Below, piece by piece: positions 1 through 64,000 of a stretch of 64,000 bases of DNA. Made by a program: the position numbers and the translations under genes. The DNA is from Saccharopolyspora gloriosae (GTDB lineage: Bacteria; Actinomycetota; Actinomycetes; Mycobacteriales; Pseudonocardiaceae): positions 6,123,470 to 6,187,469 of the forward strand of contig NZ_CP059557.1 of NCBI RefSeq assembly GCF_022828475.1, written 5' to 3'. Under the pieces are notes generated by a model that made no database searches, had not been told where the DNA came from, and worked only from the letters and a program-made list of their open reading frames with translations. Each line of letters begins with the position of its first letter. Position 1 is the first letter of the stretch.

Positions 1-3874
<3,874 letters not shown>

Positions 3875-3883
3875 GTTGCCTCG

Positions 3884-4248
3884 TTTGCTTTGGGGGTCGG
3901 GTGGCGGAACCTCAGTTGGTCTCTCGCTGCGGGATCTTTTTCCCAAGTGGCTCCGCCACGAGGGAAAAAGCTGTCCTCGCGAGAGACCAACTGAGAACCC
4001 GCTGGTGAGCGGCTTTTTGACGTGGGCTATGCGCTTCGCGCATACAGGCACGGCCTTCGGCCGCCAGGCACGGCTTGCTTCGCTGCCGCACGGCACGGCT
4101 TCGCCGCAAGGCACGGCTTCGCCGCAAGGCACGGCTTCGCCGCAAGGCACGGCTTCGCCGCAAGGCACGGCTTGCTTCGCTGCCGCACGGCACGGCTACG
4201 CCGCGAGGCAGGCGGGGCTTTGCCCGCCCTTCGCGGGCTTCGCCGTTG
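3884..4248 (+). repeat. Dispersed 3'-end hairpin element, copy A (full length)
   Basis: This fills most of the 479-bp gap between the convergent ends of hpd and ilvA. It has three modules. The first is a leader ending GGGTGGCGGAACC. The second is an 85-nt hairpin (3911-3995) with a 17-bp perfect outer stem CTCAGTTGGTCTCTCGC / GCGAGAGACCAACTGAG and an inner TTTTTCCC / GGGAAAAA stem. The third is a tail of small TTC-loop hairpins: ATGCGC-TTC-GCGCAT, then four perfect 18-bp units GGCACGGCTTCGCCGCAA at 4092-4163, then a GCCCGCC-rich end. The same order occurs in copy E at 42192. Short peptide frames across the tail have no ribosome site and are artefacts of the 18-bp period. Confidence 0.9.
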
Positions 4249-4353
4249 AAAGCACCGCTTCGCCGCGGGACATGGTCTCCGGCCGCGGATCAGGGTTGGT
4301 TCTCTTCGCCCTTGGTGGTGGTCGCCGTGGGGCGAGGAGTGTGGGCTCGGGGT

Positions 4354-5565
4354 TCAGCGTTCCGAGGTGATGGTGAAGCCTGCCTTGGTGAGTTCGGCGA
4401 CCACGTGTTCGCGGTGTTCCGGGCCTCGGGTTTCCAGGCTGATCTCCACGTCGACCTCGCCGAGGGCGAGGGCGCCGGAGATGCGGGAGTGCTCGATGTC
4501 CAGCACGTTCGCCGACAGTTCGCCGAGCTGCGCGACCAGTCCGGCCAGCGAACCGGGTCGGTCCGGCAGCCGCAGGCGCAGCGACAAGTAGCGGCCCGCC
4601 GAGGTCATGCCGTGCTGGATCAGCTGCAACATCAGCAGCGGATCGATGTTGCCGCCGGAGAGCACCGCCACGGTCGGCGAGGTCATCAGCTCCGGTCGCT
4701 CCAGCATGCCCGCGACGGCGGCGACTCCGGCCGGCTCGGCTACCAGCTTCATCCGCTCCAGGCACAGCAACAACGCCCGCGACAAAGCCTGTTCGCTGAC
4801 CGTGATCATCTCGTCGACGAACGCGGAGACGTGCGCGAACGTCACCTCACCTGGCTCGGCGACGGCGATCCCGTCGGCCATCGTGCGGGTGTTCTCGATG
4901 CGCACCGGCCGCCCCCGCTCCAGCGACAACGGCCAGGCGGCGGCCTGCTCGGCCTGCACGCCGATCACCCGCACCTGCGGGCGCACCGCCTTCACCGCGG
5001 CGGCCACTCCGCTGATCAGACCGCCGCCGCCGGTCGGCACCACCACCGTGCCGACCTCTGGGAGCTGCTCGAGGATCTCCAACCCCACGGTTCCCTGACC
5101 GGCGACGACGTCCGGGTGGTCGAAGGGGTGGATGAACTCGGCGCCGGTCCGGTCGGCGTGCTCCTTCGCCAAGGCGAGGGTTTCGGCCAGCACCGCGCCC
5201 TCCGCGTGCACCGTGGCCCCGTAGGACTGCGTCGCCGCCAGCTTCGGCAGCGTCGCCTGCTCCGGCATGAACACGGTGGACCGGATGCCCAGCAGCGACG
5301 CGGCCAGCGCCACGCCTTGCGCGTGGTTGCCCGCGCTGGCCGCCACCACGCCCGCCGCGCGACGGCGGTCGTCGAGCGCGTGCAGCCGGACGTAGGCGCC
5401 GCGCAGCTTGAACGCACCCGTGCGCTGCAGGTTCTCGCACTTGAGGTGCACGTCGCCGCCGACGTGCTCGCTGAGCACCCTCGAATGCGCGAGCGGAGTC
5501 CGGCGGACCACGTCGACGAGATCCTCGGCCGCGGCGTGAATCCGATCCAGGCTGATCAGGTGCAT
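4354..5565 (-). CDS. ilvA: Threonine ammonia-lyase (threonine dehydratase)
   Basis: This PLP enzyme deaminates L-threonine to 2-oxobutanoate, the first step towards isoleucine. At 403 residues it matches the short class with one C-terminal ACT-like domain. The PLP lysine lies in RTGAFKLRGA (about residue 53), the phosphate-binding loop is PTGGGGLISG, and SAGNHAQGVA contacts substrate. The ACT-like region covers roughly residues 325-400 (LRLPDRPGSLAGLVAQLG). The ATG that gives MHLISLDRIH is preferred; an upstream in-frame start would add 21 unlikely residues. It converges with hpd and is transcribed away from a small membrane-protein gene. The short form may be less isoleucine-sensitive than two-ACT enzymes. 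Confidence 0.92.
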   Translation of the reverse strand: MHLISLDRIHAAAEDLVDVVRRTPLAHSRVLSEHVGGDVHLKCENLQRTGAFKLRGAYVRLHALDDRRRAAGVVAASAGNHAQGVALAASLLGIRSTVFMPEQATLPKLAATQSYGATVHAEGAVLAETLALAKEHADRTGAEFIHPFDHPDVVAGQGTVGLEILEQLPEVGTVVVPTGGGGLISGVAAAVKAVRPQVRVIGVQAEQAAAWPLSLERGRPVRIENTRTMADGIAVAEPGEVTFAHVSAFVDEMITVSEQALSRALLLCLERMKLVAEPAGVAAVAGMLERPELMTSPTVAVLSGGNIDPLLMLQLIQHGMTSAGRYLSLRLRLPDRPGSLAGLVAQLGELSANVLDIEHSRISGALALGEVDVEISLETRGPEHREHVVAELTKAGFTITSER

Positions 5566-5727
5566 GCCACCAATCGTGCACCAGCGCGAACTCCGACCGC
5601 CGAGCGAGGTGTTCGGTACGCTGCGCAATACGCGTGATCGACCTGCGGCATCGGGGCTCTGCCAGGCTCGCGCGGCGGACCCACAACGGCGCGAAGGCGC
5701 GCGGAGCGGACGCTCCGGGGAGGACGT

Positions 5728-5979
5728 ATGACACCGGCGACGGAAACGTTTCCACTGGTCGGCGGCATCACGGTGGCGACGGTCCTGTCCGCGGCCGCGG
5801 TGTTCGCGGTGGCGCAGACCGGCTGCGACGATCCCGGCTCATACCGGGAACGGGACGGCGTAGTCGAGCTCATCGGCGGCTGCGTCCAGCCGGAGGACCT
5901 CCCGGTCACCCCAGCCCCGCAACTCGAAGACTCCCCCCACTCACTCCCCACCGACACGGACCCGTCGATCGCCCCATAA
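5728..5979 (+). CDS. Small membrane-anchored or secreted protein, unknown function
   Basis: An 83-residue protein with a strong ribosome site (GGGGAGGACGT before the ATG). Residues 8-30 (LVGGITVATVLSAAAVFAVA) form a single hydrophobic segment. After it comes a short polar tail with two cysteines (TGCDDPG and IGGCV) and a Pro/Ser/Thr-rich, acidic end. The paired cysteines outside the membrane could form a disulfide. I do not recognise the family. It sits between ilvA (divergent) and metB (convergent). The ribosome site and high third-position GC support it as a real gene. Confidence 0.7.
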   Translation: MTPATETFPLVGGITVATVLSAAAVFAVAQTGCDDPGSYRERDGVVELIGGCVQPEDLPVTPAPQLEDSPHSLPTDTDPSIAP

Positions 5980-5989
5980 ATCCCACAGG

Positions 5990-6207
5990 CAAAGCCGACT
6001 CCTTGCGGCCGAAGGCCGTGCCTGTATGTGCGAAGCACATAGCCCACGTCAAAAAAACGACCACCCGCGGGTTCTCAGCTGTCTTCTCGCGAGGACAGCT
6101 TTTTCCCTCGTGGCGGAGCCACTAGGGAAAAAGATCCCGCAGCGAGAAGACAGCTGAGGTTCCGCCACCCGGACACCCAAGCAAAAAGACCGGTCAGCCG
6201 ACCAACA
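5990..6207 (-). repeat. Dispersed 3'-end hairpin element, copy B
   Basis: Read on the minus strand, this begins five bases after the metB stop. It carries GGTCGGCTGACCGGTCTTTTT, which looks like a small intrinsic terminator. It continues with the GGGTGGCGGAACC leader and the 85-nt hairpin (6074-6158), whose stem is CTCAGCTGTCTTCTCGC / GCGAGAAGACAGCTGAG. The ATGTGC-TTC-GCACAT hairpin follows, with one GGCC-TTC-GGCC unit. It lacks the long 18-bp array. It is nearly identical over about 180 bp to copy F, 51.6 kb away. Confidence 0.88.
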
Positions 6208-6211
6208 GAGT

Positions 6212-7348
6212 TCAGAGTGCGGCGAGGAGGTCCTCGACCAGGTCGTCGGCTTCCTCGATGCCGACGGACAGGCGCACCAGTTCGGCGGGGACTTGGAGAG
6301 CGGAGCCCGCGGTGCTGGCGTGGGTCATCTTGCCGGGGTGCTCGATCAGCGACTCCACGCCGCCGAGCGACTCCGCCAAGGTGAACAGGCGGGTCTTGGC
6401 GCACACGTCCAGCGCGGCCTGCTCGCCGTCGACGTGCAGGAACGAGATCATGCCGCCGAATCCGCGCATCTGCTTCGCCGCCACCTCGTGGCCGGGGTGC
6501 TCCGGCAGGCCCGGGTAGTAGACCTTCGAGACCTTCGGGTGCTCACGCAGCGCCGCCGCGATGCGTCCCGCGTTCGCGTTGTGCCGGTCCATCCGCACCG
6601 AGAGCGTCTTCAAGCCGCGCAGCGTGAGCCACGCGTCGAACGGACCCGGCACCGCACCCGCGGTGTTCTGCAGGAACGCCACCGAGCTCGCCACCGCGTC
6701 ATCGGAGGTGAGCACCGCGCCGCCGACCACGTCGGAGTGGCCGCCGAGGTACTTCGTGGTGGAGTGCACCACCACGTCCGCGCCCAGCTCCAACGGCCGC
6801 TGCAGGTACGGGGTGGCGAACGTGTTGTCCACGACGAGCTTGAGGCCCGCGTCCCGCGACACCTGGGCCAGCGCGGCGATGTCGGCGATGGTCAGCAGCG
6901 GGTTGGTGGGCGTCTCGACCCACAGCACCTTCGTCTCCGGGCGCACCGCCGCGCGCACCGCGTCGACGTCCGACACCGGAACCGGCGTGTACTGCACGCC
7001 CCACTCGGTGAGCACCTTGTCGACCAGCCGGAACGTGCCGCCGTAGGCGTCATCGGGGATGATCATGTGGTCGCCGGGCCGCAGCATCCCGCGCAGCACC
7101 GCGTCCGTGGCCGCCATGCCCGAGGAGAAGGCTCTGCCGTGCTTGGCGCCTTCGAGCTCCGCGAGGCACTCCTCCAGCGCGGTGCGGGTGGGGTTGCCGG
7201 TGCGCGAATACTCGTACCCGGCGCGCATTCCGCCGACGCCGTCCTGCGCGTAGGTGGACGTGGCGTGAATGGGGACGATCACCGAACCGGTCGTCGGATC
7301 GGGTTGCTGGCCCGCGTGAATAGCGCGGGTGGCGAAGCCATCACTCAT
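6212..7348 (-). CDS. metB: Cystathionine gamma-synthase
   Basis: A PLP enzyme of the Cys/Met metabolism family (378 residues). It joins an activated homoserine to cysteine, giving cystathionine for methionine synthesis. The PLP lysine is in HSTTKYLGGHSD (about residue 199), with the family signature YEYSRTGNPTR and substrate-site VVDNTFATP. The ATG giving MSDGFATRAIHAG is chosen from the conserved N-terminus; no good ribosome site precedes it, so the message may be leaderless. Its position beside a Pro/Gln-rich membrane protein and cbs matches M. tuberculosis Rv1079-Rv1078-Rv1077. Cystathionine gamma-lyase is a close alternative, and actinobacterial enzymes often do both reactions. Confidence 0.92.
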   Translation of the reverse strand: MSDGFATRAIHAGQQPDPTTGSVIVPIHATSTYAQDGVGGMRAGYEYSRTGNPTRTALEECLAELEGAKHGRAFSSGMAATDAVLRGMLRPGDHMIIPDDAYGGTFRLVDKVLTEWGVQYTPVPVSDVDAVRAAVRPETKVLWVETPTNPLLTIADIAALAQVSRDAGLKLVVDNTFATPYLQRPLELGADVVVHSTTKYLGGHSDVVGGAVLTSDDAVASSVAFLQNTAGAVPGPFDAWLTLRGLKTLSVRMDRHNANAGRIAAALREHPKVSKVYYPGLPEHPGHEVAAKQMRGFGGMISFLHVDGEQAALDVCAKTRLFTLAESLGGVESLIEHPGKMTHASTAGSALQVPAELVRLSVGIEEADDLVEDLLAAL

Positions 7349-7439
7349 ATACCGCAGCGTACGGACCACACGTCCTTGCGCCGTTCGGCAGGTCACCGTT
7401 GCGATCCGGCGCGTTCGGAGGAATACCACCCCGCCCACG

Positions 7440-7476
7440 ACGACGGCCCCCGACCTAGGTGGTCGAGGGCCGTCGT
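7440..7476 (-). terminator. Hairpin terminator after the Pro/Gln-rich protein gene
   Basis: ACGACGGCC and its complement close a stem of about 16 bp with one bulged base and a CTAG-centred loop. It lies 15 bp past the stop of the minus-strand gene that ends at 7492. No U-tract follows. Confidence 0.55.
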
Positions 7477-7491
7477 GGCTGGATCAGCGGG

Positions 7492-8850
7492 TCACCACTG
7501 GGGCGGCTGCTGCCCCGGCTGCTGCGGGTAGCCGCCGGGCTGCTGGCCGTACTGCGGCGGCTGCCCGTACTGCGGCTGGCCGGGCTGCTGGCCGAACTGC
7601 TGCGGGTCGCCGTACTGCGGCTGGCCCGGCTGCGGCTGCCCGGGCTGGGGCTGGCCGTAGGGGTTCGGCTGCCCCGGCTGCGGCTGCCCGTACTGCGGCT
7701 GGCCCGGCTGGCCGAACTGCTGCGGGTCGCCGTACTGCGGCTGGCCCGGCTGCGGCTGCCCGGGCTGGGGCTGGCCGTAGGGGTTCGGCTGCCCCGGCTG
7801 CGGCTGCCCGAACTGCGGCTGGCCCGGCTGGCTGAACTGCGGCTGCGCCGCGTAGGGCTGCTGGGCGTAACCGGCCTGCGGGCCGCTCTGCGCGCCGGGA
7901 CCGGCGGCGATCCATTCCCGCGTCGCGGGCAAGATCGCCAGCACCGTGATGGCGATGTAGATGAGGGCCCCGACGATGCCGGCGACGAGCAACCCGACGC
8001 TCGTGGCGAAGCCGATCGAACTGATCAGCTGGAGCAACGCGGAGACCCCCGCACCACCGGCCGTCACGTACGGGCCGAGCGGCTTGCGAGTGATCAGGAA
8101 GATGCCGCCGACCAGCATCGCGATGGAGGCCAGCAACTGGAGCACGATGATGAAACCGTTGCCCGCCCCGACGAAACCGAGCGCCGCGGCACCGAACAGG
8201 CCGATCACCCCGAGGAGCCCGGAGAGGGTCCCCAGCCCGCCGAAGACCGCGGCGACCCAGCCGACGACCTTCGCGATCGTGCCGTTCTCGGCGCCCGCGC
8301 CCGCCGGCTTGCCGATGGCGGGCGGCTGCTGCGGGAAGCCGCCCTGGCCGGGGTATGCCTGCGGCGGCGGTGCGCCGAAACCGGCCTGCGGGGCGGGGAA
8401 TCCGCCGCCGGGAGTGCCTGCCTGCGGCGGCTGCTGCGGGAAGCCGCCGGGCTGGCTCTGGGTGCCCGGCTGGCTGTACATCGGCTGCGGGGGCTGCATC
8501 GACGGCGGCACCATCTGCGTCGCCGACTCACCGCCCTGCGCGTTGCCGGGCTGTTCGTACATCGGCTGTGGCGGCTGCATCGACGGCGGCACCACCTGCG
8601 TCGAGTCCCCACCGGCCTGCTGCGCGGGACGCACGACCTGGGTGGAATCGGCGGACGCCTGGCCGGAGTTCTGGTCCAGCTGCGCGGGGCGGACGACCTG
8701 AGTGGCGTCCGCGCCGGAGGACTGTTCGGTGGCCGGGGTCTGCGGGTCCAGCTGAGAACCGATCTCTGAGCCGGCGGCCTGCGCCTCTGACTCGGTCCCC
8801 TGCGGTTGCTGTCCCTGCTGACCGCCGTCCGGCGGCTGCGGAGAGCTCAT
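7492..8850 (-). CDS. Pro/Gln-rich membrane protein, similar to mycobacterial proline-rich antigen
   Basis: A 452-residue protein in three parts. The N-terminal 210 residues are disordered and rich in Gln, Pro, Gly and Ser, with repeated STQVVRPAQ and [15 protein letters not shown] motifs that could be phosphorylated or bind partners. The middle (about 215-330) has four hydrophobic segments ([73 protein letters not shown]). The C-terminus is a low-complexity tail of [11 protein letters not shown]-like repeats. Its place between metB and cbs is that of M. tuberculosis Rv1078 (pra), so the same family is likely. The ATG has AGGAA upstream; an earlier in-frame start has no such site. Molecular function is unknown. 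Confidence 0.8.
7591..7830 (-). repeat. Two 120-bp tandem units in the C-terminal tail
   Basis: Bases 7591-7690 and 7711-7810 are identical and the remainder of each unit is nearly so. This makes a 40-codon duplication within the repetitive tail of the Pro/Gln-rich protein. Near-identity implies a recent slip or unequal exchange, so the tail length may vary between strains. Confidence 0.9.
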
Positions 8851-8952
8851 CGGGTTTCCTGACCCCCTTGGGCGTAAAGCATGAGTCTGAAGCGAGTTGA
8901 TCCACACGCTATCCGATATGTCAGCAGCGTAGCGGCCGTCCGTAACGAAAAG

Positions 8953-10323
8953 TCAACGCCCGGCGATGAACGCCAGCACGTCCTGCCGGGTGACCACTCC
9001 GGCGGGCTTGCCGCCGATGATCACCATCGCCCCGTCCGCGTTGGTCAGCGCCGTCATCGCCGCACTGACCTCCTCACCTGCACCGATGGTGGGCAGCGGC
9101 GGGGACATGTGCTCTTCGATGCGGTCGGCGAGCTGAGCTCGGCCGGCGAACAGCGCGTCGAGCAGGTCGCGTTCGTTGACCGCTCCGGCGATCTCGGCCA
9201 CCATCACCGGCGGTTCGGCGTTGACGACCGGCATCTGGGACACCCCGAATTCCCGCAGGATGGCCACCGCCTCGGCGACGGTCTCGTTCGGGTGAACGTG
9301 GACGAGTTCAGGGATCGTGCCGTCCTTGCGCAGCAGCACGTCCTTGATGGCGGCACCCGCGTGGTCCGGGGACAGGAAGCCGTACTTCGCCATCCACGAG
9401 TCGTTGAACACCTTGCCGAGGTAGCCGCGGCCGCCGTCGGGCAGCAGCACCACGATCACGTCGTCCGGCCCGGTGCGTTCCGCGATGCGCAGCGCGGCGG
9501 CCGCCGCCATCCCGCAGGAGCCGCCGACCAGCAGCGCCTCCTCACGGGCGAGGGAACGGGTCATGGTGAACGAGTCGGCGTCGGAGACGGGCACGATCTC
9601 ATCGCAGATGTCGCGGTCGTAGGTCTCCGGCCAGAAGTCCTCACCGACGCCTTCGACGAGGTACGGCCGCCCGCCGCCACCGGAGTACACCGAGCCCTCC
9701 GGGTCGGCGCCGATGATCTGCACCTTCCCCCCGGAGACCTCCTTGAGGTAGCGGCCGATGCCGGAGATGGTGCCGCCGGTGCCGATGCCCGCGACGAAGT
9801 GCGTGATGCGGCCCTCCGTCTGGCGCCAGATCTCCGGTCCGGTGCTGAGGTAGTGCGACTCGGGGTTGGCGGGGTTCGCGTACTGGTTGGGCTTCCAGGC
9901 GCCGTCGATCTCGGTGACGAGCCGATCGGAGACGCTGTAGTAGGACTCGGCGTGCTCCGGCGGCACCGCGGTCGGGCACACCACGACCTCGGCGCCGTAC
10001 GCCTCCAGCACGCTGCGCTTGTCCTCGCTGACCTTGTCGGGGCAGACGAACACGCAGCGGTATCCCTTGCGCTGCGCCACCATCGCCAGGCCCACACCGG
10101 TGTTGCCGGAGGTCGGCTCGACGATGGTGCCGCCGGGCTTGAGCTCACCGGACTCTTCCGCGGCTTCGACCATGCGCAGCGCGATGCGGTCCTTCACGCT
10201 GCCGCCCGGGTTGAGGTATTCGACTTTCGCCAGCACCGGCGTCGAGGCGGACTCGGCCAGCGAGTTCAGCCGCACCAGCGGGGTGTTGCCGACGAGGTCG
10301 ATGACGTGCTCGACGTAGTCCAC
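8953..10323 (-). CDS. cbs: Cystathionine beta-synthase
   Basis: A 456-residue PLP enzyme that condenses homocysteine with serine in reverse transsulfuration. The PLP lysine is in NPGGSVKDRIALRM (about residue 44), with EPTSGNTGVGLAM as the substrate loop and GIGTGGTISG binding phosphate. Residues from about 340 onward form two CBS domains (NETVAEAVAILREFGVSQMPVV; GAGEEVSAAMTALTNADGAMVIIGG). In related enzymes these bind adenosyl ligands and tune activity. The GTG start follows AAAGGGAC and gives the family N-terminus MDYVEHVIDLVGNTPLV. Its order beside the Pro-rich antigen-like gene and metB suggests linked sulfur amino-acid functions, as at Rv1077-Rv1079. Confidence 0.94.
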   Translation of the reverse strand: MDYVEHVIDLVGNTPLVRLNSLAESASTPVLAKVEYLNPGGSVKDRIALRMVEAAEESGELKPGGTIVEPTSGNTGVGLAMVAQRKGYRCVFVCPDKVSEDKRSVLEAYGAEVVVCPTAVPPEHAESYYSVSDRLVTEIDGAWKPNQYANPANPESHYLSTGPEIWRQTEGRITHFVAGIGTGGTISGIGRYLKEVSGGKVQIIGADPEGSVYSGGGGRPYLVEGVGEDFWPETYDRDICDEIVPVSDADSFTMTRSLAREEALLVGGSCGMAAAAALRIAERTGPDDVIVVLLPDGGRGYLGKVFNDSWMAKYGFLSPDHAGAAIKDVLLRKDGTIPELVHVHPNETVAEAVAILREFGVSQMPVVNAEPPVMVAEIAGAVNERDLLDALFAGRAQLADRIEEHMSPPLPTIGAGEEVSAAMTALTNADGAMVIIGGKPAGVVTRQDVLAFIAGR

Positions 10324-10587
10324 AGCGAGTCCCTTTCGCTCTCCGTGACGATGTGAGGCTGAGCCTAAGTGCCGGTTTCCCGCGCGGTGACGCACGGGTG
10401 GTCCGGTGGCGTGCCGTTTCCCCGGTTCGACACCGGCGCGAGGTGATTCGTTCCCCGCCCGGTGAGTCGGCTGTTAACCCTGGTTCTTCGTGGCGCGACA
10501 GATGAGTGGGAACGTTTTTCCCACGAAAGGCGTATTCAGTAGGGGACAACGGCGGATGGCGTCGGGGTGGCGCAAGAAGGAGCGGGC

Positions 10588-11505
10588 ATGGTCGGGACGC
10601 GGATGTTACGGCTGGCGATGGTCGCGGCGGGGACCGTCGGAGGCGTGTCGGGCGCCGCGTACGGACTGCTCAACGGACAGTCCTGGTACGCGCGGCGGGC
10701 CATCGGTGAGCCCACCGGCATCCCGCTCCGCTCCGACGGCGTCCACTTTCCGGACGGGACCGGTCCGGTGCCGCGGCCAGTTGACGGAGTGGAGCCGTTG
10801 CGGCTGGCGGTGCTCGGTGACTCCTCGGCGGCCGGGCTCGGAGTGGAGGCGCCGGACGAGTTGCCCGGGGTGCGGATCGCTCGAGGCGTGGCAGAGGAGC
10901 TGGAGCGGCCGGTCGAGCTGACCACTTACGCGATCGTGGGCTCCACGTCGCGGGATCTGGCCGCGCAGGTGGACGCGGCCCTGGTGGAGGCTCCGCAGCT
11001 GGTACTCGTGATCATCGGCGCGAACGACGTCACGGCTCGGCTGTCGGTCGCGGAGTGCGCGGCGCTGCTGGGCGCGGCGGTGGCCCGGTTGCGGGAGGCC
11101 GGGGTGGGCGTGGTCGCCGGAACCTGCCCGGACCTGGGCGCGATCCGCCCGATTCCGCAGCCGCTGCGTTCGGTGGCCTCGTCGTGGAGCCTCGCGCTGG
11201 GCCGCGCGCAACGGCACGCGGTGGAGGCCGCGGGCGGCGGCGCGGTGCCGTTGGCGGACCTGCTGTCTCCGGAGTTCCTGACCCGCCCGCAGGAGTTGTT
11301 CAGCCCGGACCGGTTCCACCCGTCGGCCGCGGGCTACGAGGCCGCCGCCGGGCTGCTGCTGCCCGCGTTGTGCTCGGCGATCGGCGAATGGCAAGGACCG
11401 CCGGTACCGCAGCCACCGGTTCGCTCCGCGGCGGCGGAGGCCCGTCGCCCCACGAGCCGAGTCGTGGCCCGCCTCAACCGGAGGTTCGGCCGCCAGGCGA
11501 CCTGA
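10588..11505 (+). CDS. SGNH/GDSL-type esterase, membrane-anchored or secreted
   Basis: A 305-residue hydrolase with all SGNH blocks: GDSSAAG (nucleophile Ser about 79), GSTSRD, IIGANDVT (oxyanion Asn) and DRFHPSAAGY (Asp/His). An N-terminal hydrophobic stretch (residues 7-28) suggests export or anchoring. The ATG follows AAGGAGCGGGC; a GTG 21 bases upstream is less likely. Codon 7 (10606-10608) is TTA, so expression depends on a UUA-reading tRNA. The position next to cbs corresponds to Rv1075c. The natural substrate, perhaps a lipid or cell-wall acyl ester, is not shown by the sequence. Confidence 0.85.
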   Translation: MVGTRMLRLAMVAAGTVGGVSGAAYGLLNGQSWYARRAIGEPTGIPLRSDGVHFPDGTGPVPRPVDGVEPLRLAVLGDSSAAGLGVEAPDELPGVRIARGVAEELERPVELTTYAIVGSTSRDLAAQVDAALVEAPQLVLVIIGANDVTARLSVAECAALLGAAVARLREAGVGVVAGTCPDLGAIRPIPQPLRSVASSWSLALGRAQRHAVEAAGGGAVPLADLLSPEFLTRPQELFSPDRFHPSAAGYEAAAGLLLPALCSAIGEWQGPPVPQPPVRSAAAEARRPTSRVVARLNRRFGRQAT

Positions 11506-11540
11506 GCTCGGATGCGCGCGAACTTGTTCCGCGTGGGTCT

Positions 11541-11590
11541 CCGGGTAGCGGAATCGCAGCGGCTTCACCGCTGACAGGACAACAGAACCC
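11541..11590 (+). repeat. Probable decayed copy of the 3'-end hairpin element
   Basis: CCGGGTAGCGGAA, then CAGCGG, then CTGACAG and AGAACCC occur in the order and orientation of the element (compare copy D at 16648). The hairpin interior is deleted. It begins 35 bp after the esterase stop, the same placement as intact copies. Confidence 0.5.
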
Positions 11591-11791
11591 TGCGCAATGC
11601 CGGAGCTCTGAGCGGCGCGCCACTGCCAGCGAAGACGGCCGCCGAGAACAACGAGCGGCCGCGTCGCCGGTTGTTGGTGATGGTCGTCTCAGCACGTCGG
11701 GGCCGGTGGCGGTTTTAGGGTGTCGCCAGTAGCCGGCCCAGCCGTGCCGCCTCGGCTCGGCGTCCCCGTAGGCGAACGAAGGAGTTCCCGA

Positions 11792-13012
11792 ATGCCCGAA
11801 GCAGTCATCGTCTCCGCCACCCGCTCGCCCATCGGCCGCGCGGGCAAGGGATCGCTGGTCGACGTGCGTCCGGACGATTTGACCGCGCAGCTGGTGCGCG
11901 CCGCGCTGGACAAGATCCCGCAGCTGGACCCCGCCGAGATCGACGACCTGATGCTCGGTTGCGGCCTGCCCGGCGGCGAGCAGGGCTTCAACATGGGCCG
12001 CGTCGTGTCGGTGCTGCTCGGTTACGACCACCTGCCCGGCACCACCGTCACCCGGTACTGCTCGTCGAGCCTGCAGACGACGCGGATGGCGCTGCACGCC
12101 ATCAAGGCCGGTGAGGGTGACGTGTTCATCAGCGCCGGCGTCGAGGCGGTGTCCCGGTTCGCGAAGGGCAACTCGGACTCGCTGGACGACACCCGCAACC
12201 CGGTGTTCGCCGACGCCGAGGCCCGCACCCAGGCCACCGGGGAGCAGGGCGCGGACGAGTGGATCGACCCGCGCGAGTTCGGCAAGGTGCCGGACGTCTA
12301 CATCCCGATGGGCCAGACCGCGGAGAACCTGGCGCGGGCCAAGGGCGTGAGCCGCGACGAGATGGACGAGTTCGGGGTGCGCTCGCAGAACTTGGCCGAG
12401 AAGGCCATCGCGGACGGCTTCTGGGCGCGGGAGATCACTCCGGTGACGACGCCGTCCGGCACGATCGTGGACGCCGATGACGGCCCGCGCGCCGGGGTCA
12501 CGAAGGAAGCGGTGTCGGGCCTGAAGCCGGTGTTCCGCCCGGACGGCCGGATCACCGCCGGGAACTGCTGTTCCCTCAACGACGGCGCCGCCGCGCTGGT
12601 GATCATGAGCGACACGAAGGCGAAGCAGCTGGGCCTCACCCCGCTGGCGCGGGTCGTGTCGACCGGCGTGTCCGGCCTCTCGCCGGAGATCATGGGCCTC
12701 GGGCCGGTGGAGGCCTCCAAGCAGGCCCTCAAGCGCGCCGGTCTGGGCGTCGGGGACATCGACCTGGTCGAGATCAACGAGGCGTTCGCCGCGCAGGTCA
12801 TCCCGTCCTACCAGGACTTGGGCATTCCGCTGGAGAAGGTGAACGTCAACGGCGGCGCCATCGCCGTCGGCCACCCCTTCGGCATGACCGGCGCCCGCAT
12901 CACCAACACTCTGATCAACTCCCTCCAGTGGCACGACAAGCAGTTCGGCCTGGAGACGATGTGCGTCGGCGGCGGCCAAGGCATGGCAATGATTTTGGAG
13001 CGCCTTTCCTGA
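11792..13012 (+). CDS. Acetyl-CoA C-acyltransferase (thiolase)
   Basis: A 406-residue thiolase that cleaves 3-ketoacyl-CoA or condenses acetyl-CoA. The acyl-enzyme cysteine is in [15 protein letters not shown] (residue 90). The C-terminal signatures are [19 protein letters not shown] (catalytic His) and [13 protein letters not shown] (second Cys). GAAGGAG precedes the ATG at good spacing. The corresponding M. tuberculosis gene is Rv1074c (fadA3). No beta-oxidation partner gene is adjacent, and chain-length preference cannot be read from the sequence. A strong intrinsic terminator follows 17 bp after the stop. Confidence 0.93.
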
Positions 13013-13029
13013 GGCCACCGCAGCAACAC

Positions 13030-13064
13030 GAGAAGGGCCTCTCCCGGTGGGAGAGGCCCTTCTC
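13030..13064 (+). terminator. Intrinsic terminator after the thiolase gene
   Basis: GAGAAGGGCCTCTCCC pairs perfectly over 16 bp with GGGAGAGGCCCTTCTC across a GGT loop. A weak T-run (GTTGAACTTTT) follows. Confidence 0.85.
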
Positions 13065-13097
13065 GTTGAACTTTTAGCACCGAGTGCACAACGTCCG

Positions 13098-13306
13098 CCG
13101 GCGGCGAAGCCGTTCTTTGCGGCCGAAGGCCGTGCCTGAATGCGCGAAGCGCATAGCCCACGCAAGCAAGGTGACCACCGGCGGGTTCTCAGGTGTCTTC
13201 TCGCGAGGACAGCTTTTTCCCTCGTGGCGGAGCCACTTGGGAAAAAGATCCCGCAGCGAGAAGACACCTGAGGTTCCGCTACCCGACCACCCAAGCCGAA
13301 CGACCG
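13098..13306 (-). repeat. Dispersed 3'-end hairpin element, copy C
   Basis: On the minus strand this starts about two bases after the stop of the Bax1-I gene. The leader is GGGTAGCGGAACC. The 85-nt hairpin (13188-13272) has the stem CTCAGGTGTCTTCTCGC / GCGAGAAGACACCTGAG, a third version of the stem in which both arms have changed together. The tail has ATGCGC-TTC-GCGCAT and GGCC-TTC-GGCC hairpins. Between the thiolase terminator and this element I see nothing else. Confidence 0.88.
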
Positions 13307-13307
13307 G

Positions 13308-14108
13308 CTAGTCGTTCTGGAAGTACGACAGCAGGCGCAGGATCTCGAGGTACAGCCAGATGAGGGTGGTCATCAGGCCGAAGGCGACGTACCAGGCGAA
13401 CTTGGCGTCGACGCCGCTCTTGATGGCCTTGTCCGCGGCGTCGAAGTCCAGCAGGAAGCTGAACGCGGCGATGCCGATGCAGACGAGGCTGAAGATGATG
13501 GCGAGCGGGCTGCCGTCGCGCAGGCCGAGACCGCCGGTGGTGAAGAAGCCCGCGACGAGGTTGACCAGCATCGCGATGGCGACACCGGCCATCGCGCCGA
13601 TGATCCACTTGGTCAGCTTCGGCGTGACGCGGATGGCGCCGGTCTTGTAGACCACGAGCATGGCCGCGAAGACACCCATGGTGCCCGCGATGGCCTGCAT
13701 GATGATCCCGGAGCCACCGCTGCCCGCGAAGTTGTCGAGGGCGCCGCCGAGCACGTAGCTGATGCCGCCGAGGAACACGCCCTCGACCGCCGCGTAGGCG
13801 ATGACGAGCGCCGGGCTGACCTTCTTCTTGAAGATGATGACCAGCGACAGCACGAAGCCGATGAGCGCCGCGGGCAGCGCCAGCGCGTACGCGCCGCTGA
13901 TGTAGGTGGCGGCGCCGGTGCCGACGGTGAGGGCGAGCGTGATCGCGGTCTTGGTGACCACGTCGTCGATCGTCATCGGCCGCGTCGCCTTCGGCGGTGC
14001 GGTCGGCGCCTGGCCGGGCATGCCGAAGCCGCCCTGGCCTTGGTTGAAGTTCGCGTACCCGCCGTTGCTCGGCAGGTTCTTGAACGCTGGGTTGCTCGTA
14101 GTGCGCAA
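13308..14108 (-). CDS. Bax inhibitor-1/YccA family membrane protein
   Basis: A 266-residue integral membrane protein. After a Gly/Asn/Gln-rich N-terminal tail (about 45 residues) come seven hydrophobic helices. They start at TITLALTVGTGAATYISG and end with AWYVAFGLMTTLIWLYLEILRLL, which contains the conserved aromatic/charged C-terminal helix of this family. Members act as pH-sensitive calcium or proton leak channels in characterised cases; the bacterial role is not settled. The start is an unusual TTG: it has a perfect AGGAGG six bases upstream and gives the family N-terminus MRTTSNPAFKNLP, so it outranks other candidates. The gene is transcribed away from the surface protein at 14568. Confidence 0.88.
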   Translation of the reverse strand: MRTTSNPAFKNLPSNGGYANFNQGQGGFGMPGQAPTAPPKATRPMTIDDVVTKTAITLALTVGTGAATYISGAYALALPAALIGFVLSLVIIFKKKVSPALVIAYAAVEGVFLGGISYVLGGALDNFAGSGGSGIIMQAIAGTMGVFAAMLVVYKTGAIRVTPKLTKWIIGAMAGVAIAMLVNLVAGFFTTGGLGLRDGSPLAIIFSLVCIGIAAFSFLLDFDAADKAIKSGVDAKFAWYVAFGLMTTLIWLYLEILRLLSYFQND

Positions 14109-14177
14109 CTCGTCCTCCTGGGCGTGCTTTGCGCCGTCTCCGGTACAACGACCGAACCTGCCGGTCGGTTCCCCACT

Positions 14178-14195
14178 GGTAAAAGCGACTTTACC
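14178..14195. promoter_or_regulatory. Inverted repeat in the Bax1-I upstream region
   Basis: GGTAAA-6-TTTACC is a perfect inverted repeat 70 bp upstream of the TTG start and may be an operator. The remainder of the 459-bp gap 14109-14567 holds presumably divergent promoters and a GGCGTGC/GCACGCC inverted repeat near 14510. I see no gene there. Confidence 0.35.
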
Positions 14196-14567
14196 CGCTT
14201 GGCGGCAGTCGCTTTCGTCCTGCCCGGAAGCTACGCCCGCGGGATAAACGATGAAATAACGATCACTCACCGTCGCAACCTTTTGCGGGTGTGGCCGCGG
14301 GTGCTCGGAAACTCCTGGAATGGCCGCTGCGCTGCGGCCGAACGAGTGGGGACACCTTCGGATCTCCCCGGAAAATCGCTGCCCGTAATGAGATCGATTA
14401 CACCGTATGACCTCTTGTAGTGACCGCGTGTGATCGAAAGGATGCGCCTGGGTGTCCGCGTGCCATGCCGGGGGGCTTTCACGCCGGTCAACGCCGAATC
14501 GCAACGAGGCGTGCCGGAGCGCAGCACGCCGATGCCCTGATCTCCCAGACCTGAGACTGGAGCTTGC

Positions 14568-15998
14568 ATGCGCACGTTCAGGAAGTTGCTCACAGCGGTG
14601 GTGGGTTCCGCTGTGCTCGCCAGCGGGTTGCTGGCGACCACGGGAACGGCCATCGCCGCGCCGGAGGAAGGAATCGGCCACGAAACCACTCCAGGACAGC
14701 CCTACGCGGGCAGCGAACGGGACCGGGACTGGCTGGGTTCCTACACCGTCGGCGGCAACCAGGTGTGGTGCGTTCGATTCGCGCTGAAGGCACCGGACAC
14801 CGGCGAGCAGTACGAACCGGGCGACGAGCTGCTCACCAAGTGGGGCACCCCGCTGGCCGACGACGTCGCGGCGAACATCTCCTACCTGCTGCTGCGCTAC
14901 GGCAACACGCAGAACCCGGACGAGGCGGCGGCGCTCGCGCACCTGCTGCACTCGTGGACCTCGGCTCCGCGCGACGAAGGCGACCTCGACCCGGGGCTGC
15001 CCTTCGACAAGATCGGCTACGACATCGACTTCCAGCTGGGCAAGCTCCCCCAGGGCGCCAAGGACGCCGTCGAGGAGCTGCGCGCCGACGCGGAGAAGAA
15101 CCGCGGACCGTGGGAAGCCGGGCTGACCGCACCGGAGGAAGCACAGGTCATCGGTGAGGCCGCGGACTGGACCTTCGCGGTGAACCACCCGGACGGCACC
15201 CGCGTGACCGGTGTCCCGGTCAAGATCACCGCCACCGACGTCGAGGTCGAGGGCCTCAACGAGGACGGCACCATCACCACGCCGGACAACGGTGAGGCGC
15301 TTCAGCTGAAAGTGACGCCCACCGGGCCGAACCCGAAGCTGGAAGGCGAACTGGCCACCCCGGCCGACCGCCCCTACGTGCAGCAGGCCGTCGAGAACCC
15401 GGACGGCGTGCAACGCGTCGTGTCGACCGGCGGGGAGAACCAGATCAAGGTCGAGGACGTCACGACCGCGGTCACCGCGCCCGGCAAGGTCGCCGTCGGC
15501 AAGGTCGACGAAGAGAGCAAGGCCGGCATCGCGGGCGTCGCACTGCGGGTGAGCCTGCCCGACGACAAGCCCGCGCTGAAGCAGGACGGCACCGAACTCA
15601 CCGGCCCCGACGGGCAGCCCGCGGTGGTCACCACCGGCGACGAGGGCACGGTGGAGATCGCGGACCTGCGCACCCCGCAAGAAATCAAGATCACCGAGGT
15701 GGCTCCCGCCCAGGGCTACGAGGAAGCGTTCGACGCGGCGAACCCGCCGTCGGTCGTGGGCACCGTCGAACCCGGCGGCACGCTGACGCTGACCGTGTCG
15801 AACAAGGCCAACACCCCCACCGTGCCGATCTTCATCCCGGCCGGTGACCCGGGTGCGAGCGGCTCCGTCGTGGCCGCCGAGGACACGGGCGCCCTCTCCC
15901 CCGGACTGCTCGGACTCGGTGCGCTGACGCTCACCGGGGCCGCCGTGGCCGGTGGCGTGGCGTGGCGCAAGCGGCTCGTTTCGGCGGGTGAGCGTTGA
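14568..15998 (+). CDS. Cell-surface protein with Cna-B/SpaA-type domain and sortase-style C-terminus
   Basis: A 476-residue secreted protein. Residues 1-30 are a Sec signal peptide ending AIAAPEE. Residues 35-200 form an unassigned helical domain with one conserved-looking Cys (QVWCVRF). Residues 200-310 look like a first beta domain, and residues 320-430 resemble a prealbumin-like SpaA/Cna-B fold (KVDEESKAGIAGVALRVSLPDD, GTVEIADLRTPQEIKITEVAP, TVSNKANT). The C-terminus is Pro/Gly linker, EDTG, a hydrophobic helix (LLGLGALTLTGAAVAGG) and WRKR. That layout is of a sortase substrate, though no canonical LPxTG is present; EDTG is the candidate cleavage motif. The stop codon overlaps the start of the following sortase gene by four bases, so the two are translationally coupled and probably enzyme and substrate. 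Confidence 0.82.
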   Translation: MRTFRKLLTAVVGSAVLASGLLATTGTAIAAPEEGIGHETTPGQPYAGSERDRDWLGSYTVGGNQVWCVRFALKAPDTGEQYEPGDELLTKWGTPLADDVAANISYLLLRYGNTQNPDEAAALAHLLHSWTSAPRDEGDLDPGLPFDKIGYDIDFQLGKLPQGAKDAVEELRADAEKNRGPWEAGLTAPEEAQVIGEAADWTFAVNHPDGTRVTGVPVKITATDVEVEGLNEDGTITTPDNGEALQLKVTPTGPNPKLEGELATPADRPYVQQAVENPDGVQRVVSTGGENQIKVEDVTTAVTAPGKVAVGKVDEESKAGIAGVALRVSLPDDKPALKQDGTELTGPDGQPAVVTTGDEGTVEIADLRTPQEIKITEVAPAQGYEEAFDAANPPSVVGTVEPGGTLTLTVSNKANTPTVPIFIPAGDPGASGSVVAAEDTGALSPGLLGLGALTLTGAAVAGGVAWRKRLVSAGER

Positions 15999-16633
15999 TC
16001 GCGCAGCGGCGGCGCCTGCTCGCGCTGGTCCTGACCGGTGCGGTCGCGCTCGTGGCGGTGGTGGCCGTCGTGGTGGGCACCGTGTTCTGGAGCGGCGCTG
16101 AGCAGCCGGTCCGGGCCGCGGCACCGCAGCAGGCGGCTCCGGCTCCGGTGCAGGTCGCGGACCTGCCTCCGCAGCCGGTGCACATTGCGGCGGGTCAACC
16201 GCCGGGCACCGTCCGGTTGCCGCAGGGCGGCCAAGCGGAGCTGGTGCGCGAGGAGATCGACCGGTCCGGGACCCTCCCGGTGCCGGACGGCGTCGGCGAG
16301 GCCACTTGGTGGGGTGCCGGTCTGGACTCCCCGAAGGGCGCGACGGTGCTGGCCGGGCACGTCAACTGGAAGGGCGCCGTCGGACCGTTCGAGGAGCTGT
16401 GGGATTCCGCTCCGGACCAGCAGGTCACCGTCGTCGACGACGCCGGGACGGAGTGGCGCTACCGCGTCTCCGAGATCGTCACGCTGTCCAAGGAAGAACT
16501 GCCCGCCCGCGCGGCCGACCTGTTCGGCCAAGGCGGCGAGCACCGGCTGGTGCTGGTCACCTGCGGCGGCAGGTACGTAGGCGGCGACCTCGGCTACGAC
16601 GAGAACCGAATCGTGGTGGCTACGCCGGTGTGA
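15995..16633 (+). CDS. Sortase (class E/F-like transpeptidase)
   Basis: A 212-residue enzyme that cleaves and attaches surface proteins to peptidoglycan. It has an N-terminal membrane anchor (residues 8-32), a Pro/Ala linker and the sortase barrel. The catalytic triad is visible: His122 in LAGHVNWKG, Cys190 in LVTCGGRYV and Arg205 in YDENRIVVA. Translation begins at TTG within the TTGA overlap with the upstream surface-protein gene, so it is made by coupled re-initiation. The pairing suggests a dedicated sortase for that protein and not the general housekeeping enzyme. The gene ends 26 bp before the hairpin of repeat copy D. Confidence 0.9.
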   Translation: MIAQRRRLLALVLTGAVALVAVVAVVVGTVFWSGAEQPVRAAAPQQAAPAPVQVADLPPQPVHIAAGQPPGTVRLPQGGQAELVREEIDRSGTLPVPDGVGEATWWGAGLDSPKGATVLAGHVNWKGAVGPFEELWDSAPDQQVTVVDDAGTEWRYRVSEIVTLSKEELPARAADLFGQGGEHRLVLVTCGGRYVGGDLGYDENRIVVATPV

Positions 16634-16639
16634 TCTGCG

Positions 16640-16811
16640 TAGTGGCCGGGTAGCGGAACCTCAGCGGTCTTCTCGCTGCGGGATCTTTTTCCCGAGTGGG
16701 CTCCGCTCCGCGACGAGGGAAAAGGCCGTCCTCGCGAGAAGACAGCTGAGAACCCGCCGGTGGTTCGGCCTGCTGAGGTGGTCACTGCTCAGCGGCTTCG
16801 CCGCTGACAAG
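16640..16811 (+). repeat. Dispersed 3'-end hairpin element, copy D (divergent)
   Basis: Starts seven bases after the sortase stop in the same direction. The leader GGGTAGCGGAACC is followed by a 91-nt hairpin (16660-16750). The outer stem has one G/A mismatch, and the inner GTGGC/GCCAC stem is replaced by a longer GC-rich loop. The tail is reduced to one CAGCGGC-TTC-GCCGCTG hairpin. It is the most altered of the six hairpin-bearing copies. Confidence 0.8.
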
Positions 16812-16832
16812 CTTCAGAGCAAGACGCACGAA

Positions 16833-16867
16833 AAGAGCGGGGTCCCTTTGTTGGGGACCCCGCTCTT
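16833..16867 (-). terminator. Intrinsic terminator after the yidC-type gene
   Basis: A perfect 14-bp stem (AAGAGCGGGGTCCC and its complement) with a 7-nt loop. It is followed on the minus strand by a CTTTT tract. It lies 14 bp past the stop of the insertase gene. Confidence 0.85.
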
Positions 16868-16880
16868 CGTTGCTGTGGCG

Positions 16881-17948
16881 CTAGCGGCGCTTCTTCTGGC
16901 TCTTCTTCGCCGCGGCCGCCTGTTTGCCGGGGCGCTTCTTCTGCTGTGGGCGCCGGTTCACCGGGCGGCCCGCCTCGGTGCGCTGTCCGGCGCCTGCGGT
17001 GGCCTTGCCCGGGGAGGCGCCGTTGGTGCTCGTGGAAGCGGTCTCGTCGCCGGAGTCGGCCTCGTCCTCGTCAGCGTCCTCCGCCGCGTCCTTCTTGACC
17101 TGGCCCGGCTTCTGCCCCGGCTTCGGTCGCGGCACTTCCTTCTTCGCCGCCATCTCCTTCTGCTTCTCGCGCTCCTGCTCGCGGTCGATCTTGTTGCTCA
17201 GGAAGTGCTGCTGACCGAGCGTCCAGATGTTGTTCGCCATGAAGTACAGGACGATCGCGATCGGCAGCACCCAGCCGGAGAACAACGTGCCGACCGGCGC
17301 GATGTACATCATGAACTTGCCCATCATGGCCGTCTGCGGGTTGGCCATGGAGGCATCGGTCTGGCGCTTCATCGACATGCGCATCGTGGCGAACGTCGCG
17401 ATGGACGCGATCACCATCAGCGGGATGCCGACCGCCATCATGTTCAGCCGCGTGGTGCCGAAAGCCTCGAGGACCGCGGCGGGCTGGGTCAGCCAGTTAC
17501 CGAGCTTCGCGCCGAAGATGTCGGCGTTGATGAACGACTCGACCCCGGCCCGGTCGAAGATGTAGTTGTTCTGCTTGTCCGGCGCGAACCCGCGCAGCAC
17601 GTGGAACAAGCTCAGGAACACCGGGATCTGCAGCAGAGCGGGAAGGCAGCCACCGATCGGGTTCACCCCGTGCTCGGACTGCAGCTTCTGCATCTCCTGC
17701 GCCATGCGCTGCTTGTCGTTCTTGTGCTTCTCCCGCAACTTCTGGATCTGCGGGGAGAACTTCGCCATCTTCCGGCCGGCGCGCATCTGGCTGATCGCCG
17801 GTTTGAGCAGCACCACGCGCAGCGTGAACACCAGGAAGAACACCGACAGTGCCCAGGCGAACCCGTTGTCCGGCCCCAGCACGGTGCCGAAAACCCTGTG
17901 CCAGAACCACAAGATGGCCGACACGGGATAGAGGATAAAGTCGAACAC
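16881..17948 (-). CDS. yidC: YidC/Oxa1-family membrane protein insertase
   Basis: A 355-residue insertase that helps integral membrane proteins fold into the cytoplasmic membrane. The first helix (FDFILYPVSAILWFW) is followed by the 60KD_IMP core. This includes the positively charged segment KPAISQMRAGRKMAKFSPQ, the hairpin QIQKLREKHKNDKQRMAQE, the LPALLQIPVFLSLF helix and FMMYIAPVGTLFSGWVLPIAIVLYFM. The C-terminal 100 residues are a charged, Lys/Arg-rich tail that could bind ribosomes. The GTG start has AGGAG upstream. The usual rnpA-rpmH neighbours are absent and recQ is adjacent, so this is probably a second YidC paralogue. Confidence 0.92.
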   Translation of the reverse strand: MFDFILYPVSAILWFWHRVFGTVLGPDNGFAWALSVFFLVFTLRVVLLKPAISQMRAGRKMAKFSPQIQKLREKHKNDKQRMAQEMQKLQSEHGVNPIGGCLPALLQIPVFLSLFHVLRGFAPDKQNNYIFDRAGVESFINADIFGAKLGNWLTQPAAVLEAFGTTRLNMMAVGIPLMVIASIATFATMRMSMKRQTDASMANPQTAMMGKFMMYIAPVGTLFSGWVLPIAIVLYFMANNIWTLGQQHFLSNKIDREQEREKQKEMAAKKEVPRPKPGQKPGQVKKDAAEDADEDEADSGDETASTSTNGASPGKATAGAGQRTEAGRPVNRRPQQKKRPGKQAAAAKKSQKKRR

Positions 17949-18183
17949 TCAACCACTCCTGGTCATCGCCCGGCAGTCATCCCCCGGGCCGCTTGCACGG
18001 CCGCGCCCGCCCTGTGCGCACCGGCCTCAGCCCTACCAGGGTGCCATGCCCGCAGACCCGAACGAGCCGCGGCAGGGCAATGCCACGGAACGTGACGGTA
18101 CCGATGCGGAGCGTTCGCCTCATCCGCCACGTGCGCGCCACCCGTGCGCACCGCCCCCGGAACCGACCGGAGAGTGCGCGGAC

Positions 18184-20034
18184 TCACTCCTCGGCGAGGA
18201 CGTCCAGGACGAGCCGACCGTACTTGTCCAGCTTGTTCTGGCCGACTCCGCTGATGGTTCCCAATTCATCCAGTGTGGACGGTTTCTGCGCGGCGACCTG
18301 GCGCAGCACCGCGTCGTGGAAGATCACGTAGGCGGGCACGCCCTGCTCCTTCGCGGTGGCCGCGCGCCAGGCGCGGAGACGTTCGAACAGCGGTGCCGCC
18401 TCGGCGGGCATCTCCACCTGCTCGGCCTTGCCCGCCTTGGCGGGCTTCGGTTGCTTCGCGGGCTTCTCCGGTTCGCGGCGCAACCGCACCGACCGCTCCC
18501 GGCCCAGCACTTCGCCGCTGGCCTCGGTGAGCACCAACGTGCCGTAGTCGCCTTCCACGGCCAGCAGTCCCTGGGCGAGCAGCTGGCGCACCACGCCGCG
18601 CCAGTCCGCGTCGCGCAGGTCGGTTCCGATGCCGAACACGGTGAGCTCGTCGTGGCGGTGCTGGTCGACCTTGTCGTTGCGCTTGCCGAGCAGGATGTCG
18701 ATGACGTGCCCGGCGCCGAACTTCTGCCGCCGCTCGTTCTGCAACCGGTACACCGCCGAGAGCAGCTTCTGCGCCGCGATCGTGCCGTCCCAGGACTCCG
18801 GCGGAGCCAGGCAGGTGTCGCAGTTGCCGCAGGGCTCGCCGTCCTGGCCGAAGTAGGCCAGCAGCTGCACCCGGCGGCACTCCACGGTCTCGCACAGCGC
18901 GAGCATCGCCTCCAGGTGCGTGCCGAGCCGCCTGCGGTGCGCGTCGTCGCCCTCGGAGTTGTTGATCATTTTGCGCTGCTGGACGACGTCCTGCAGGCCG
19001 TAGGCCAGCCACGCCGTGGACGGCAGCCCGTCCCGGCCCGCCCGGCCGGTCTCCTGGTAGTAGCCCTCCACGGACTTCGGCAGGTCCAGGTGCGCGACGA
19101 ACCGCACGTCGGGTTTGTCGATGCCCATGCCGAACGCGATGGTGGCCACCACGACCAGCCCCTCCTCGCGCAGGAACCGGGACTGGTGCGCCGCGCGGGT
19201 CCGCCCGTCCAGGCCCGCGTGGTACGGCACGGCCGGAATTCCGTTCTGGCTGAGGAATTCCGCCGTCTTCTCCACCGACGACCGGGACAGGCAGTAGACG
19301 ATCCCCGCGTCCCCGGCGTGCTCGTTGCGCAGCAGGCTCAGCAGCTGCCGCTTCGGGTCGTTCTTGCCGACGATCCGGTACTGGATGTTCGGGCGGTCGA
19401 AGCTCGCCACGAAGTGCCGCGCCTGCGTCAGGTCCAGCCGGGTCGCGATCTCGCCGCGGGTGGCCTCGGTGGCGGTGGCGGTCAGCGCGATGCGCGGCAC
19501 GTCCGGCCAGCGCTCGTGCAGCATGGACAGCGCCAGGTAGTCCGGGCGGAAGTCGTGGCCCCACTGCGCCACGCAGTGCGCCTCGTCGATCGCGAACAGC
19601 GAGATGTTCCCCTTGTCCAGCAAGGACAACGTGGACTCGACGCGCAGCCGTTCCGGAGCCAGGTAGAGCAGGTCCAGTTCGCCGTTGAGGAACGCGGCCT
19701 CCACCGCGCGGCGCTCCCCCGCGTCCTGCGTGGAGTTCAGGAACCCGGCTCGCACGCCGACCTCGGTGAGCGCGTCGACCTGGTCCTGCATCAACGCGAT
19801 CAGCGGCGAGACGACCACGCCGACACCGTCGCGGACCAGCGCCGGAACCTGGTAGCACAGCGATTTCCCGCCACCGGTGGGCATCAGCACCAGCGCGTCA
19901 CCGCCACCGATGACGTGCTCGACGATGTCCTGCTGCGGCCCTCGGAACGAGTCGTAGCCGAAGACGCGGTTCAACACCCCCAGCGCGTCGGGCGCGGCAG
20001 GATCGGCGACGGGACTGCTCTGCGCGGAAGTCAC
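18184..20034 (-). CDS. recQ: ATP-dependent DNA helicase RecQ
   Basis: A 616-residue 3'-5' helicase. The motor domains show motif [14 protein letters not shown], motif II (Walker B) [13 protein letters not shown] with the adjacent aromatic-rich loop WGHDFRPDY, motif III LTATAT, and motif [12 protein letters not shown]. The zinc-binding Cys set is CETVECRR and CGNCDTC (about 375-400). A winged-helix region follows, then an Ala/Lys/Pro linker and a C-terminal HRDC domain ([23 protein letters not shown]). Length and order are those of complete RecQ proteins used in repair and fork restart. The GTG start lacks an obvious ribosome site and may be leaderless. Confidence 0.95.
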
Positions 20035-20101
20035 CCGGCGATTCTACGAAGCCGCCAGCACACGAATCCCGGCCATCATGCGCCGGTGTGTCGGACGCCC
20101 G

Positions 20102-21301
20102 TCAGCTCCGCGTCTCGGCGGGCAGCGTCGCGTGCAACGTGAAGCCGCCGTCCTCGTCCACCTCGGCGCGCACCTCGCCGCCGAGCAGTTCGACCCGCCT
20201 GCGCAGGCCGTCGAGGCCGCGCCCCGCGCCCGGCTCGCCGGAGCCGCCCGGCCCGTTGCGGACGGAGACGCGCACGGCGTCGTCCGCGCCGCGCACCGAC
20301 ACCTCCGCCGTCGACCCCGGCGCGTGCCTGCGGGCGTTGGTCAGCCCTTCCTGCACCACCCGGTGCACGGTCCGGGCGAGGACGGCGGGCAAGCCCCGCT
20401 CCGCTCCGGTGTCGGTGAACTCCACCGCCTGACCGGCCTCCCGCACCTGCTCGACCAGGTCCGCCACGGACTCGGCCACCTCGGCGCCGGGCCGCCCGGA
20501 CACCGAGTCGGGATCGTCGAGCAGCGCCAGCAACCTGCGCATCTCCGTCATGCCCGAGCCACCGAGCTCGCCGATGCGACGCCCCGCCTCCCGCGCCTCC
20601 GGGTCCGAGCTGCTGACCGCGAGCGCGTTGGCGTGCAGCACCAGCAAGGTCAGCACATGCCCGAGGTTGTCGTGCATGTCCGCGGAGAGCCGTTCCCGCT
20701 CGGCGGCCTGCTCCTGACGCGCCACCGCGACCCGCTCCCGCGCCAAAGCCTCGGCCCGATCACGCCGCGCCTGTCCGAGCCGCCGCGCGAGGACCGTCGC
20801 GATGCCGCCGAGCGCCGGGGCGATCGCGGCCAGCGCCGATCCCAGCCCCATCGAGCCCGGTTGCGCGCCCGCGAGAAAGGCGTAAGCCAGCACCGCCGCC
20901 GCGGACACGGCGAGTTTCCACCGCGCGTTCGGCCATTCGGCCACGCGCGCCGCCGACCAGGACAGCGCCAGCGGCACCCACAGCACCCCGCCCGCGACCA
21001 TCAGCGGCTGCCACGGGGTGTCCAGCAGCAACATCAGCGCGGCCACCGCGAGCACCACCAGCAGCCCCAGCTGCGGACGAGCGCCGGAGCGGCCGATCAC
21101 CACCGTCGCGGCGAGCTGCACGACCGCGCCGACGAGCAGCGACGGCACCAATCCACCCGGCGGCGCCGGATCCTCGGACAGGACCAGGTAGCCGAACGCC
21201 GCACCGAGCACCGCGGTCGTTAACGTGACCCAGAACAGCACGCGGTGCGCACGGCGGACCCGTGCCTCGTCGATCCGAGGCGCCGCATCGGTGGTGACCA
21301 C
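20102..21301 (-). CDS. Sensor histidine kinase, NarL-pathway (HisKA_3) type
   Basis: A 399-residue membrane kinase. Five to six hydrophobic helices fill residues 20-175, with no large extracellular sensor loop. The dimerisation and phosphoacceptor motif is ERLSADMHDNLGHVL with His210. The HATPase part has VVQEGLTNARRHAPGS (N box) and GRGLDGLRRRVELLGG (G box). Its partner should be a LuxR-type response regulator, but none is encoded next to it, so the kinase is an orphan here. Codon 27 (21221-21223 on the plus strand) is TTA. It may sense membrane state, as similar kinases do; that is inference from domain layout. Confidence 0.88.
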   Translation of the reverse strand: MVTTDAAPRIDEARVRRAHRVLFWVTLTTAVLGAAFGYLVLSEDPAPPGGLVPSLLVGAVVQLAATVVIGRSGARPQLGLLVVLAVAALMLLLDTPWQPLMVAGGVLWVPLALSWSAARVAEWPNARWKLAVSAAAVLAYAFLAGAQPGSMGLGSALAAIAPALGGIATVLARRLGQARRDRAEALARERVAVARQEQAAERERLSADMHDNLGHVLTLLVLHANALAVSSSDPEAREAGRRIGELGGSGMTEMRRLLALLDDPDSVSGRPGAEVAESVADLVEQVREAGQAVEFTDTGAERGLPAVLARTVHRVVQEGLTNARRHAPGSTAEVSVRGADDAVRVSVRNGPGGSGEPGAGRGLDGLRRRVELLGGEVRAEVDEDGGFTLHATLPAETRS

Positions 21302-21474
21302 GCGGAGAGAATAGGCATCCGCCTCCCCGCGACGGCCCGCTCACCGACTTTCGTCACCCGGGTTCACGACTTCCGTCGCATGCCGATTAGTTCAGCCATT
21401 TGATCTGGTCTGAACACCTCGTAGGCGATATCCGGCCCACCTACAGTGGAACTCCCTGTTGGAGGCGGAAGGCC

Positions 21475-22473
21475 ATGACCATGGCGAAGCACCTCGAGAA
21501 CGACGAATTCTTACGGCAGGCGGACCCGTTCCGGCGAGAACTGCTGGCGCACTGCTACCGGATGCTGGGGTCGGTGCACGACGCCGAGGACCTCGTTCAG
21601 GAGACCTACCTGCGCGCCTGGCGGGCCTACGACCGGTTCGAAGGCCGGTCCTCGCTGCGCACCTGGCTGCACCGGATCGCCACCACCGCCTGCCTGACCG
21701 CGCTGGAGAGCCGGGGCCGCAGACCGCTGCCCACCGGCCTCGGAAATCCCAGCTTGGATCCGCGGGAAGATCTGGTGGAACGCGGCGAGGTGCCCTGGCT
21801 GGAACCGGTGCCGGAGGCGATGCTGCCCGCCGGGAGCGATCCGGCCGACGTGGTGACCTCGCGGGAGAACACCCGGCTGGCGCTGGTCGCGGCGCTGCAA
21901 CACCTGCCGCCGAGGCAGCGCGCGGTGCTGCTGTTGCGGGAGGTGCTGCGCTGGCGCGCGGCGGAGGTCGCCGAACTGCTCGGCACCAGCACCGCATCGG
22001 TCAACAGCAGCCTGCAACGCGCCCGCGCTCAGCTCGACCAGGTGGCGCCCGCGCCGGAGACCGTCAGCGAACCGGTCACCGCGCACCAGCACGCCCTGCT
22101 CGACCAATGGGTCGCCGCCTTCGAGGCGAAGGACGTGCCCACCATCGTCGAGCTGTTCACCTCCGACGCGGTGTGGGAGATGCCCCCGTTCACCGGTTGG
22201 TACCAGGGACCGGAGCCGATCGGCAGGCTCATCGCGAACCGCTGCCCCGCAGGCCCCGGAGACATGCGGCTGGTCCGCACCGACGCGAACGGCCAGCCCG
22301 CGTTCGCCGTGTACATGCGCGGCGGCGACGGCGATTACCAACCGTTCCACCTGCAGGTGCTGACGATGCGCGGGGAGCGGGTGGAGCACGTCGCCGCGTT
22401 CTTCGACACCTCCTTGTTCGAGACGTTCGGTCTGCCGGCGATGCTGCTCGCCGACACCCGCACCGCCCGCTGA
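21475..22473 (+). CDS. RNA polymerase sigma factor, ECF type with SnoaL-like C-terminal domain (SigJ/SigG-like)
   Basis: A 332-residue ECF sigma factor. Region 2 (HCYRMLGSVHDAEDLVQETYLRAWRAYDRFEG) and region 4 (LQHLPPRQRAVLLLREVLRWRAAEVAELLGTSTASVNSSLQRARA) are intact. The last 120 residues (ALLDQWVAAFEAKDVPTIVELFTSDAVWEMPPF) form a SnoaL-like domain, which in such factors controls activity in place of an anti-sigma factor. The ATG is set by GGAGGCGGAAGG just upstream. Codon 13 (21511-21513) is TTA, an early position typical of genes under UUA-tRNA control. The next gene begins seven bases after the stop and is probably co-transcribed. Confidence 0.92.
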   Translation: MTMAKHLENDEFLRQADPFRRELLAHCYRMLGSVHDAEDLVQETYLRAWRAYDRFEGRSSLRTWLHRIATTACLTALESRGRRPLPTGLGNPSLDPREDLVERGEVPWLEPVPEAMLPAGSDPADVVTSRENTRLALVAALQHLPPRQRAVLLLREVLRWRAAEVAELLGTSTASVNSSLQRARAQLDQVAPAPETVSEPVTAHQHALLDQWVAAFEAKDVPTIVELFTSDAVWEMPPFTGWYQGPEPIGRLIANRCPAGPGDMRLVRTDANGQPAFAVYMRGGDGDYQPFHLQVLTMRGERVEHVAAFFDTSLFETFGLPAMLLADTRTAR

Positions 22474-22480
22474 GCTCGAC

Positions 22481-23044
22481 GTGGGGACGCGGGTGCTCGG
22501 TGGCATCGACCTGATGGAACGCGCCGTGAGCTACTTGACGGGCGTGCTGCACGAGGTGCCCGCGGCGGCGCTGGCCGGCCCGACGCCGTGCGCCGAGTGG
22601 GACCTGCGGGCGCTGCTGGCGCACGTCGACGATTCCGTCGCGGCGCTCGGCGAAGCGGTCGGCGGCCGGATCGGCGTCGGTGCGCGGGCGCTCCCGGAGC
22701 CGGATCCGGCGACGGCGTTGCGGGATCGGTCCCGGGAACTGCTCGGGGCGTGGAACGCGGCGATCGACGTCGACCCGGTGACGGTGTTCGGCGCACCGGT
22801 GGCCAGGAACGTCGTCGTCGGCACCGGCGCGTTGGAGATCGCCGTGCACGGCTGGGACATCGCCCGCTCCTGCGGGCAGGACCGGGCGCTGCCGACGCCG
22901 CTCGCCGATGACCTGTTGCCACTGGTCGCGCTGCTGGTCGTCGACGCGGATCGGCCGTGTCGGTTCGGTGATCAGGTCCCGGTCGCGGCGGACGCGGACG
23001 CGTCGACGCGGCTGTTGTGCTTCCTCGGGCGGGATCCGCGATGA
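22481..23044 (+). CDS. TIGR03086-like DinB/mycothiol-dependent metalloprotein
   Basis: A 187-residue member of the DinB / maleylpyruvate-isomerase N-terminal superfamily, in the TIGR03086 style. Metal-ligand histidines of the four-helix bundle are seen in LLAHVDDSVAALG and EIAVHGWDIARSCG, with the typical PTPCAEWDLRALLAH opening. Relatives are thiol (mycothiol)-dependent transferases or isomerases, or proteins of unknown role. A GTG start seven bases after the sigma-factor stop makes it the second gene of a two-gene operon. An ATG 33 bases further in is an alternative. The exact substrate is unknown. Confidence 0.75.
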   Translation: MGTRVLGGIDLMERAVSYLTGVLHEVPAAALAGPTPCAEWDLRALLAHVDDSVAALGEAVGGRIGVGARALPEPDPATALRDRSRELLGAWNAAIDVDPVTVFGAPVARNVVVGTGALEIAVHGWDIARSCGQDRALPTPLADDLLPLVALLVVDADRPCRFGDQVPVAADADASTRLLCFLGRDPR

Positions 23045-23074
23045 ATTCCGGCCGTGCGAGCGGTCCGCACGTGC

Positions 23075-23112
23075 GACGGCCGCACATCCGCTGGGGGTGA
23101 TGTGCGGTCGTC
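23075..23112. terminator. Bidirectional hairpin terminator
   Basis: GACGGCCGCACATC pairs with GATGTGCGGTCGTC (14 bp with one G-U) across a 10-nt loop. It separates the convergent ends of the TIGR03086-like gene and the glycosyltransferase gene. Confidence 0.7.
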
Positions 23113-23118
23113 CCCGGC

Positions 23119-24261
23119 TCAGCCGGTGAAGTCGGTGAGCCGGGCGGCGACCTCCTCCGGAGCGGGCATCGCGGCGATCTCGGCGGCCACCCGCTCGGCG
23201 ACCTCGCGGTACTGCTCGTCGTCCAGCAGGTTCCGCGCCGCGTCGTGCACCGCGTCCGCGGTGACTTCGGCGCCGAGCAGCGTCGCTCCGCCGCCTGCCG
23301 AGCTGATGGTCTCGGCGTTGCCGAACTGGTCCGCGCCCTGCGGCAGGAACAGCTGCGGCAGGCCCGCGCCCAGCGCGGCGAGGGTCGTACCGCTGCCGCC
23401 GTGGTGCACGACCAGGTCGACGTGCTCCAGCAGTTCGGCCTGCGGCACCCACGAGTGCGCCGACACGTTCGCGGGCAGCCCGCCCAGCGCGTCGGCCGCC
23501 ACGCTCGGACCGGCCGCCACGATCACGTCCACGGCTAGGGCCGCGAGCCCGCCGATCGCGGCGCGCAGCACCACCGGGTCGCCGAAACCGGTGCCCAGCG
23601 TCAGGTACACCAGCGGTCGCTTCCGCGACTCCACGGCCTCCGGCGGCAGCTCGCCCCCGCCCGCGAACGGCACCGGTCGCAGCGGGGACCGCTCGACCGA
23701 ATCGAGGAATTCGGCGTTCTGCAAGGAAGCGGGGAAAATGTCCAGGTAAGGATTTCCGACGGTGTGCAGGTCCCCGTCGGGCAACGTGATTCCGAACTCG
23801 TCGGCGACACCGCGCAGCGCCTGCTCGAAACCGGGGAAGTGCGCCGGGTTCTGCTTGCCGAAACCGTGGCAGACACCGGGAATCCCGGCGTGCCGGGCGG
23901 CGAGTGCGGCGCCGTGGTTGCCGGCCTCGTGCACCACCAGGTCCGGGGCGAAGCGGTCCAGCACCGGCAGCAGGTCGGCGGCGTACCTGCGCGGCAGTTC
24001 GGCTCCGAACGCGCGCACCACGAGGGAAACCCATTCGTCCGAGCCGGGCTCCGGCACGGAATCCCGTCCGGCGGCGGCGAATCCCGCACCGATGGGCACG
24101 CCCACCGCCTCGGTGCGCAGTGCGAGATCGTTCAGCGTCTGCTCGAACTGCTCGCCGGTGGCGAAGAGAACCTCGTGGCCCTGCGCCGGAGCGGCGCGAG
24201 CCAACGGGACCAGCGGGAACACGTGACCATGACTGGAAAGACTTGAGAACACAATTCGCAC
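23119..24261 (-). CDS. Glycosyltransferase, GT1 family (UDP/TDP-sugar, MGT-like)
   Basis: A 380-residue GT-B enzyme that moves a sugar from a nucleotide donor to a small molecule or lipid. The N-terminal acceptor domain starts IVFSSLSSHGHVFPLVPLAR. The donor site has the GT1 signature SWVPQAELLEHVDLVVHHGGSGTTLAALGAGLPQLFLPQGADQFGNAE near residues 290-335, with the nucleotide-binding HGGSGT motif intact. The GTG giving MRIVFSS fits the family; a GTG six codons upstream is an alternative and neither has a strong ribosome site. No aglycone biosynthesis genes lie nearby, so the acceptor is unknown. Confidence 0.85.
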   Translation of the reverse strand: MRIVFSSLSSHGHVFPLVPLARAAPAQGHEVLFATGEQFEQTLNDLALRTEAVGVPIGAGFAAAGRDSVPEPGSDEWVSLVVRAFGAELPRRYAADLLPVLDRFAPDLVVHEAGNHGAALAARHAGIPGVCHGFGKQNPAHFPGFEQALRGVADEFGITLPDGDLHTVGNPYLDIFPASLQNAEFLDSVERSPLRPVPFAGGGELPPEAVESRKRPLVYLTLGTGFGDPVVLRAAIGGLAALAVDVIVAAGPSVAADALGGLPANVSAHSWVPQAELLEHVDLVVHHGGSGTTLAALGAGLPQLFLPQGADQFGNAETISSAGGGATLLGAEVTADAVHDAARNLLDDEQYREVAERVAAEIAAMPAPEEVAARLTDFTG

Positions 24262-24453
24262 GAGACTGATTTTAGCCACCGCGCTCAGGTTCGCGAGGAA
24301 TTCAGGACGAAGTGGCGCACCACATTCTGAAATGGCAGGGAATGCCCGATCGGTCCCGATTCGAGCCGGGGTGATCGCGACCCTCCTGCCACGATCACCC
24401 GGCCCCCAGAGTGGAACACCGCGACGTGGTCGCCGCGATGGCGCCGGCGAAGG

Positions 24454-24990
24454 TCAGGCCGAGGCCTGCTCCTTGTCCGGCAAGTGCACGAGAATCAGGC
24501 CGATCGAAGCGATGATCAGGTTCTGCAGCGCGGGCTGCAGACCGTTCCACTTCTCCGATTGCCACATCATGAACCATTCACCGCCGATGACGATGAATCC
24601 GCCGCCGAACAGCAGTACCTCCAACAACCAGCCGAAGCTGGCCAGCCGTCGCGCGCGTTCGACAGCTCGCGCGTCGGCGTGCGGGCGGACCCATGCGACG
24701 AACGCCGCGATGAGCACCACCGTGATCAAAACCTCCCATACGATCACCGCGATGTACGCGGCGGTCCCCAGTGCGGGATGCGTGATCGACCGCCACATCG
24801 TGCCGGACGATTGAAATGTCGTGTCCATTGCGAACACGTGATCCACGAACTCCGCATTGGTTCCGAAGTCCGTGAGGTTGCCGAAGGCGACCAGCCCCAT
24901 CTGCACAGCGGTGATCGCCACCAGCACCGTGACCACCGCGCGCAGACTCCCCAACGTTGCCAGAAGACGCATGCGGCGGACTTTACTCAT
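24454..24990 (-). CDS. DUF2165 family integral membrane protein
   Basis: A 178-residue protein with four hydrophobic helices (AVVTVLVAITAVQMGLVAFG, AAYIAVIVWEVLITVVLIAAF, LLEVLLFGGGFIVIGGEWF and LIIASIGLILVHL). The first loop carries the family signature NLTDFGTNAEFVDHVFAMDTTF, and GGEWFMMWQSEKWNG follows in the third helix. DUF2165 proteins are small membrane proteins of unknown function. The ATG used gives a basic N-terminus (MSKVRRMR), which suits an inside-first topology. It stands alone, divergent from the GT4 gene. Confidence 0.82.
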   Translation of the reverse strand: MSKVRRMRLLATLGSLRAVVTVLVAITAVQMGLVAFGNLTDFGTNAEFVDHVFAMDTTFQSSGTMWRSITHPALGTAAYIAVIVWEVLITVVLIAAFVAWVRPHADARAVERARRLASFGWLLEVLLFGGGFIVIGGEWFMMWQSEKWNGLQPALQNLIIASIGLILVHLPDKEQASA

Positions 24991-25076
24991 CGTTCCGGCG
25001 CCGAGACCGTCTACGTGCTGCTATCGCAATACTCCATGCTGGACGGCGACACGCCACGAACTACGGGAGGAACCAC

Positions 25077-26177
25077 ATGCGGGTGTGCCTGGTCTCGCAC
25101 CGGTTGGGCGGGTTCGACGGGGTGAGCATCGAGGCCGCCAAGTGGATCGCCGGCCTCCGCTCCCTGGGACATCAGGTCACCCGAGCCGCTGGGCACTTCG
25201 CCGACCACGAACCGGGTGACGTCGAGGTCACCGGCATGTGGGCCGACCGTCCCGGCGGCGACCCGCCGCCCGTCGCGCACGAGACGATCCGGCGGCTCTG
25301 CGCCGATCACGAGCTGCTGGTGCTGGACAACGCCGGTTCGCTGTGGAGCGCGCCGGATGCCTCCGCCGCCTGGCAGCGACACGCGCTCGACGCCGATGTC
25401 CCGGTGATCCTGCGCCACCACGATCCGGCTTGGCAGGGCACTGCGCTGCGCGCCGTCAACGGCGACACCGTGCCGTTGCACCACCCGGCTCACCTGCACG
25501 TCCTGATCAACGAGCGGACCGCTCGCGAATTCGCCGTCCGCTGGCCCGAACTGGACCGGACCGGGGCGCTGCACGTGGTGCACAACCGCGTCGACGTCGA
25601 CGGGCTCGCCCGCGGCCACCGCGAGCGGACCCGTGCGCGGCTCGGGGTCGGACCGGACGAGCTGCTCGTCGTGCACCCGGCTCGTGTCGAAGGGCCGAAC
25701 AAGAACGTTCCCGGCGCCGTCCGGCTCGCGAACGCCCTCGATCAGGAGTGGGACCGTCCGGTGCGCTACTGGCTCACCGACGACACCCCGGCACCCCCCG
25801 GGCCGCTCGCCGACGCGCTCGCAGCCGCGCCCGGCCCGCTGCGCGGGCACGTCGCCGAGCAGGCGGACATGTACGCGGCGTCCGACCTGGTGGTGCTGCC
25901 CTCGACGTGGGAAGGCTGGGGGTTGCCGGTGGCCGAGGCCGCGGCCGCTCGACGGCTGGTCGTCGCGGGTCCCTACCCCGTGCTCGACGAGCTGCGCGCC
26001 CTCGGCCTGCGCGTCCCCGGCCCCGACGACGTGCCGGACATCGCCGGGCTGCTGCGCGACCCCGATTCTTCGGCGGCTCTGCTCGCGGCCAACCACGCCG
26101 CTGTGCGCAGCCACCTCGACGCAGCCGACCTCCCCAAGATCCTCACCGCCCTCATCCACTCCGCGATCAAGAGGTGA
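25077..26177 (+). CDS. Glycosyltransferase, GT4 family
   Basis: A 366-residue GT-B retaining glycosyltransferase. The start is set by GGGAGG eight bases before the ATG, giving MRVCLVSHRLGGFDGVS. The C-terminal donor half shows VHPARVEGPNKNVPGAVRLA (phosphate/nucleotide contact) and DLVVLPSTWEGWGLPVAEAAAARRLVVAG, where the E-x7-E pair of GT4 enzymes sits. It probably adds a sugar to a surface glycan, working with the pyruvyl-transferase-like protein downstream. The TGA stop is the first part of a terminator-like repeat, so separate transcripts are possible. Confidence 0.85.
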   Translation: MRVCLVSHRLGGFDGVSIEAAKWIAGLRSLGHQVTRAAGHFADHEPGDVEVTGMWADRPGGDPPPVAHETIRRLCADHELLVLDNAGSLWSAPDASAAWQRHALDADVPVILRHHDPAWQGTALRAVNGDTVPLHHPAHLHVLINERTAREFAVRWPELDRTGALHVVHNRVDVDGLARGHRERTRARLGVGPDELLVVHPARVEGPNKNVPGAVRLANALDQEWDRPVRYWLTDDTPAPPGPLADALAAAPGPLRGHVAEQADMYAASDLVVLPSTWEGWGLPVAEAAAARRLVVAGPYPVLDELRALGLRVPGPDDVPDIAGLLRDPDSSAALLAANHAAVRSHLDAADLPKILTALIHSAIKR

Positions 26178-26258
26178 ACGGCCCCTTCGACCAATAGGAC
26201 CGGTCAAACGGGCCGTTCACTCCAGAAACATCAGCAGGTGACTGTCCCCTTCGACCGG
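26174..26258 (+). repeat. GTGAA...TTCAC terminator-like repeat, copy 1
   Basis: GTGAACGGCCC (26174-26184) pairs with GGGCCGTTCAC (26210-26220), starting inside the stop codon of the GT4 gene. CTCCAG follows, and then GTCCCCTTCGACCGG (26244-26258). The same parts in the same order occur at 56420-56495. It probably serves as a terminator. Confidence 0.6.
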
Positions 26259-26332
26259 CCGGATCGGGCCAAGCGCCGCAGCGAGGTGACGCGGCAGATG
26301 ATCACGGGCGGCGTTCTGGGGAGAATGGGCGC

Positions 26333-27127
26333 ATGCCTGAGATCTTCGTGGTGCACCGGCGCGACCCGGACAACATCGGCGACATGGCCTGCCCGCCGTC
26401 GAACCACCTCGACCACTTCCCGTGGCTGTCCGACGCCACCACGATCGACATCGAGCACGACATCCCCCGCTACGCGGACCGGCTGCGGCACGCGCACGTC
26501 ATCTACGGCGGCGGCGGACTCATCGGCACCGGCTTCTTCGACCGCCAGCTCGACCGGTTGCTGGGTCTGCGGCCGCCGAAACTGGTCGTCTGGGGAGCCG
26601 GGCACAACAACAACGAACAGCACGACATCACCGAACCCGGCTACCTCGACCGGTTCGACCTGGTCGGACTCCGCGACCGGCCGCGCCCCGGCGGCTACGA
26701 GTGGGTGCCGTGCGTGAGCGCGCTGCTGCCGAAGCTCGCCGATCCCGGCGAACCCCGCCACGAGATCGTCGCCTACCGGCACCGCGACCGAAAACTCCCG
26801 TTCCCCGACGACATCGACGGGCTGCCGCTGCTCACCAACCAGCACCACGACCTGGCCGAGACGCTGGACTTCCTCGCCTCCGGCGAGACGGTCCTGACGA
26901 ACTCGTACCACGGTGCCTACTGGGCGACCCTGATGCGCCGCCGAGTCGTCGTGGTGAATCCGTTCGCCTCGAAGTTCTTCGGCTTCCACCACCGAGTTCC
27001 CGTCGTGCCAGGGGATTCGTGGCGCGAAGCGCTCGCCGACACCCGGACCTACCCCGACGCGCTGCGGGAATGCCGGGACAAAGTGCTCGACTTCGGCGAG
27101 CGGGTGCGGGAGCTGTTCGGCCGCTGA
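26333..27127 (+). CDS. Polysaccharide pyruvyl transferase-like protein
   Basis: A 264-residue protein of the pyruvyl transferase (CsaB/PssM-like) superfamily, which adds pyruvate ketals to cell-surface sugars. Fold markers are HVIYGGGGLIGTG (about 62), LVVWGAGHNNNEQ, VGLRDRPRPGGYEWVPC and the C-terminal signature TVLTNSYHGAYWATLMRRRVVVV (about 185). It is shorter than most members. GGGAGAATGGGC lies upstream of the ATG. With the upstream GT4 gene it may form a small envelope-glycan unit; the actual glycan is unknown. Confidence 0.75.
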   Translation: MPEIFVVHRRDPDNIGDMACPPSNHLDHFPWLSDATTIDIEHDIPRYADRLRHAHVIYGGGGLIGTGFFDRQLDRLLGLRPPKLVVWGAGHNNNEQHDITEPGYLDRFDLVGLRDRPRPGGYEWVPCVSALLPKLADPGEPRHEIVAYRHRDRKLPFPDDIDGLPLLTNQHHDLAETLDFLASGETVLTNSYHGAYWATLMRRRVVVVNPFASKFFGFHHRVPVVPGDSWREALADTRTYPDALRECRDKVLDFGERVRELFGR

Positions 27128-27128
27128 C

Positions 27129-30100
27129 TCACTCGCACGGCGGGTCGTACGGGATCTGCGGGATCGTCTGCTCCCACTTGTCCTTCGGCAGCGCCCCGCG
27201 CGTGGCGTCGCAGATCCGCTCCAGCGCCCGATCGGCGTCCAGGTCCCACAGGTAGGCGGTGTTGTCCCCGCTGGCCGAGGCCACGATGCTCCCGTCCGGA
27301 CTGAAGGCCACGGTGTGCACCATCGCCCGGTGCTCGTTGAGGGAGAGCCCGATCGGCTCTGCCCGCTCCCGGTCCTCGACGTCCCACAACCGGGCCGTGC
27401 GGTCCTCGCTGCCGGTCACCAACGTCTTGCCGTCCGGGCTGAACCTGGCCGACTTGACGTTCTGGGAGTGCCCGACCAGCGGCGAACCGAGCTCCCTCGG
27501 GGCCTCCGGGTCCTCGATGTCCCACAACCGCGCCGTCTTGTCACCGCCCGCGGTGGCGATGGTCCGCCCGTCCGGGCTGAACGCCAAGGTGAGCACCGTC
27601 GAGTGCCCCGGATCCCATCCGTGCACGAGCACGGGGTGGTCCGGGTCGGCGACGTTCCACAGCCGGACCGTGCCGTCGCTGCTGCCGGTCGCCAACATCG
27701 TGCCGTCCGGGCTGAACGCCGCCTCGTTGATGTAGCCGCGATGCCCGAGCAGCGGCGTGCCCACCCGCACCGGGTGCGCCGGGTCCTCGACGTTCCACAA
27801 CTGAGCGCTGAGGTCGTCGTTGCCGGTGACCAGCGTCCGCCCGTCCGGGCTGAACGCCACTTCGCCCATGTACCGGGTACCGACCGGCAGCGGCTCGCCG
27901 AGCGGTTCAGGCGCCGCCGGATCGCTCATGTCCCACAACCGCACCGTTCCGGCCCCACCGCCGGTGGCCAGCACTCGGCCGTCCGGGCTGAACGCCGTCG
28001 CGTACACCGACCCGACCGGCCCCTCGTAGACCTCCAGCGGTTCGCCCAGCGGCCGCGGCAACCGCGGATTCGAGGTGTCCCACACCCGCACCGTCCGGTC
28101 CTCGCTGGCGGTGACCAGGATCCGCCCGTCCGGCCGGAACAACGCGTCGTTGACGCTCGCGGTGTGCCCGCCGAGAACCCGATCCGGCAACGACCACAAC
28201 CGCACGGCACCGTCGTCGCCGCCGGTGGCCAGGGTGTGCCCGTCCGGGCTGAAGCCGACCGCGAACACCGTGCTGCTGCCCGCGCTGAGGTTGTGCCCGA
28301 TCTGACTCGCGTTCGACGGGTCCGCCACGTTCCACAGCAACGCGGAGCTGTCCGCGCTACCGGAGGCCAGCGTCCGCCCGTCCGGGCTGAACTTCACCGA
28401 CCACACCGGCCCGTCGTGCCCGATGAGGGCGGGTCCGAGTTGCCGCGCGCGCACCGGGTCGTGCACGTCCCACAACCGAATCGTCTTGTCCACGCTGCCG
28501 GATGCCAGCGTTCGGCCGTCCGGGCTGAACGCCACCGAGTGCATGCCTTCGGTGTGCCCCTCCAACGGCTTCCCGAGCGAAACCGGCCGGGCCGGATCGG
28601 CCACGTTCCACAACCGGATGGTCCGATCGTCACCGCTGGTCGCCAAGGTGCGTCCGTCCGGGCTGAACGCCAAGGTCCGCACCTGCTCGGTGTGCCCCTT
28701 CATCGGGGCGCTCACCGGGACGGGATGCGCCGGGTCGGCGACGTTCCACAGCCGCGCCGTCCGGTTCTCGTTCGCCGTGGCCAACGTGCGGCCGTCCGGG
28801 CTGAACGCGATCAGGTAGATCGTGCCGTCGTCGGCGGTGACCGGCGGACCGAGTTGCTTCGGCCGAGCGGGGTCGACCACGTCGTAGAGCCGGACCATGT
28901 GGTCGTCGCCCGCCGCTGCCAAGGTGCGCCCGTCGGGGCTGAACACGGCCGAGGTCACCCAGCTGCCGAAACCCCGCAGCGGCGGTCCCAGCGGCGTCGG
29001 CCTGCTCCGGTCGGACACGTCCCACAACCGCACGGTCCGGTCGTATCCGGCGGTGACGAGCGTCCGGCCGTCCGGGCTGAACGTCGTCAGGTAGATCGAA
29101 CTCGTATGCCCGAACATCGGCGTGCCCAGCGCGGAGTTCTGGGTGGACAGCACCCGGCTGTCCACCGCCGGGTCGTCCGGGCGCAGCCGCGTGGCCACCA
29201 GGTTCAGCTTCGCCGCCGCGGAGGGATCGACCTCCTGCAACCGGTCGGCCTGCGCCAGCACCTGGCGGAACTCGGCGTCGTCACGCGCCCGCACCGCCAG
29301 CACCGCCGCCACCGCGGCCACCGCGGCGAACACGCACACCGCGGCCGCGGTGCCCCGCTGGAACCAGCCCACCCGGCGCCGGTGCCGCAGCGATGCGGCG
29401 AGGAAGTCGTGGCTGACCGCGGACAACTCCGCCGGATCCACCTGTTCGGCCCAATGCCCGGCGTTCTCCAACCGGGCACCGCGGTAGAGCAGCGACACGT
29501 CCCGGTTCTCCTGGCGCCACGCCTCCGCGTCGCGCTCCAGCCGCTGCCGGGCCAGGTTCCCCGCGCGGTCCTGGTCGATCCAGCCGCGCAACCGGGGCCA
29601 CGCGTACAGCAGCGCCTCGTGGCTGATCTCGGCGGAATCCGAGTCCAGCGTCACCAACCGGGCGGTCGTCAGCACGTTCAGCGCCCGCCGGGCCGCCTCC
29701 CGGTGCTCGGCGTGCTCGACGATCTCCGCGTACGTCGCGCGCCTGCGGGTGTCCTGGGTGTCCTCGCCGACGTGCACCAGCCGCAGCAGCACTTGCCGTG
29801 CCGCCGCCTGCCCGTCCTCGGCGAGCTCCGCCCACGCACGTTCCGCGGTGGCCGCCACCGCTCCTTGGATGCCGCCCGCCGCGCGATAGCCGGCGATGGT
29901 GAGCTTGCCGCTCTGCCTGCGCTGCCAGGTCACCAGCAACGCGTGCGACAGCAGCGGCAGCGCACCCGCGTCGTAGGCCCGCTGCGCCGGTTTGCCGTAG
30001 GCGCGGCCCACGCTCACGCCGAGGTCGCGCAGCAGCACGTCGACCAAGCCCGGTTCGATCTGCAGGCCGGTGGCCTTCGCCGGTCCGGTGATGGCCTTGC

Positions 30101-31238
30101 GCAGTTCGGCCACTGTCATAGCGCCGAGCACCATCTGGCGGTGCTGCAAGGCGTCGGCGAGTTCGGGAAAGTCCAGGCACCGCGCGTAGAAATCGGCCCG
30201 TAACCCCAGCACCACCAGCCCCGGCGAGGTGCCGCCCGCGAATCCCGTGGTGCAGCAGGCCTGCAGGACCCGCACGAACAGGGCGCGCCGGTTCTCGTCC
30301 CGGCACACCGTGAACGTTTCCTCGAACTGGTCCACCACCAGCACCAGCCGGGCCTCGTCGCCGACCACGTCCCGCACGTGCCCGGCGACGGCGTCGCGCA
30401 CGGACTCCGCGAATCGGAAGTCCTCGTCCGAGTTCTCCTCGCCCGTGCTCGCGGCGCCCCCGTCCGCCTCGTCGCGCTCGGCGGCGGCGAGGACCTCGTT
30501 GAGTTCGGGGATCAGCTCGGTCAGGGACTTCAGCGGATCCTCACCCGGAGTCATGGTCCGCACCGGCCACGACGACGAACCCTGCTCCGCCAGCGCGCCA
30601 CCGGTCAGCGCAGGCAGCAGACCCGCCCCCAGCAGCGAGGACTTCCCCGCTCCCGAGGCGCCGACGAGCATCGTGATGCCACCGTCGTCGGCCGCGGTGG
30701 CGAGGCGTTCCACCAGGGTGGTGGTGGCGCGTTCACGCCCGAAGAACCAGCCGGAATCGCCCTCGTTGAACGCGGCCAGCCCGCGATACGGGCAGAGGCC
30801 TTCCTCCGCCGCCGCGCTCTGCTCCGGCTGAGTCCCGTTGGTGCCGCGCGCACCCGTGCCCACCGGCGCCTCCGGTGTGGCCAGCGGGCTGGTCAGCGCC
30901 TCTTCCCACCGAGCGCGCCACACCGCCAAGTCGTACAGTCCGTCGACCGGGGGCTGCGGCTGGTTCTTCCGCGCCTCACCGATGAGGATCTCCAGCACCA
31001 CCGACAGGGCGGCGAACCTGGCGGGCACGTTGCGTCCCCGGCGCCAGTCACTGATGCGCTGGGCGGTCGACCGGATCGGCCTGCCCCGTTCGTCGAGCCG
31101 CCGGACCCGTTCCACGGCATCGGCGACCCGCTTCAGCGGTGGGTCGCCTGCCGTCACGTACAGCAGGGCGAACCGCTCCGCGAACAGCGCACGAGTGCCG
31201 GTGCCCGCCGCCGAAGTCCCCGCATTCCGGTCCGTCAT
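27129..31238 (-). CDS. nSTAND NTPase with N-terminal HTH-like region and 14 WD40 repeats
   Basis: A 1369-residue signal-transduction ATPase. Residues 15-90 hold a helix-turn-helix-like region (RSTAQRISDWRRGRNVPARF). Residues 148-170 (CPYRGLAAFNEGDSGWFFGRE) open the STAND module. Walker A is LVGASGAGKSS (about 191-201) and Walker B is RLVLVVDQFEE (about 297-307). A winged-helix region with GALPLLSHALLVTWQRR follows. One predicted membrane helix lies at 629-649. From about 700 to 1345 there are fourteen WD40 repeats, each with FSPDGRTLATG...RLWDV, enough for two seven-bladed propellers. Such proteins oligomerise when the propeller binds a ligand. No catalytic effector domain is obvious, so the output may be the HTH region or a partner protein. 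Codon 346 is TTA. Confidence 0.9.
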   Translation of the reverse strand: MTDRNAGTSAAGTGTRALFAERFALLYVTAGDPPLKRVADAVERVRRLDERGRPIRSTAQRISDWRRGRNVPARFAALSVVLEILIGEARKNQPQPPVDGLYDLAVWRARWEEALTSPLATPEAPVGTGARGTNGTQPEQSAAAEEGLCPYRGLAAFNEGDSGWFFGRERATTTLVERLATAADDGGITMLVGASGAGKSSLLGAGLLPALTGGALAEQGSSSWPVRTMTPGEDPLKSLTELIPELNEVLAAAERDEADGGAASTGEENSDEDFRFAESVRDAVAGHVRDVVGDEARLVLVVDQFEETFTVCRDENRRALFVRVLQACCTTGFAGGTSPGLVVLGLRADFYARCLDFPELADALQHRQMVLGAMTVAELRKAITGPAKATGLQIEPGLVDVLLRDLGVSVGRAYGKPAQRAYDAGALPLLSHALLVTWQRRQSGKLTIAGYRAAGGIQGAVAATAERAWAELAEDGQAAARQVLLRLVHVGEDTQDTRRRATYAEIVEHAEHREAARRALNVLTTARLVTLDSDSAEISHEALLYAWPRLRGWIDQDRAGNLARQRLERDAEAWRQENRDVSLLYRGARLENAGHWAEQVDPAELSAVSHDFLAASLRHRRRVGWFQRGTAAAVCVFAAVAAVAAVLAVRARDDAEFRQVLAQADRLQEVDPSAAAKLNLVATRLRPDDPAVDSRVLSTQNSALGTPMFGHTSSIYLTTFSPDGRTLVTAGYDRTVRLWDVSDRSRPTPLGPPLRGFGSWVTSAVFSPDGRTLAAAGDDHMVRLYDVVDPARPKQLGPPVTADDGTIYLIAFSPDGRTLATANENRTARLWNVADPAHPVPVSAPMKGHTEQVRTLAFSPDGRTLATSGDDRTIRLWNVADPARPVSLGKPLEGHTEGMHSVAFSPDGRTLASGSVDKTIRLWDVHDPVRARQLGPALIGHDGPVWSVKFSPDGRTLASGSADSSALLWNVADPSNASQIGHNLSAGSSTVFAVGFSPDGHTLATGGDDGAVRLWSLPDRVLGGHTASVNDALFRPDGRILVTASEDRTVRVWDTSNPRLPRPLGEPLEVYEGPVGSVYATAFSPDGRVLATGGGAGTVRLWDMSDPAAPEPLGEPLPVGTRYMGEVAFSPDGRTLVTGNDDLSAQLWNVEDPAHPVRVGTPLLGHRGYINEAAFSPDGTMLATGSSDGTVRLWNVADPDHPVLVHGWDPGHSTVLTLAFSPDGRTIATAGGDKTARLWDIEDPEAPRELGSPLVGHSQNVKSARFSPDGKTLVTGSEDRTARLWDVEDRERAEPIGLSLNEHRAMVHTVAFSPDGSIVASASGDNTAYLWDLDADRALERICDATRGALPKDKWEQTIPQIPYDPPCE

Positions 31239-31439
31239 CCCCGTCCTCCTCCGGTCCGGATCCGGACCGGAAAATCCGGTACCCGCCGTTGAGCAGGTAC
31301 TTCACCGAGTCCCGGACGTCGGCTGGCCCACGTCCGCCCCGTTGCCTGACATGCTCTGACCCATGCTGCGCCGAACGGGCCACGGACGGTCGAGCGCGCG
31401 AATCGTCCGAAGGATCCGGACAGCATTCAAGTGGCGGGA

Positions 31440-31482
31440 GGTGTGCCGCTGAGGTGACTGGGGGTTTCGTCAGCGGCACACC
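31440..31482. promoter_or_regulatory. 13-bp inverted repeat upstream of the STAND gene
   Basis: GGTGTGCCGCTGA pairs perfectly with TCAGCGGCACACC across 17 bases, about 200 bp before the STAND start. It could be an operator, or a terminator for upstream transcription. The long loop fits an operator better. Confidence 0.4.
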
Positions 31483-31570
31483 ACACCACATGCCTCGCCG
31501 AAAGCAGGCGACGTCCGACCCGTCACGACCCGATTCGAACCGACCGCTCTCGACGATCACGAGAGTACGC

Positions 31571-31609
31571 GGGGATACCCCGACCACCCACGGTGGTCGG
31601 GGTATCCCC
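31571..31609. terminator. Perfect 18-bp hairpin downstream of the tRNA gene
   Basis: GGGGATACCCCGACCACC pairs with its exact complement across a CAC loop. It is the first strong terminator reached by minus-strand transcription leaving the tRNA, about 275 bases past its 3' end. Confidence 0.7.
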
Positions 31610-31883
31610 GTCACGCCTGGAACGGGTCTTGACTCGAACGCCGACACCGCACCGCAGAATGACGGCGGCCGGTCGGCCGCCACAAGTGCTTCACTTGGAG
31701 TAATGGTGTTTCCGGTTCGGCGCGCATCGCGAGCCACCGCCGCAGCGGCGAGCCGGCCCGCCTCGTCCGGGATCGTTCCAGCGCGCGGCTTCAGCGGCCC
31801 GGCGCGATCGGCGTTGCCGGATCACGCCGCACAGCACGGCTTCTCTTCGCCGAACCGCGCCGTCGCGATGGACGCGCGGTTCC

Positions 31884-31960
31884 TGGTGCCCCCGGTCGGG
31901 ATCGAACCGACACTCTGACGAGTTTAAGTCGTCTGCCTCTGCCAATTGGGCTACGGGGGC
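31884..31960 (-). tRNA. tRNA with UAA anticodon and short variable arm (tRNA-Leu-like)
   Basis: A full cloverleaf can be drawn. The acceptor is GCCCCCG/CGGGGGC, with discriminator A and an encoded CCA. The D-arm loop is AATTGGCAG. The anticodon stem is GACGA/TCGTC with loop CTTAAAC. The variable region has only five bases (AGAGT). The T-arm is GTCGG-TTCGATC-CCGAC. The anticodon UAA reads UUA, a leucine codon, and the D-loop resembles bacterial tRNA-Leu. Bacterial tRNA-Leu, including the Streptomyces bldA tRNA, normally has a long variable arm of the class II type, so this class I shape is unusual. The anticodon loop CTTAAAC is the same as in bldA as I recall it. It follows the ATP-grasp gene on the same strand. 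Charging identity cannot be settled from the sequence. Confidence 0.85.
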
Positions 31961-32109
31961 TGGTCCTCAGCTCGCGCTCGGGAGCGCTCGCCTTGGTCGT
32001 CCGGGCGGTGGACCGGGTCGCCGGCTCGGACGCACCGACTCTGCACCTGGTTCCCGGTGATCGAACACCGCCGAGCAGAGCAAGTCGTGTTCCGGTCCGC
32101 CCACGGCGC

Positions 32110-33249
32110 TCATCGATCCCACCTCGGTGCCGCGGCGGATGCGGCGAGGTGGTCGAACCGCTCCGCGACCCAACCGTGCACTGCCGTGGAGACCGCGTCG
32201 TCCTGCGCGCGGTGCTCGAACCAGCGCCAATCGCAGTTCACGTTGACCTCCAGGAACTCGTGTTCAGAGCCGGTCGCCAACAGGTCGATCGCGGCCACGT
32301 GCAGCCGCCAGAACCGGCACAACGCCAATAACCGCGTCACCAGTCCCGGGGGCGGTTCGATGCGTTCCACGATCACCGAATCCGGATCGACCCACAGCTG
32401 CGCCGGATCGAGCTTGTCCACCCGGTAGGCGATAACCTCGTCACCCACCACGAACGCGCGGATCTCGTGTTCGGCGTCCACGTACTGCTGCACCAGCACC
32501 GGAGCCGGCTCCCTCGCCTCAGCGGAGTGCCGAATGTCCAGCGGGCGCGGGAAAAGACCGCGCAACGCGCCGGGTTCCGGCTCCAGCATGTGGTGTCCGG
32601 CGGTCTTGACGATGCAGCGGCCACCGCCCGGACGGCTGCGGCCCGGCAAGGTCGTCACCGCGGTTCGCGGCACCCGGAAACCGAACGAGGTGGCGTCCCG
32701 GAGCTGGGTGAGCCGATCCAGGTGCGCGCTGGAACGCACCGGGTTGATCTGCTCCCAGTCGGCCCGGCAGGACAGCCAGTTCGAGACCGCGCGCCACTGC
32801 TCACGGACGTAGGCGCCGTGCACCGTCGTCGGGTCGACCGGGAGCGCAGTGATGTCGAAATGCCGCCGCCACACCACGATCGGCCGCAGCAGCCAGCGCT
32901 CGAACTCGATCAGCGGTGTGTCGGTGTAGACGGTGAGCGCGATGTCCAGGCAGCGGTCGGCGTCGATGCGCACCAGCCGGATGCCGCGCTCCGCCAAGGC
33001 GAGCGACAGCTCGTTCATCTCCATGTCCGCGGCCCGTGCCAGCACCAGCACGCACGGGATCGGATCACCGTCGCCATCGTTGACCAGGTCGGCGCGGTGC
33101 ACGCGCTCCTGGAAGTCAAGGCTGGTGTCCTCGGAGCGGAAGAAGTAGTCCTGCCCCTGCAGCAGCAGCGGCCCCGGACGGAAATCAGCCGTGGCCGGTC
33201 CAGGAGCGGGACCGAACGGGTGCGCGAAGTCGTCCGCCCCCTCGGTCAT
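32110..33249 (-). CDS. ATP-grasp ligase, RiPP-maturase-like
   Basis: A 379-residue ATP-grasp protein of the type that modifies ribosomal peptides (MvdD or SAV_5884-like). A 65-residue extra N-terminus precedes the pre-ATP-grasp fold (CVLVLARAADMEMNELSLALAERGIRLVRIDAD). The central part has YVREQWRAVSNWLSC and NPVRSSAHLDRLTQLRDATSFGFRVPRT. ATP and Mg contacts are CIVKTAGHH, VLVQQYVDAEHEIRAFVVGD, AAIDLLA and EFLEVNVNCDWRWFE. AGGAGG lies nine bases before the ATG. Codon 307 is TTA. A 42-codon gene lies 56 bases upstream in the same direction and is the obvious candidate substrate or partner; the UAA tRNA follows. Carboxylate-amine/ester ligation is the family reaction, but the substrate is inferred. 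Confidence 0.83.
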   Translation of the reverse strand: MTEGADDFAHPFGPAPGPATADFRPGPLLLQGQDYFFRSEDTSLDFQERVHRADLVNDGDGDPIPCVLVLARAADMEMNELSLALAERGIRLVRIDADRCLDIALTVYTDTPLIEFERWLLRPIVVWRRHFDITALPVDPTTVHGAYVREQWRAVSNWLSCRADWEQINPVRSSAHLDRLTQLRDATSFGFRVPRTAVTTLPGRSRPGGGRCIVKTAGHHMLEPEPGALRGLFPRPLDIRHSAEAREPAPVLVQQYVDAEHEIRAFVVGDEVIAYRVDKLDPAQLWVDPDSVIVERIEPPPGLVTRLLALCRFWRLHVAAIDLLATGSEHEFLEVNVNCDWRWFEHRAQDDAVSTAVHGWVAERFDHLAASAAAPRWDR

Positions 33250-33305
33250 AGCCCCAGTCCTCCTGAGCTGCCGCGATCATCCGTGGCCGGTGATGCGGGT
33301 CGGCG

Positions 33306-33434
33306 TCAATCGTCCTTCTTGCGGAACACCTCGGATGCGGCCTGGTACTCGGCCGCGAAATCAGCGAGCGGGCCGTCCTGCACTTCGCCGCTGCGCAGCA
33401 GAGCCGCTAACTCTTGGAGAGTCAAAGGATTCAC
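33306..33434 (-). CDS. Small 42-residue protein, possible substrate peptide of the ATP-grasp ligase
   Basis: A GTG-initiated frame with a GGGGAAGG ribosome site right before it, ending 56 bases before the ATP-grasp gene. The product begins MNPLTLQELAALL, has an acidic helical middle (SGEVQDGPLADFAAEYQ) and ends SEVFRKKDD. The C-terminal cluster of Ser, Lys, Lys, Asp, Asp and Glu would provide side chains for ester or amide crosslinks if it is a graspetide-type precursor, but no threonine-rich core is present. Codon 9 is TTA and codon use in the first ten codons is less GC-biased than in neighbours. TTGACA lies upstream at 33503-33508 (minus strand). It could instead be a small regulatory partner. 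Confidence 0.65.
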   Translation of the reverse strand: MNPLTLQELAALLRSGEVQDGPLADFAAEYQAASEVFRKKDD

Positions 33435-33560
33435 CCCTTCCCCACTTGAGGCATCCTTTCAGGTGACGACGCCCCGTCAGTCTTCGATTACTCGCTACTC
33501 ATTGTCAAGGGTAGCGGGTCACCTGATCGCCTGCACGGAGCAGTCCCCACTCGGACGCGA

Positions 33561-33591
33561 ATCACCGCGTGCCCTGGAAGCACGCGGTGAT
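33561..33591. terminator. Hairpin after the ndh gene
   Basis: ATCACCGCGTGC pairs perfectly over 12 bp with GCACGCGGTGAT across a 7-nt loop, 17 bp past the ndh stop. It insulates ndh from the small-peptide/ATP-grasp operon. Confidence 0.7.
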
Positions 33592-33607
33592 CACTCGGAG
33601 TGCCGAA

Positions 33608-34936
33608 TCAGCTAGCGGCTGCCCGTTCGAAGTCGGCCTTCGGGTCCTGGATCTGACCCATCGACACGGCTTCCCGCTTGAACAGGAACGCCAGCGTCCA
33701 GTCGATGACGATCCGCATCTTGCGGTTGAAGGTGGGCATCCGGCTCACGTGGTACGTGCGGTGCATGAACCACGCGATGAAGCCCTTGGCCTTGAAGCCG
33801 TAGACGTCGGCGACACCCTTGTAGAGCCCGAGGCCCGCCACCGAACCGGCGTAGGCGTGGCGGTACTCCTTGGTGGGCTTGTTGCGCAGGCTGGCCAGCA
33901 GGTTCTTGCCCAGCTGGTTGGCCTGGCGAACCGCGTGCTGCGCGGACGGGGCGCAGGTCGCGTTCGGGTCGTCGTCGACCTTCGACAGGTCCGGGACCGC
34001 GGAGCAGTCACCGGCGGCCCACACGCTCGGCAGGCCTTCGACCTGGAGGTGCGAGGTGGCCTTGACCCGGCCGCGCTCGTCGAGCGGCAGGTCGGAGTTC
34101 TTGAGCACCGGGTTCGCCTTGACGCCGGCGTTCCACACCAGAGTGTCGGTGTCGAACTCGGTTCCGTCGGAGAGCATGGCGTGCCCGCCTTCGACGGACT
34201 TCAGGAAGGTGTTCAGGTAGACCTGAATTCCGCGCTCTTCGAGGGCCTTGACGACGTAGACGCCCATCTTCTCGCTGACCTCGGGCATCACGCGCCCAGC
34301 GGCTTCAACGAGGACCCATCGCATGTCTTCCGGCTTGATGGACTCGTAGTAGCGAGTGGCGTAGCGGGCCATGTCCTCCAGCTCCGCCAACGCCTCGGCA
34401 CCGGCGAAGCCGCCGCCGACGAAGGTGAAGGTGAGCAGCCGCTTGCGCAGCTCCTCGTCGGAGGTGTTGGCCGCGGCGTCCATCTTCGCCAGCACGTGGT
34501 TGCGCAGGTAGATGGCCTCACCGACGGTTTTGAGGCTGATGCCTTGTTCCGCCAGGCCGGGGATGGGCAGAAGTCGGGACACCGAGCCGAGCGCCACGAC
34601 GAGGACGTCGTAGGCGAGCTCTTCTGGGCCTGTCTGCGGGTTCTCGATCGTCACGACCTGATCGGCGTGCTTGATCTCAGTGACACCGGCGGTGATCACA
34701 TGGCACCGCTTCAGGACTCGTCGCAGTGGCGCTACCACGTGGCGAGGCTCGACCGAGCCCGCGGCCGCTTCCGGTAGGAAGGGCTGGTAGGTCATGTGCG
34801 GCTGAGGGTCGACCACGGTGACGGAGGCTTCGCGCCGCCCCAGCTTCGACTGAAGCTGAAGCGCCGTGTACATGCCTACATAGCCGCCGCCGAGGATGAG
34901 AATCCGGGTGGGTTCGGATTTACCAGCCATGCCCAT
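33608..34936 (-). CDS. ndh: Type II NADH dehydrogenase (FAD-dependent)
   Basis: A 442-residue single-subunit NADH:quinone oxidoreductase. It feeds electrons to menaquinone at the cytoplasmic membrane without pumping protons. The FAD-binding loop is ILILGGGYVGMYTALQL (about 12-28), the NADH-binding loop is FTFVGGGFAGAEALAELEDM (about 165), and the second FAD contact is SVWAAGDCSAVPDL. The C-terminal amphipathic membrane segment includes VYGFKAKGFIAWFMHRTYH and RIVIDWTLAFLFKREAVSMG, typical of the mycobacterial Ndh type. MGMAG could start at either of two ATGs two codons apart. It is monocistronic, with its own terminator hairpin. Confidence 0.93.
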   Translation of the reverse strand: MGMAGKSEPTRILILGGGYVGMYTALQLQSKLGRREASVTVVDPQPHMTYQPFLPEAAAGSVEPRHVVAPLRRVLKRCHVITAGVTEIKHADQVVTIENPQTGPEELAYDVLVVALGSVSRLLPIPGLAEQGISLKTVGEAIYLRNHVLAKMDAAANTSDEELRKRLLTFTFVGGGFAGAEALAELEDMARYATRYYESIKPEDMRWVLVEAAGRVMPEVSEKMGVYVVKALEERGIQVYLNTFLKSVEGGHAMLSDGTEFDTDTLVWNAGVKANPVLKNSDLPLDERGRVKATSHLQVEGLPSVWAAGDCSAVPDLSKVDDDPNATCAPSAQHAVRQANQLGKNLLASLRNKPTKEYRHAYAGSVAGLGLYKGVADVYGFKAKGFIAWFMHRTYHVSRMPTFNRKMRIVIDWTLAFLFKREAVSMGQIQDPKADFERAAAS

Positions 34937-35323
34937 ATGGTCGCACCACTTGAGTGGGACACACTCCGCAGACCCCCCCTAATGTGACGCCAGTCGCGCG
35001 TGGCACTGATCACGATCAACAGGCTGTGCGCGGACGGCTGCGCTCGGTACGTGGCGGACGTCGAGCGAGAGGGCCGGAGTGATCGCCACCCTACCGACTT
35101 TTGCGGCCGGAAAGCCAACTCGCCGCAGCATCTCCCGTTTTCGGGCGACTTCGGCGACTGTTCGGCTTTCAGTGGCACTGACCAGGAAAATCAATGCCAT
35201 CTTGATCAACTCGGCCACGGATTCGTCCGAAGACCACGCAGATTTTCGATCACAACACCAGTGGTCAGACGACCTGAACCGGTACCGATCACCTGACGCG
35301 GCAACATCGGCCACGAACACCGG
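34937..35323. other. Gene-free stretch between ndh and the toxin-antitoxin pair
   Basis: 387 bases of lower GC than the neighbours. Short frames exist on both strands (the longest about 113 codons on the minus strand), but none has a ribosome site, a recognisable motif or a strong third-position bias. The ndh promoter must lie at its left end. Confidence 0.5.
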
Positions 35324-35896
35324 TCACACCTCCGCGATGGCCACCCGTGGCCGACCCCCACGCAGGACTCCCCCGCCGCCGCGTTCGTCCATCAAAATCT
35401 CCTCCCCTGCCTGCACTTTCGCGGCCTCCGACATCTCCGACGGCTCGGCCTCCCCGAGCAGCGCAAGGCCCGCGAACAGGCGGCGCATCACCTCGGGCAC
35501 TGCGGTGAGCAGCACAACCGGACGGGCGCACCTCAGCGCGGTCGCCGCAACGATTGCGTCCACTGTGGACTCGGTCCGCTCGTCCGCATCGGGACGTGAC
35601 TGTTCGGCCTGATCACCTGGTCCGCGAGCCGAGCACTTTCCCGCGAGGCGAGCGATCTCCGAAGTCACGGGCAGCACCGCGATCCGAGCGAGCACCTCGT
35701 CGAGCGCCACCCCGGCCGCATCCCCGCGCAACACTTCGGCGAGCGTCACCGCGCTGATGACCACTCGCGCTCGGCGCTCGCGAACGATCTCCAGATGCCC
35801 GCGGACTCGTGCACCACCCGCGGCGAGGTCGGCCACCGCGGATCCGTCCAAGATCAGCGTTCCGCCCGCCGCTATTCGCGGTCCGCCCATGCGCAC
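35324..35896 (-). CDS. PIN-domain protein, VapC-like ribonuclease toxin
   Basis: A protein of about 190 residues. The PIN fold is indicated by LILDGSAVADLA (first acidic residue), VISAVTLAEVLRGD (Glu), the Ala-rich middle LPVTSEIARLAG, and ESTVDAIVAATALRCARPVVLLTA, where a PIN Asp is expected (VDAIVAAT). PIN toxins cut RNA and are silenced by their antitoxin. The start overlaps the upstream antitoxin gene by 25 bases, the usual coupled arrangement. The C-terminal 50 residues, rich in Gly and Glu, exceed the usual VapC length. Confidence 0.72.
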   Translation of the reverse strand: MRMGGPRIAAGGTLILDGSAVADLAAGGARVRGHLEIVRERRARVVISAVTLAEVLRGDAAGVALDEVLARIAVLPVTSEIARLAGKCSARGPGDQAEQSRPDADERTESTVDAIVAATALRCARPVVLLTAVPEVMRRLFAGLALLGEAEPSEMSEAAKVQAGEEILMDERGGGGVLRGGRPRVAIAEV

Positions 35897-36273
35897 CTCG
35901 CCTCCGCCAACGCCGCCGCCGGAACCGGGCCGTGTTCGCCCTCCATCAGGTCGGCGAGCTCCGCGAGCAGGTCCAGCTCCAGCTGTCGCGCGACCGCGTC
36001 CGTGACGTACTGGCTGAACCCGCCCGGCCCGGCCCGGCGCTGCACCGCCGCGGTGAGGTCTTCCGGGATCGACACGCTCACCTTGCGCGCTCGACCCGAC
36101 GTCCGGATCTCACCGGCCGCCGCGGGCAGCACGACATCGGCGATAACCGGCGGTGGATCCGCCGCCCGGTACCGGTCGAGCAGTTCCGCCAGCCGATCCG
36201 CCAATTCGGGCAACTTCCGCCCTTGCAGAGCAGGGGTCCGCGAGTCACCTTCGCCGTTCGTCTCCGCATCCAT
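35872..36273 (-). CDS. Antitoxin-like protein of a VapBC-type pair
   Basis: A 133-residue protein. Residues 60-90 (RARKVSVSIPEDLTAAVQRRAGPGGFSQYVTDAV) look like a ribbon-helix-helix strand and helices that would bind the operon's own promoter. The following acidic and helical part (LELDLLAELADLMEGEHGPVPAAALAEAR) is where toxin binding would be expected. The N-terminal 55 residues are an extra leucine-rich helical region not usual in short VapB proteins. It is encoded directly before and overlapping the PIN gene. I assign it by context and pattern, not by a strong family match. Confidence 0.68.
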   Translation of the reverse strand: MDAETNGEGDSRTPALQGRKLPELADRLAELLDRYRAADPPPVIADVVLPAAAGEIRTSGRARKVSVSIPEDLTAAVQRRAGPGGFSQYVTDAVARQLELDLLAELADLMEGEHGPVPAAALAEARCAWADRE

Positions 36274-36614
36274 GACTCGATGCTACCGACAGTGGTAACT
36301 ACCGATCCAGCGCTGAACCGGCAGACCACCCCATCAAGTGATCAGCGTCGACAGTGCCGTTCCGATCAGGCGGACGGCAGGATGTGACCGGTCTCCAGCA
36401 GAGTCTTGAGGTCCACCCGCACCTCCCCTGAGCAACCGCACGACCGATGGGCAACCAATCGGTTGCACGTCAACTCGCACACGCGTGCGGCCGGAGCGGA
36501 CGCACCGAGTTCGCGCTGCTCGCCGGAGGAGTGCCGACCTCGAGCTGAGACCTGCCGGTCAGGTGCGCCTGGTCGCTGACGCAGCCGAGGCAGGCCCGTC
36601 CGCGCGCGAGGGGA
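36274..36614. other. Gene-free stretch upstream of the antitoxin gene
   Basis: 341 bases without a normal-length gene. On the minus strand, GGGGAGG is followed after five bases by a 16-codon frame (36416 down to 36366, product beginning MDLKTLLE). This could be a leader peptide or chance. The toxin-antitoxin promoter should lie at the left end. Confidence 0.4.
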
Positions 36615-37004
36615 TCATTCGAGCCAGCTTCGCCGGCTGAAGTCCTCGTCCTCCTCCACTTCCTCGGGACGCGACCGGTTCGGCGGCCCCGCGGTCCGCT
36701 CCTGCTCGCGCAGTTCGGCGAACTGCTGCTCGCCGGTCTTGGCCAACTCGGAACGTTCCTGCTCGGAGAGCTTGTCGTAGTCCTCCGCACCTTTGCGGAC
36801 CAGCGGGTCGAGCGCGGCCGAGAAAGCATCCGAGGTGAACGCGTCCCGAAGCCCCTGCTTCCCGGCCAGCACGTCGTCGACCAGACGCTTGAAGTTCGGG
36901 TCGTCGACCTTGTCCCGAAGCACGCCCAGCGAGTTCTTCAGGTGCTTCGACAACGCCACGTCGCCGCGCGCCACGTCGAGCGTGGCCTCGTCCTCTTCCC
37001 GCAC
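36615..37004 (-). CDS. Small acidic protein in a type VII secretion substrate cassette
   Basis: A 129-residue, highly charged, mostly helical protein. A segment LKNSLGVLRDKVDDPNFKRLVDDVLAGKQGLRDAF is followed by a Glu/Arg-rich C-terminus (EEVEEDEDFSRRSWLE). There is no signal peptide or membrane segment. Its GTG start lies one base after the stop of the WXG100-like gene, so the two are translationally coupled. I do not recognise the family. Position suggests a chaperone or co-secreted partner of the cassette. Confidence 0.75.
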   Translation of the reverse strand: MREEDEATLDVARGDVALSKHLKNSLGVLRDKVDDPNFKRLVDDVLAGKQGLRDAFTSDAFSAALDPLVRKGAEDYDKLSEQERSELAKTGEQQFAELREQERTAGPPNRSRPEEVEEDEDFSRRSWLE

Positions 37005-37005
37005 G

Positions 37006-37725
37006 TCACACCCCCGGGTGGTTGTAGCCGGATTCGGGCAGTTCGTGCTGGTCCAGGTCCCGCAGCGCGGAGGCGTACCCCGCGACCAGGCCGACGAACC
37101 CTTGGGCGGCGTTCCACGCGATCGTGTGCGCCTGCAGCGCCTGACCCCATACCCCCATCGCCTTGGTCAAGGTCGCCGCGAACGCCGCCCCGGACAGGAC
37201 CGGACCGATGACGGTCCAGCTGCTCGCGGCCGCGGCGGCGAGTTCCAGCCCCATGGCGATCAGCAGGTCCAACAACATCTCGAGAAAGCTCTTGATCGAG
37301 TTCGCGGCCTCGTACATGCCGACCGCCATGTCGTTGAACTGCGAGGCGAGCTGGCGCAACGTCTCTTCCTGCGCGCTGATCGCCTTGCTCAACTCACCGA
37401 AGTAGGCGGCAGCACCGTCGGCTGCGGTACCCGTCCAGTCGTGCGCGACCCCCTCCATCCCGGTGGTGTTGGCACGGGCGAACTCGACGTTGAACTCGGC
37501 CAAGTTCTCCAGCGCCACCCCGGCCTTCTGCACGGTTTCCCAGTCACCGGCGAACTGCTCGGCCACCCAGGCCCACGGGTTCGTCCCGCACACCATGTCC
37601 GCGGCCTGACCGACCCAGTAGGACAAGCTGATGTACTGGCTCGCCCCGAGCACGTTCTCGACCAGGTCGGGAATCGGATCGGACGGCGTCGGCGCGGTCA
37701 ACACCGACGCAGGTGAATCCCCCAT
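37006..37725 (-). CDS. WXG100/PPE-like type VII secretion substrate
   Basis: A 239-residue helical protein. The central region has the helix-turn-helix hairpin of WXG100 proteins, with HDWTGTAADGAAAYFGELSKAI (W-x-G equivalent WTG, about residue 117) and long flanking helices. A hydrophobic segment (LLDLLIAMGLELAAAAASSWTVIGPVLSGAAFAATLTKAM) follows, which may insert into membranes. Its layout is common in actinomycete ESX substrates and in N-termini of polymorphic toxins. No ESX core components (EccB/C/D, MycP) lie in the window. It is encoded between the EspC-like and acidic small proteins. Confidence 0.75.
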   Translation of the reverse strand: MGDSPASVLTAPTPSDPIPDLVENVLGASQYISLSYWVGQAADMVCGTNPWAWVAEQFAGDWETVQKAGVALENLAEFNVEFARANTTGMEGVAHDWTGTAADGAAAYFGELSKAISAQEETLRQLASQFNDMAVGMYEAANSIKSFLEMLLDLLIAMGLELAAAAASSWTVIGPVLSGAAFAATLTKAMGVWGQALQAHTIAWNAAQGFVGLVAGYASALRDLDQHELPESGYNHPGV

Positions 37726-37743
37726 CGCGGAAACCTCTGATTC

Positions 37744-38046
37744 TCATTCGTAGGAGCGGTCGAGCCGCTCGGCTTGGTCGCTGTCGGTGTCCCGGTAGAA
37801 CTGCGCGGCCTTGTCCACCTCGGAGGACGCGGTTCGCTGCAATTCCGCCAACTTCCGGTAGTTGGCGGCCAAGGCCGCCTTCGCGTCCTCTGCCGCCTCG
37901 ACCGCCGTGACGAACATGCGCCCCTCGGAGTAGCCGAAACTGATCCACTCCTCGACGTAGTCGACGGCCTTGTTGGCGTCGCTGACGCGTTCACCAAGAC
38001 CGCCGGCGAAGTCACCGATGCTCTTCGGATCTGCGGTGAAACCCAT
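37744..38046 (-). CDS. EspC-like type VII secretion-associated protein
   Basis: A 100-residue helical protein resembling the ESX-1 secretion-associated EspC/T7SS target family. The N-terminal MGFTADPKSIGDFAGGLGERVSDANKAVDYVEE helix and the C-terminal YRKLAELQRTASSEVDKAAQFYRDTDSDQAERL helix make a hairpin. The C-terminal helix has the spacing of hydrophobic and aromatic residues seen in secretion signals. The ATG is chosen for family length; the frame is open further upstream. It is the first gene of the three-gene cassette. Confidence 0.72.
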   Translation of the reverse strand: MGFTADPKSIGDFAGGLGERVSDANKAVDYVEEWISFGYSEGRMFVTAVEAAEDAKAALAANYRKLAELQRTASSEVDKAAQFYRDTDSDQAERLDRSYE

Positions 38047-38187
38047 CTCAGCGCAGCACTCCTTCCCCCAGATGTGCGCTCCCGCGAGTGCTCGGCGGGC
38101 AGCCGCATCCTCGCGGGAAACCGCTTGGCGGCTGCTTTTTACCACACCGATAGAGTGAAATGTCCGTCTCGTCGTACGGGGGTCAAC

Positions 38188-38742
38188 ATGCGGAAGAACG
38201 AGCTGTCGGATCAGGTCAGAGTGCCGGCGCAGGTGGCGGAGACCCCTGGTGCGCTGCCGGGGCGCTGCGCTCGGCACGGGCGGGATTCGGCCCGCTCGGT
38301 CGATTTCGCCCTCCAGTCACGTGCCGAACCGCAAGGCAGCCGGGCCATGAGCGCCAACCCGCTCGGCATGGCGGGCAGGCTCGGTGAACGCGCGCGGAAG
38401 GTGCGGATCACCAAAGTGCGCGACTGGCCGCTGTGCACGACGTGCGCTCGGCAGCGGACCGCCGGTCTGGTGCTGGCGAACGCGCTGTTCTGGGGCGGGG
38501 TGGTGCTGATCGCGGGAGCGCTGGCGGCGCGGCTGATCACCGGGGTGCAGAGCCCTGCCCTCGGCGCGGCGTTGCTCGGCGGATTCTTCGCGGCCCTCGT
38601 CTCGGTCGTGCCGTTCGTGCTCGGATCGCTGCCCCGGATCACCGGCGCGCGCACCTCGGAGGACGGTTCCGAAGTCGTGCTGACGGCCCCGCACCCGGCG
38701 TTCGTCGCCGCGCTGCGCACCTCTGACGACCACTCCGCCTGA
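38188..38742 (+). CDS. Membrane protein with zinc-ribbon-like cysteines, unknown function
   Basis: A 184-residue protein. The first 90 residues are soluble and contain Cys pairs (GRCARHG and WPLCTTCARQR) that could bind a metal. Two transmembrane helices follow (GLVLANALFWGGVVLIAGALAARL and ALGAALLGGFFAALVSVVPFVLGSL), then a short cytoplasmic domain with VVLTAPHPAFVAALR. GGGGG upstream of the ATG may serve as a ribosome site. It is divergent from the type VII substrate cassette, so a shared regulatory region of 141 bp is possible. No family is recognised. Confidence 0.72.
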   Translation: MRKNELSDQVRVPAQVAETPGALPGRCARHGRDSARSVDFALQSRAEPQGSRAMSANPLGMAGRLGERARKVRITKVRDWPLCTTCARQRTAGLVLANALFWGGVVLIAGALAARLITGVQSPALGAALLGGFFAALVSVVPFVLGSLPRITGARTSEDGSEVVLTAPHPAFVAALRTSDDHSA

Positions 38743-38836
38743 TACGACCGCTGCCCCTGGCGAGGCCGTGGGGATCAGGACGAATCGATCGGCCGCCGCC
38801 GGCCGGCCTTCGCCACCGGTATGGACGCGATCGCGA

Positions 38837-39658
38837 TCAGCCGAGCCCCGCCAGGTCTTTCGCCTGTTCCAGGACGGTGCGCAGCATCGCCGGCGTCATC
38901 AGCTTGGTCTGCACGTTGCGCTGGCTGACGTGGTAACAGCCGAGCAGGTGGAGATCTCGCCCGCCGTCGGTGGCGGGGAGGACGACCTGGGCGGCGTGCC
39001 CGAACTTGGGACGCGGCGCGGGCACCTGCCACGCCGCCGCCCCCAGCACCGGCAGCACAGCCTGCCAGCCGAAACCGCCGAGCACCAGCACCACCCGCAC
39101 GGTCTCGCGCAGCAGCAGGAGTTCGCGGGCCAGCCACGGGCGGCACGTGTCGCGCTCGGCGGGAGTCGGCTTGTTCTCCGGTGGGGCGCACCGGACCGGT
39201 GCGGTGATCCTGGTGCCGCGCAAGGACAATCCGTCGCCGAGCCGGTGCGCGTGCGGTTGCGAGGCGAGGCCGGCGTCGTAGAGGGCCTGGTAGAGCACGT
39301 CACCGGAAGGATCACCGGTGAACATCCGGCCGGTCCGGTTCGCGCCGTGCGCGGCGGGAGCGAGACCGACGATCGCGATCGCCGCGTCCGGCGGGCCGAA
39401 ACCGGGGACCGGCCGGCCCCAGTAGGTGTCGCCGCGGAACGCCGCCCGCTTCTCCCGTGCGACCCGCTCGCGCCACTCGACCAGCCGCGGGCACGCCGCG
39501 CAGTGCGGCACCGCGCCGTCCAGGTCTCCGAGGTCACGGGCACCGCGCGCCGCGGCGGCGGGGTCGGTGACGGGGTCGTCGATCAGCTCGGGGATCACGC
39601 GTTCACCGTCGCAGAATCCGCGTCGGCGCGCGGGTTCCGGCACGTAGAGTTCGGTCAT
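38837..39658 (-). CDS. Uracil-DNA glycosylase, family 5 (UdgB)
   Basis: A 273-residue repair enzyme that removes uracil and some other deaminated bases from DNA. The iron-sulfur cysteines are in HCAACPRL, VRCAPPENKPTPAERDTC and HLLGCYH. The uracil-pocket motif is IVGLAPAAHGANRTGRMFTGDPSGD (family 5, with Ala in place of the catalytic Asp/Asn), and the DNA-intercalating motif is GCYHVSQRNVQTK. The ATG giving MTELYVPEP overlaps the start codon of the divergent peptidase gene by two bases, so promoters for both must lie inside the opposite gene or the message is leaderless. Confidence 0.9.
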   Translation of the reverse strand: MTELYVPEPARRRGFCDGERVIPELIDDPVTDPAAAARGARDLGDLDGAVPHCAACPRLVEWRERVAREKRAAFRGDTYWGRPVPGFGPPDAAIAIVGLAPAAHGANRTGRMFTGDPSGDVLYQALYDAGLASQPHAHRLGDGLSLRGTRITAPVRCAPPENKPTPAERDTCRPWLARELLLLRETVRVVLVLGGFGWQAVLPVLGAAAWQVPAPRPKFGHAAQVVLPATDGGRDLHLLGCYHVSQRNVQTKLMTPAMLRTVLEQAKDLAGLG

Positions 39659-41126
39659 GGCAGCCACCGAAACGAGCACCGGCGAAGCCGGGCAGGAAAC
39701 GACGACCCCGGCGGAGCCGGCGGATGACCTGGTCAGCACGCACCACACGATCACCGCGGACGGCGGTGAGCTCTCCTACACGGCCACGACCGGCCGCATC
39801 GTGCTGCGCGAAGAGGCGATCACCGACGGCAAGTTCGACGGGCTCAAGGCGAAGGCCGAAGTCCACCTGACCTCCTACGTCGTGGACAGCGCCGAACCGC
39901 GCCCGGTGACGTTCGCGTTCAACGGTGGCCCGGGATCGGCGAGCGTGTGGCTGCACCTCGGGGTGCTGGGGCCGCGCAAGGTGGTGTCCGGGGACACCGG
40001 TTCGCTCGCCGCGCCGCCCTACGGGCTCGCCGACAACGCCGAAACCCTGCTGGCGCACAGCGACCTGGTGTTCATCGACCCCGTCTCCACCGGGTACTCC
40101 CGCGCCGTCAACGGTGGTGAACCCGCCGACTTCCACGGCTACCAACGCGACATCGAGTCCGTCGGCGAGGTGATCCGGCTGTGGACCTCGCGCAACGGGC
40201 GCTGGCTGTCGCCGAAGTACCTCGCGGGCGAGTCGTACGGCACGCTGCGCGCCGCCGCGCTCGCCGAACACCTCCAGGATCGCCACGGGCTGTACCTGAA
40301 CGGGCTGCTGCTGATCTCGTCCGTGCTGGACATGGGCACGATCCGGTTCACCGACGGCAACGACCAGCCGTACTCGCTGTACCTGCCGACGTACGCGGCG
40401 ATCGCGCACCACCACGGCAAGCACGGGGACCGGCCGCTGCGGGAAGTGCTCGACGAGGCGGAGAAGTTCGCTTCCGGGGATTACGCGTGGGCGCTGTCGC
40501 GCGGCTCGCGGCTGCCCGCGTTCGAGCGCGCCGACATCGTGCGGCGCACCGCGGAACTGACCGGCCTGTCCGAGGAGTACGTGGACCGGGCGAACCTGCG
40601 CATCGAGCACCTGCGGTTCTTCACCGAGCTGCTGCGTGACGACCGGCGCACCGTGGGCCGCATGGACGGGCGGTTCCTCGGCTGGGAACCCGACGCCGTC
40701 GGGGAGCGGCTCACCGACGATCCGAGCGTGTCCGGGATCATCGGCGCCTATTCCGCCGCGATCAACCACTATCTGCGCCAGGAGCTCGACTACGCGAACG
40801 ATCTGCCCTACGCATTGCTGAGCAATCGGGTGCAGCCGTGGTCGTACAAGGAGTTCGAAGGCTCCTCGGTCTCGGTGGTGGACAAGCTGGGCGCGGCGAT
40901 GCGCACCAATCCACATCTGCGGGTGCATGTCGCTGCCGGTTACACCGATGGCGCCACACCGTATTACGCGGCCGAACACGTGCTGGCCCGGCTGCCGATT
41001 CCGGAAGAGCTCCGCGCCAACATCGACGTCCGCTACTACGAAGCGGGCCACATGATGTACGTGCACGAGCCGTCGCGGCTTCAGCAGTCCGCCGACCTGG
41101 CCGAATTCATCCGCCAGGGCTCCTAG
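39657..41126 (+). CDS. S10-family serine carboxypeptidase-like protein
   Basis: A 489-residue alpha/beta hydrolase of peptidase family S10. Signatures are TFAFNGGPGSASVWLHLGVLGP (oxyanion region, about 83), DPVSTGYSR, and the nucleophile elbow YLAGESYGTLRAAALAEHL (Ser about 194). The catalytic Asp is near AGYTDGATPYYAAEH and the His is in YYEAGHMMYVH. No signal peptide is present, so the bacterial protein is probably cytoplasmic. The ATG overlaps the divergent uracil-DNA glycosylase start. A strong terminator follows. Biological substrates are unknown. Confidence 0.9.
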   Translation: MAATETSTGEAGQETTTPAEPADDLVSTHHTITADGGELSYTATTGRIVLREEAITDGKFDGLKAKAEVHLTSYVVDSAEPRPVTFAFNGGPGSASVWLHLGVLGPRKVVSGDTGSLAAPPYGLADNAETLLAHSDLVFIDPVSTGYSRAVNGGEPADFHGYQRDIESVGEVIRLWTSRNGRWLSPKYLAGESYGTLRAAALAEHLQDRHGLYLNGLLLISSVLDMGTIRFTDGNDQPYSLYLPTYAAIAHHHGKHGDRPLREVLDEAEKFASGDYAWALSRGSRLPAFERADIVRRTAELTGLSEEYVDRANLRIEHLRFFTELLRDDRRTVGRMDGRFLGWEPDAVGERLTDDPSVSGIIGAYSAAINHYLRQELDYANDLPYALLSNRVQPWSYKEFEGSSVSVVDKLGAAMRTNPHLRVHVAAGYTDGATPYYAAEHVLARLPIPEELRANIDVRYYEAGHMMYVHEPSRLQQSADLAEFIRQGS

Positions 41127-41134
41127 TCAGGTGC

Positions 41135-41173
41135 TCCGGGGCCGCCCTCCCCCTGAGCTCGGGCGGCCCCGGA
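41135..41173 (+). terminator. Intrinsic terminator after the S10 peptidase gene
   Basis: TCCGGGGCCGCCC pairs perfectly over 13 bp with GGGCGGCCCCGGA across a 13-nt loop, starting nine bases after the stop codon. Confidence 0.8.
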
Positions 41174-41352
41174 CCGCGTCGGAGGATCATTTTCGGCGAC
41201 GATTCTTCACCTTGCGTGAAAATGCGATCACGAATTGCATCAAGCCGATTCGGTTGCACTTCCCCGCCGATGTGGCGGAAATCCGCCATGGTCCCGCCGG
41301 AGTGACCAACTCGGCATGGTCAAGATCGATTTTTTGTTGCAACATCAAAGGC

Positions 41353-42177
41353 ATGGGCGAGAGCGAACGCACCGGACCATCTTCGATGCCTTCAGTTCCG
41401 GACACCGACCGTCCGAACTCGGCCCGCATGTACGACTACTACCTCGGCGGCTCCGCGCATTTCGCGATCGACCGCAAAGCCGCCGACGACGCGCTCGACG
41501 TCCTGCCGCAGTCCGCGGTCTACGCCCAGGCGAACCGGGCGTTCCTCGGCCGGGCGGTGCGGTTCCTGCTCTCCCAAGGCATCGACCAGTTCCTCGACCT
41601 CGGCTCAGGCATCCCCACCGTCGGCAACGTGCACGAGATCGCGCACCGCATCAACCCAGCGGCCAAGGTGAGCTACGTCGATCACGAACCCGTCGCCGTC
41701 GCGCACGCCCAGCGCATGCTCGCGGGCCAGTCGAACGTGACGATCACCCAAGCCGACGTGCGCGACCCCGAAAGCGTGCTCACCGCGCCCGGAGTCGCCA
41801 GGATGCTCGACTTCACGCGGCCGCTGGCGGTGCTGGCCATCGCGATCCTGCCGTTCGTGCCCGACGACGCCGAAGCACACGAACTGGTGGCCAGCTACCG
41901 CGCGGTGAGTGCGCCCGGCAGCTGGCTGGCGATCTCGCACATCTCGCAGGTGTCGGCCACCGACGAACAGGTCCGGGTGGCGCATGACGTGATGGCCCGG
42001 ACGCCCACACCCGTGCTGTGGCGCGACCGGGACGCCGTCGAGAGCCTGTTCACCGGCTACCGGCTCGCCGACCCGGGCCTGGTGCTGTCCCCGCTGTGGC
42101 GCCCGGACAGCCAGATCAGCTTCGGCGAAGCCGCGCAAGCCAACGCCTACGGCGGAGTGGGGTTGCTCGACGGGTAG
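41353..42177 (+). CDS. SAM-dependent methyltransferase, DUF574 (PF04672) family
   Basis: A 274-residue protein of a family much expanded in actinomycetes. The N-terminal signature is PNSARMYDYYLGGSAHFAIDRKAAD, SAM binding is at FLDLGSGIPTVGNVHEIA (about 79) and VSYVDHEPVAVAHAQRML, and LAISHISQVSA is the family's late motif. Substrates are unknown. The ATG after AAAGG is used; an ATG 11 codons further in is possible. The upstream 150 bases have clearly lower GC than the surroundings (runs such as GATTTTTTGTTGC), as is common for promoter regions. Repeat copy E follows the stop by 14 bases. Confidence 0.88.
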   Translation: MGESERTGPSSMPSVPDTDRPNSARMYDYYLGGSAHFAIDRKAADDALDVLPQSAVYAQANRAFLGRAVRFLLSQGIDQFLDLGSGIPTVGNVHEIAHRINPAAKVSYVDHEPVAVAHAQRMLAGQSNVTITQADVRDPESVLTAPGVARMLDFTRPLAVLAIAILPFVPDDAEAHELVASYRAVSAPGSWLAISHISQVSATDEQVRVAHDVMARTPTPVLWRDRDAVESLFTGYRLADPGLVLSPLWRPDSQISFGEAAQANAYGGVGLLDG

Positions 42178-42191
42178 GTCGTCGGGGTCGT

Positions 42192-42525
42192 TTTGCTTTG
42201 GGGGTCGGGTGGCGGAACCTCAGTTGGTCTCTCGCTGCGGGATCTTTTTCCCTAGTGGCTCCGCCACGAGGGAAAAAGCTGTCCTCGCGAGAGACCAACT
42301 GAGAACCCGCTGGTGAGCGGCTTCTTGACGTGGGCTATGTGCTTCGCACATACAGGCACGGCCTCCGGCCGCAAAGCACGGCTTGCTTCGCTGCCGCAAG
42401 GCACGGCCTTCGGCCGCAAGGCACGGCTTGCTTCGCTGCCGCAAGGCACGGCCTCCGGCCGCAAAGCACGGCTACGCCGCAAGGCAGGCGGGGCGTTGCC
42501 CGCCCTTCGTGGGTTTCGCCGCTGA
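42192..42525 (+). repeat. Dispersed 3'-end hairpin element, copy E (full length)
   Basis: Same three modules as copy A and the same hairpin stem (42219-42303; CTCAGTTGGTCTCTCGC and its complement). The tail differs: ATGTGC-TTC-GCACAT replaces ATGCGC-TTC-GCGCAT, with pairing kept. The 18-bp array is replaced by two alternating longer units containing GGCC-TTC-GGCC and GGCC-TCC-GGCC hairpins. The GC-rich end module GCAGGCGGGG...TTCGCCGCTGA matches copies A and F. It fills most of the 440-bp gap 42178-42617. Confidence 0.9.
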
Positions 42526-42565
42526 TACGGCACAGATCAAAAACGGGTTCGCGCGGACACCACGC

Positions 42566-42602
42566 GGCGCCGGGCACGGGGAGCAGTCCCGTGCCCGGTG
42601 CC
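42566..42602 (-). terminator. Terminator of the oligopeptide transporter operon
   Basis: GGCGCCGGGCACGGG pairs over 15 bp (one G-T) with CCCGTGCCCGGTGCC across a 7-nt loop, 15 bases past the last operon stop. Confidence 0.75.
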
Positions 42603-42617
42603 GTTCGTGCCGTGCCG

Positions 42618-43619
42618 TCAGGACAGGACGTGCGGGTGTTCCTCCGCGAAGTGGCAGGCCGACGGGTGATCGCCCAGCCGGACCTCCAGCTCCGGGGCCT
42701 TCTCCGCGCAGATGTCCTGCGCCTTCCAGCAGCGGGTGCGGAACCGGCAGCCCGACGGCGGATTCGCCGGGCTCGGCACGTCACCGGTGAGCCGGATGAC
42801 TTCGCGCTTGCCGCGCAATGTCGGGTCCGGCACCGGGACCGAGGACAGCAGCGCCTGGGTGTACGGGTGCTGCGGGTGCTCGTAGATCTGCTCGTCGGTG
42901 CCGATCTCCACCAGCTTGCCGAGGTACATCACGCCCACCCGGTCCGACAGGTGGCGCACCACGCCGAGGTCGTGCGCGATGAAGACGTACGACAGGCCGA
43001 GGTCCTTCTGGAGCTCACCGAGCAGGTTCATCACCTGAGCCTGGATCGAGACGTCGAGCGCGGAGACCGGCTCGTCGCACACGATCACCTTCGGCCGCAG
43101 CGCCAGCGCCCGCGCGATGCCGATGCGCTGCCGCTGACCGCCGGAGAACTGGTGCGGGTACCGCTGGATGTGCTCCGGGTTGAGGCCCACCAAGTCCAGC
43201 AGTTCCTGCACCTTGCGCCGCCGATCGCCCTTCGGCGCCACCTCGGGGTGGATCTCGAAGGGCTCCCCGACGATGTCGCCGACGGTGCGGCGCGGGTTCA
43301 ACGAGGTGTACGGGTCCTGCAGCACGATCTGCACGTCGCGACGCAGCTTGCGCAGCTCCGGGCCGTTCATCTTGAACATGTCCCGGCCTTCGAAGCTGGC
43401 CGTGCCGCTGGTCGGCTTCTCCAACCGCATCAGCACTTGTGCCAGCGTCGACTTGCCGCAGCCGGACTCGCCGACGATGCCCAGGGTTTCGCCCTTGTTC
43501 AGGTCGAACGACACCCCGTCGACGGCCCGCACGTGCCCGACGGTGCGCTGGAACACGACGCCCCGGTTGATCGGGAAGTGCTTGACCAGGTCCCGCACTT
43601 CGAGGATCGGCTCACTCAC
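42618..43619 (-). CDS. Oligopeptide/dipeptide ABC transporter ATP-binding protein (OppF type)
   Basis: A 333-residue ATPase, the last gene of the operon. Walker A is [11 protein letters not shown] (about 55), the signature is [19 protein letters not shown], and Walker B is [12 protein letters not shown]. The switch His is in [12 protein letters not shown]. The C-terminal oligopeptide-transporter extension carries cysteines ([23 protein letters not shown]), which in some family members bind an iron-sulfur cluster. It overlaps the OppD-type gene by eight bases. Substrate class (peptides) follows from the family. Confidence 0.92.
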
Positions 43620-44619
43620 TGGTCATCAGCTCCTCGGCGAAGTGGCAGGCGCTGGTCCGGCCCGAACCCAGCTGGTGCTGCTCGGGCACCTGCTCGCGGC
43701 ACTGGTCCTGGGCGCGCGGGCAACGCGGGTGGAACGGGCAGCCGCTCGGGATCTTCATCAGGTTCGGCGGCAGGCCCTTGATCGTCTCCAGGTCCTGGCC
43801 CTTGAGGTCCAGGCGCGGAATCGACCGCATCAGGCCCTCGGTGTACGGGTGGCCGGGCTGCCTGTAGAGCCCGTATGCGTCCGCGGACTCCACGATGCGA
43901 CCCGCGTACATCACCACGATCCGGTCCGCGACCTCCGCGACCACGCCCAGGTCGTGGGTGATGAGGATCAGGCCCATCCCGCGGTCCCTGCGCAGCTCGT
44001 CGAGCAGGTCCATGATCTGCGCCTGCACCGTCACGTCCAGCGCCGTCGTCGGCTCGTCCGCGATGAGCAGTTGCGGGTCCAGCGCCAGCGACATGGCGAT
44101 CATCGCGCGCTGCCGCATGCCGCCGGAGAACTGGTGCGGGTACTCCTTCACGCGCTGCTTGGCGTTCGGGATCTTGACCTGGTCCAGCAGCTCCACCGCG
44201 CGTGCCGTGGCGTCCTTGCGGGACATGCCACGGCGGGTGCGCAGCTGCTCGGCGATCTGGAAGCCCACCGTGTAAACGGGATTCAGCGCCGAGAGCGCGT
44301 CCTGGAAGATCATCGACATCGACTCGCCGCGCAGCTGCCTGCGCCGGTCCTCGGTGGCGGTGAGCAGGTCCTCGCCGTCGTAGCGGATCGCGCCGCCGGT
44401 GACGAACCCCGGCGGGGTGTCGAGGATGCCCATCACGGTCTGCGCGGTGACGCTCTTGCCGGAGCCGGATTCGCCCAGCACGGCCAGCGTCTCACCGGCG
44501 TTGACGTGGTAGCTCACGCCGTTGAGCACCTTCGCGACGCCGTCGCGGGTGCGGAACTCCACGTGCAGGTCCTCGACGTCGAGCAGCCGTCCGCCTGCGT
44601 TGTCGTCCTTGTCGGACAC
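43612..44619 (-). CDS. Oligopeptide/dipeptide ABC transporter ATP-binding protein (OppD type)
   Basis: A 335-residue ATPase that pairs with the OppF-type protein. Walker A is [12 protein letters not shown], the signature is [19 protein letters not shown], Walker B is [12 protein letters not shown], and the switch His is in [14 protein letters not shown]. The C-terminal Cys motif [21 protein letters not shown] is the counterpart of that in the partner. It starts 11 bases after the OppC-type permease stop, consistent with one polycistronic message. Confidence 0.92.
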
Positions 44620-44630
44620 AGCGGTACCTC

Positions 44631-45587
44631 CTACTTCTGCTTCGGGTCGAGCGCGTCGCGGACGGCGTCACCGAGCATCACGAACGCCAGCACGGTCACC
44701 ACCAGGAATCCGGCGGGGAACATCAACAGGTGCGGGGCCACGGAGATGTAGTCCCGGGAGTCCGCGATCATCACGCCCCAGGACACCACCGGAGACCGCA
44801 GGCCGAGCCCGAGGAACGACAACGTCGCCTCGGCTCCGATGAAACCTCCCAGCGCGATGGTCGCGTACACCAGCACCGGAGCCAGGCAGTTCGGCAGCAT
44901 GTGCCGGAAGATGATCCGCGCCGGGCTCGCACCGAGCGCCCGCGCGGCCTTCACGTAGTCCTGCTCGCGTGCCGAGATCGCCGCCGAACGCATGATCCGC
45001 ATCGCGATCGGCCACGACAGCACGGAGATCGACAGGATCACCAGCGTGATGATGCGCACCGGGTTCGGAATGCCCGTGGCGGGGTTCAGCGTGGTCAGGA
45101 TGACGATGGCGCCCAGCACGAACGGCAGGCCGAGGAAGATCTCGGCGAACCGGGACAGCAGGTTGTCCAGCCAGCCGCCCAGGTAGCCGCCGATCAGCCC
45201 GAAGATCGACCCGATCAGCACGGTCGCGACCGTCGCGAGCACGCCCACGATGATCGAGGCGCGCGCCCCGTAGATGGCCCGCGCGTAGATGTCGCGTCCC
45301 TGCGTGTCGTAGCCGAACCACGCCTCGGACGAAGGCAGGTCGCGCGCCTTGGACAGCGCACCCTGATTGGGGTCGAGCGAGGTGAACAGTTGCGGGAAGG
45401 CCGCCATCACCAGCAACACCAGGATGATCGCGGAGGCCACGATGAACATCGGTCGCCTGCGCAGGTCCAGCCATGCGTCGCCCCAGAGCCCGCGGGGCTT
45501 CTCGGGCGTGGTCGCGGCCGGCTCGGCCTTCGCGGAGTCGTCGGTCAACTGCGTGGTGGTCGCGGTGGAGACAGTCGGTTCAGGCAT
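44631..45587 (-). CDS. Oligopeptide/dipeptide ABC transporter permease (OppC type)
   Basis: A 318-residue inner-membrane subunit. A polar N-terminal tail of about 45 residues leads to the first helix (MFIVASAIILVLLVMAAFPQLF). Five further helices and the cytoplasmic coupling loop (SAREQDYVKAARALGASPARIIFRHMLPN, the EAA motif) follow. It overlaps the OppB-type gene by eight bases, so translation is coupled. Confidence 0.92.
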   Translation of the reverse strand: MPEPTVSTATTTQLTDDSAKAEPAATTPEKPRGLWGDAWLDLRRRPMFIVASAIILVLLVMAAFPQLFTSLDPNQGALSKARDLPSSEAWFGYDTQGRDIYARAIYGARASIIVGVLATVATVLIGSIFGLIGGYLGGWLDNLLSRFAEIFLGLPFVLGAIVILTTLNPATGIPNPVRIITLVILSISVLSWPIAMRIMRSAAISAREQDYVKAARALGASPARIIFRHMLPNCLAPVLVYATIALGGFIGAEATLSFLGLGLRSPVVSWGVMIADSRDYISVAPHLLMFPAGFLVVTVLAFVMLGDAVRDALDPKQK

Positions 45588-46506
45588 ATCGAATCCTCGG
45601 GTCCAGCACTGCGTAGAGCAGGTCGACCAACAGGTTCATCAACAGGTACACCAGCACCAGCAACGTCACGATGCCCGTGACCGTGGTGCCTTCCTTGGTG
45701 ATCACCGCGTCGTAGATCAGGCCGCCGATGCCGCGGATGTTGAAGATGCCTTCGGTGACGATCGCACCGCCCATCAGCGCGCCCAGATCGGTGCCCAGGA
45801 ACGTGATCACCGGGATCATGGAGTTGCGCAGCAGGTGCACGCCCACGACCCGGCGCGGGTGGAGACCCTTGGCGGTGGCGGTGCGCACGTAGTCGGCGCG
45901 CTTGTTCTCCATCATCGACGTGCGCATCAGCCGCGACACGTACGCCATCGACAGGCTGCCCAGCACGAATCCGGGAACGATCAGCTCACCCCAAGTGGCC
46001 TGCGAGCTGACGCTGGGCCGGATGATCCCCCATTCGGTGCCCAGCAGGACCTGCAGCACGAAGCCGGTCACGAACACCGGAAGCGAGATCAGGAACAGCG
46101 TGGACATGAACACCAGGCTGTCGAGGAAACCGCGTCCGCGCAGGCCGGCGAGAATGCCCGCGCCGATGCCGATCACGGCTTCGATGATCAGCGCGATGAT
46201 CGCCAACCGGATGGTGATCGGGTAGGCGTTCGCGACGAGCTGGTTGACCGCCAGCCCCGAGTACGTGTCCCCGAAGTCGCCTTGCAGCAGCTGCCACAGG
46301 TACTTGAAGTACTGCACGTAGACGGGGTCGTTGAGGTTGTACTTCTCGGTCATCTCCGCGATGTAGGCGGGCGGGCACGGCCGATCGCCACAACGCCCCG
46401 CGAACGGATCACCTGGAAGCGCCCACACCAGGCAGTAGATGATGAAAGTGGTCCCGATGAACACCGGGATGAGCTGCAGCAACCGCCGCAGTACGTAGCG
46501 CCCCAC
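45580..46506 (-). CDS. Oligopeptide/dipeptide ABC transporter permease (OppB type)
   Basis: A 308-residue permease starting MGRYVLRRLLQLIPVFIGTTFIIY, the hallmark first helix of OppB/DppB proteins. The EAA coupling loop is TSMMENKRADYVRTATAKGLHPRRVVGVHLLRNSM. A GTG start has GAGGAGG upstream. It is separated from the binding-protein gene by a strong hairpin, the only substantial gap in the operon. Confidence 0.92.
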   Translation of the reverse strand: MGRYVLRRLLQLIPVFIGTTFIIYCLVWALPGDPFAGRCGDRPCPPAYIAEMTEKYNLNDPVYVQYFKYLWQLLQGDFGDTYSGLAVNQLVANAYPITIRLAIIALIIEAVIGIGAGILAGLRGRGFLDSLVFMSTLFLISLPVFVTGFVLQVLLGTEWGIIRPSVSSQATWGELIVPGFVLGSLSMAYVSRLMRTSMMENKRADYVRTATAKGLHPRRVVGVHLLRNSMIPVITFLGTDLGALMGGAIVTEGIFNIRGIGGLIYDAVITKEGTTVTGIVTLLVLVYLLMNLLVDLLYAVLDPRIRYA

Positions 46507-46529
46507 GCCGAACCTCCTCTAGGACGCAG

Positions 46530-46564
46530 GCGGGTCCGGTCCGCGATTCGCGGACCGGACCCGC
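46530..46564 (-). terminator. Intra-operon hairpin between binding protein and permease genes
   Basis: GCGGGTCCGGTCCGCG pairs perfectly over 16 bp with its complement across a 3-nt loop, 12 bases past the binding-protein stop. There is no U-tract on the minus strand. It probably attenuates read-through or protects the upstream message, so that more binding protein than permease is made. Confidence 0.7.
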
Positions 46565-46576
46565 AGCAGTGTGGGA

Positions 46577-48208
46577 TCAGGGGTTGAGCTTGACCAGTTC
46601 CACGTCGAGCTTCCGGTCGAAGCTGACGTGCACGTCGCTGATCCGGTCCGAGTAGCCGGACTGGGCCTTCTGGTTCCACAGCGGGATCGAAGGCATGTCC
46701 TTGGCCAGGATGTTCTCCGCCTCGCGGTAGAGCCGCAGGCTCTCCTCCTCGGTCGGAGCCTGATCGGCCCGGCTCATCGCCGCGTCGAACTCGGGGCTGG
46801 AGTAGCGCATGTAGTTCGACGAAGCACCGGTGCGGTAGACCTTGCCCAGGAAGGTCTCGGCCGCCGGGTAGTCACCGAGCCAGCCGAACCGGAACGGGCC
46901 GGTGTGCGCGTTCTCGTCGTGCATCTTCAGGAACTCGGCGAACGTCGGCACCGGGTTGAACGCGCACTGCACACCGAGGTTGGTGTTGAGCTGGTTGCAG
47001 ATCGCTTCGACCCACTCCTTGTGCCCGCCGTCGGAGTTGGAGGTGATCGTCAGCGGACCGGGGAAGCCGCCCGCTTCGTCGAGCAGCTTCTTGGCTTCCT
47101 GCGGGTTGTACTCGCAGTACTGGCCGCAGCCACCGGACTCGTAACCCTTGATCGGGCCGCTGGGCACCCAGCCGGTCGCGGGCAGGTAGGAGCCCTCGAA
47201 GACGGTGTCGGTGATCTGCTTGCGGTCGATCGCCATCGACAGCGCGTGGCGGACGCGCGGGTCCTTGAGCTTCGGGTCGTACATGGGGAGCTGAAGCGCG
47301 TTGTTGCTCAGCACCTCCTTGTCCACGACCCGGTCCTGCAGATCGGTGCGCCACTTGTCGCCGACCAGCGCGGACGGCGGGACCTGGTCGACGAAGTCCA
47401 GGTTGCCCGAGACCAAGTCCTGGTAGGCGGTCTCCAGCTCGTTGTAGATGCGGAACTCGACGCCGCGGATCTGCGGCTTGTTCTGCCCCGCGTACTGGTC
47501 GTTGGCGACCAGCTTGATGTCGGTGTTCGGCTGCCGGGACTCGAACTTGAACGGCCCGTTGCCGATCGGGTGCTCCTCGAACGCCTTCGGGTCGGCGAAG
47601 AAGCTCTCCGGCATCGGTGAGAAGGCCGGGTAGCCGAGCATCGTCGGCCAGGTGGCGAACGGCGCGTCCAAGGTGACCGAGATGGTGTTGTCGTCCACGG
47701 CGCGCAGCCCGGACATCTCCTGGGCGGTCGGCTCCGGCGCCTCCTGCGGACCGGTGTCCCCGTCCGGGTCGGGCGGGCTGACCTGGTCGTATCCCTCGAC
47801 CTGCTCGAAGAAGGAGGTCGTGGACTGGCCGTTGGGCGCGTAGGCGGCGTAGTTCCAGGCCTTCACGAAGCTGTTCGCGGTGACCGGACTTCCGTCGTGG
47901 AAGGTCCAGCCCGGCTTCAGCTTGATGGTGAAGACCTTGTTGTCCTGGGTGTCGATCGACTCGGCGACCTCGTTGTACGGCTCGCTGGTCTCCGGTTCGT
48001 AGCCGACCAGCCCGGTGAACATCGCGTCGACGACGTTGCCTCCGCCGGTCTCGGTGGTGTTGGCGGGAACCAGCGGGTTCTCGGGCTCCGTGGAGTTGAC
48101 CGAGATGAAGCCCTCCTCGGTCGCACTGCCCCCGCCGCCGCAACCGCTGGCGAGCAGCCCGACCGCCAGCGGGACCGCCACACAGGCGGTCAAACGTCGC
48201 TTACGCAT
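46577..48208 (-). CDS. Oligopeptide-binding lipoprotein (SBP family 5)
   Basis: A 543-residue extracellular binding protein, first gene of the transporter operon. The lipoprotein signal is MRKRRLTACVAVPLAVGLLASGC, with Cys about 23 as the lipid anchor, followed by a Gly/Ser linker. The SBP_bac_5 fold is shown by NSTEPENPLVPANTTETGGG, FTIKLKPGWTFHDGSPVTANSFVKAWNYAAYAPNG (the family's signature loop) and RHALSMAIDRKQITDTVF. GGGAGGG precedes the ATG. It captures peptides for the permease; specificity cannot be predicted. Confidence 0.93.
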   Translation of the reverse strand: MRKRRLTACVAVPLAVGLLASGCGGGGSATEEGFISVNSTEPENPLVPANTTETGGGNVVDAMFTGLVGYEPETSEPYNEVAESIDTQDNKVFTIKLKPGWTFHDGSPVTANSFVKAWNYAAYAPNGQSTTSFFEQVEGYDQVSPPDPDGDTGPQEAPEPTAQEMSGLRAVDDNTISVTLDAPFATWPTMLGYPAFSPMPESFFADPKAFEEHPIGNGPFKFESRQPNTDIKLVANDQYAGQNKPQIRGVEFRIYNELETAYQDLVSGNLDFVDQVPPSALVGDKWRTDLQDRVVDKEVLSNNALQLPMYDPKLKDPRVRHALSMAIDRKQITDTVFEGSYLPATGWVPSGPIKGYESGGCGQYCEYNPQEAKKLLDEAGGFPGPLTITSNSDGGHKEWVEAICNQLNTNLGVQCAFNPVPTFAEFLKMHDENAHTGPFRFGWLGDYPAAETFLGKVYRTGASSNYMRYSSPEFDAAMSRADQAPTEEESLRLYREAENILAKDMPSIPLWNQKAQSGYSDRISDVHVSFDRKLDVELVKLNP

Positions 48209-48331
48209 CAATACCCTCCCACTTCCACCCCTGCCCCGAGGACGATTCTTGGGGGCATCGCGCACGACGGAGTTGTTCACCGTCGCGATAGACGAGCGTA
48301 AACATATGTGAGAAACCCTCACCTGCGTTGC

Positions 48332-48350
48332 TCTGTCACAAATCTGTCAC
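48332..48350 (-). promoter_or_regulatory. Direct repeats in the transporter operon upstream region
   Basis: GTGACAGA occurs twice on the minus strand (48350-48343 and 48339-48332) with an 11-bp period, one helical turn. It lies about 125 bp before the binding-protein start. This spacing fits a regulator binding one face of the DNA; the promoter itself was not located with confidence. Confidence 0.4.
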
Positions 48351-48370
48351 TTTCTGGTTCGATCCAGAAA
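48351..48370 (-). terminator. Weak hairpin after the ppx gene
   Basis: TTTCTGG pairs with CCAGAAA across a 6-nt loop, 45 bases past the ppx stop. The stem is short (7 bp), so termination may be inefficient. Confidence 0.4.
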
Positions 48371-48414
48371 CCACGCTATCCACAGCCCGGAGGCGGGCGA
48401 CCACACTGTGAGAA

Positions 48415-49368
48415 CTAGCTGATAGACAGCGCGATTCCGTCGAGGATGTCGTGCTCTGAGACGGCGATCGCGCGGATCCCGGCGCGTTCGGCCAGCTCAT
48501 CGGCGATGACCTTGACGACGAGCGCTCCGCCGCTGATCACGTCGACTCTCCCCGGATGCATGGAACCGATCGCGGCACGTTCTTCATGAGTCATCGTCAA
48601 CAGCTCCGAAGTCGTTTCTTCGAGCTGTTTCTGGGATAAACGGGAAAGGTGAATTGCGACTGGATCGTAATCGGGCAAGTTCTGTGCTATTGCGGACAGC
48701 GTGGTGACGGTCCCGGCCACTCCGACCCAGGTTCGGGCACCCGAGGCGTCGACCGCCGCGAACGCCTCGTCCAAGATTCCGCGGGCCACCCGCTCGGCCT
48801 CGGCGACGTCCTGTTCGGACGGCGGATCGGTGTGCAGGCAGCGTTCGGTGAGCCGCACGCAGCCGATGTCGGCGGAGTGGGCGGCCGCGATCTCGGCCCG
48901 CGCCCCGTCCCAGCTGCCCACGACCAGCTCGGTCGAGCCGCCGCCCACGTCGGTGACCACGAACGGGCCGTCGGACGGGTCGAAGTCGCCCACCGCGCCG
49001 ATGAACGACAGCCGCGCCTCATCATCGCCGGTGATCACCTCGGCGTCCACGCCGAGCGTGTCCCGGACCATCGAGAAGAAGTCCTCGCGGTTCGCCGCGT
49101 CGCGAGTGGCGGAGGTGGCGACCATCCGGACCCGCTCCACGCCCTTGCGCCGCGTGATCGCGGCGTAGTCGACGAGCGCCGCGCGGGTGCGCTCCAGCGC
49201 TTCCTCGTTGAGCTTGCCGGTCGCGTCCACGCCCTGGCCGAGCCGCACCACGCGCATTTCGCGGTGCACGTCGCGCAGGTCGTGAACACCGTCGAAGCTC
49301 GTGGTCACGTCTGCCACCAGCAGCCGGATCGAGTTCGTTCCGCAGTCGATCGCGGCCACCCGGGACAT
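48415..49368 (-). CDS. ppx: Exopolyphosphatase / guanosine pentaphosphate phosphohydrolase (Ppx/GppA)
   Basis: A 317-residue protein of the ASKHA ATPase-like fold that hydrolyses polyphosphate or pppGpp. It shows AAIDCGTNSIRLLVADV (phosphate 1), FVVTDVGGGSTELVVGSW (phosphate 2) and WVGVAGTVTTLSAIAQ (adenosine-like loop). It is the short actinobacterial form without the HD domain. AAGGAG precedes the ATG. The position beyond DUF501, ftsB and eno corresponds to Rv1026 in M. tuberculosis. A stretch near codons 235-255 has less GC-rich codons, including one TTA (plus-strand bases around 48637-48639). Confidence 0.9.
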   Translation of the reverse strand: MSRVAAIDCGTNSIRLLVADVTTSFDGVHDLRDVHREMRVVRLGQGVDATGKLNEEALERTRAALVDYAAITRRKGVERVRMVATSATRDAANREDFFSMVRDTLGVDAEVITGDDEARLSFIGAVGDFDPSDGPFVVTDVGGGSTELVVGSWDGARAEIAAAHSADIGCVRLTERCLHTDPPSEQDVAEAERVARGILDEAFAAVDASGARTWVGVAGTVTTLSAIAQNLPDYDPVAIHLSRLSQKQLEETTSELLTMTHEERAAIGSMHPGRVDVISGGALVVKVIADELAERAGIRAIAVSEHDILDGIALSIS

Positions 49369-49605
49369 GGGTACTCCTTGCTCTGGTCCGTGCTTCCGGG
49401 CCGGCACGCCGACCCGTTCCTCGATCGGCGACCACGCTAGCGGCTGCCCCGAATCGATGTACGCGGACTCACCGATGGCGTGTCGGCCCCACCGGCCTGC
49501 AAGATCGTCATCGACCAGGGCGAACGTCGGCGACTCCTGCGCGGGCGGGTTTCTCAGCCCCGGCGGCGCGACTCCGGGGCGAGCTTCGATCACCTGATCG
49601 GATGA

Positions 49606-51357
49606 TCACGAGGCGGGCTTGAACTCCGCGGGAACCTCGCAGGGCTCAAGCGGGCCGGATGCCGCGGACTCCACGAACACGACCTCGCCGGGCACCGCCG
49701 CGTGCGGATCGGTGGTCCCGGGTTCCAGCCGGGCGCCCGCGGATTCGGCTTGCTCGCGGGGAACGAACCGGCCCTCGTCGAGGTCGGTCGCCGCGCACCG
49801 GGACGGCACCGGCGAACCGGTCTCCGACGTCGTCGGAGTGCTCGGCTCGGTCGAAGTCGCGCCATGGCCCGACGGCTCTGGAGCCGGACTCACCGAGGAC
49901 GCCGGCGGTTCCGAAGCGGTCGGAGTGCCGGCCGGTTCCGAGCTCGGCGCCGCCTCGGACGGGGGCTTCGCGGAGTCCGTCGAAGCGGGCGGAACCGGCT
50001 GTGATCCGGACGATTCGGGCTGCTGCGACCCCGGCGGCGTCGTGGCCGAACCTGACGGCTCCGGCGCGCTCGACGACGGCGGCGCTTCGGAAGCCGGCGG
50101 TCCGGACTGCGGCGGAACGCTGGTCGACGGCGGAGCATCGGACGCGGGCGGAGCGTCCGAGGACGGCGGCCGTTCAGCGGACGATGTTCCCTCGTGCGCG
50201 GGCTGCTGGCTCGACGAGACGTCCGGGGCCTCCGATCCGGGCGGCAGCGCCGGGTCCGCGTCCGGAGGCGGCGCGACCTCGGACCCTGCGGCCTCCGGCG
50301 GACGCACCGCATCCGCACCGGGCACCGGTTCGTCGTTCACCGATCCACCCGAAGCCCCGGGCCACGTGGGGCGCACATCTCCCGCCGGTTCCGGCGGCGC
50401 CGCCGCGGGCGACGGCGGCGTCAACGCCGACGCTCCCGAATCGAAGTCCTCCGGCGAGGCGGCCACCGGCTCCTCCGGGCGCGCGGCGGGCAACCGGCTG
50501 CCCGCCAGCACGTCGCGATCGTCGACCTCCGGCAGCGGCTCCACCGGCAGCGGGAACGCGCCGCCCGCGTAGGCGTCCGCCCAGCGCAGCACCGTGCGCA
50601 CGTAGTCGTCGGAGTGGTTGTAGCGGAACACCGCCTCGGCGAGCGCGCGCGGCTCCCGCAGGTCGGCGTCGCCGTCGCAGAGGTACGCGCCCGAGGTGGC
50701 CGCCGCGTCGTGCACGTTGTGCGGGCTGAGCTCGCCGTCGTCGTTGCCGTCGATGGCGTACTTGTTCCAGGTGGCCGGGATGAACTGCATGGCACCGACG
50801 GCGCGGTCCCACACGGGGTCGCCGTCCAAGCTGCCGCCGTCGGTGTCCGGAATGGCCGCGACGCCGGGACCACCGCTGAGCCGCGGCCCGAGGATCGCCG
50901 CGGCGGTGGTGCCGTTGACGTCGATGTTCCCGCCGCGGGCGTGCCCGGATTCGATGCGGCCGATGGAGGCGAGCACCGACCAGTGCACCCTGCAGCCGGG
51001 GTGGGATCCGGCGAGCCGATCGGCCGCGCCGACGTAGGCGGCCATCATCGGTTCCGGGATGTCCAGGCGTCCACGCGGCGCGTCGTCCGGCGGGCCGGGC
51101 ATCCGCTGCGGTCGTCCGACGAGGTCGAGCAGGTGCTCGCCGGGTTCTTCGGTCTGCGGAAGATGCCCGCTCGCGCCGTAGAGGCCGCCGCCGTCCGGAG
51201 AGGACTCGGCGCGGCCGTCGCGCACGGTGGGCGGCGGCAGTGAGAGCAAGGTGCTGGATGCGGCTACGAGGAGCAGCGTGGGGGTGAGCGCGGTCGCCGC
51301 GCGCCACCTGCGCCGATTTCGGCGACGAGCGGTGGGACGGGTGCTGCGAACTGCCAC
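49606..51357 (-). CDS. Secreted lytic transglycosylase with long Pro/Ser-rich C-terminus
   Basis: A 583-residue exported enzyme. A basic N-terminus and a hydrophobic stretch (AATALTPTLLLVAASSTLLSL) form the signal. Residues 100-275 are an SLT/MltB-type domain: WSVLASIGRIESGHARGG with the catalytic Glu, then DRAVGAMQFIPATWNKYAIDGNDDGELSPHNVHDAAATSGAYLC. The DGNDDGELSP loop resembles a calcium-binding loop. After it, about 300 residues of Pro, Ser, Ala and Glu probably span the wall, ending in a short domain with two Cys. The GTG start follows GGAGGAACC. It cuts peptidoglycan between MurNAc and GlcNAc, by family. Confidence 0.88.
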   Translation of the reverse strand: MAVRSTRPTARRRNRRRWRAATALTPTLLLVAASSTLLSLPPPTVRDGRAESSPDGGGLYGASGHLPQTEEPGEHLLDLVGRPQRMPGPPDDAPRGRLDIPEPMMAAYVGAADRLAGSHPGCRVHWSVLASIGRIESGHARGGNIDVNGTTAAAILGPRLSGGPGVAAIPDTDGGSLDGDPVWDRAVGAMQFIPATWNKYAIDGNDDGELSPHNVHDAAATSGAYLCDGDADLREPRALAEAVFRYNHSDDYVRTVLRWADAYAGGAFPLPVEPLPEVDDRDVLAGSRLPAARPEEPVAASPEDFDSGASALTPPSPAAAPPEPAGDVRPTWPGASGGSVNDEPVPGADAVRPPEAAGSEVAPPPDADPALPPGSEAPDVSSSQQPAHEGTSSAERPPSSDAPPASDAPPSTSVPPQSGPPASEAPPSSSAPEPSGSATTPPGSQQPESSGSQPVPPASTDSAKPPSEAAPSSEPAGTPTASEPPASSVSPAPEPSGHGATSTEPSTPTTSETGSPVPSRCAATDLDEGRFVPREQAESAGARLEPGTTDPHAAVPGEVVFVESAASGPLEPCEVPAEFKPAS

Positions 51358-51624
51358 GGTTCCTCCAGTGCCCCCACGAGATCGTCCGCACTCGGGCATC
51401 GCCCCAGCGTTGGATCCGTCACCACCGTGGCACGAAGCGACGCGTTACGACTCTCGCGCTCACTCCATCGGGTGGCATTAATAGCAGGTTCGATCATGCG
51501 CTGTGATCGATCCTGAATGATCGAGCTACTTGGATCACGATGGAGCGGATCTCCGCTCGGGCGCTCATCGCCCGCGAGATCACGCGGCTACTCCTCGGTA
51601 GTCATCTGCCCTACGCTGCTCCGC

Positions 51625-53307
51625 ATGATGCTCAGCGGCGAGCCTCGCTCCAGCAGCCCCGGCACCGTGGACCCGGACACCGGACGCTGGTCCACCCACC
51701 GCGTGACGAACCAACCGCCTCCCCTGGACGACTTCGACCCGCTGGCCTGCGACCCGGCGCTGCACGACGCGATCACCCGCTACGCCGGGGCCGAAGCGCT
51801 CGCCGGACTGCGCCTGCTCGCCGCCGAATCCGGGTCGGCCACCGTCCGCGAGCACGGCCGCGCCGCCAACGACAACCCGCCCGTGCTGCGCACCCACGAC
51901 CGCTACGGCAATCGCGCCGACGAGGTCGACTTCCACCCGTCCTGGCACCGGCTGATGGAACGCGCCGTCCACCACGGCCTGCACGCCGCCCCGTGGGCGC
52001 CCGACGCCGGCCCCGGCGCGCACGCCCGCCGCGCCGCCGGTTTCTACCTCTGGTCGCAGGCCGAGGCCGGGCACGGCTGTCCGATCTCGATGACCTTCGC
52101 CGCCGTCCCCGCGCTGCGACACTCCCCGACGCTGGCCCAGCAGTACGAACCGGGACTGCGCTCCACGACCTACGACTTCGGGTTGCGGCCCGCCGCGAAC
52201 AAGGCCGGGCTGCTGGCAGGCATGTCGATGACGGAGAAGCAGGGCGGCTCCGACGTCCGCGCCAACAGCACTGCGGCCGAACCGCTCGCCGACGGCACCT
52301 ACCGGCTCACCGGGCACAAGTGGTTCACCTCAGCGCCGATGAACGACCTGTTCCTCACCTTGGCGCACACCGCGGGAGGGCTGAGCTGCTTCGTGCTCCC
52401 CCGCGTGCTGCCCGATGGCAGGCGCAACGAGATCCGGCTGCAACGGCTCAAGGACAAGCTCGGCAACAAGTCCAACGCCTCCGCCGAACTCGAATACACC
52501 GGCGCGCTCGGACACCTCGTCGGCGAAGAGGGCCGCGGGGTGCGCTGCATCATCGAGATGGTGTCGATGACGCGGCTGGACTGCGTGCTCGGTTCGGCGG
52601 CGAACATGCGGATCGCGCTGTCCGAAGCCGCCCACCACGCCCGGCACCGCAGCGCGTTCGGCGCACCGTTGGCCGACGCGCCGCTGATGCGGGCGGTGCT
52701 GACCGACCTGGCGCTGGAGTCGGAAGCGGCGACGACACTGGCGTTGCGGCTCGCGGCTGCGGTCGACGGGCAGGCCGACCCGGCCGAGCGCGCACTGCTG
52801 CGGTTGGCGCTGCCCGCCGCGAAGTTCCACGTGTGCAAGCGCGCCTCGACCGCGGTCGCCGAAGCGCTGGAATGCCTCGGCGGCAACGGTTACGTCGAGG
52901 AATCAGGGCTGCCGCGGCTCTACCGGGAAGCGCCGCTGATGTCGATCTGGGAGGGCTCCGGCAACGTCACCTCGCTGGACGTGCTGCGCGCACTGGAGAA
53001 GCAGCCCGAATCGGCGGCGGCGCTGCTCACCGAGCTCGACTCGGCTCGGGGCTGCGACGCCCGTTACGACGAGGCGCTGGTGCGGCTGCGCGCGGAACTC
53101 GCCGCGCCGAGCCCCGTGCGCGCCCGGCGGCTGGCCGAGCTGATCGCGTTGACCTTGCAGGCCGCGCTGCTGCTCAAGCACGCTCCGAACGCGGTCGCGG
53201 ACGCCTTCGTGGCGACCCGGCTGGTGCCGGACACCGGGCGTTCGTTCGGCACCATTCCGGACGGTCTCGGTGTCAGCCTGCTCGACCGGATCACGCCGGC
53301 GACCTGA
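51625..53307 (+). CDS. Acyl-CoA dehydrogenase, AidB-like
   Basis: A 560-residue flavoprotein. The start at MMLSGEPRSSS is the first in a run that fits the long AidB-type N-terminus (STHRVTNQPPPLDDFDPLACDPALHDAI). Signatures are MSMTEKQGGSDVRANSTAA (FAD and substrate loop), YRLTGHKWFTSAPMNDLFL and FHVCKRASTAVAEALECLGGNGYVEESGLPRLYREAPLMSIWEGSGN, in which the E in RLYREAP is near the expected catalytic Glu. E. coli AidB protects DNA during alkylation stress; the actinobacterial role is not known. It is divergent from the transglycosylase gene. Confidence 0.9.
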   Translation: MMLSGEPRSSSPGTVDPDTGRWSTHRVTNQPPPLDDFDPLACDPALHDAITRYAGAEALAGLRLLAAESGSATVREHGRAANDNPPVLRTHDRYGNRADEVDFHPSWHRLMERAVHHGLHAAPWAPDAGPGAHARRAAGFYLWSQAEAGHGCPISMTFAAVPALRHSPTLAQQYEPGLRSTTYDFGLRPAANKAGLLAGMSMTEKQGGSDVRANSTAAEPLADGTYRLTGHKWFTSAPMNDLFLTLAHTAGGLSCFVLPRVLPDGRRNEIRLQRLKDKLGNKSNASAELEYTGALGHLVGEEGRGVRCIIEMVSMTRLDCVLGSAANMRIALSEAAHHARHRSAFGAPLADAPLMRAVLTDLALESEAATTLALRLAAAVDGQADPAERALLRLALPAAKFHVCKRASTAVAEALECLGGNGYVEESGLPRLYREAPLMSIWEGSGNVTSLDVLRALEKQPESAAALLTELDSARGCDARYDEALVRLRAELAAPSPVRARRLAELIALTLQAALLLKHAPNAVADAFVATRLVPDTGRSFGTIPDGLGVSLLDRITPAT

Positions 53308-53342
53308 TCACGCGTCGTGCGCCGTCATGGCCGCTGTGGCGT

Positions 53343-53846
53343 TCACCGACCGAGATCGGTGCCGGGCTGCTTCTCCGGCCAGCGGCTCTCGATGATCTCC
53401 AGCGCCTCGTCGCCGAACGGGTTCACGCCCGGCCCCTTGGCCAGCGAATGCGCCACGTGGACGTGCAGGCACTTCACCCGGTCCGGCATGCCGCCCGCGG
53501 TGACCTGGGTGCCCAGGGACTCGATCGCGTCCCGTTCCGCCAGGTAGGAGTCGTGCGCCTCGCGGTAGCGCCGCGCCAGCTCCGGGTCCTCGGCGAGCCG
53601 GTCCTGCATTTCCCGCATCAGGCCTTCTGCCTCCAGCGTGGAGCAGTGGCCCGTCAACCTCGGCGAGGTCAAGTAGTACAAGGTCGGGAACGGAGTGCCG
53701 TCCTCCAGCCGCGGGTTGGTCTGCACGACGGCGGGCTCCCCCGCCGCGTCGCGCGCCGCGACCGCGCGCAGACCGCGCGGCGGCCTGCCCAGCTGGCGGG
53801 CGATGCTGTCCCGGTCGCTCGCGGCGACCGTCGAAGTGTTGATCAC
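53343..53846 (-). CDS. DUF501 family protein
   Basis: A 167-residue protein of the conserved DUF501 family. The N-terminal DRDSIARQLGRPPRGLRAVAARDAAGEPAVVQTNPRLEDGTPFPTLYYLTSPRL block and GGMPDRVKCLHVHVAHSLAKGPGVNPFGDEAL are characteristic, with the HVH and Cys residues a plausible metal site. Function is unknown, but the gene is regularly found between the ftsB-like gene and ppx in actinobacteria. The GTG start lies one base past the stop of the ftsB-like gene. Confidence 0.88.
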   Translation of the reverse strand: MINTSTVAASDRDSIARQLGRPPRGLRAVAARDAAGEPAVVQTNPRLEDGTPFPTLYYLTSPRLTGHCSTLEAEGLMREMQDRLAEDPELARRYREAHDSYLAERDAIESLGTQVTAGGMPDRVKCLHVHVAHSLAKGPGVNPFGDEALEIIESRWPEKQPGTDLGR

Positions 53847-53847
53847 G

Positions 53848-54399
53848 TCAGTTCCCTGTCAGCGACTTCCACAGATCCGAATACCAGGCATCCTCGTCCT
53901 CCGGCGCCGGAGTCGCGGGCGGCGTCGTCGGCCTGCCGGGCAGTTCCACGATGTACGGCGTCTCGCCGGGCCGGACGTAACCCAGCCGCGAGCGGGCCTC
54001 CGTTTCCACCCGCTCCGGGTCGGAAAGCTGCTCCTTGCGCATTTCCAGTTCCCGCACCTGCTGGGTGAGCTCGGCGTGGTGCTGCTCCTTCGCGGCCAGT
54101 TCGCCGCGCTGGCTCAAGTAGGTGCGCAGCGGCACGGACACGCTCAGCGCCATCGCGCACAGCAACAGCGCCAGCAGCGCCGCGCGCCTGGTCGACGACA
54201 GCTTGAACGCGCCCGCCGTCTCCGAGCGGGACTTGTTCTTCGGCCGCGGCCGGGACCCCGTTTGGGCTCCCGGCCGCGTCCCGGACCGCTTCGCAGGGGT
54301 CTGCGCATCCGAACGACGCTTCGCGCCGTTCCCGCGCGTCGAGGAGGTCGTGCCTCCCCGACGGCGCTGCTGTCGATCAGAAGATCGCCCGCTCGGCAT
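53848..54399 (-). CDS. Septum formation initiator, FtsB/DivIC-like
   Basis: A 183-residue bitopic membrane protein of cell division. A basic, Arg/Lys-rich cytoplasmic tail of about 70 residues precedes one membrane helix (RAALLALLLCAMALSVSVPL). Next is a periplasmic-side coiled coil (LSQRGELAAKEQHHAELTQQVRELEMRKEQLSD) and the DivIC end motif RVETEARSRLGYVRPGETPYIV. The extracellular C-terminus is Pro-rich. It would join the FtsQ-FtsL complex. The ATG is preferred to a GTG three codons upstream. The gene lies 56 bases after eno and is followed directly by DUF501, as in M. tuberculosis (Rv1024). Confidence 0.88.
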   Translation of the reverse strand: MPSGRSSDRQQRRRGGTTSSTRGNGAKRRSDAQTPAKRSGTRPGAQTGSRPRPKNKSRSETAGAFKLSSTRRAALLALLLCAMALSVSVPLRTYLSQRGELAAKEQHHAELTQQVRELEMRKEQLSDPERVETEARSRLGYVRPGETPYIVELPGRPTTPPATPAPEDEDAWYSDLWKSLTGN

Positions 54400-54455
54400 C
54401 GTCCGCACCTGTCGTCGTGGTCACCCGGCCGTTACGACCGCTGGTGACCAGGATG

Positions 54456-55838
<1,383 letters not shown>

Positions 55839-56008
55839 CTATCGGTGGCCTCCAGGGCGACGCGGCCGAGTTGGTGTGTCGTGCGCCCCGTTGATCAGGA
55901 TCGATCAGGTCGCCACGGGGCGTGATCACCACATGCTGAGATGATGGTCGATAACATCCGCTCGGACGTCGAGGAACACCGGGGGCGGCACGTACCGTTG
56001 TCCGGGTC

Positions 56009-56386
56009 ATGAGCAGCGAAGGCACTGTTGAAGCGTTCCGCCGGGCGGAGAGCCTGGTAGCCCAGCGCCGCCCCTGGGAAGCTCTCCGCGCCCTGCAACC
56101 CGTACTCGACATCGCCGAGGACAAGCCCTCCGTGCAGCTGCTGCTCGGCAGGGCTTACCTGTTCTCCGCCCAGTTCCGCCGGGCCGAGACCGCGTTCCTG
56201 CGGGTGATCGAACTCGACCCGTCCGATCATTACGCCCGGCTGATCCTCGGCCGCACGTTGCAGCGGCAGGGCAGGCTCGAGGAGGCCCGCAGCCAGCTGA
56301 AGATGGCGACGGCGATGAACCCGGCCCCCGCGTACCAGGAGGCGCTGGGCGAGATCAACGCCAGGCTCGCCACCCGCAACACCTGA
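56009..56386 (+). CDS. Small tetratricopeptide-repeat protein
   Basis: A 125-residue cytoplasmic protein. Three TPR units can be traced: EAFRRAESLVAQRRPWEALRALQPVLDI, KPSVQLLLGRAYLFSAQFRRAETAFLRVIELDP and HYARLILGRTLQRQGRLEEARSQLKMATAMNP, with canonical Gly/Ala/Pro positions. It must serve protein-protein binding; the partner is unknown. It is divergent from eno, with about 266 bp between them. Confidence 0.85.
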   Translation: MSSEGTVEAFRRAESLVAQRRPWEALRALQPVLDIAEDKPSVQLLLGRAYLFSAQFRRAETAFLRVIELDPSDHYARLILGRTLQRQGRLEEARSQLKMATAMNPAPAYQEALGEINARLATRNT

Positions 56387-56419
56387 CGAAGGCTCCCGCA
56401 CCACCCCGGCAACCTGGAG

Positions 56420-56495
56420 TGAACGTCTCCTTTGCCGGTCGGAGCGGCCGAAGGGGCCATTCACTCCAGCGCTCCACCAGTCCCCTTCGACCGGT
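56420..56495 (+). repeat. GTGAA...TTCAC terminator-like repeat, copy 2
   Basis: GTGAACG (56420-56426) and the TTCAC end at 56465 close an imperfect hairpin containing CCTTTGCCGGTCG/CGGCCGAAGG. GTCCCCTTCGACCGG follows at 56481-56495. The same parts in the same order occur at 26174-26258. It lies 34 bases past the TPR gene stop and probably acts as its terminator. Confidence 0.6.
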
Positions 56496-56529
56496 GGGAG
56501 CGGGTGGAGGATTCATCTGGCTCTGCGGT

Positions 56530-57345
56530 TCACTCGCGGCGGCTTGCGGCTCGCGAGTAGCTTTCGGCGATCGCGTAGACTTTCTGGCCGTATTCGACGG
56601 AGTTGTTGTACGACATCACCGCGCCCCACCAGCCGTCGCCGGTGGTCAGGTCTCGCCCGCTGGAGCACAGGTAGCGTCCGGCGGCCATCGCCGCGTCGTC
56701 GAGGTTCTGCGGGTCGCCGAGTCCGTCGCCGTTGCCGTCGGTGGCCCACTTGCGCCAGGTCGACGGGATGAACTGCATCGGTCCCACCGCGCGATCGTGG
56801 GTGGTGTCGCCGTCGAGCGCACCGCCGTCGGTGTCGCCGATGGCCCGCACGCCGGGGGTGCCGTCCAGCGGCACCCCGATGATCGGCTGCGAGGGCCGCG
56901 CGTCGTCTCCCAGCACCCGTTTCCCGTAGCGCCCGTGGTTGGACTCGATGCGGCCAAGCCCGGCGATGGTCGCCCAGGAGATCCGGCAGTCCGGGTTGTA
57001 CTGGCGCATCGCCAAGTCCGCGTTGACGTAGGAGAGCAACGCGCGGGACGGCACATCGACCACGGAGGCGACTTGGTCGGCCCATTCCCGTACGGGGTCG
57101 GCGCCTGCGGGAGCGGACTGCTGGACGGGTTCCTGCACCAGTGGCGCGGCGGATCCCGGCAAGACCGGTGCCGGTTCCACGACCTGTTCCGGCGGCGGCC
57201 CTGCCACGGGCGCGGCCGCCGGACGCGTCAGGGTCGCGGCCAGCGCGACACCGGCTCCCATCGCGGCGACGAGGGCCAGCGCAACGGCCAGCCGCCCGAC
57301 GGCGGCGGCTACGCCACGCAGCCGGGATGCGGTGGGGTCGGTCAC
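56530..57345 (-). CDS. Lytic transglycosylase, membrane-anchored or secreted
   Basis: A 271-residue enzyme. Residues 14-37 (AAVGRLAVALALVAAMGAGVALA) are a signal or anchor. A Pro/Ala linker precedes the catalytic region: WATIAGLGRIESNHGRYG with catalytic Glu, IGDTDGGALDGDTTHDRAVGPMQFIPSTWRKWATDGNGDGLGDPQNLDDAAMAAGRYLC, and YNNSVEYGQKVYAIAESY. The DGNGDGLGDP loop has EF-hand-like spacing. It is a paralogue of the genes at 49606 and 57860. The enzyme should cleave peptidoglycan strands outside the membrane. Confidence 0.88.
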   Translation of the reverse strand: MTDPTASRLRGVAAAVGRLAVALALVAAMGAGVALAATLTRPAAAPVAGPPPEQVVEPAPVLPGSAAPLVQEPVQQSAPAGADPVREWADQVASVVDVPSRALLSYVNADLAMRQYNPDCRISWATIAGLGRIESNHGRYGKRVLGDDARPSQPIIGVPLDGTPGVRAIGDTDGGALDGDTTHDRAVGPMQFIPSTWRKWATDGNGDGLGDPQNLDDAAMAAGRYLCSSGRDLTTGDGWWGAVMSYNNSVEYGQKVYAIAESYSRAASRRE

Positions 57346-57463
57346 GCGATCAGGTTACTTGGCGGTATCCAGCAGAACTAGGAGCGCGCACAAATCGACC
57401 AACCCCAGAAGACGACCTTCACGAGGAGTAACCCACCCCCCACCCGAAGGACTCAAGACATGC

Positions 57464-57856
57464 AGCCAGCGGCGAAGCCCGCAAAGGGCGCGCAAAGCCC
57501 CACCTGCCTTACGGCGAAGCCATGCCTTATGGCGAAGCCATGCCTTATGGCGAAGCCATGCCCTGCGGCGAAGCCATGCCTCGTGGCGAAGCCATGCCTC
57601 GTGGCGAAGCCATGCCTCGTGGCGAAGCCATGCCCTGCGGCGAAGCCATGCCTCGTGGCGAAGCCGTGCCTGTATGTGCGAAGCACATAGCCCACGTCAA
57701 GAAAACGACCACCCGCGGGTTCTCAGCTGTCTTCTCGCGAGGACAGCTTTTCCCTCGTGGCGGAGCCACTAGGGAAAAAGATCCCGCAGCGAGAAGACAG
57801 CTGAGGTTCCGCCACCCGGACACCCAAGCAAAAAGACCGGTCAGCCGACCAACACA
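57464..57856 (-). repeat. Dispersed 3'-end hairpin element, copy F (with long array)
   Basis: Read on the minus strand, this begins about four bases after the stop of the transglycosylase lipoprotein gene. The terminator-like GGTCGGCTGACCGGTCTTTTT, the GGGTGGCGGAACC leader and the 84-nt hairpin (57722-57805) are nearly identical to copy B, but one T is missing from an inner T-run. ATGTGC-TTC-GCACAT follows, then nine 18-bp units, then the GC-rich end module shared with A and E. It occupies most of the 514-bp gap 57346-57859. Confidence 0.9.
57507..57668 (-). repeat. Nine 18-bp tandem units with TTC-loop hairpins
   Basis: Nine consecutive units of the form GGCATGGCTTCGCCACGA (minus strand) with small changes. 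Each forms TGGC-TTC-GCCA, extended in two units to ATGGC-TTC-GCCAT. In copy A the same units form CGGC-TTC-GCCG, so both sides of the mini-stem have changed together. Frames reading through give a six-residue peptide repeat, but no ribosome site supports translation. Confidence 0.9.
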
Positions 57857-57859
57857 CTG

Positions 57860-58675
57860 TTAACGGCCGCCCTCGGCTCCTAGTGTGCGGCTGGTTTTGC
57901 CGTAGTGGTCTGCGTAGTTCAGCACGTCTTGGCCGTAGTCGTGGCTTTCGTTGTAGTCGAGCAGCGCGACCCAGAACCGGTCCGGGTCGTTCATGTCTCC
58001 TCCGACGGTGCACAGGTACTGCGCCGCGGCCAGCGCCGCGTCGTCGATGTCGTGCGGGTCGGCCACGCCGTCGCCGTCCGCGTCGGAGGCCCACCTTTCC
58101 CATGTCGTGGGGATGAATTGCAACGGCCCGATGGCGCGGTCGAACACGGGGTCGCCGTCCAGCAGTCCGCCGTCGGTGTCTTCGATGCGCTTCACGCCGT
58201 GGCTGCCGTCCAGCGGCAGTCCGATGATGGGGATGCTCGGCCTGCCCGTCTCGTCCAGGCGGGCTCCGTTGAAGCGGCCGTGGCTGGATTCGATGGCGCC
58301 GATGCCGGCGAGGGTCGTCCAACCGAGCCCGCAGCCCGGGTGACTGGTCTCCGCCGCGCGGGCCGCGTAGCCGTAGGCCTGTAAGGCGGCTCGGGGAATG
58401 TTGAGCTCATCGGACATCGACTCGGACCAGGCTTCCAGCTGCAGCTGCGGCCGTTCCGTGGTCGGCAGTGGCGGCGTTCCGGCTGGCAGGACCGTCAGCG
58501 GCGACGGGGCGACACCGCCGTCCGGGGGCGCCACTGCGGTCGGCGGCTCGGCTTGCACGCTCGGCTGGTTCTGCTGGCGAGTGGTCGGTTCCGGGGCGCA
58601 CGAGACGAGCAGCGCGATCATCGGTACCACTCCGGCGAGCCGCCACGGTCTGCGCGTGCTCAGTTGCTGCGACAC
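57860..58675 (-). CDS. Lytic transglycosylase lipoprotein, LpqU-like
   Basis: A 271-residue lipoprotein. The signal ends VVPMIALLVSC, with the Cys about residue 26 as lipid anchor, followed by a Gln/Pro-rich linker. The catalytic domain shows WTTLAGIGAIESSHGRFN (catalytic Glu), DRAIGPLQFIPTTWERWASDADGDGVADPHDIDDAALAAAQYLC and YNESHDYGQDVLNYADHYG. The DADGDGVADP loop resembles a calcium-binding loop. Its place between mazG and eno corresponds to lpqU (Rv1022). Codon 98 is TTA. A GTG start follows GGGAGAGGGAGGG. Confidence 0.88.
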   Translation of the reverse strand: MSQQLSTRRPWRLAGVVPMIALLVSCAPEPTTRQQNQPSVQAEPPTAVAPPDGGVAPSPLTVLPAGTPPLPTTERPQLQLEAWSESMSDELNIPRAALQAYGYAARAAETSHPGCGLGWTTLAGIGAIESSHGRFNGARLDETGRPSIPIIGLPLDGSHGVKRIEDTDGGLLDGDPVFDRAIGPLQFIPTTWERWASDADGDGVADPHDIDDAALAAAQYLCTVGGDMNDPDRFWVALLDYNESHDYGQDVLNYADHYGKTSRTLGAEGGR

Positions 58676-58962
58676 GAATGCCCTCCCTCTCCCACTCCAG
58701 TGTGCACATGTCAGGTCGTGCTCAGTGGCGAACTGGACTTTTCACCCGCTCGCGAGCCGGGCGCCTTCCAGGACGACGATCTCGCCGGCGTTCCGGCACG
58801 CCGCACGCACAGGGCCACCCATCTGTCCACTGTGGATACCTTGAAGAGATACCCGCAGGTGGCGAACTACTCGACCCCGGAAGCCCGACTTCGAACCGGA
58901 TCCGCGGACGCCGGCGCCGGTCCACCGCGAACCAACATGGCAGGTATCCGACCCGATCCGTC

Positions 58963-60042
58963 TCACTCACCGGCGGCGGCGTTCCAGTACCGACTCCACT
59001 GCGCGGGGGTGAGCCCGTGCGGGTCCTGCCCGTCCCGCCGCGCGACGGCCTCGGCTTCGCGGACCCGACCGGCGAAGGCGAGCGCGGCGGCGCGCAGATC
59101 GTCTTCCGGATCGCCTCCCGCGAGCCTGGCGCGGGCGACGAGGCCGAACAAGGCCGCACCGGGCGACTCCCCGACCGCGACCAACTCCTGGGGCACTCCG
59201 GCGCGCGCCGCACGCTGCACCAGCTTGGCGGCCAGCGCGGCGGCGGGCTGGCCGGTCGCGACACCGTCCACAATGGACTCCCGCTGCTTTTCCCGTTGCT
59301 TGAGCTCATCCCAGCGCAGCTGCTGGGACTCCGCGTCGTGCACGGACTCGACCTCGGTAAACACGTGCGGATGCCGGGACACGAGCTTGCCCACCAGGTC
59401 GGCGGCCACCTCATCCACGCCGAACGGATCAGTGGCGTCCTCGGCCGCGATCCGGGCGTGGAACAGCACTTGCAGCAGCACGTCACCCAGTTCTTCGCGC
59501 AGTGACGGGCGATCCCGCTGGTCGATCGCGTCGAGCAGCTCGTAGGTCTCCTCCACCAGGTAGCGGCGCAACGAGTCGTGGTCCTGCTCCGCATCCCACG
59601 GGCAGCCGCCCGGCGAGCGCAACCGGTCCATCACCGTCACGGCGTCCAACAGCTCGACGCCCACCGGCGGATGCGAAGCGAGCAGCTCCGCACCGGCCGC
59701 GCGCAACGCCTGCGCCTGCCGCGAGTGCAGGTCCGGCGCGATCAGGGCCACCGGTTCCCGCGCGGCCTGGGCCAGCAGCACGTCCACCGCAGGCACCGCA
59801 GGCTCGTCGAGCGCCGCGACCGTCGCGGCCGAGAGTCCCGGCACGACGTAGGCGGCGGTGGCCCGGCGCAGCACGGGCACCGCCGCCGCCGGGATCACGT
59901 CCCCGAGGCGGTCGTCCACGACGACCACCGCCGACCCCGGGACCACCGATCCGGAAGGAGAATCCGCGCTCGCTCCCGGCGTCCCGGACCGGACGCTGGG
60001 ACGGTCGCCGGTCAGGTGATCCGCCGAACGTGCTGTGTGCAT
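58963..60042 (-). CDS. mazG: Nucleoside triphosphate pyrophosphohydrolase MazG
   Basis: A 359-residue house-cleaning enzyme that hydrolyses NTPs and aberrant dNTPs to monophosphates. The core motif is CPWDAEQDHDSLRRYLVEETYELLDAIDQRD, with the Mg-binding E-x2-E-x12-E-x2-D pattern continued in LREELGDVLLQVLFHARIA. The second conserved block is VSRHPHVFTEVES. The first 145 residues are a divergent N-terminal domain typical of actinobacterial MazG. The ATG is chosen for that family; the frame extends upstream without a ribosome site. The context mfd to mazG to eno is conserved in actinobacteria. Confidence 0.92.
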   Translation of the reverse strand: MHTARSADHLTGDRPSVRSGTPGASADSPSGSVVPGSAVVVVDDRLGDVIPAAAVPVLRRATAAYVVPGLSAATVAALDEPAVPAVDVLLAQAAREPVALIAPDLHSRQAQALRAAGAELLASHPPVGVELLDAVTVMDRLRSPGGCPWDAEQDHDSLRRYLVEETYELLDAIDQRDRPSLREELGDVLLQVLFHARIAAEDATDPFGVDEVAADLVGKLVSRHPHVFTEVESVHDAESQQLRWDELKQREKQRESIVDGVATGQPAAALAAKLVQRAARAGVPQELVAVGESPGAALFGLVARARLAGGDPEDDLRAAALAFAGRVREAEAVARRDGQDPHGLTPAQWSRYWNAAAGE

Positions 60043-60251
60043 GGTGCGATTGTCGCAACCACGAATCTCGCTCTCGCCGCAACGCTTGATCCATGGCGCC
60101 GAGCCTGCCTTCGGCGCCCCGGCACACCCCGCCCGACACACCGGCGCGTCACTCCGTACGGGTGATCTTCGATGTTCGGCGACGACGGCGCGGAATTCAG
60201 GCCGGCCGCCCGAATTCCGGCCGGGACGACTTCAGGAACCGACGCGGCGAG

Positions 60252-60284
60252 CCGGGCGCAGAGGCTCCGCTACCCGGTTCTTCC
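60252..60284 (-). repeat. Probable remnant of the 3'-end hairpin element
   Basis: On the minus strand, AACCGGGTAGCGGAGCCTC begins about eight bases after the SurA-like gene stop. It matches the element leader CCGGGTAGCGGAACCTC with one substitution. The hairpin itself is absent; an unrelated GGAATTC...GAATTCC inverted repeat with GGCCGGCC inside lies further on at 60192-60218. Confidence 0.5.
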
Positions 60285-60286
60285 TG

Positions 60287-61219
60287 CTAGGACCGCTCCA
60301 CGGCGGGGAAAACGAAGCCGATCGTCTCGTCCTTGTTCGGGGCCGCCGACATCGCGAGCTGGTCCCAGGCGCCATAACGCGGGCTCAACTCGACACCGAC
60401 CCGCTGGGCGGTCACCCGCAGCAGCTGATCGCCGAAGGACTGCATCCGCATCTCGTCGCCGCCCGCCGGGCTCGGCGCGGGCGGCGGCGGAGCGACGTCG
60501 CGCCGCTTGATCCGCACCACCGTCCACTGCCCGGACTGCGGCTGCAGCTCGAAGGCCATCGTGGTCCCCGGCCGCGCGCCGAACAACGGAGTTCCCGCAG
60601 CCAGATCGGGCACTTCCGCGGAACGCAGCCGCTGATCGGTCGCCGCGCCCTGCCCGGCCTGCTGATCGGCGGTGACCACGGCTGCGGACTCCGCATCGCC
60701 GCGCGCCATCCGCCGCGCCTTCTGCTCAGCGTCCTCACGGGTCGTGGCGGAAGTGACGTCGTAGGTGACGGAGAGCCGGTCGATGTACCGGCGCCCGAGC
60801 TCGGCCGTCAGCAACCGGCTGCGCACCACGTCGGCCATGTCGTCGGCGGTGTAGATCTGGCCGGCGCTGGCCTTCTCCGCGCCACCGGCCGCGTCGATCA
60901 CCTCGCGGACCCGCCGTTCGTCCACCCGCAGGCCCTCGTCCTCGGCTACCTGGTCCACCAGCGCACGCCGGGTCAGGTCGCCGGCGAGCCTGCGGCCGAA
61001 TTCGCCGAGCTGGTCCTGCTCTTCGAGCTGCGCCTTGGCTTCCGGCTCCTTGTCCAGGACGGCGCGGTACCGGCTCTGCACCTCGCTGACCGGGATGCGC
61101 GCGTCCCCCACCAGCGCCGCGGCGCCGGCGCGGCCGGGCTCGAAACCACAACCGGCGAGCAGCGCACAGGAGAGCGCGACCAGCGCGAACGGACGAAGGC
61201 GGGCGATGACGGAGCTCAC
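60287..61219 (-). CDS. SurA N-terminal-like lipoprotein
   Basis: A lipoprotein of about 310 residues. The signal FALVALSCALLAGC places the lipid-anchor Cys about residue 24. The rest is a SurA/PrsA-type chaperone fold: ALVGDARIPVSEVQSRYRAVLD, EFGRRLAGDLTRRALVDQVAEDEGLRVDERRVREVI and YIDRLSVTYDVTSATTREDAEQKARRMARGD. No intact peptidyl-prolyl isomerase domain is obvious. It probably helps fold exported proteins. The second of two in-frame GTG codons is preferred because GAGAGGG lies at a workable distance. It is transcribed after the LCP gene. Confidence 0.85.
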   Translation of the reverse strand: MSSVIARLRPFALVALSCALLAGCGFEPGRAGAAALVGDARIPVSEVQSRYRAVLDKEPEAKAQLEEQDQLGEFGRRLAGDLTRRALVDQVAEDEGLRVDERRVREVIDAAGGAEKASAGQIYTADDMADVVRSRLLTAELGRRYIDRLSVTYDVTSATTREDAEQKARRMARGDAESAAVVTADQQAGQGAATDQRLRSAEVPDLAAGTPLFGARPGTTMAFELQPQSGQWTVVRIKRRDVAPPPPAPSPAGGDEMRMQSFGDQLLRVTAQRVGVELSPRYGAWDQLAMSAAPNKDETIGFVFPAVERS

Positions 61220-61272
61220 AGCCGTCACCCTCTCACGAGATCATCCGGCGGTGAACCCTCGGCGAGTTCCCG

Positions 61273-62895
61273 TCAGTTCACGCACGGCACGCCACCCGCG
61301 GTGATCGGCTGTTCCGGGTCCTGCGCCCGCTGGAGCCCGTCGAGCAGCAGCGGGCGCGCGGCCGCGAAGTTCCGGGCACCCGGCCCCTCGTAGTCGGAAC
61401 CCAGGTACACCTCGACGCTGCCGGATTCGACGGAACCGCTGGTGCTCACCGGAACTCCGCCGAGCACCGCGGCGACCTGCTCACCGGTGGCCTCCTCCCC
61501 CGGGGCCACCCGCACCGACGAGGAACTCGTCGACTGGGCGTTTCCGGTGGCACCGGACTGGAATCCCTCCCCGGCGAGGCGGTCCAGCACGGTCCCCGCG
61601 AGCCCGGTGACGCCGGAGGCGTTGTACACGCTCACCGTGGTCTCCGAAGGGCTCGCGCTCGTCGACTCCGAACTCGGCGAGGACTGCTCCTCCGGAGCGC
61701 GGTCCGCCTGCTGCCGCACTGCGCGTTCCTGCGGGGTCAGCAGCAGGTTCGCGACGAACCGCTGCACCTCCGCCTCGTCGACGGTCACCTTCTCCTCCCC
61801 GGATTTGCCGACGAGTTCGACGGGGATGGTCTGGAATTCGATGTCGCCACCCGCGATGCCCCGCATCCGCTGCGCGAAGTCCATGACGTCCCAGCCCGCG
61901 TCGAGCACCACGGATTTCCGCAGCGCCGACATGAGTTCGCCGAGCTTCACCGGGTTGCTCAACGTTCCGGCGGACAAGATCTTGTTCGCCAACCCGGACA
62001 TGAACACCTGCTGGCGCACCACGCGGTCCAGGTCGGTGCGCGGCAGCCCGTACCGCTGGCGCACGAAGGACAACGCGTCCCCACCGGAGATCGTCTGCGG
62101 CCCGGCGGGGAACACCGCGCCGGAGTGATCACTGTCGTCCACGGCCTGGTTCAAGCACACGTCCACGCCGCCGACGGCCTTGGTGATCTCGTAGAACCCG
62201 AGCAGGTTCACCTCGGCGTAGTGGTCGATGGTCACGCCGGAGAGGTCCTCGATCGTCTCGATGAGGAACTTCTGCCCGGCGGTCCGCGCCTGCTGCTCCT
62301 GCTCCCGCGGGTCGGTCACGCCGTCGCTCTCCAACTCCTCGAGGGCGGTCATCCGCTCGGTGTTGTACGCCTCGGTGAGCAGGTGCTTGCCGTGCCCGTT
62401 GCCGAGCTGAACCTGCGTGTCGCGGGGGAAGGACACGGCGCTGGCGCGCGCACCGCCGTTGGGGATGCGCATCAGGATCATCGTGTCGGTGAGGTTGCCG
62501 CTCTCATCGGTGGTGCGCAGTTCGCGCAGCAACTCCTCCGAGAGCGGATTGCCCTCCGCGTCGGTCCGGCTGTCGTTGCCGACGAGGAGGATGTCCACGG
62601 CGCCGTCCGGGGCGCTGACACCGCCACCGATGACATCGCTTTCGGTGATCCCGCCGTTCCAGCCGTTGAGCGTGCTCCACGCGTACGCGCTGGTGCCGAG
62701 GATCGCCACGGACAGCAAGGCGATCACCGTGCGGCCGAAGATCCGCCCGGCACGTCGTTTCGGCTCGGGCCTGCGGCGATTCCCGTGATCCGGCGGCGGT
62801 ACGACGACGGGGTGGCGGACCGTCGTCTCCTCACCGGGCCGGGACGGCCCCGGAGGGCGAGAGCTCGGGCGCTGCGGTCCTCGTGCACGATCCAC
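61273..62895 (-). CDS. LytR-CpsA-Psr (LCP) family protein with LytR_C domain
   Basis: A 540-residue membrane enzyme that transfers glycopolymers such as arabinogalactan or teichoic acids to peptidoglycan. A basic, Pro-rich cytoplasmic tail precedes one membrane helix (TVIALLSVAILGTSAYAW). The LCP domain follows: DILLVGNDSRTD, NLTDTMILMRIPNGGARASAVSFPRDTQV with the conserved Asp/Arg residues, GGVDVCLNQAVDD and LSFVRQRYGLPRTDLDRVVRQQ. A Ser-rich linker leads to a C-terminal LytR_C domain (TVSVYNASGVTGLAGTVLDRLAGEGF). The GTG start has AAAGGACGAG upstream. Confidence 0.9.
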   Translation of the reverse strand: MDRARGPQRPSSRPPGPSRPGEETTVRHPVVVPPPDHGNRRRPEPKRRAGRIFGRTVIALLSVAILGTSAYAWSTLNGWNGGITESDVIGGGVSAPDGAVDILLVGNDSRTDAEGNPLSEELLRELRTTDESGNLTDTMILMRIPNGGARASAVSFPRDTQVQLGNGHGKHLLTEAYNTERMTALEELESDGVTDPREQEQQARTAGQKFLIETIEDLSGVTIDHYAEVNLLGFYEITKAVGGVDVCLNQAVDDSDHSGAVFPAGPQTISGGDALSFVRQRYGLPRTDLDRVVRQQVFMSGLANKILSAGTLSNPVKLGELMSALRKSVVLDAGWDVMDFAQRMRGIAGGDIEFQTIPVELVGKSGEEKVTVDEAEVQRFVANLLLTPQERAVRQQADRAPEEQSSPSSESTSASPSETTVSVYNASGVTGLAGTVLDRLAGEGFQSGATGNAQSTSSSSVRVAPGEEATGEQVAAVLGGVPVSTSGSVESGSVEVYLGSDYEGPGARNFAAARPLLLDGLQRAQDPEQPITAGGVPCVN

Positions 62896-63150
62896 ACCTC
62901 GTCCTTTCCCCTACCGGCAGAACCAGGCGACACGTCGATGATTCGGCGAGTCCACCCACCAACTCAGACGCACCACGCAGCCGATGGTTGCCCGGTGGCG
63001 AATCATCGCCACCGATCGGCCGACTCCCGTGGTCCGCGGATCGTGCCGAATCCGGACGGGAGAACGGTCGTCCGCACGTTTCCGCCACCGAACGCATCCT
63101 GATCATGCCCGGCCCGGCGGACCCTCGCCAGCCGCACCGCGGGGAACGGA

Positions 63151-64000
63151 TCAGACGGCGACGGGGCGGCCCGCCAGCGACGTGAGCAGGTCGGCGCACC
63201 AGTCCAGCAGCGCCTCGTCGCGCAACGGCGGTGCTCCGATGCGGCCACCGGCGGCGCCCTCGGTCGGGCGGGGAACCGACACCGTGCGCACCGTCGCCTT
63301 GTACACGGCCTTCGGGTACAGCCGCTTGAGCCGCATCTGCTGCGAGTCGGCCAGTTCCATCGGCGCGACCCGCAACGAGGACCCCTGCAAGGTCACCTCG
63401 GTGACGCCGTGTTCGCGGCACACCTGGCGGAACGCGGCGACCTTGAGCAGCCGTTGCACCGGTTCCGGCAGCGGGCCGTAGCGGTCCTCCAGTTCGGCGC
63501 GCACCGCGTCCAACTCGGCTTGATCACCGGCGGCGGCGATCTTGCGGTAGCCCTCCAGCCGCAGCCGCTCACCCGGCACGTAGTCGTGCGGAATGTGCGC
63601 GTCCACCGGCAGATCCACCCGCACCTCGGCCAATTCTCGTTCCAGGTCACCGGTCTCGGCACCCGCGTGCTGCTTGAACGCCTCGACGGCCTCGCCGACC
63701 AGCCGCACGTACAGGTCGAAGCCGACGCCCGCGATGTGCCCGGACTGCTCGGCGCCGAGGATGTTGCCCGCGCCGCGGATCTCCAGGTCCTTCATGGCGA
63801 CGGCCATGCCCGCGCCCAGTTCCGAGTTCTGCGCGATCGTCGCGAGCCGGTCGTGCGCCGTGTCGGTGAGCGGTTTCTCGCCGGGGTACAGGAAGTACGC
63901 GTAGCCGCGTTCCCGCGCGCGCCCGACGCGGCCGCGCAGCTGGTGCAGCTGGGAGAGCCCGAGCATGTCGGAGCGCTCCACGATCAGCGTGTTCGCGTTC
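63151..64000 (-). CDS. mfd: Transcription-repair coupling factor Mfd (C-terminal part)
   Basis: The frame is open to the window edge, leaving about 282 C-terminal residues. The helicase motif VI region [23 protein letters not shown] is followed by the TRG motif area ([40 protein letters not shown]) and the C-terminal autoinhibitory domain ([24 protein letters not shown]). The full protein displaces stalled RNA polymerase and recruits UvrA. Its neighbours mazG, transglycosylase lipoprotein and eno follow the conserved actinobacterial order, here with LCP and SurA-like genes inserted between mfd and mazG. Confidence 0.95.

Follow-up and report, generated by a model that had tools for sequence, protein, structure and literature searches.

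A single homologous family of covarying hairpins, reused behind unrelated genes across the family Pseudonocardiaceae and absent from Rfam 15, is represented by six copies in a window of 64,000 nucleotides from Saccharopolyspora gloriosae (contig NZ_CP059557.1, positions 6,123,470 to 6,187,469). The copies keep one fold with fixed internal loops, lie in mRNA direction at a regular spacing past stop codons and at the ends of transcription units, turn over between species, and are homogenised. It is this homologous, family-wide reuse that appears to be new; dispersed palindromic elements able to act at transcript ends are known already. Judged from sequence, the element is, somewhat more probably than any other function, a structured putative transcript-end hairpin, i.e., a terminator without a U-tract or a barrier at the 3′ end.

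An earlier note on this DNA had described six dispersed copies with compensating stem changes, and inspection of the sequence found all six where it had placed them (Table 1). A covariance model, R1, which was built from 62 copies including none of these six, returned exactly the same six from the 64-kb window with filters off (E 1.9e-28 to 1.7e-22), and a seventh copy is absent, the best remaining match having E 0.04. A weak echo on the opposite strand accompanies each of the six, because the element is a palindrome. The element is nonetheless directional, a property that the note had not mentioned, with copies A, D and E on the forward strand and B, C and F on the reverse strand, and the genes upstream of the six copies bear no relation to one another. 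The spans in the note comprised the main hairpin plus a tail, and the part kept across genera is the main hairpin. Three perfectly paired versions of a 17-bp outer stem had been claimed, i.e., CTCAGTTGGTCTCTCGC in A and E, CTCAGCTGTCTTCTCGC in B and F, and CTCAGGTGTCTTCTCGC in C, and the 3′ arm does match in each; copy D, also as claimed, retains 16 of the 17 pairs. The claimed change in a second hairpin, from ATGCGC/GCGCAT (A, C) to ATGTGC/GCACAT (B, E, F), stands for these five copies; D carries another small hairpin in this place. The TGGC/GCCA version of the tail mini-hairpins is present in copy F.

Table 1. Parts of the six element copies in the window (positions count from the first letter of the window)
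Feature	Position	Strand	Basis and neighbouring gene
Copy A, main hairpin	3898..4012	+	R1 131.8 bits; 23 nt past stop of + gene ending 3874 (glyoxalase/dioxygenase family)
Copy A, second hairpin ATGCGC-TTC-GCGCAT and tandem mini-hairpins	4013..4248	+	sequence
Copy B, main hairpin	6057..6171	-	R1 133.0 bits; behind - gene ending 6212 (Cys/Met metabolism PLP enzyme)
Copy B, second hairpin ATGTGC-TTC-GCACAT and short tail	5990..6056	-	sequence
Copy C, main hairpin	13171..13285	-	R1 132.8 bits; behind - gene ending 13308 (Bax inhibitor 1 like)
Copy C, second hairpin and short tail	13098..13170	-	sequence
Copy D, main hairpin, loop 6 nt longer	16647..16767	+	R1 107.1 bits; behind + gene ending 16633 (sortase)
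Copy D, differing second hairpin CAGCGGC-TTC-GCCGCTG	16768..16811	+	sequence
Copy E, main hairpin	42206..42320	+	R1 131.0 bits; behind + gene ending 42177 (S-adenosyl methyltransferase)
Copy E, second hairpin and tandem mini-hairpins	42321..42525	+	sequence
Copy F, main hairpin	57705..57818	-	R1 125.6 bits; behind - gene ending 57860 (transglycosylase SLT domain)
Copy F, second hairpin and tandem mini-hairpins (TGGC/GCCA)	57464..57704	-	sequence

Each tandem mini-hairpin measures about 18 nt (GGCACGGCTTCGCCGCAA type; window 4046-4206, 42354-42486 and 57487-57684); their number varies from copy to copy, and they resemble a rapidly evolving minisatellite joined to the element. Among the loci inspected, such 18-nt tail repeats occur in Saccharopolyspora only. 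Two further repeat regions lie on the reverse strand of the window. One, at 27129-31238, is a 1369-aa open frame spanning 138-nt direct repeats of 60-74% identity (27367-29086), which is probably a repeat protein. The other, the open frame at 7492-8907, includes 15/33-nt repeats (7509-7874) as well as one of 81 nt (8463-8620) and represents a low-complexity region of a protein.

The note had proposed a covariance-model search of the genome and its relatives; searches by motif and by model find far more than six copies. The core 16-mer GCGGGATCTTTTTCCC, with up to two mismatches, matches the 6.88-Mb, one-contig window genome (hereafter G000) 179 times, 91 forward and 88 reverse, against 0 and 0 for the backward control of the same 16-mer; the matches are therefore not due to chance. 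The 1.22 Mb that were fully analysed (5.66-6.88 Mb) hold 56 copies with both end motifs and the core. An exact 22-mer, sought in 84,980 species genomes among which the window's own genome is possibly not included, was found in Saccharopolyspora sp. NFXS83 only, in 56 stretches; this genome is mostly 85-94% identical to the window genome over longer shared stretches. Several contigs of the NFXS83 draft (L035, L037, L055, L056, L066 and others) start inside the element, since repeats break assemblies. A DNA query matched 16 of 100 genomes, the window genome among them. R1 matches 55 of 200 genomes in 13 of the 46 genera of the family (own included), 21 of 298 genomes sampled from the order, all of them Pseudonocardiaceae but one (E 4e-4), and 2 of 394 sampled from the class, both Pseudonocardiaceae. 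The R1 surveys scored the best few candidates per genome under strict filters, so that their copy numbers are lower bounds and weak relatives may escape. Two tandem copies behind one gene, 184 nt from start to start, were seen in one genome (G204, L257 7880-8165).

The main hairpin measures about 99 nt and contains two internal loops of fixed sequence with mismatches. At its 5′ foot stands GTRG in most copies, followed by GCGG paired with CCGC, by a 3×3 internal loop AAC/AAC, and by the 17-bp stem CTCAG-N7-CTCGC, the middle of which is free to vary; 26 distinct perfectly paired arms occur among the copies. Above this stem lies an asymmetric loop, mostly TSC opposite C, and then GGGAT paired with GUCCU, in which two wobble pairs are fixed on the element strand (195/200 and 196/201 copies). 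Beyond these come a CU bulge and an inner stem and loop whose type depends on the genus. A second short hairpin follows within 90 nt in 175 of 211 copies, as compared with 31 of 211 in shuffles, and in Saccharopolyspora it is often ATGYGC-TTC-GCRCAT with tandem mini-hairpins behind it.

The stems covary well above shuffled and slid controls, as measured on an alignment of 62 sequences from 14 genomes and ten genera. Paired cells amount to 92.0% (80.2% when shuffled), pairs changed on both sides to 19 (14.4), cells changed on both sides to 267 (85.9), and the covariation score to 0.303 (0.097); at most one of 500 shuffles (0 or 1) reached the observed pairing and covariation values, with the proviso that kinship alone can also exceed this null. 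When the partner columns were slid by 1-3, at most 52% of cells were paired and the score was at most 0.117. The innermost helix is paired in just 65% of cells. Within one genus of the family, g34, three genomes (G111, G138 and G158) each have one detected copy, 18 candidates having been scored per genome, and in all three it lies behind gatB; the genes at this site are 91-94% identical. A comparison of the three orthologues shows both partners altered in six pairs of the 17-bp stem and only one partner in two others, and since each genome has a single detected copy, exchange between copies is an unlikely cause of the compensated changes. The covariation over controls and this orthologous site support the earlier claim that the fold of a single strand is maintained.

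Whether that strand is RNA or DNA was approached via the imperfect pairs. If the mRNA strand alone mattered, G.U intermediates would be expected to exceed A.C mismatches. Over 31 pairs in 201 structure-aligned copies, non-Watson-Crick pairs number none in 116 copies, one in 34 and more in 51. No such signature of a sense RNA was found: G.U accounts for 60 cells and A.C for 86 (p 0.04, in the wrong direction), figures that are blurred by chimeric copies, and among the copies with a single mismatch there is likewise no excess of G.U (11 vs 15, p 0.56). The result is neutral to slightly against a sense RNA, and the pairing, which fits RNA or single-stranded DNA, does not decide between them. The RNA reading is preferred because of the placement of the element; the pairing data favour neither type of strand.

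Placement was assessed against 1,046 genes in the 1.22 Mb, called by a codon-usage script whose individual calls may err. The left end of 42 of the 56 copies lies 5-50 nt past a co-oriented stop, as compared with 6.35% of random intergenic blocks (p 1e-38), and the right end lies 5-50 nt from a facing stop in 0 of 56. From stop to element the median spacing is 32 nt (IQR 29-36.5); for ordinary strong hairpins behind convergent genes that have no element it is 18 nt (n=105). Thirty-four copies occupy convergent gaps, which make up 48 of 250 kb of intergenic DNA, 19 same-direction gaps and 3 divergent gaps. Where the next gene runs in the same direction, at least 164 nt remain before it in 12 of 13 copies, so the element marks the ends of transcription units. 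For the other 14 of the 56, gene calling gave no co-oriented stop at 5-50 nt before the left end; one of these, at 5816892, lies upstream of a gene and against its direction at a place where NFXS83 has none, which indicates that some copies truly sit elsewhere than behind stops. In other genera, 20 of 27 copies lie 15-54 nt past a co-oriented stop, by a count made by eye in 20 stretches that were chosen from the better R1 matches, with two spurious in-gene motif matches dropped. Among facing genes, 9 of 29 own a strong hairpin, which speaks against a bidirectional terminator; as far as this weak evidence goes, the element seems to serve the gene that it follows rather than both convergent genes.

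A site on DNA for a chromosome-organising or recombination protein, merely tolerated at gene ends, is a highly improbable reading of this distribution. The pairing data are compatible with a DNA hairpin, and the density along the chromosome is uneven: among the 100 exact core matches listed, 26 lie in 0-1 Mb, 22 in 1-2 Mb, 13 in 2-3 Mb, 4 in 3-4 Mb, 16 in 4-5 Mb and 19 in 5-5.69 Mb. However, the core matches have no strand bias (91 vs 88), the orientation strictly follows the mRNA, a site bound as duplex needs no covarying arms, and the g34 genomes have one detected copy each.

As regards termination, the element shares with the canonical intrinsic terminator a stable GC-rich hairpin close behind the stop in mRNA direction, but it lies outside that class for want of the U-rich tract: the 8 nt that follow the stem contain at least 3 U in 8 of 216 copies. 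Ordinary strong hairpins of the window genome have at least 3 U in the next 8 nt in 32 of 105 cases, and U-poor ones are common among them. According to the relevant part of PMC8355165, transcript ends are marked by hairpin units that lie no more than 50 nt past the stop, are frequently clustered and have no need of poly-U, and a passage of PMC8269248 gives 353 structured 3′ ends lacking U against 182 U-rich ones in Streptomyces clavuligerus. In respect of spacing, part of PMC4824070 describes a terminator just several base pairs behind a gene as repressed, with efficiency rising with distance.

The element comes and goes between species. Between G000 and a second species, G001, 465 gene ends could be compared, the other 581 of the 1,046 genes having no usable counterpart in the compared stretches. 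An element in mRNA direction is present in both species at 10 ends, in G000 only at 20, in G001 only at 15, and in neither at 420. On the empty side of the 35 one-sided ends, the 400 nt searched contain no trace of an element at 20, single end motifs at 4, and an oppositely oriented copy, which belongs to the facing gene, at 11; these 11 ends correspond to 7 gene gaps, four of which are counted from both sides. In these 7 convergent gaps (e.g., G000 6464578-6464783 and 6742539-6742788) the direction of the element is opposite between the species, and it serves the other gene. At the 35 one-sided ends, interspecies similarity does not run on past the stop codon (a median of 0 nt); it extends beyond 30 nt in 1 of 35, and in 0 of the 20 clean ends, as compared with 54% among 76 and 71% among 41 convergent ends that lack the element. 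Almost the entire intergenic gap differs in the 16 filled/empty pairs inspected. Twelve of the 35 empty ends, and 7 of the 20 clean ones, carry an ordinary strong hairpin, as do 36 of 76 and 20 of 41 other convergent ends (shuffles 0 of 150), so that empty sites are not richer in them; a swap of one terminator for another at gene ends is a possible reading.

Such turnover might also be that of a mainly mobile, non-autonomous element of MITE or REP type: an enzyme would act on its hairpin and the element would insert behind genes, with transcript ends affected, if at all, only incidentally. We regard this as somewhat unlikely, though as the most serious alternative. It would account for the 179 core matches in one genome, for the one-species-only ends (20 and 15 of 465, of which 20 have no trace in the other species), for similarity that ends at the stop codon, and for copies at shared sites that are no more alike than non-orthologous ones. 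Yet the 16 filled/empty pairs, which are about 90% identical and differ over the whole gap, showed neither a visible target-site duplication nor a constant right end. Flanking direct repeats were rejected as target duplications, since the two flanks of the same copy are not more alike than those of different copies (6.71 vs 6.97 in G000, 6.74 vs 6.98 in G001); in other genera the likeness is barely higher for the same copy (7.74 vs 7.41; shuffled about 6). In the clusters within 160 nt, no two end motifs were noticed that enclose a longer insert, as those of an autonomous partner with the same ends would, and nothing suggestive of a mobiliser stands beside single copies, as at gatB in three g34 genomes; these genomes, moreover, retain their one detected copy at the identical place. 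No match to the element was found in plasmids and phages at the sensitivity used, nor in viral contigs with one exact-box pattern, and on this basis a plasmid or phage origin was rejected.

The more specific form of mobility, a REP element moved by a REP-associated tyrosine transposase (RAYT), deserves almost no credence. REPs carry a GTRG-type tag, and the element has a tag-like GTRG at the hairpin foot in most copies, besides being an extragenic palindrome in many copies. However, a search that was positive in Escherichia coli gave no Y1_Tnp (PF01797) match in G000, G001, G002 or G003 and none in 15 of the 23 carrier genomes in all, which rules out RAYT/REP for the window genome and also counts against the mobile-element reading in general. 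The size differs as well, with about 100 nt as against the 20-40 bp given for REPs in part of PMC3733652. In integron attC sites the outer boxes are the complementary AAC/GTT; those of the element are AAC/AAC, and it is the element that appears and disappears, the genes keeping their positions, so that integron gene cassettes were likewise rejected.

The copies also recombine. At the 10 sites shared by G000 and G001, orthologous copies are 0.844 alike and non-orthologous ones 0.842 (p 0.39), so that the copies in these genomes evolve in concert, or else their sites are re-occupied. Copies 5960367 and 6439339 are chimeric, with mismatched arms of two types, and in a G001 copy (at the orthologue of the G000 gene ending 6474484) the inner block is inverted between CTCGC and GCGAG with the outer boxes unflipped, which together indicate that the palindromes recombine. 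A palindrome that corrects itself by template switching or gene conversion, between arms and between copies, would need no selection for its fold and is favoured by these chimeras and this inversion, by the 7 gaps with opposite direction, by the homogenisation and by the lack of a G.U excess. Nevertheless, we consider it very unlikely as the sole cause. The AAC/AAC loop stands between two paired blocks, yet of 202 distinct copies that were parsed none has turned this mismatch into a pair (AAC is kept on the left in 196 and on the right in 196; 10 more copies were unparsed), which speaks against plain arm-to-arm correction. In addition, the loop sequences are kept in ten genera beside a freely varying stem, and the orientation is strictly that of the mRNA.

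The known systems that come closest differ from the element in distinct respects. U-poor (I-shaped type) terminators and hairpin clusters of GC-rich bacteria, as portrayed in parts of PMC8355165 and PMC8269248, likewise consist of strong GC-rich hairpins within about 50 nt past the stop, in mRNA direction and with no need of a U-tract, whereas those are unrelated sequences and the element is one homologous family of about 99 nt with fixed internal loops, found behind many genes in at least ten genera. REP/BIME sequences with RAYT are, as far as the accounts consulted go, likewise dispersed extragenic palindromes with a GTRG tag, often at gene ends; the element is three times longer, has several fixed loops, and occurs in a genome without Y1 transposase. 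The uptake-signal terminators of Neisseria and Haemophilus, in the portion of PMC1852404 concerned, are likewise a repeated sequence that doubles as a terminator behind genes, but they are made of two short facing signals, in contrast to one long structured element with, as far as known, no uptake system. MITEs and the enterobacterial RU elements (103-168 bp in the part of PMC2759123 that describes them) are likewise small, dispersed, intergenic and devoid of a transposase gene; here, however, no target duplication was seen in the 16 pairs and the orientation behind stops is strict. The statement of the earlier note that no named family fits agrees with Rfam 15, in which copy A scores far below threshold for every family; over the 64-kb window only a tRNA matched above the gathering score. 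No description of the element was found in the literature, as judged by titles, the beginnings of abstracts and passages: the main texts of the repeat surveys PMC3733652 and PMC2267715 do not mention Saccharopolyspora, nor is such a hairpin mentioned in passages from an RNA-seq study of S. erythraea (PMC3610266).

For the transcript-end reading, which we favour with modest confidence, the following course is proposed. The mRNA would continue past the stop codon into the element, the RNA of which would fold into the hairpin of about 99 nt with its two internal loops of fixed sequence; in most copies the second short hairpin comes next. With a spacing of about 30 nt, the long stem may form after the last ribosome has cleared the stop, and may then halt RNA polymerase, or bar exonucleases, with no need of a U-tract. 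The fixed internal loops would be contacts for a protein or for the polymerase, and the middle of the stem would need pairing only. In g34, with one detected copy per genome, the element is inherited in place; in Saccharopolyspora it has multiplied, and its copies are homogenised by a putative copying process, with gain and loss at different genes in each lineage. Near-identity over 100 nt at unrelated gene ends goes beyond what selection for termination alone would give, so a copying process is needed too, and the terminator and mobile-element readings do not exclude each other.

Joining the two, we put forward tentatively, as an unlikely though consequential idea, that the element is a terminator that spreads itself, i.e., a family of structured elements of 3′ untranslated regions that copies itself to the place behind stops in mRNA direction, captures the transcript ends of unrelated genes, is homogenised within a genome, and has its loops read by a dedicated putative protein. 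If this were true, Pseudonocardiaceae genes would share an exchangeable, mobile 3′-end module. If the transcript-end reading holds, one homologous fold would give the transcript end of about 4% of the genes of an actinomycete genome (42 of the 1,046 called in 1.22 Mb). This fold would shift its place on the time scale of species, and would offer a natural experiment in which the 3′ end is swapped under an unchanged gene. It would also be a candidate strong terminator without U-tract for the engineering of actinomycetes, and a lead to a putative hairpin-binding protein. With the R1 model and the loops, the questions of termination and of mobility are directly testable.
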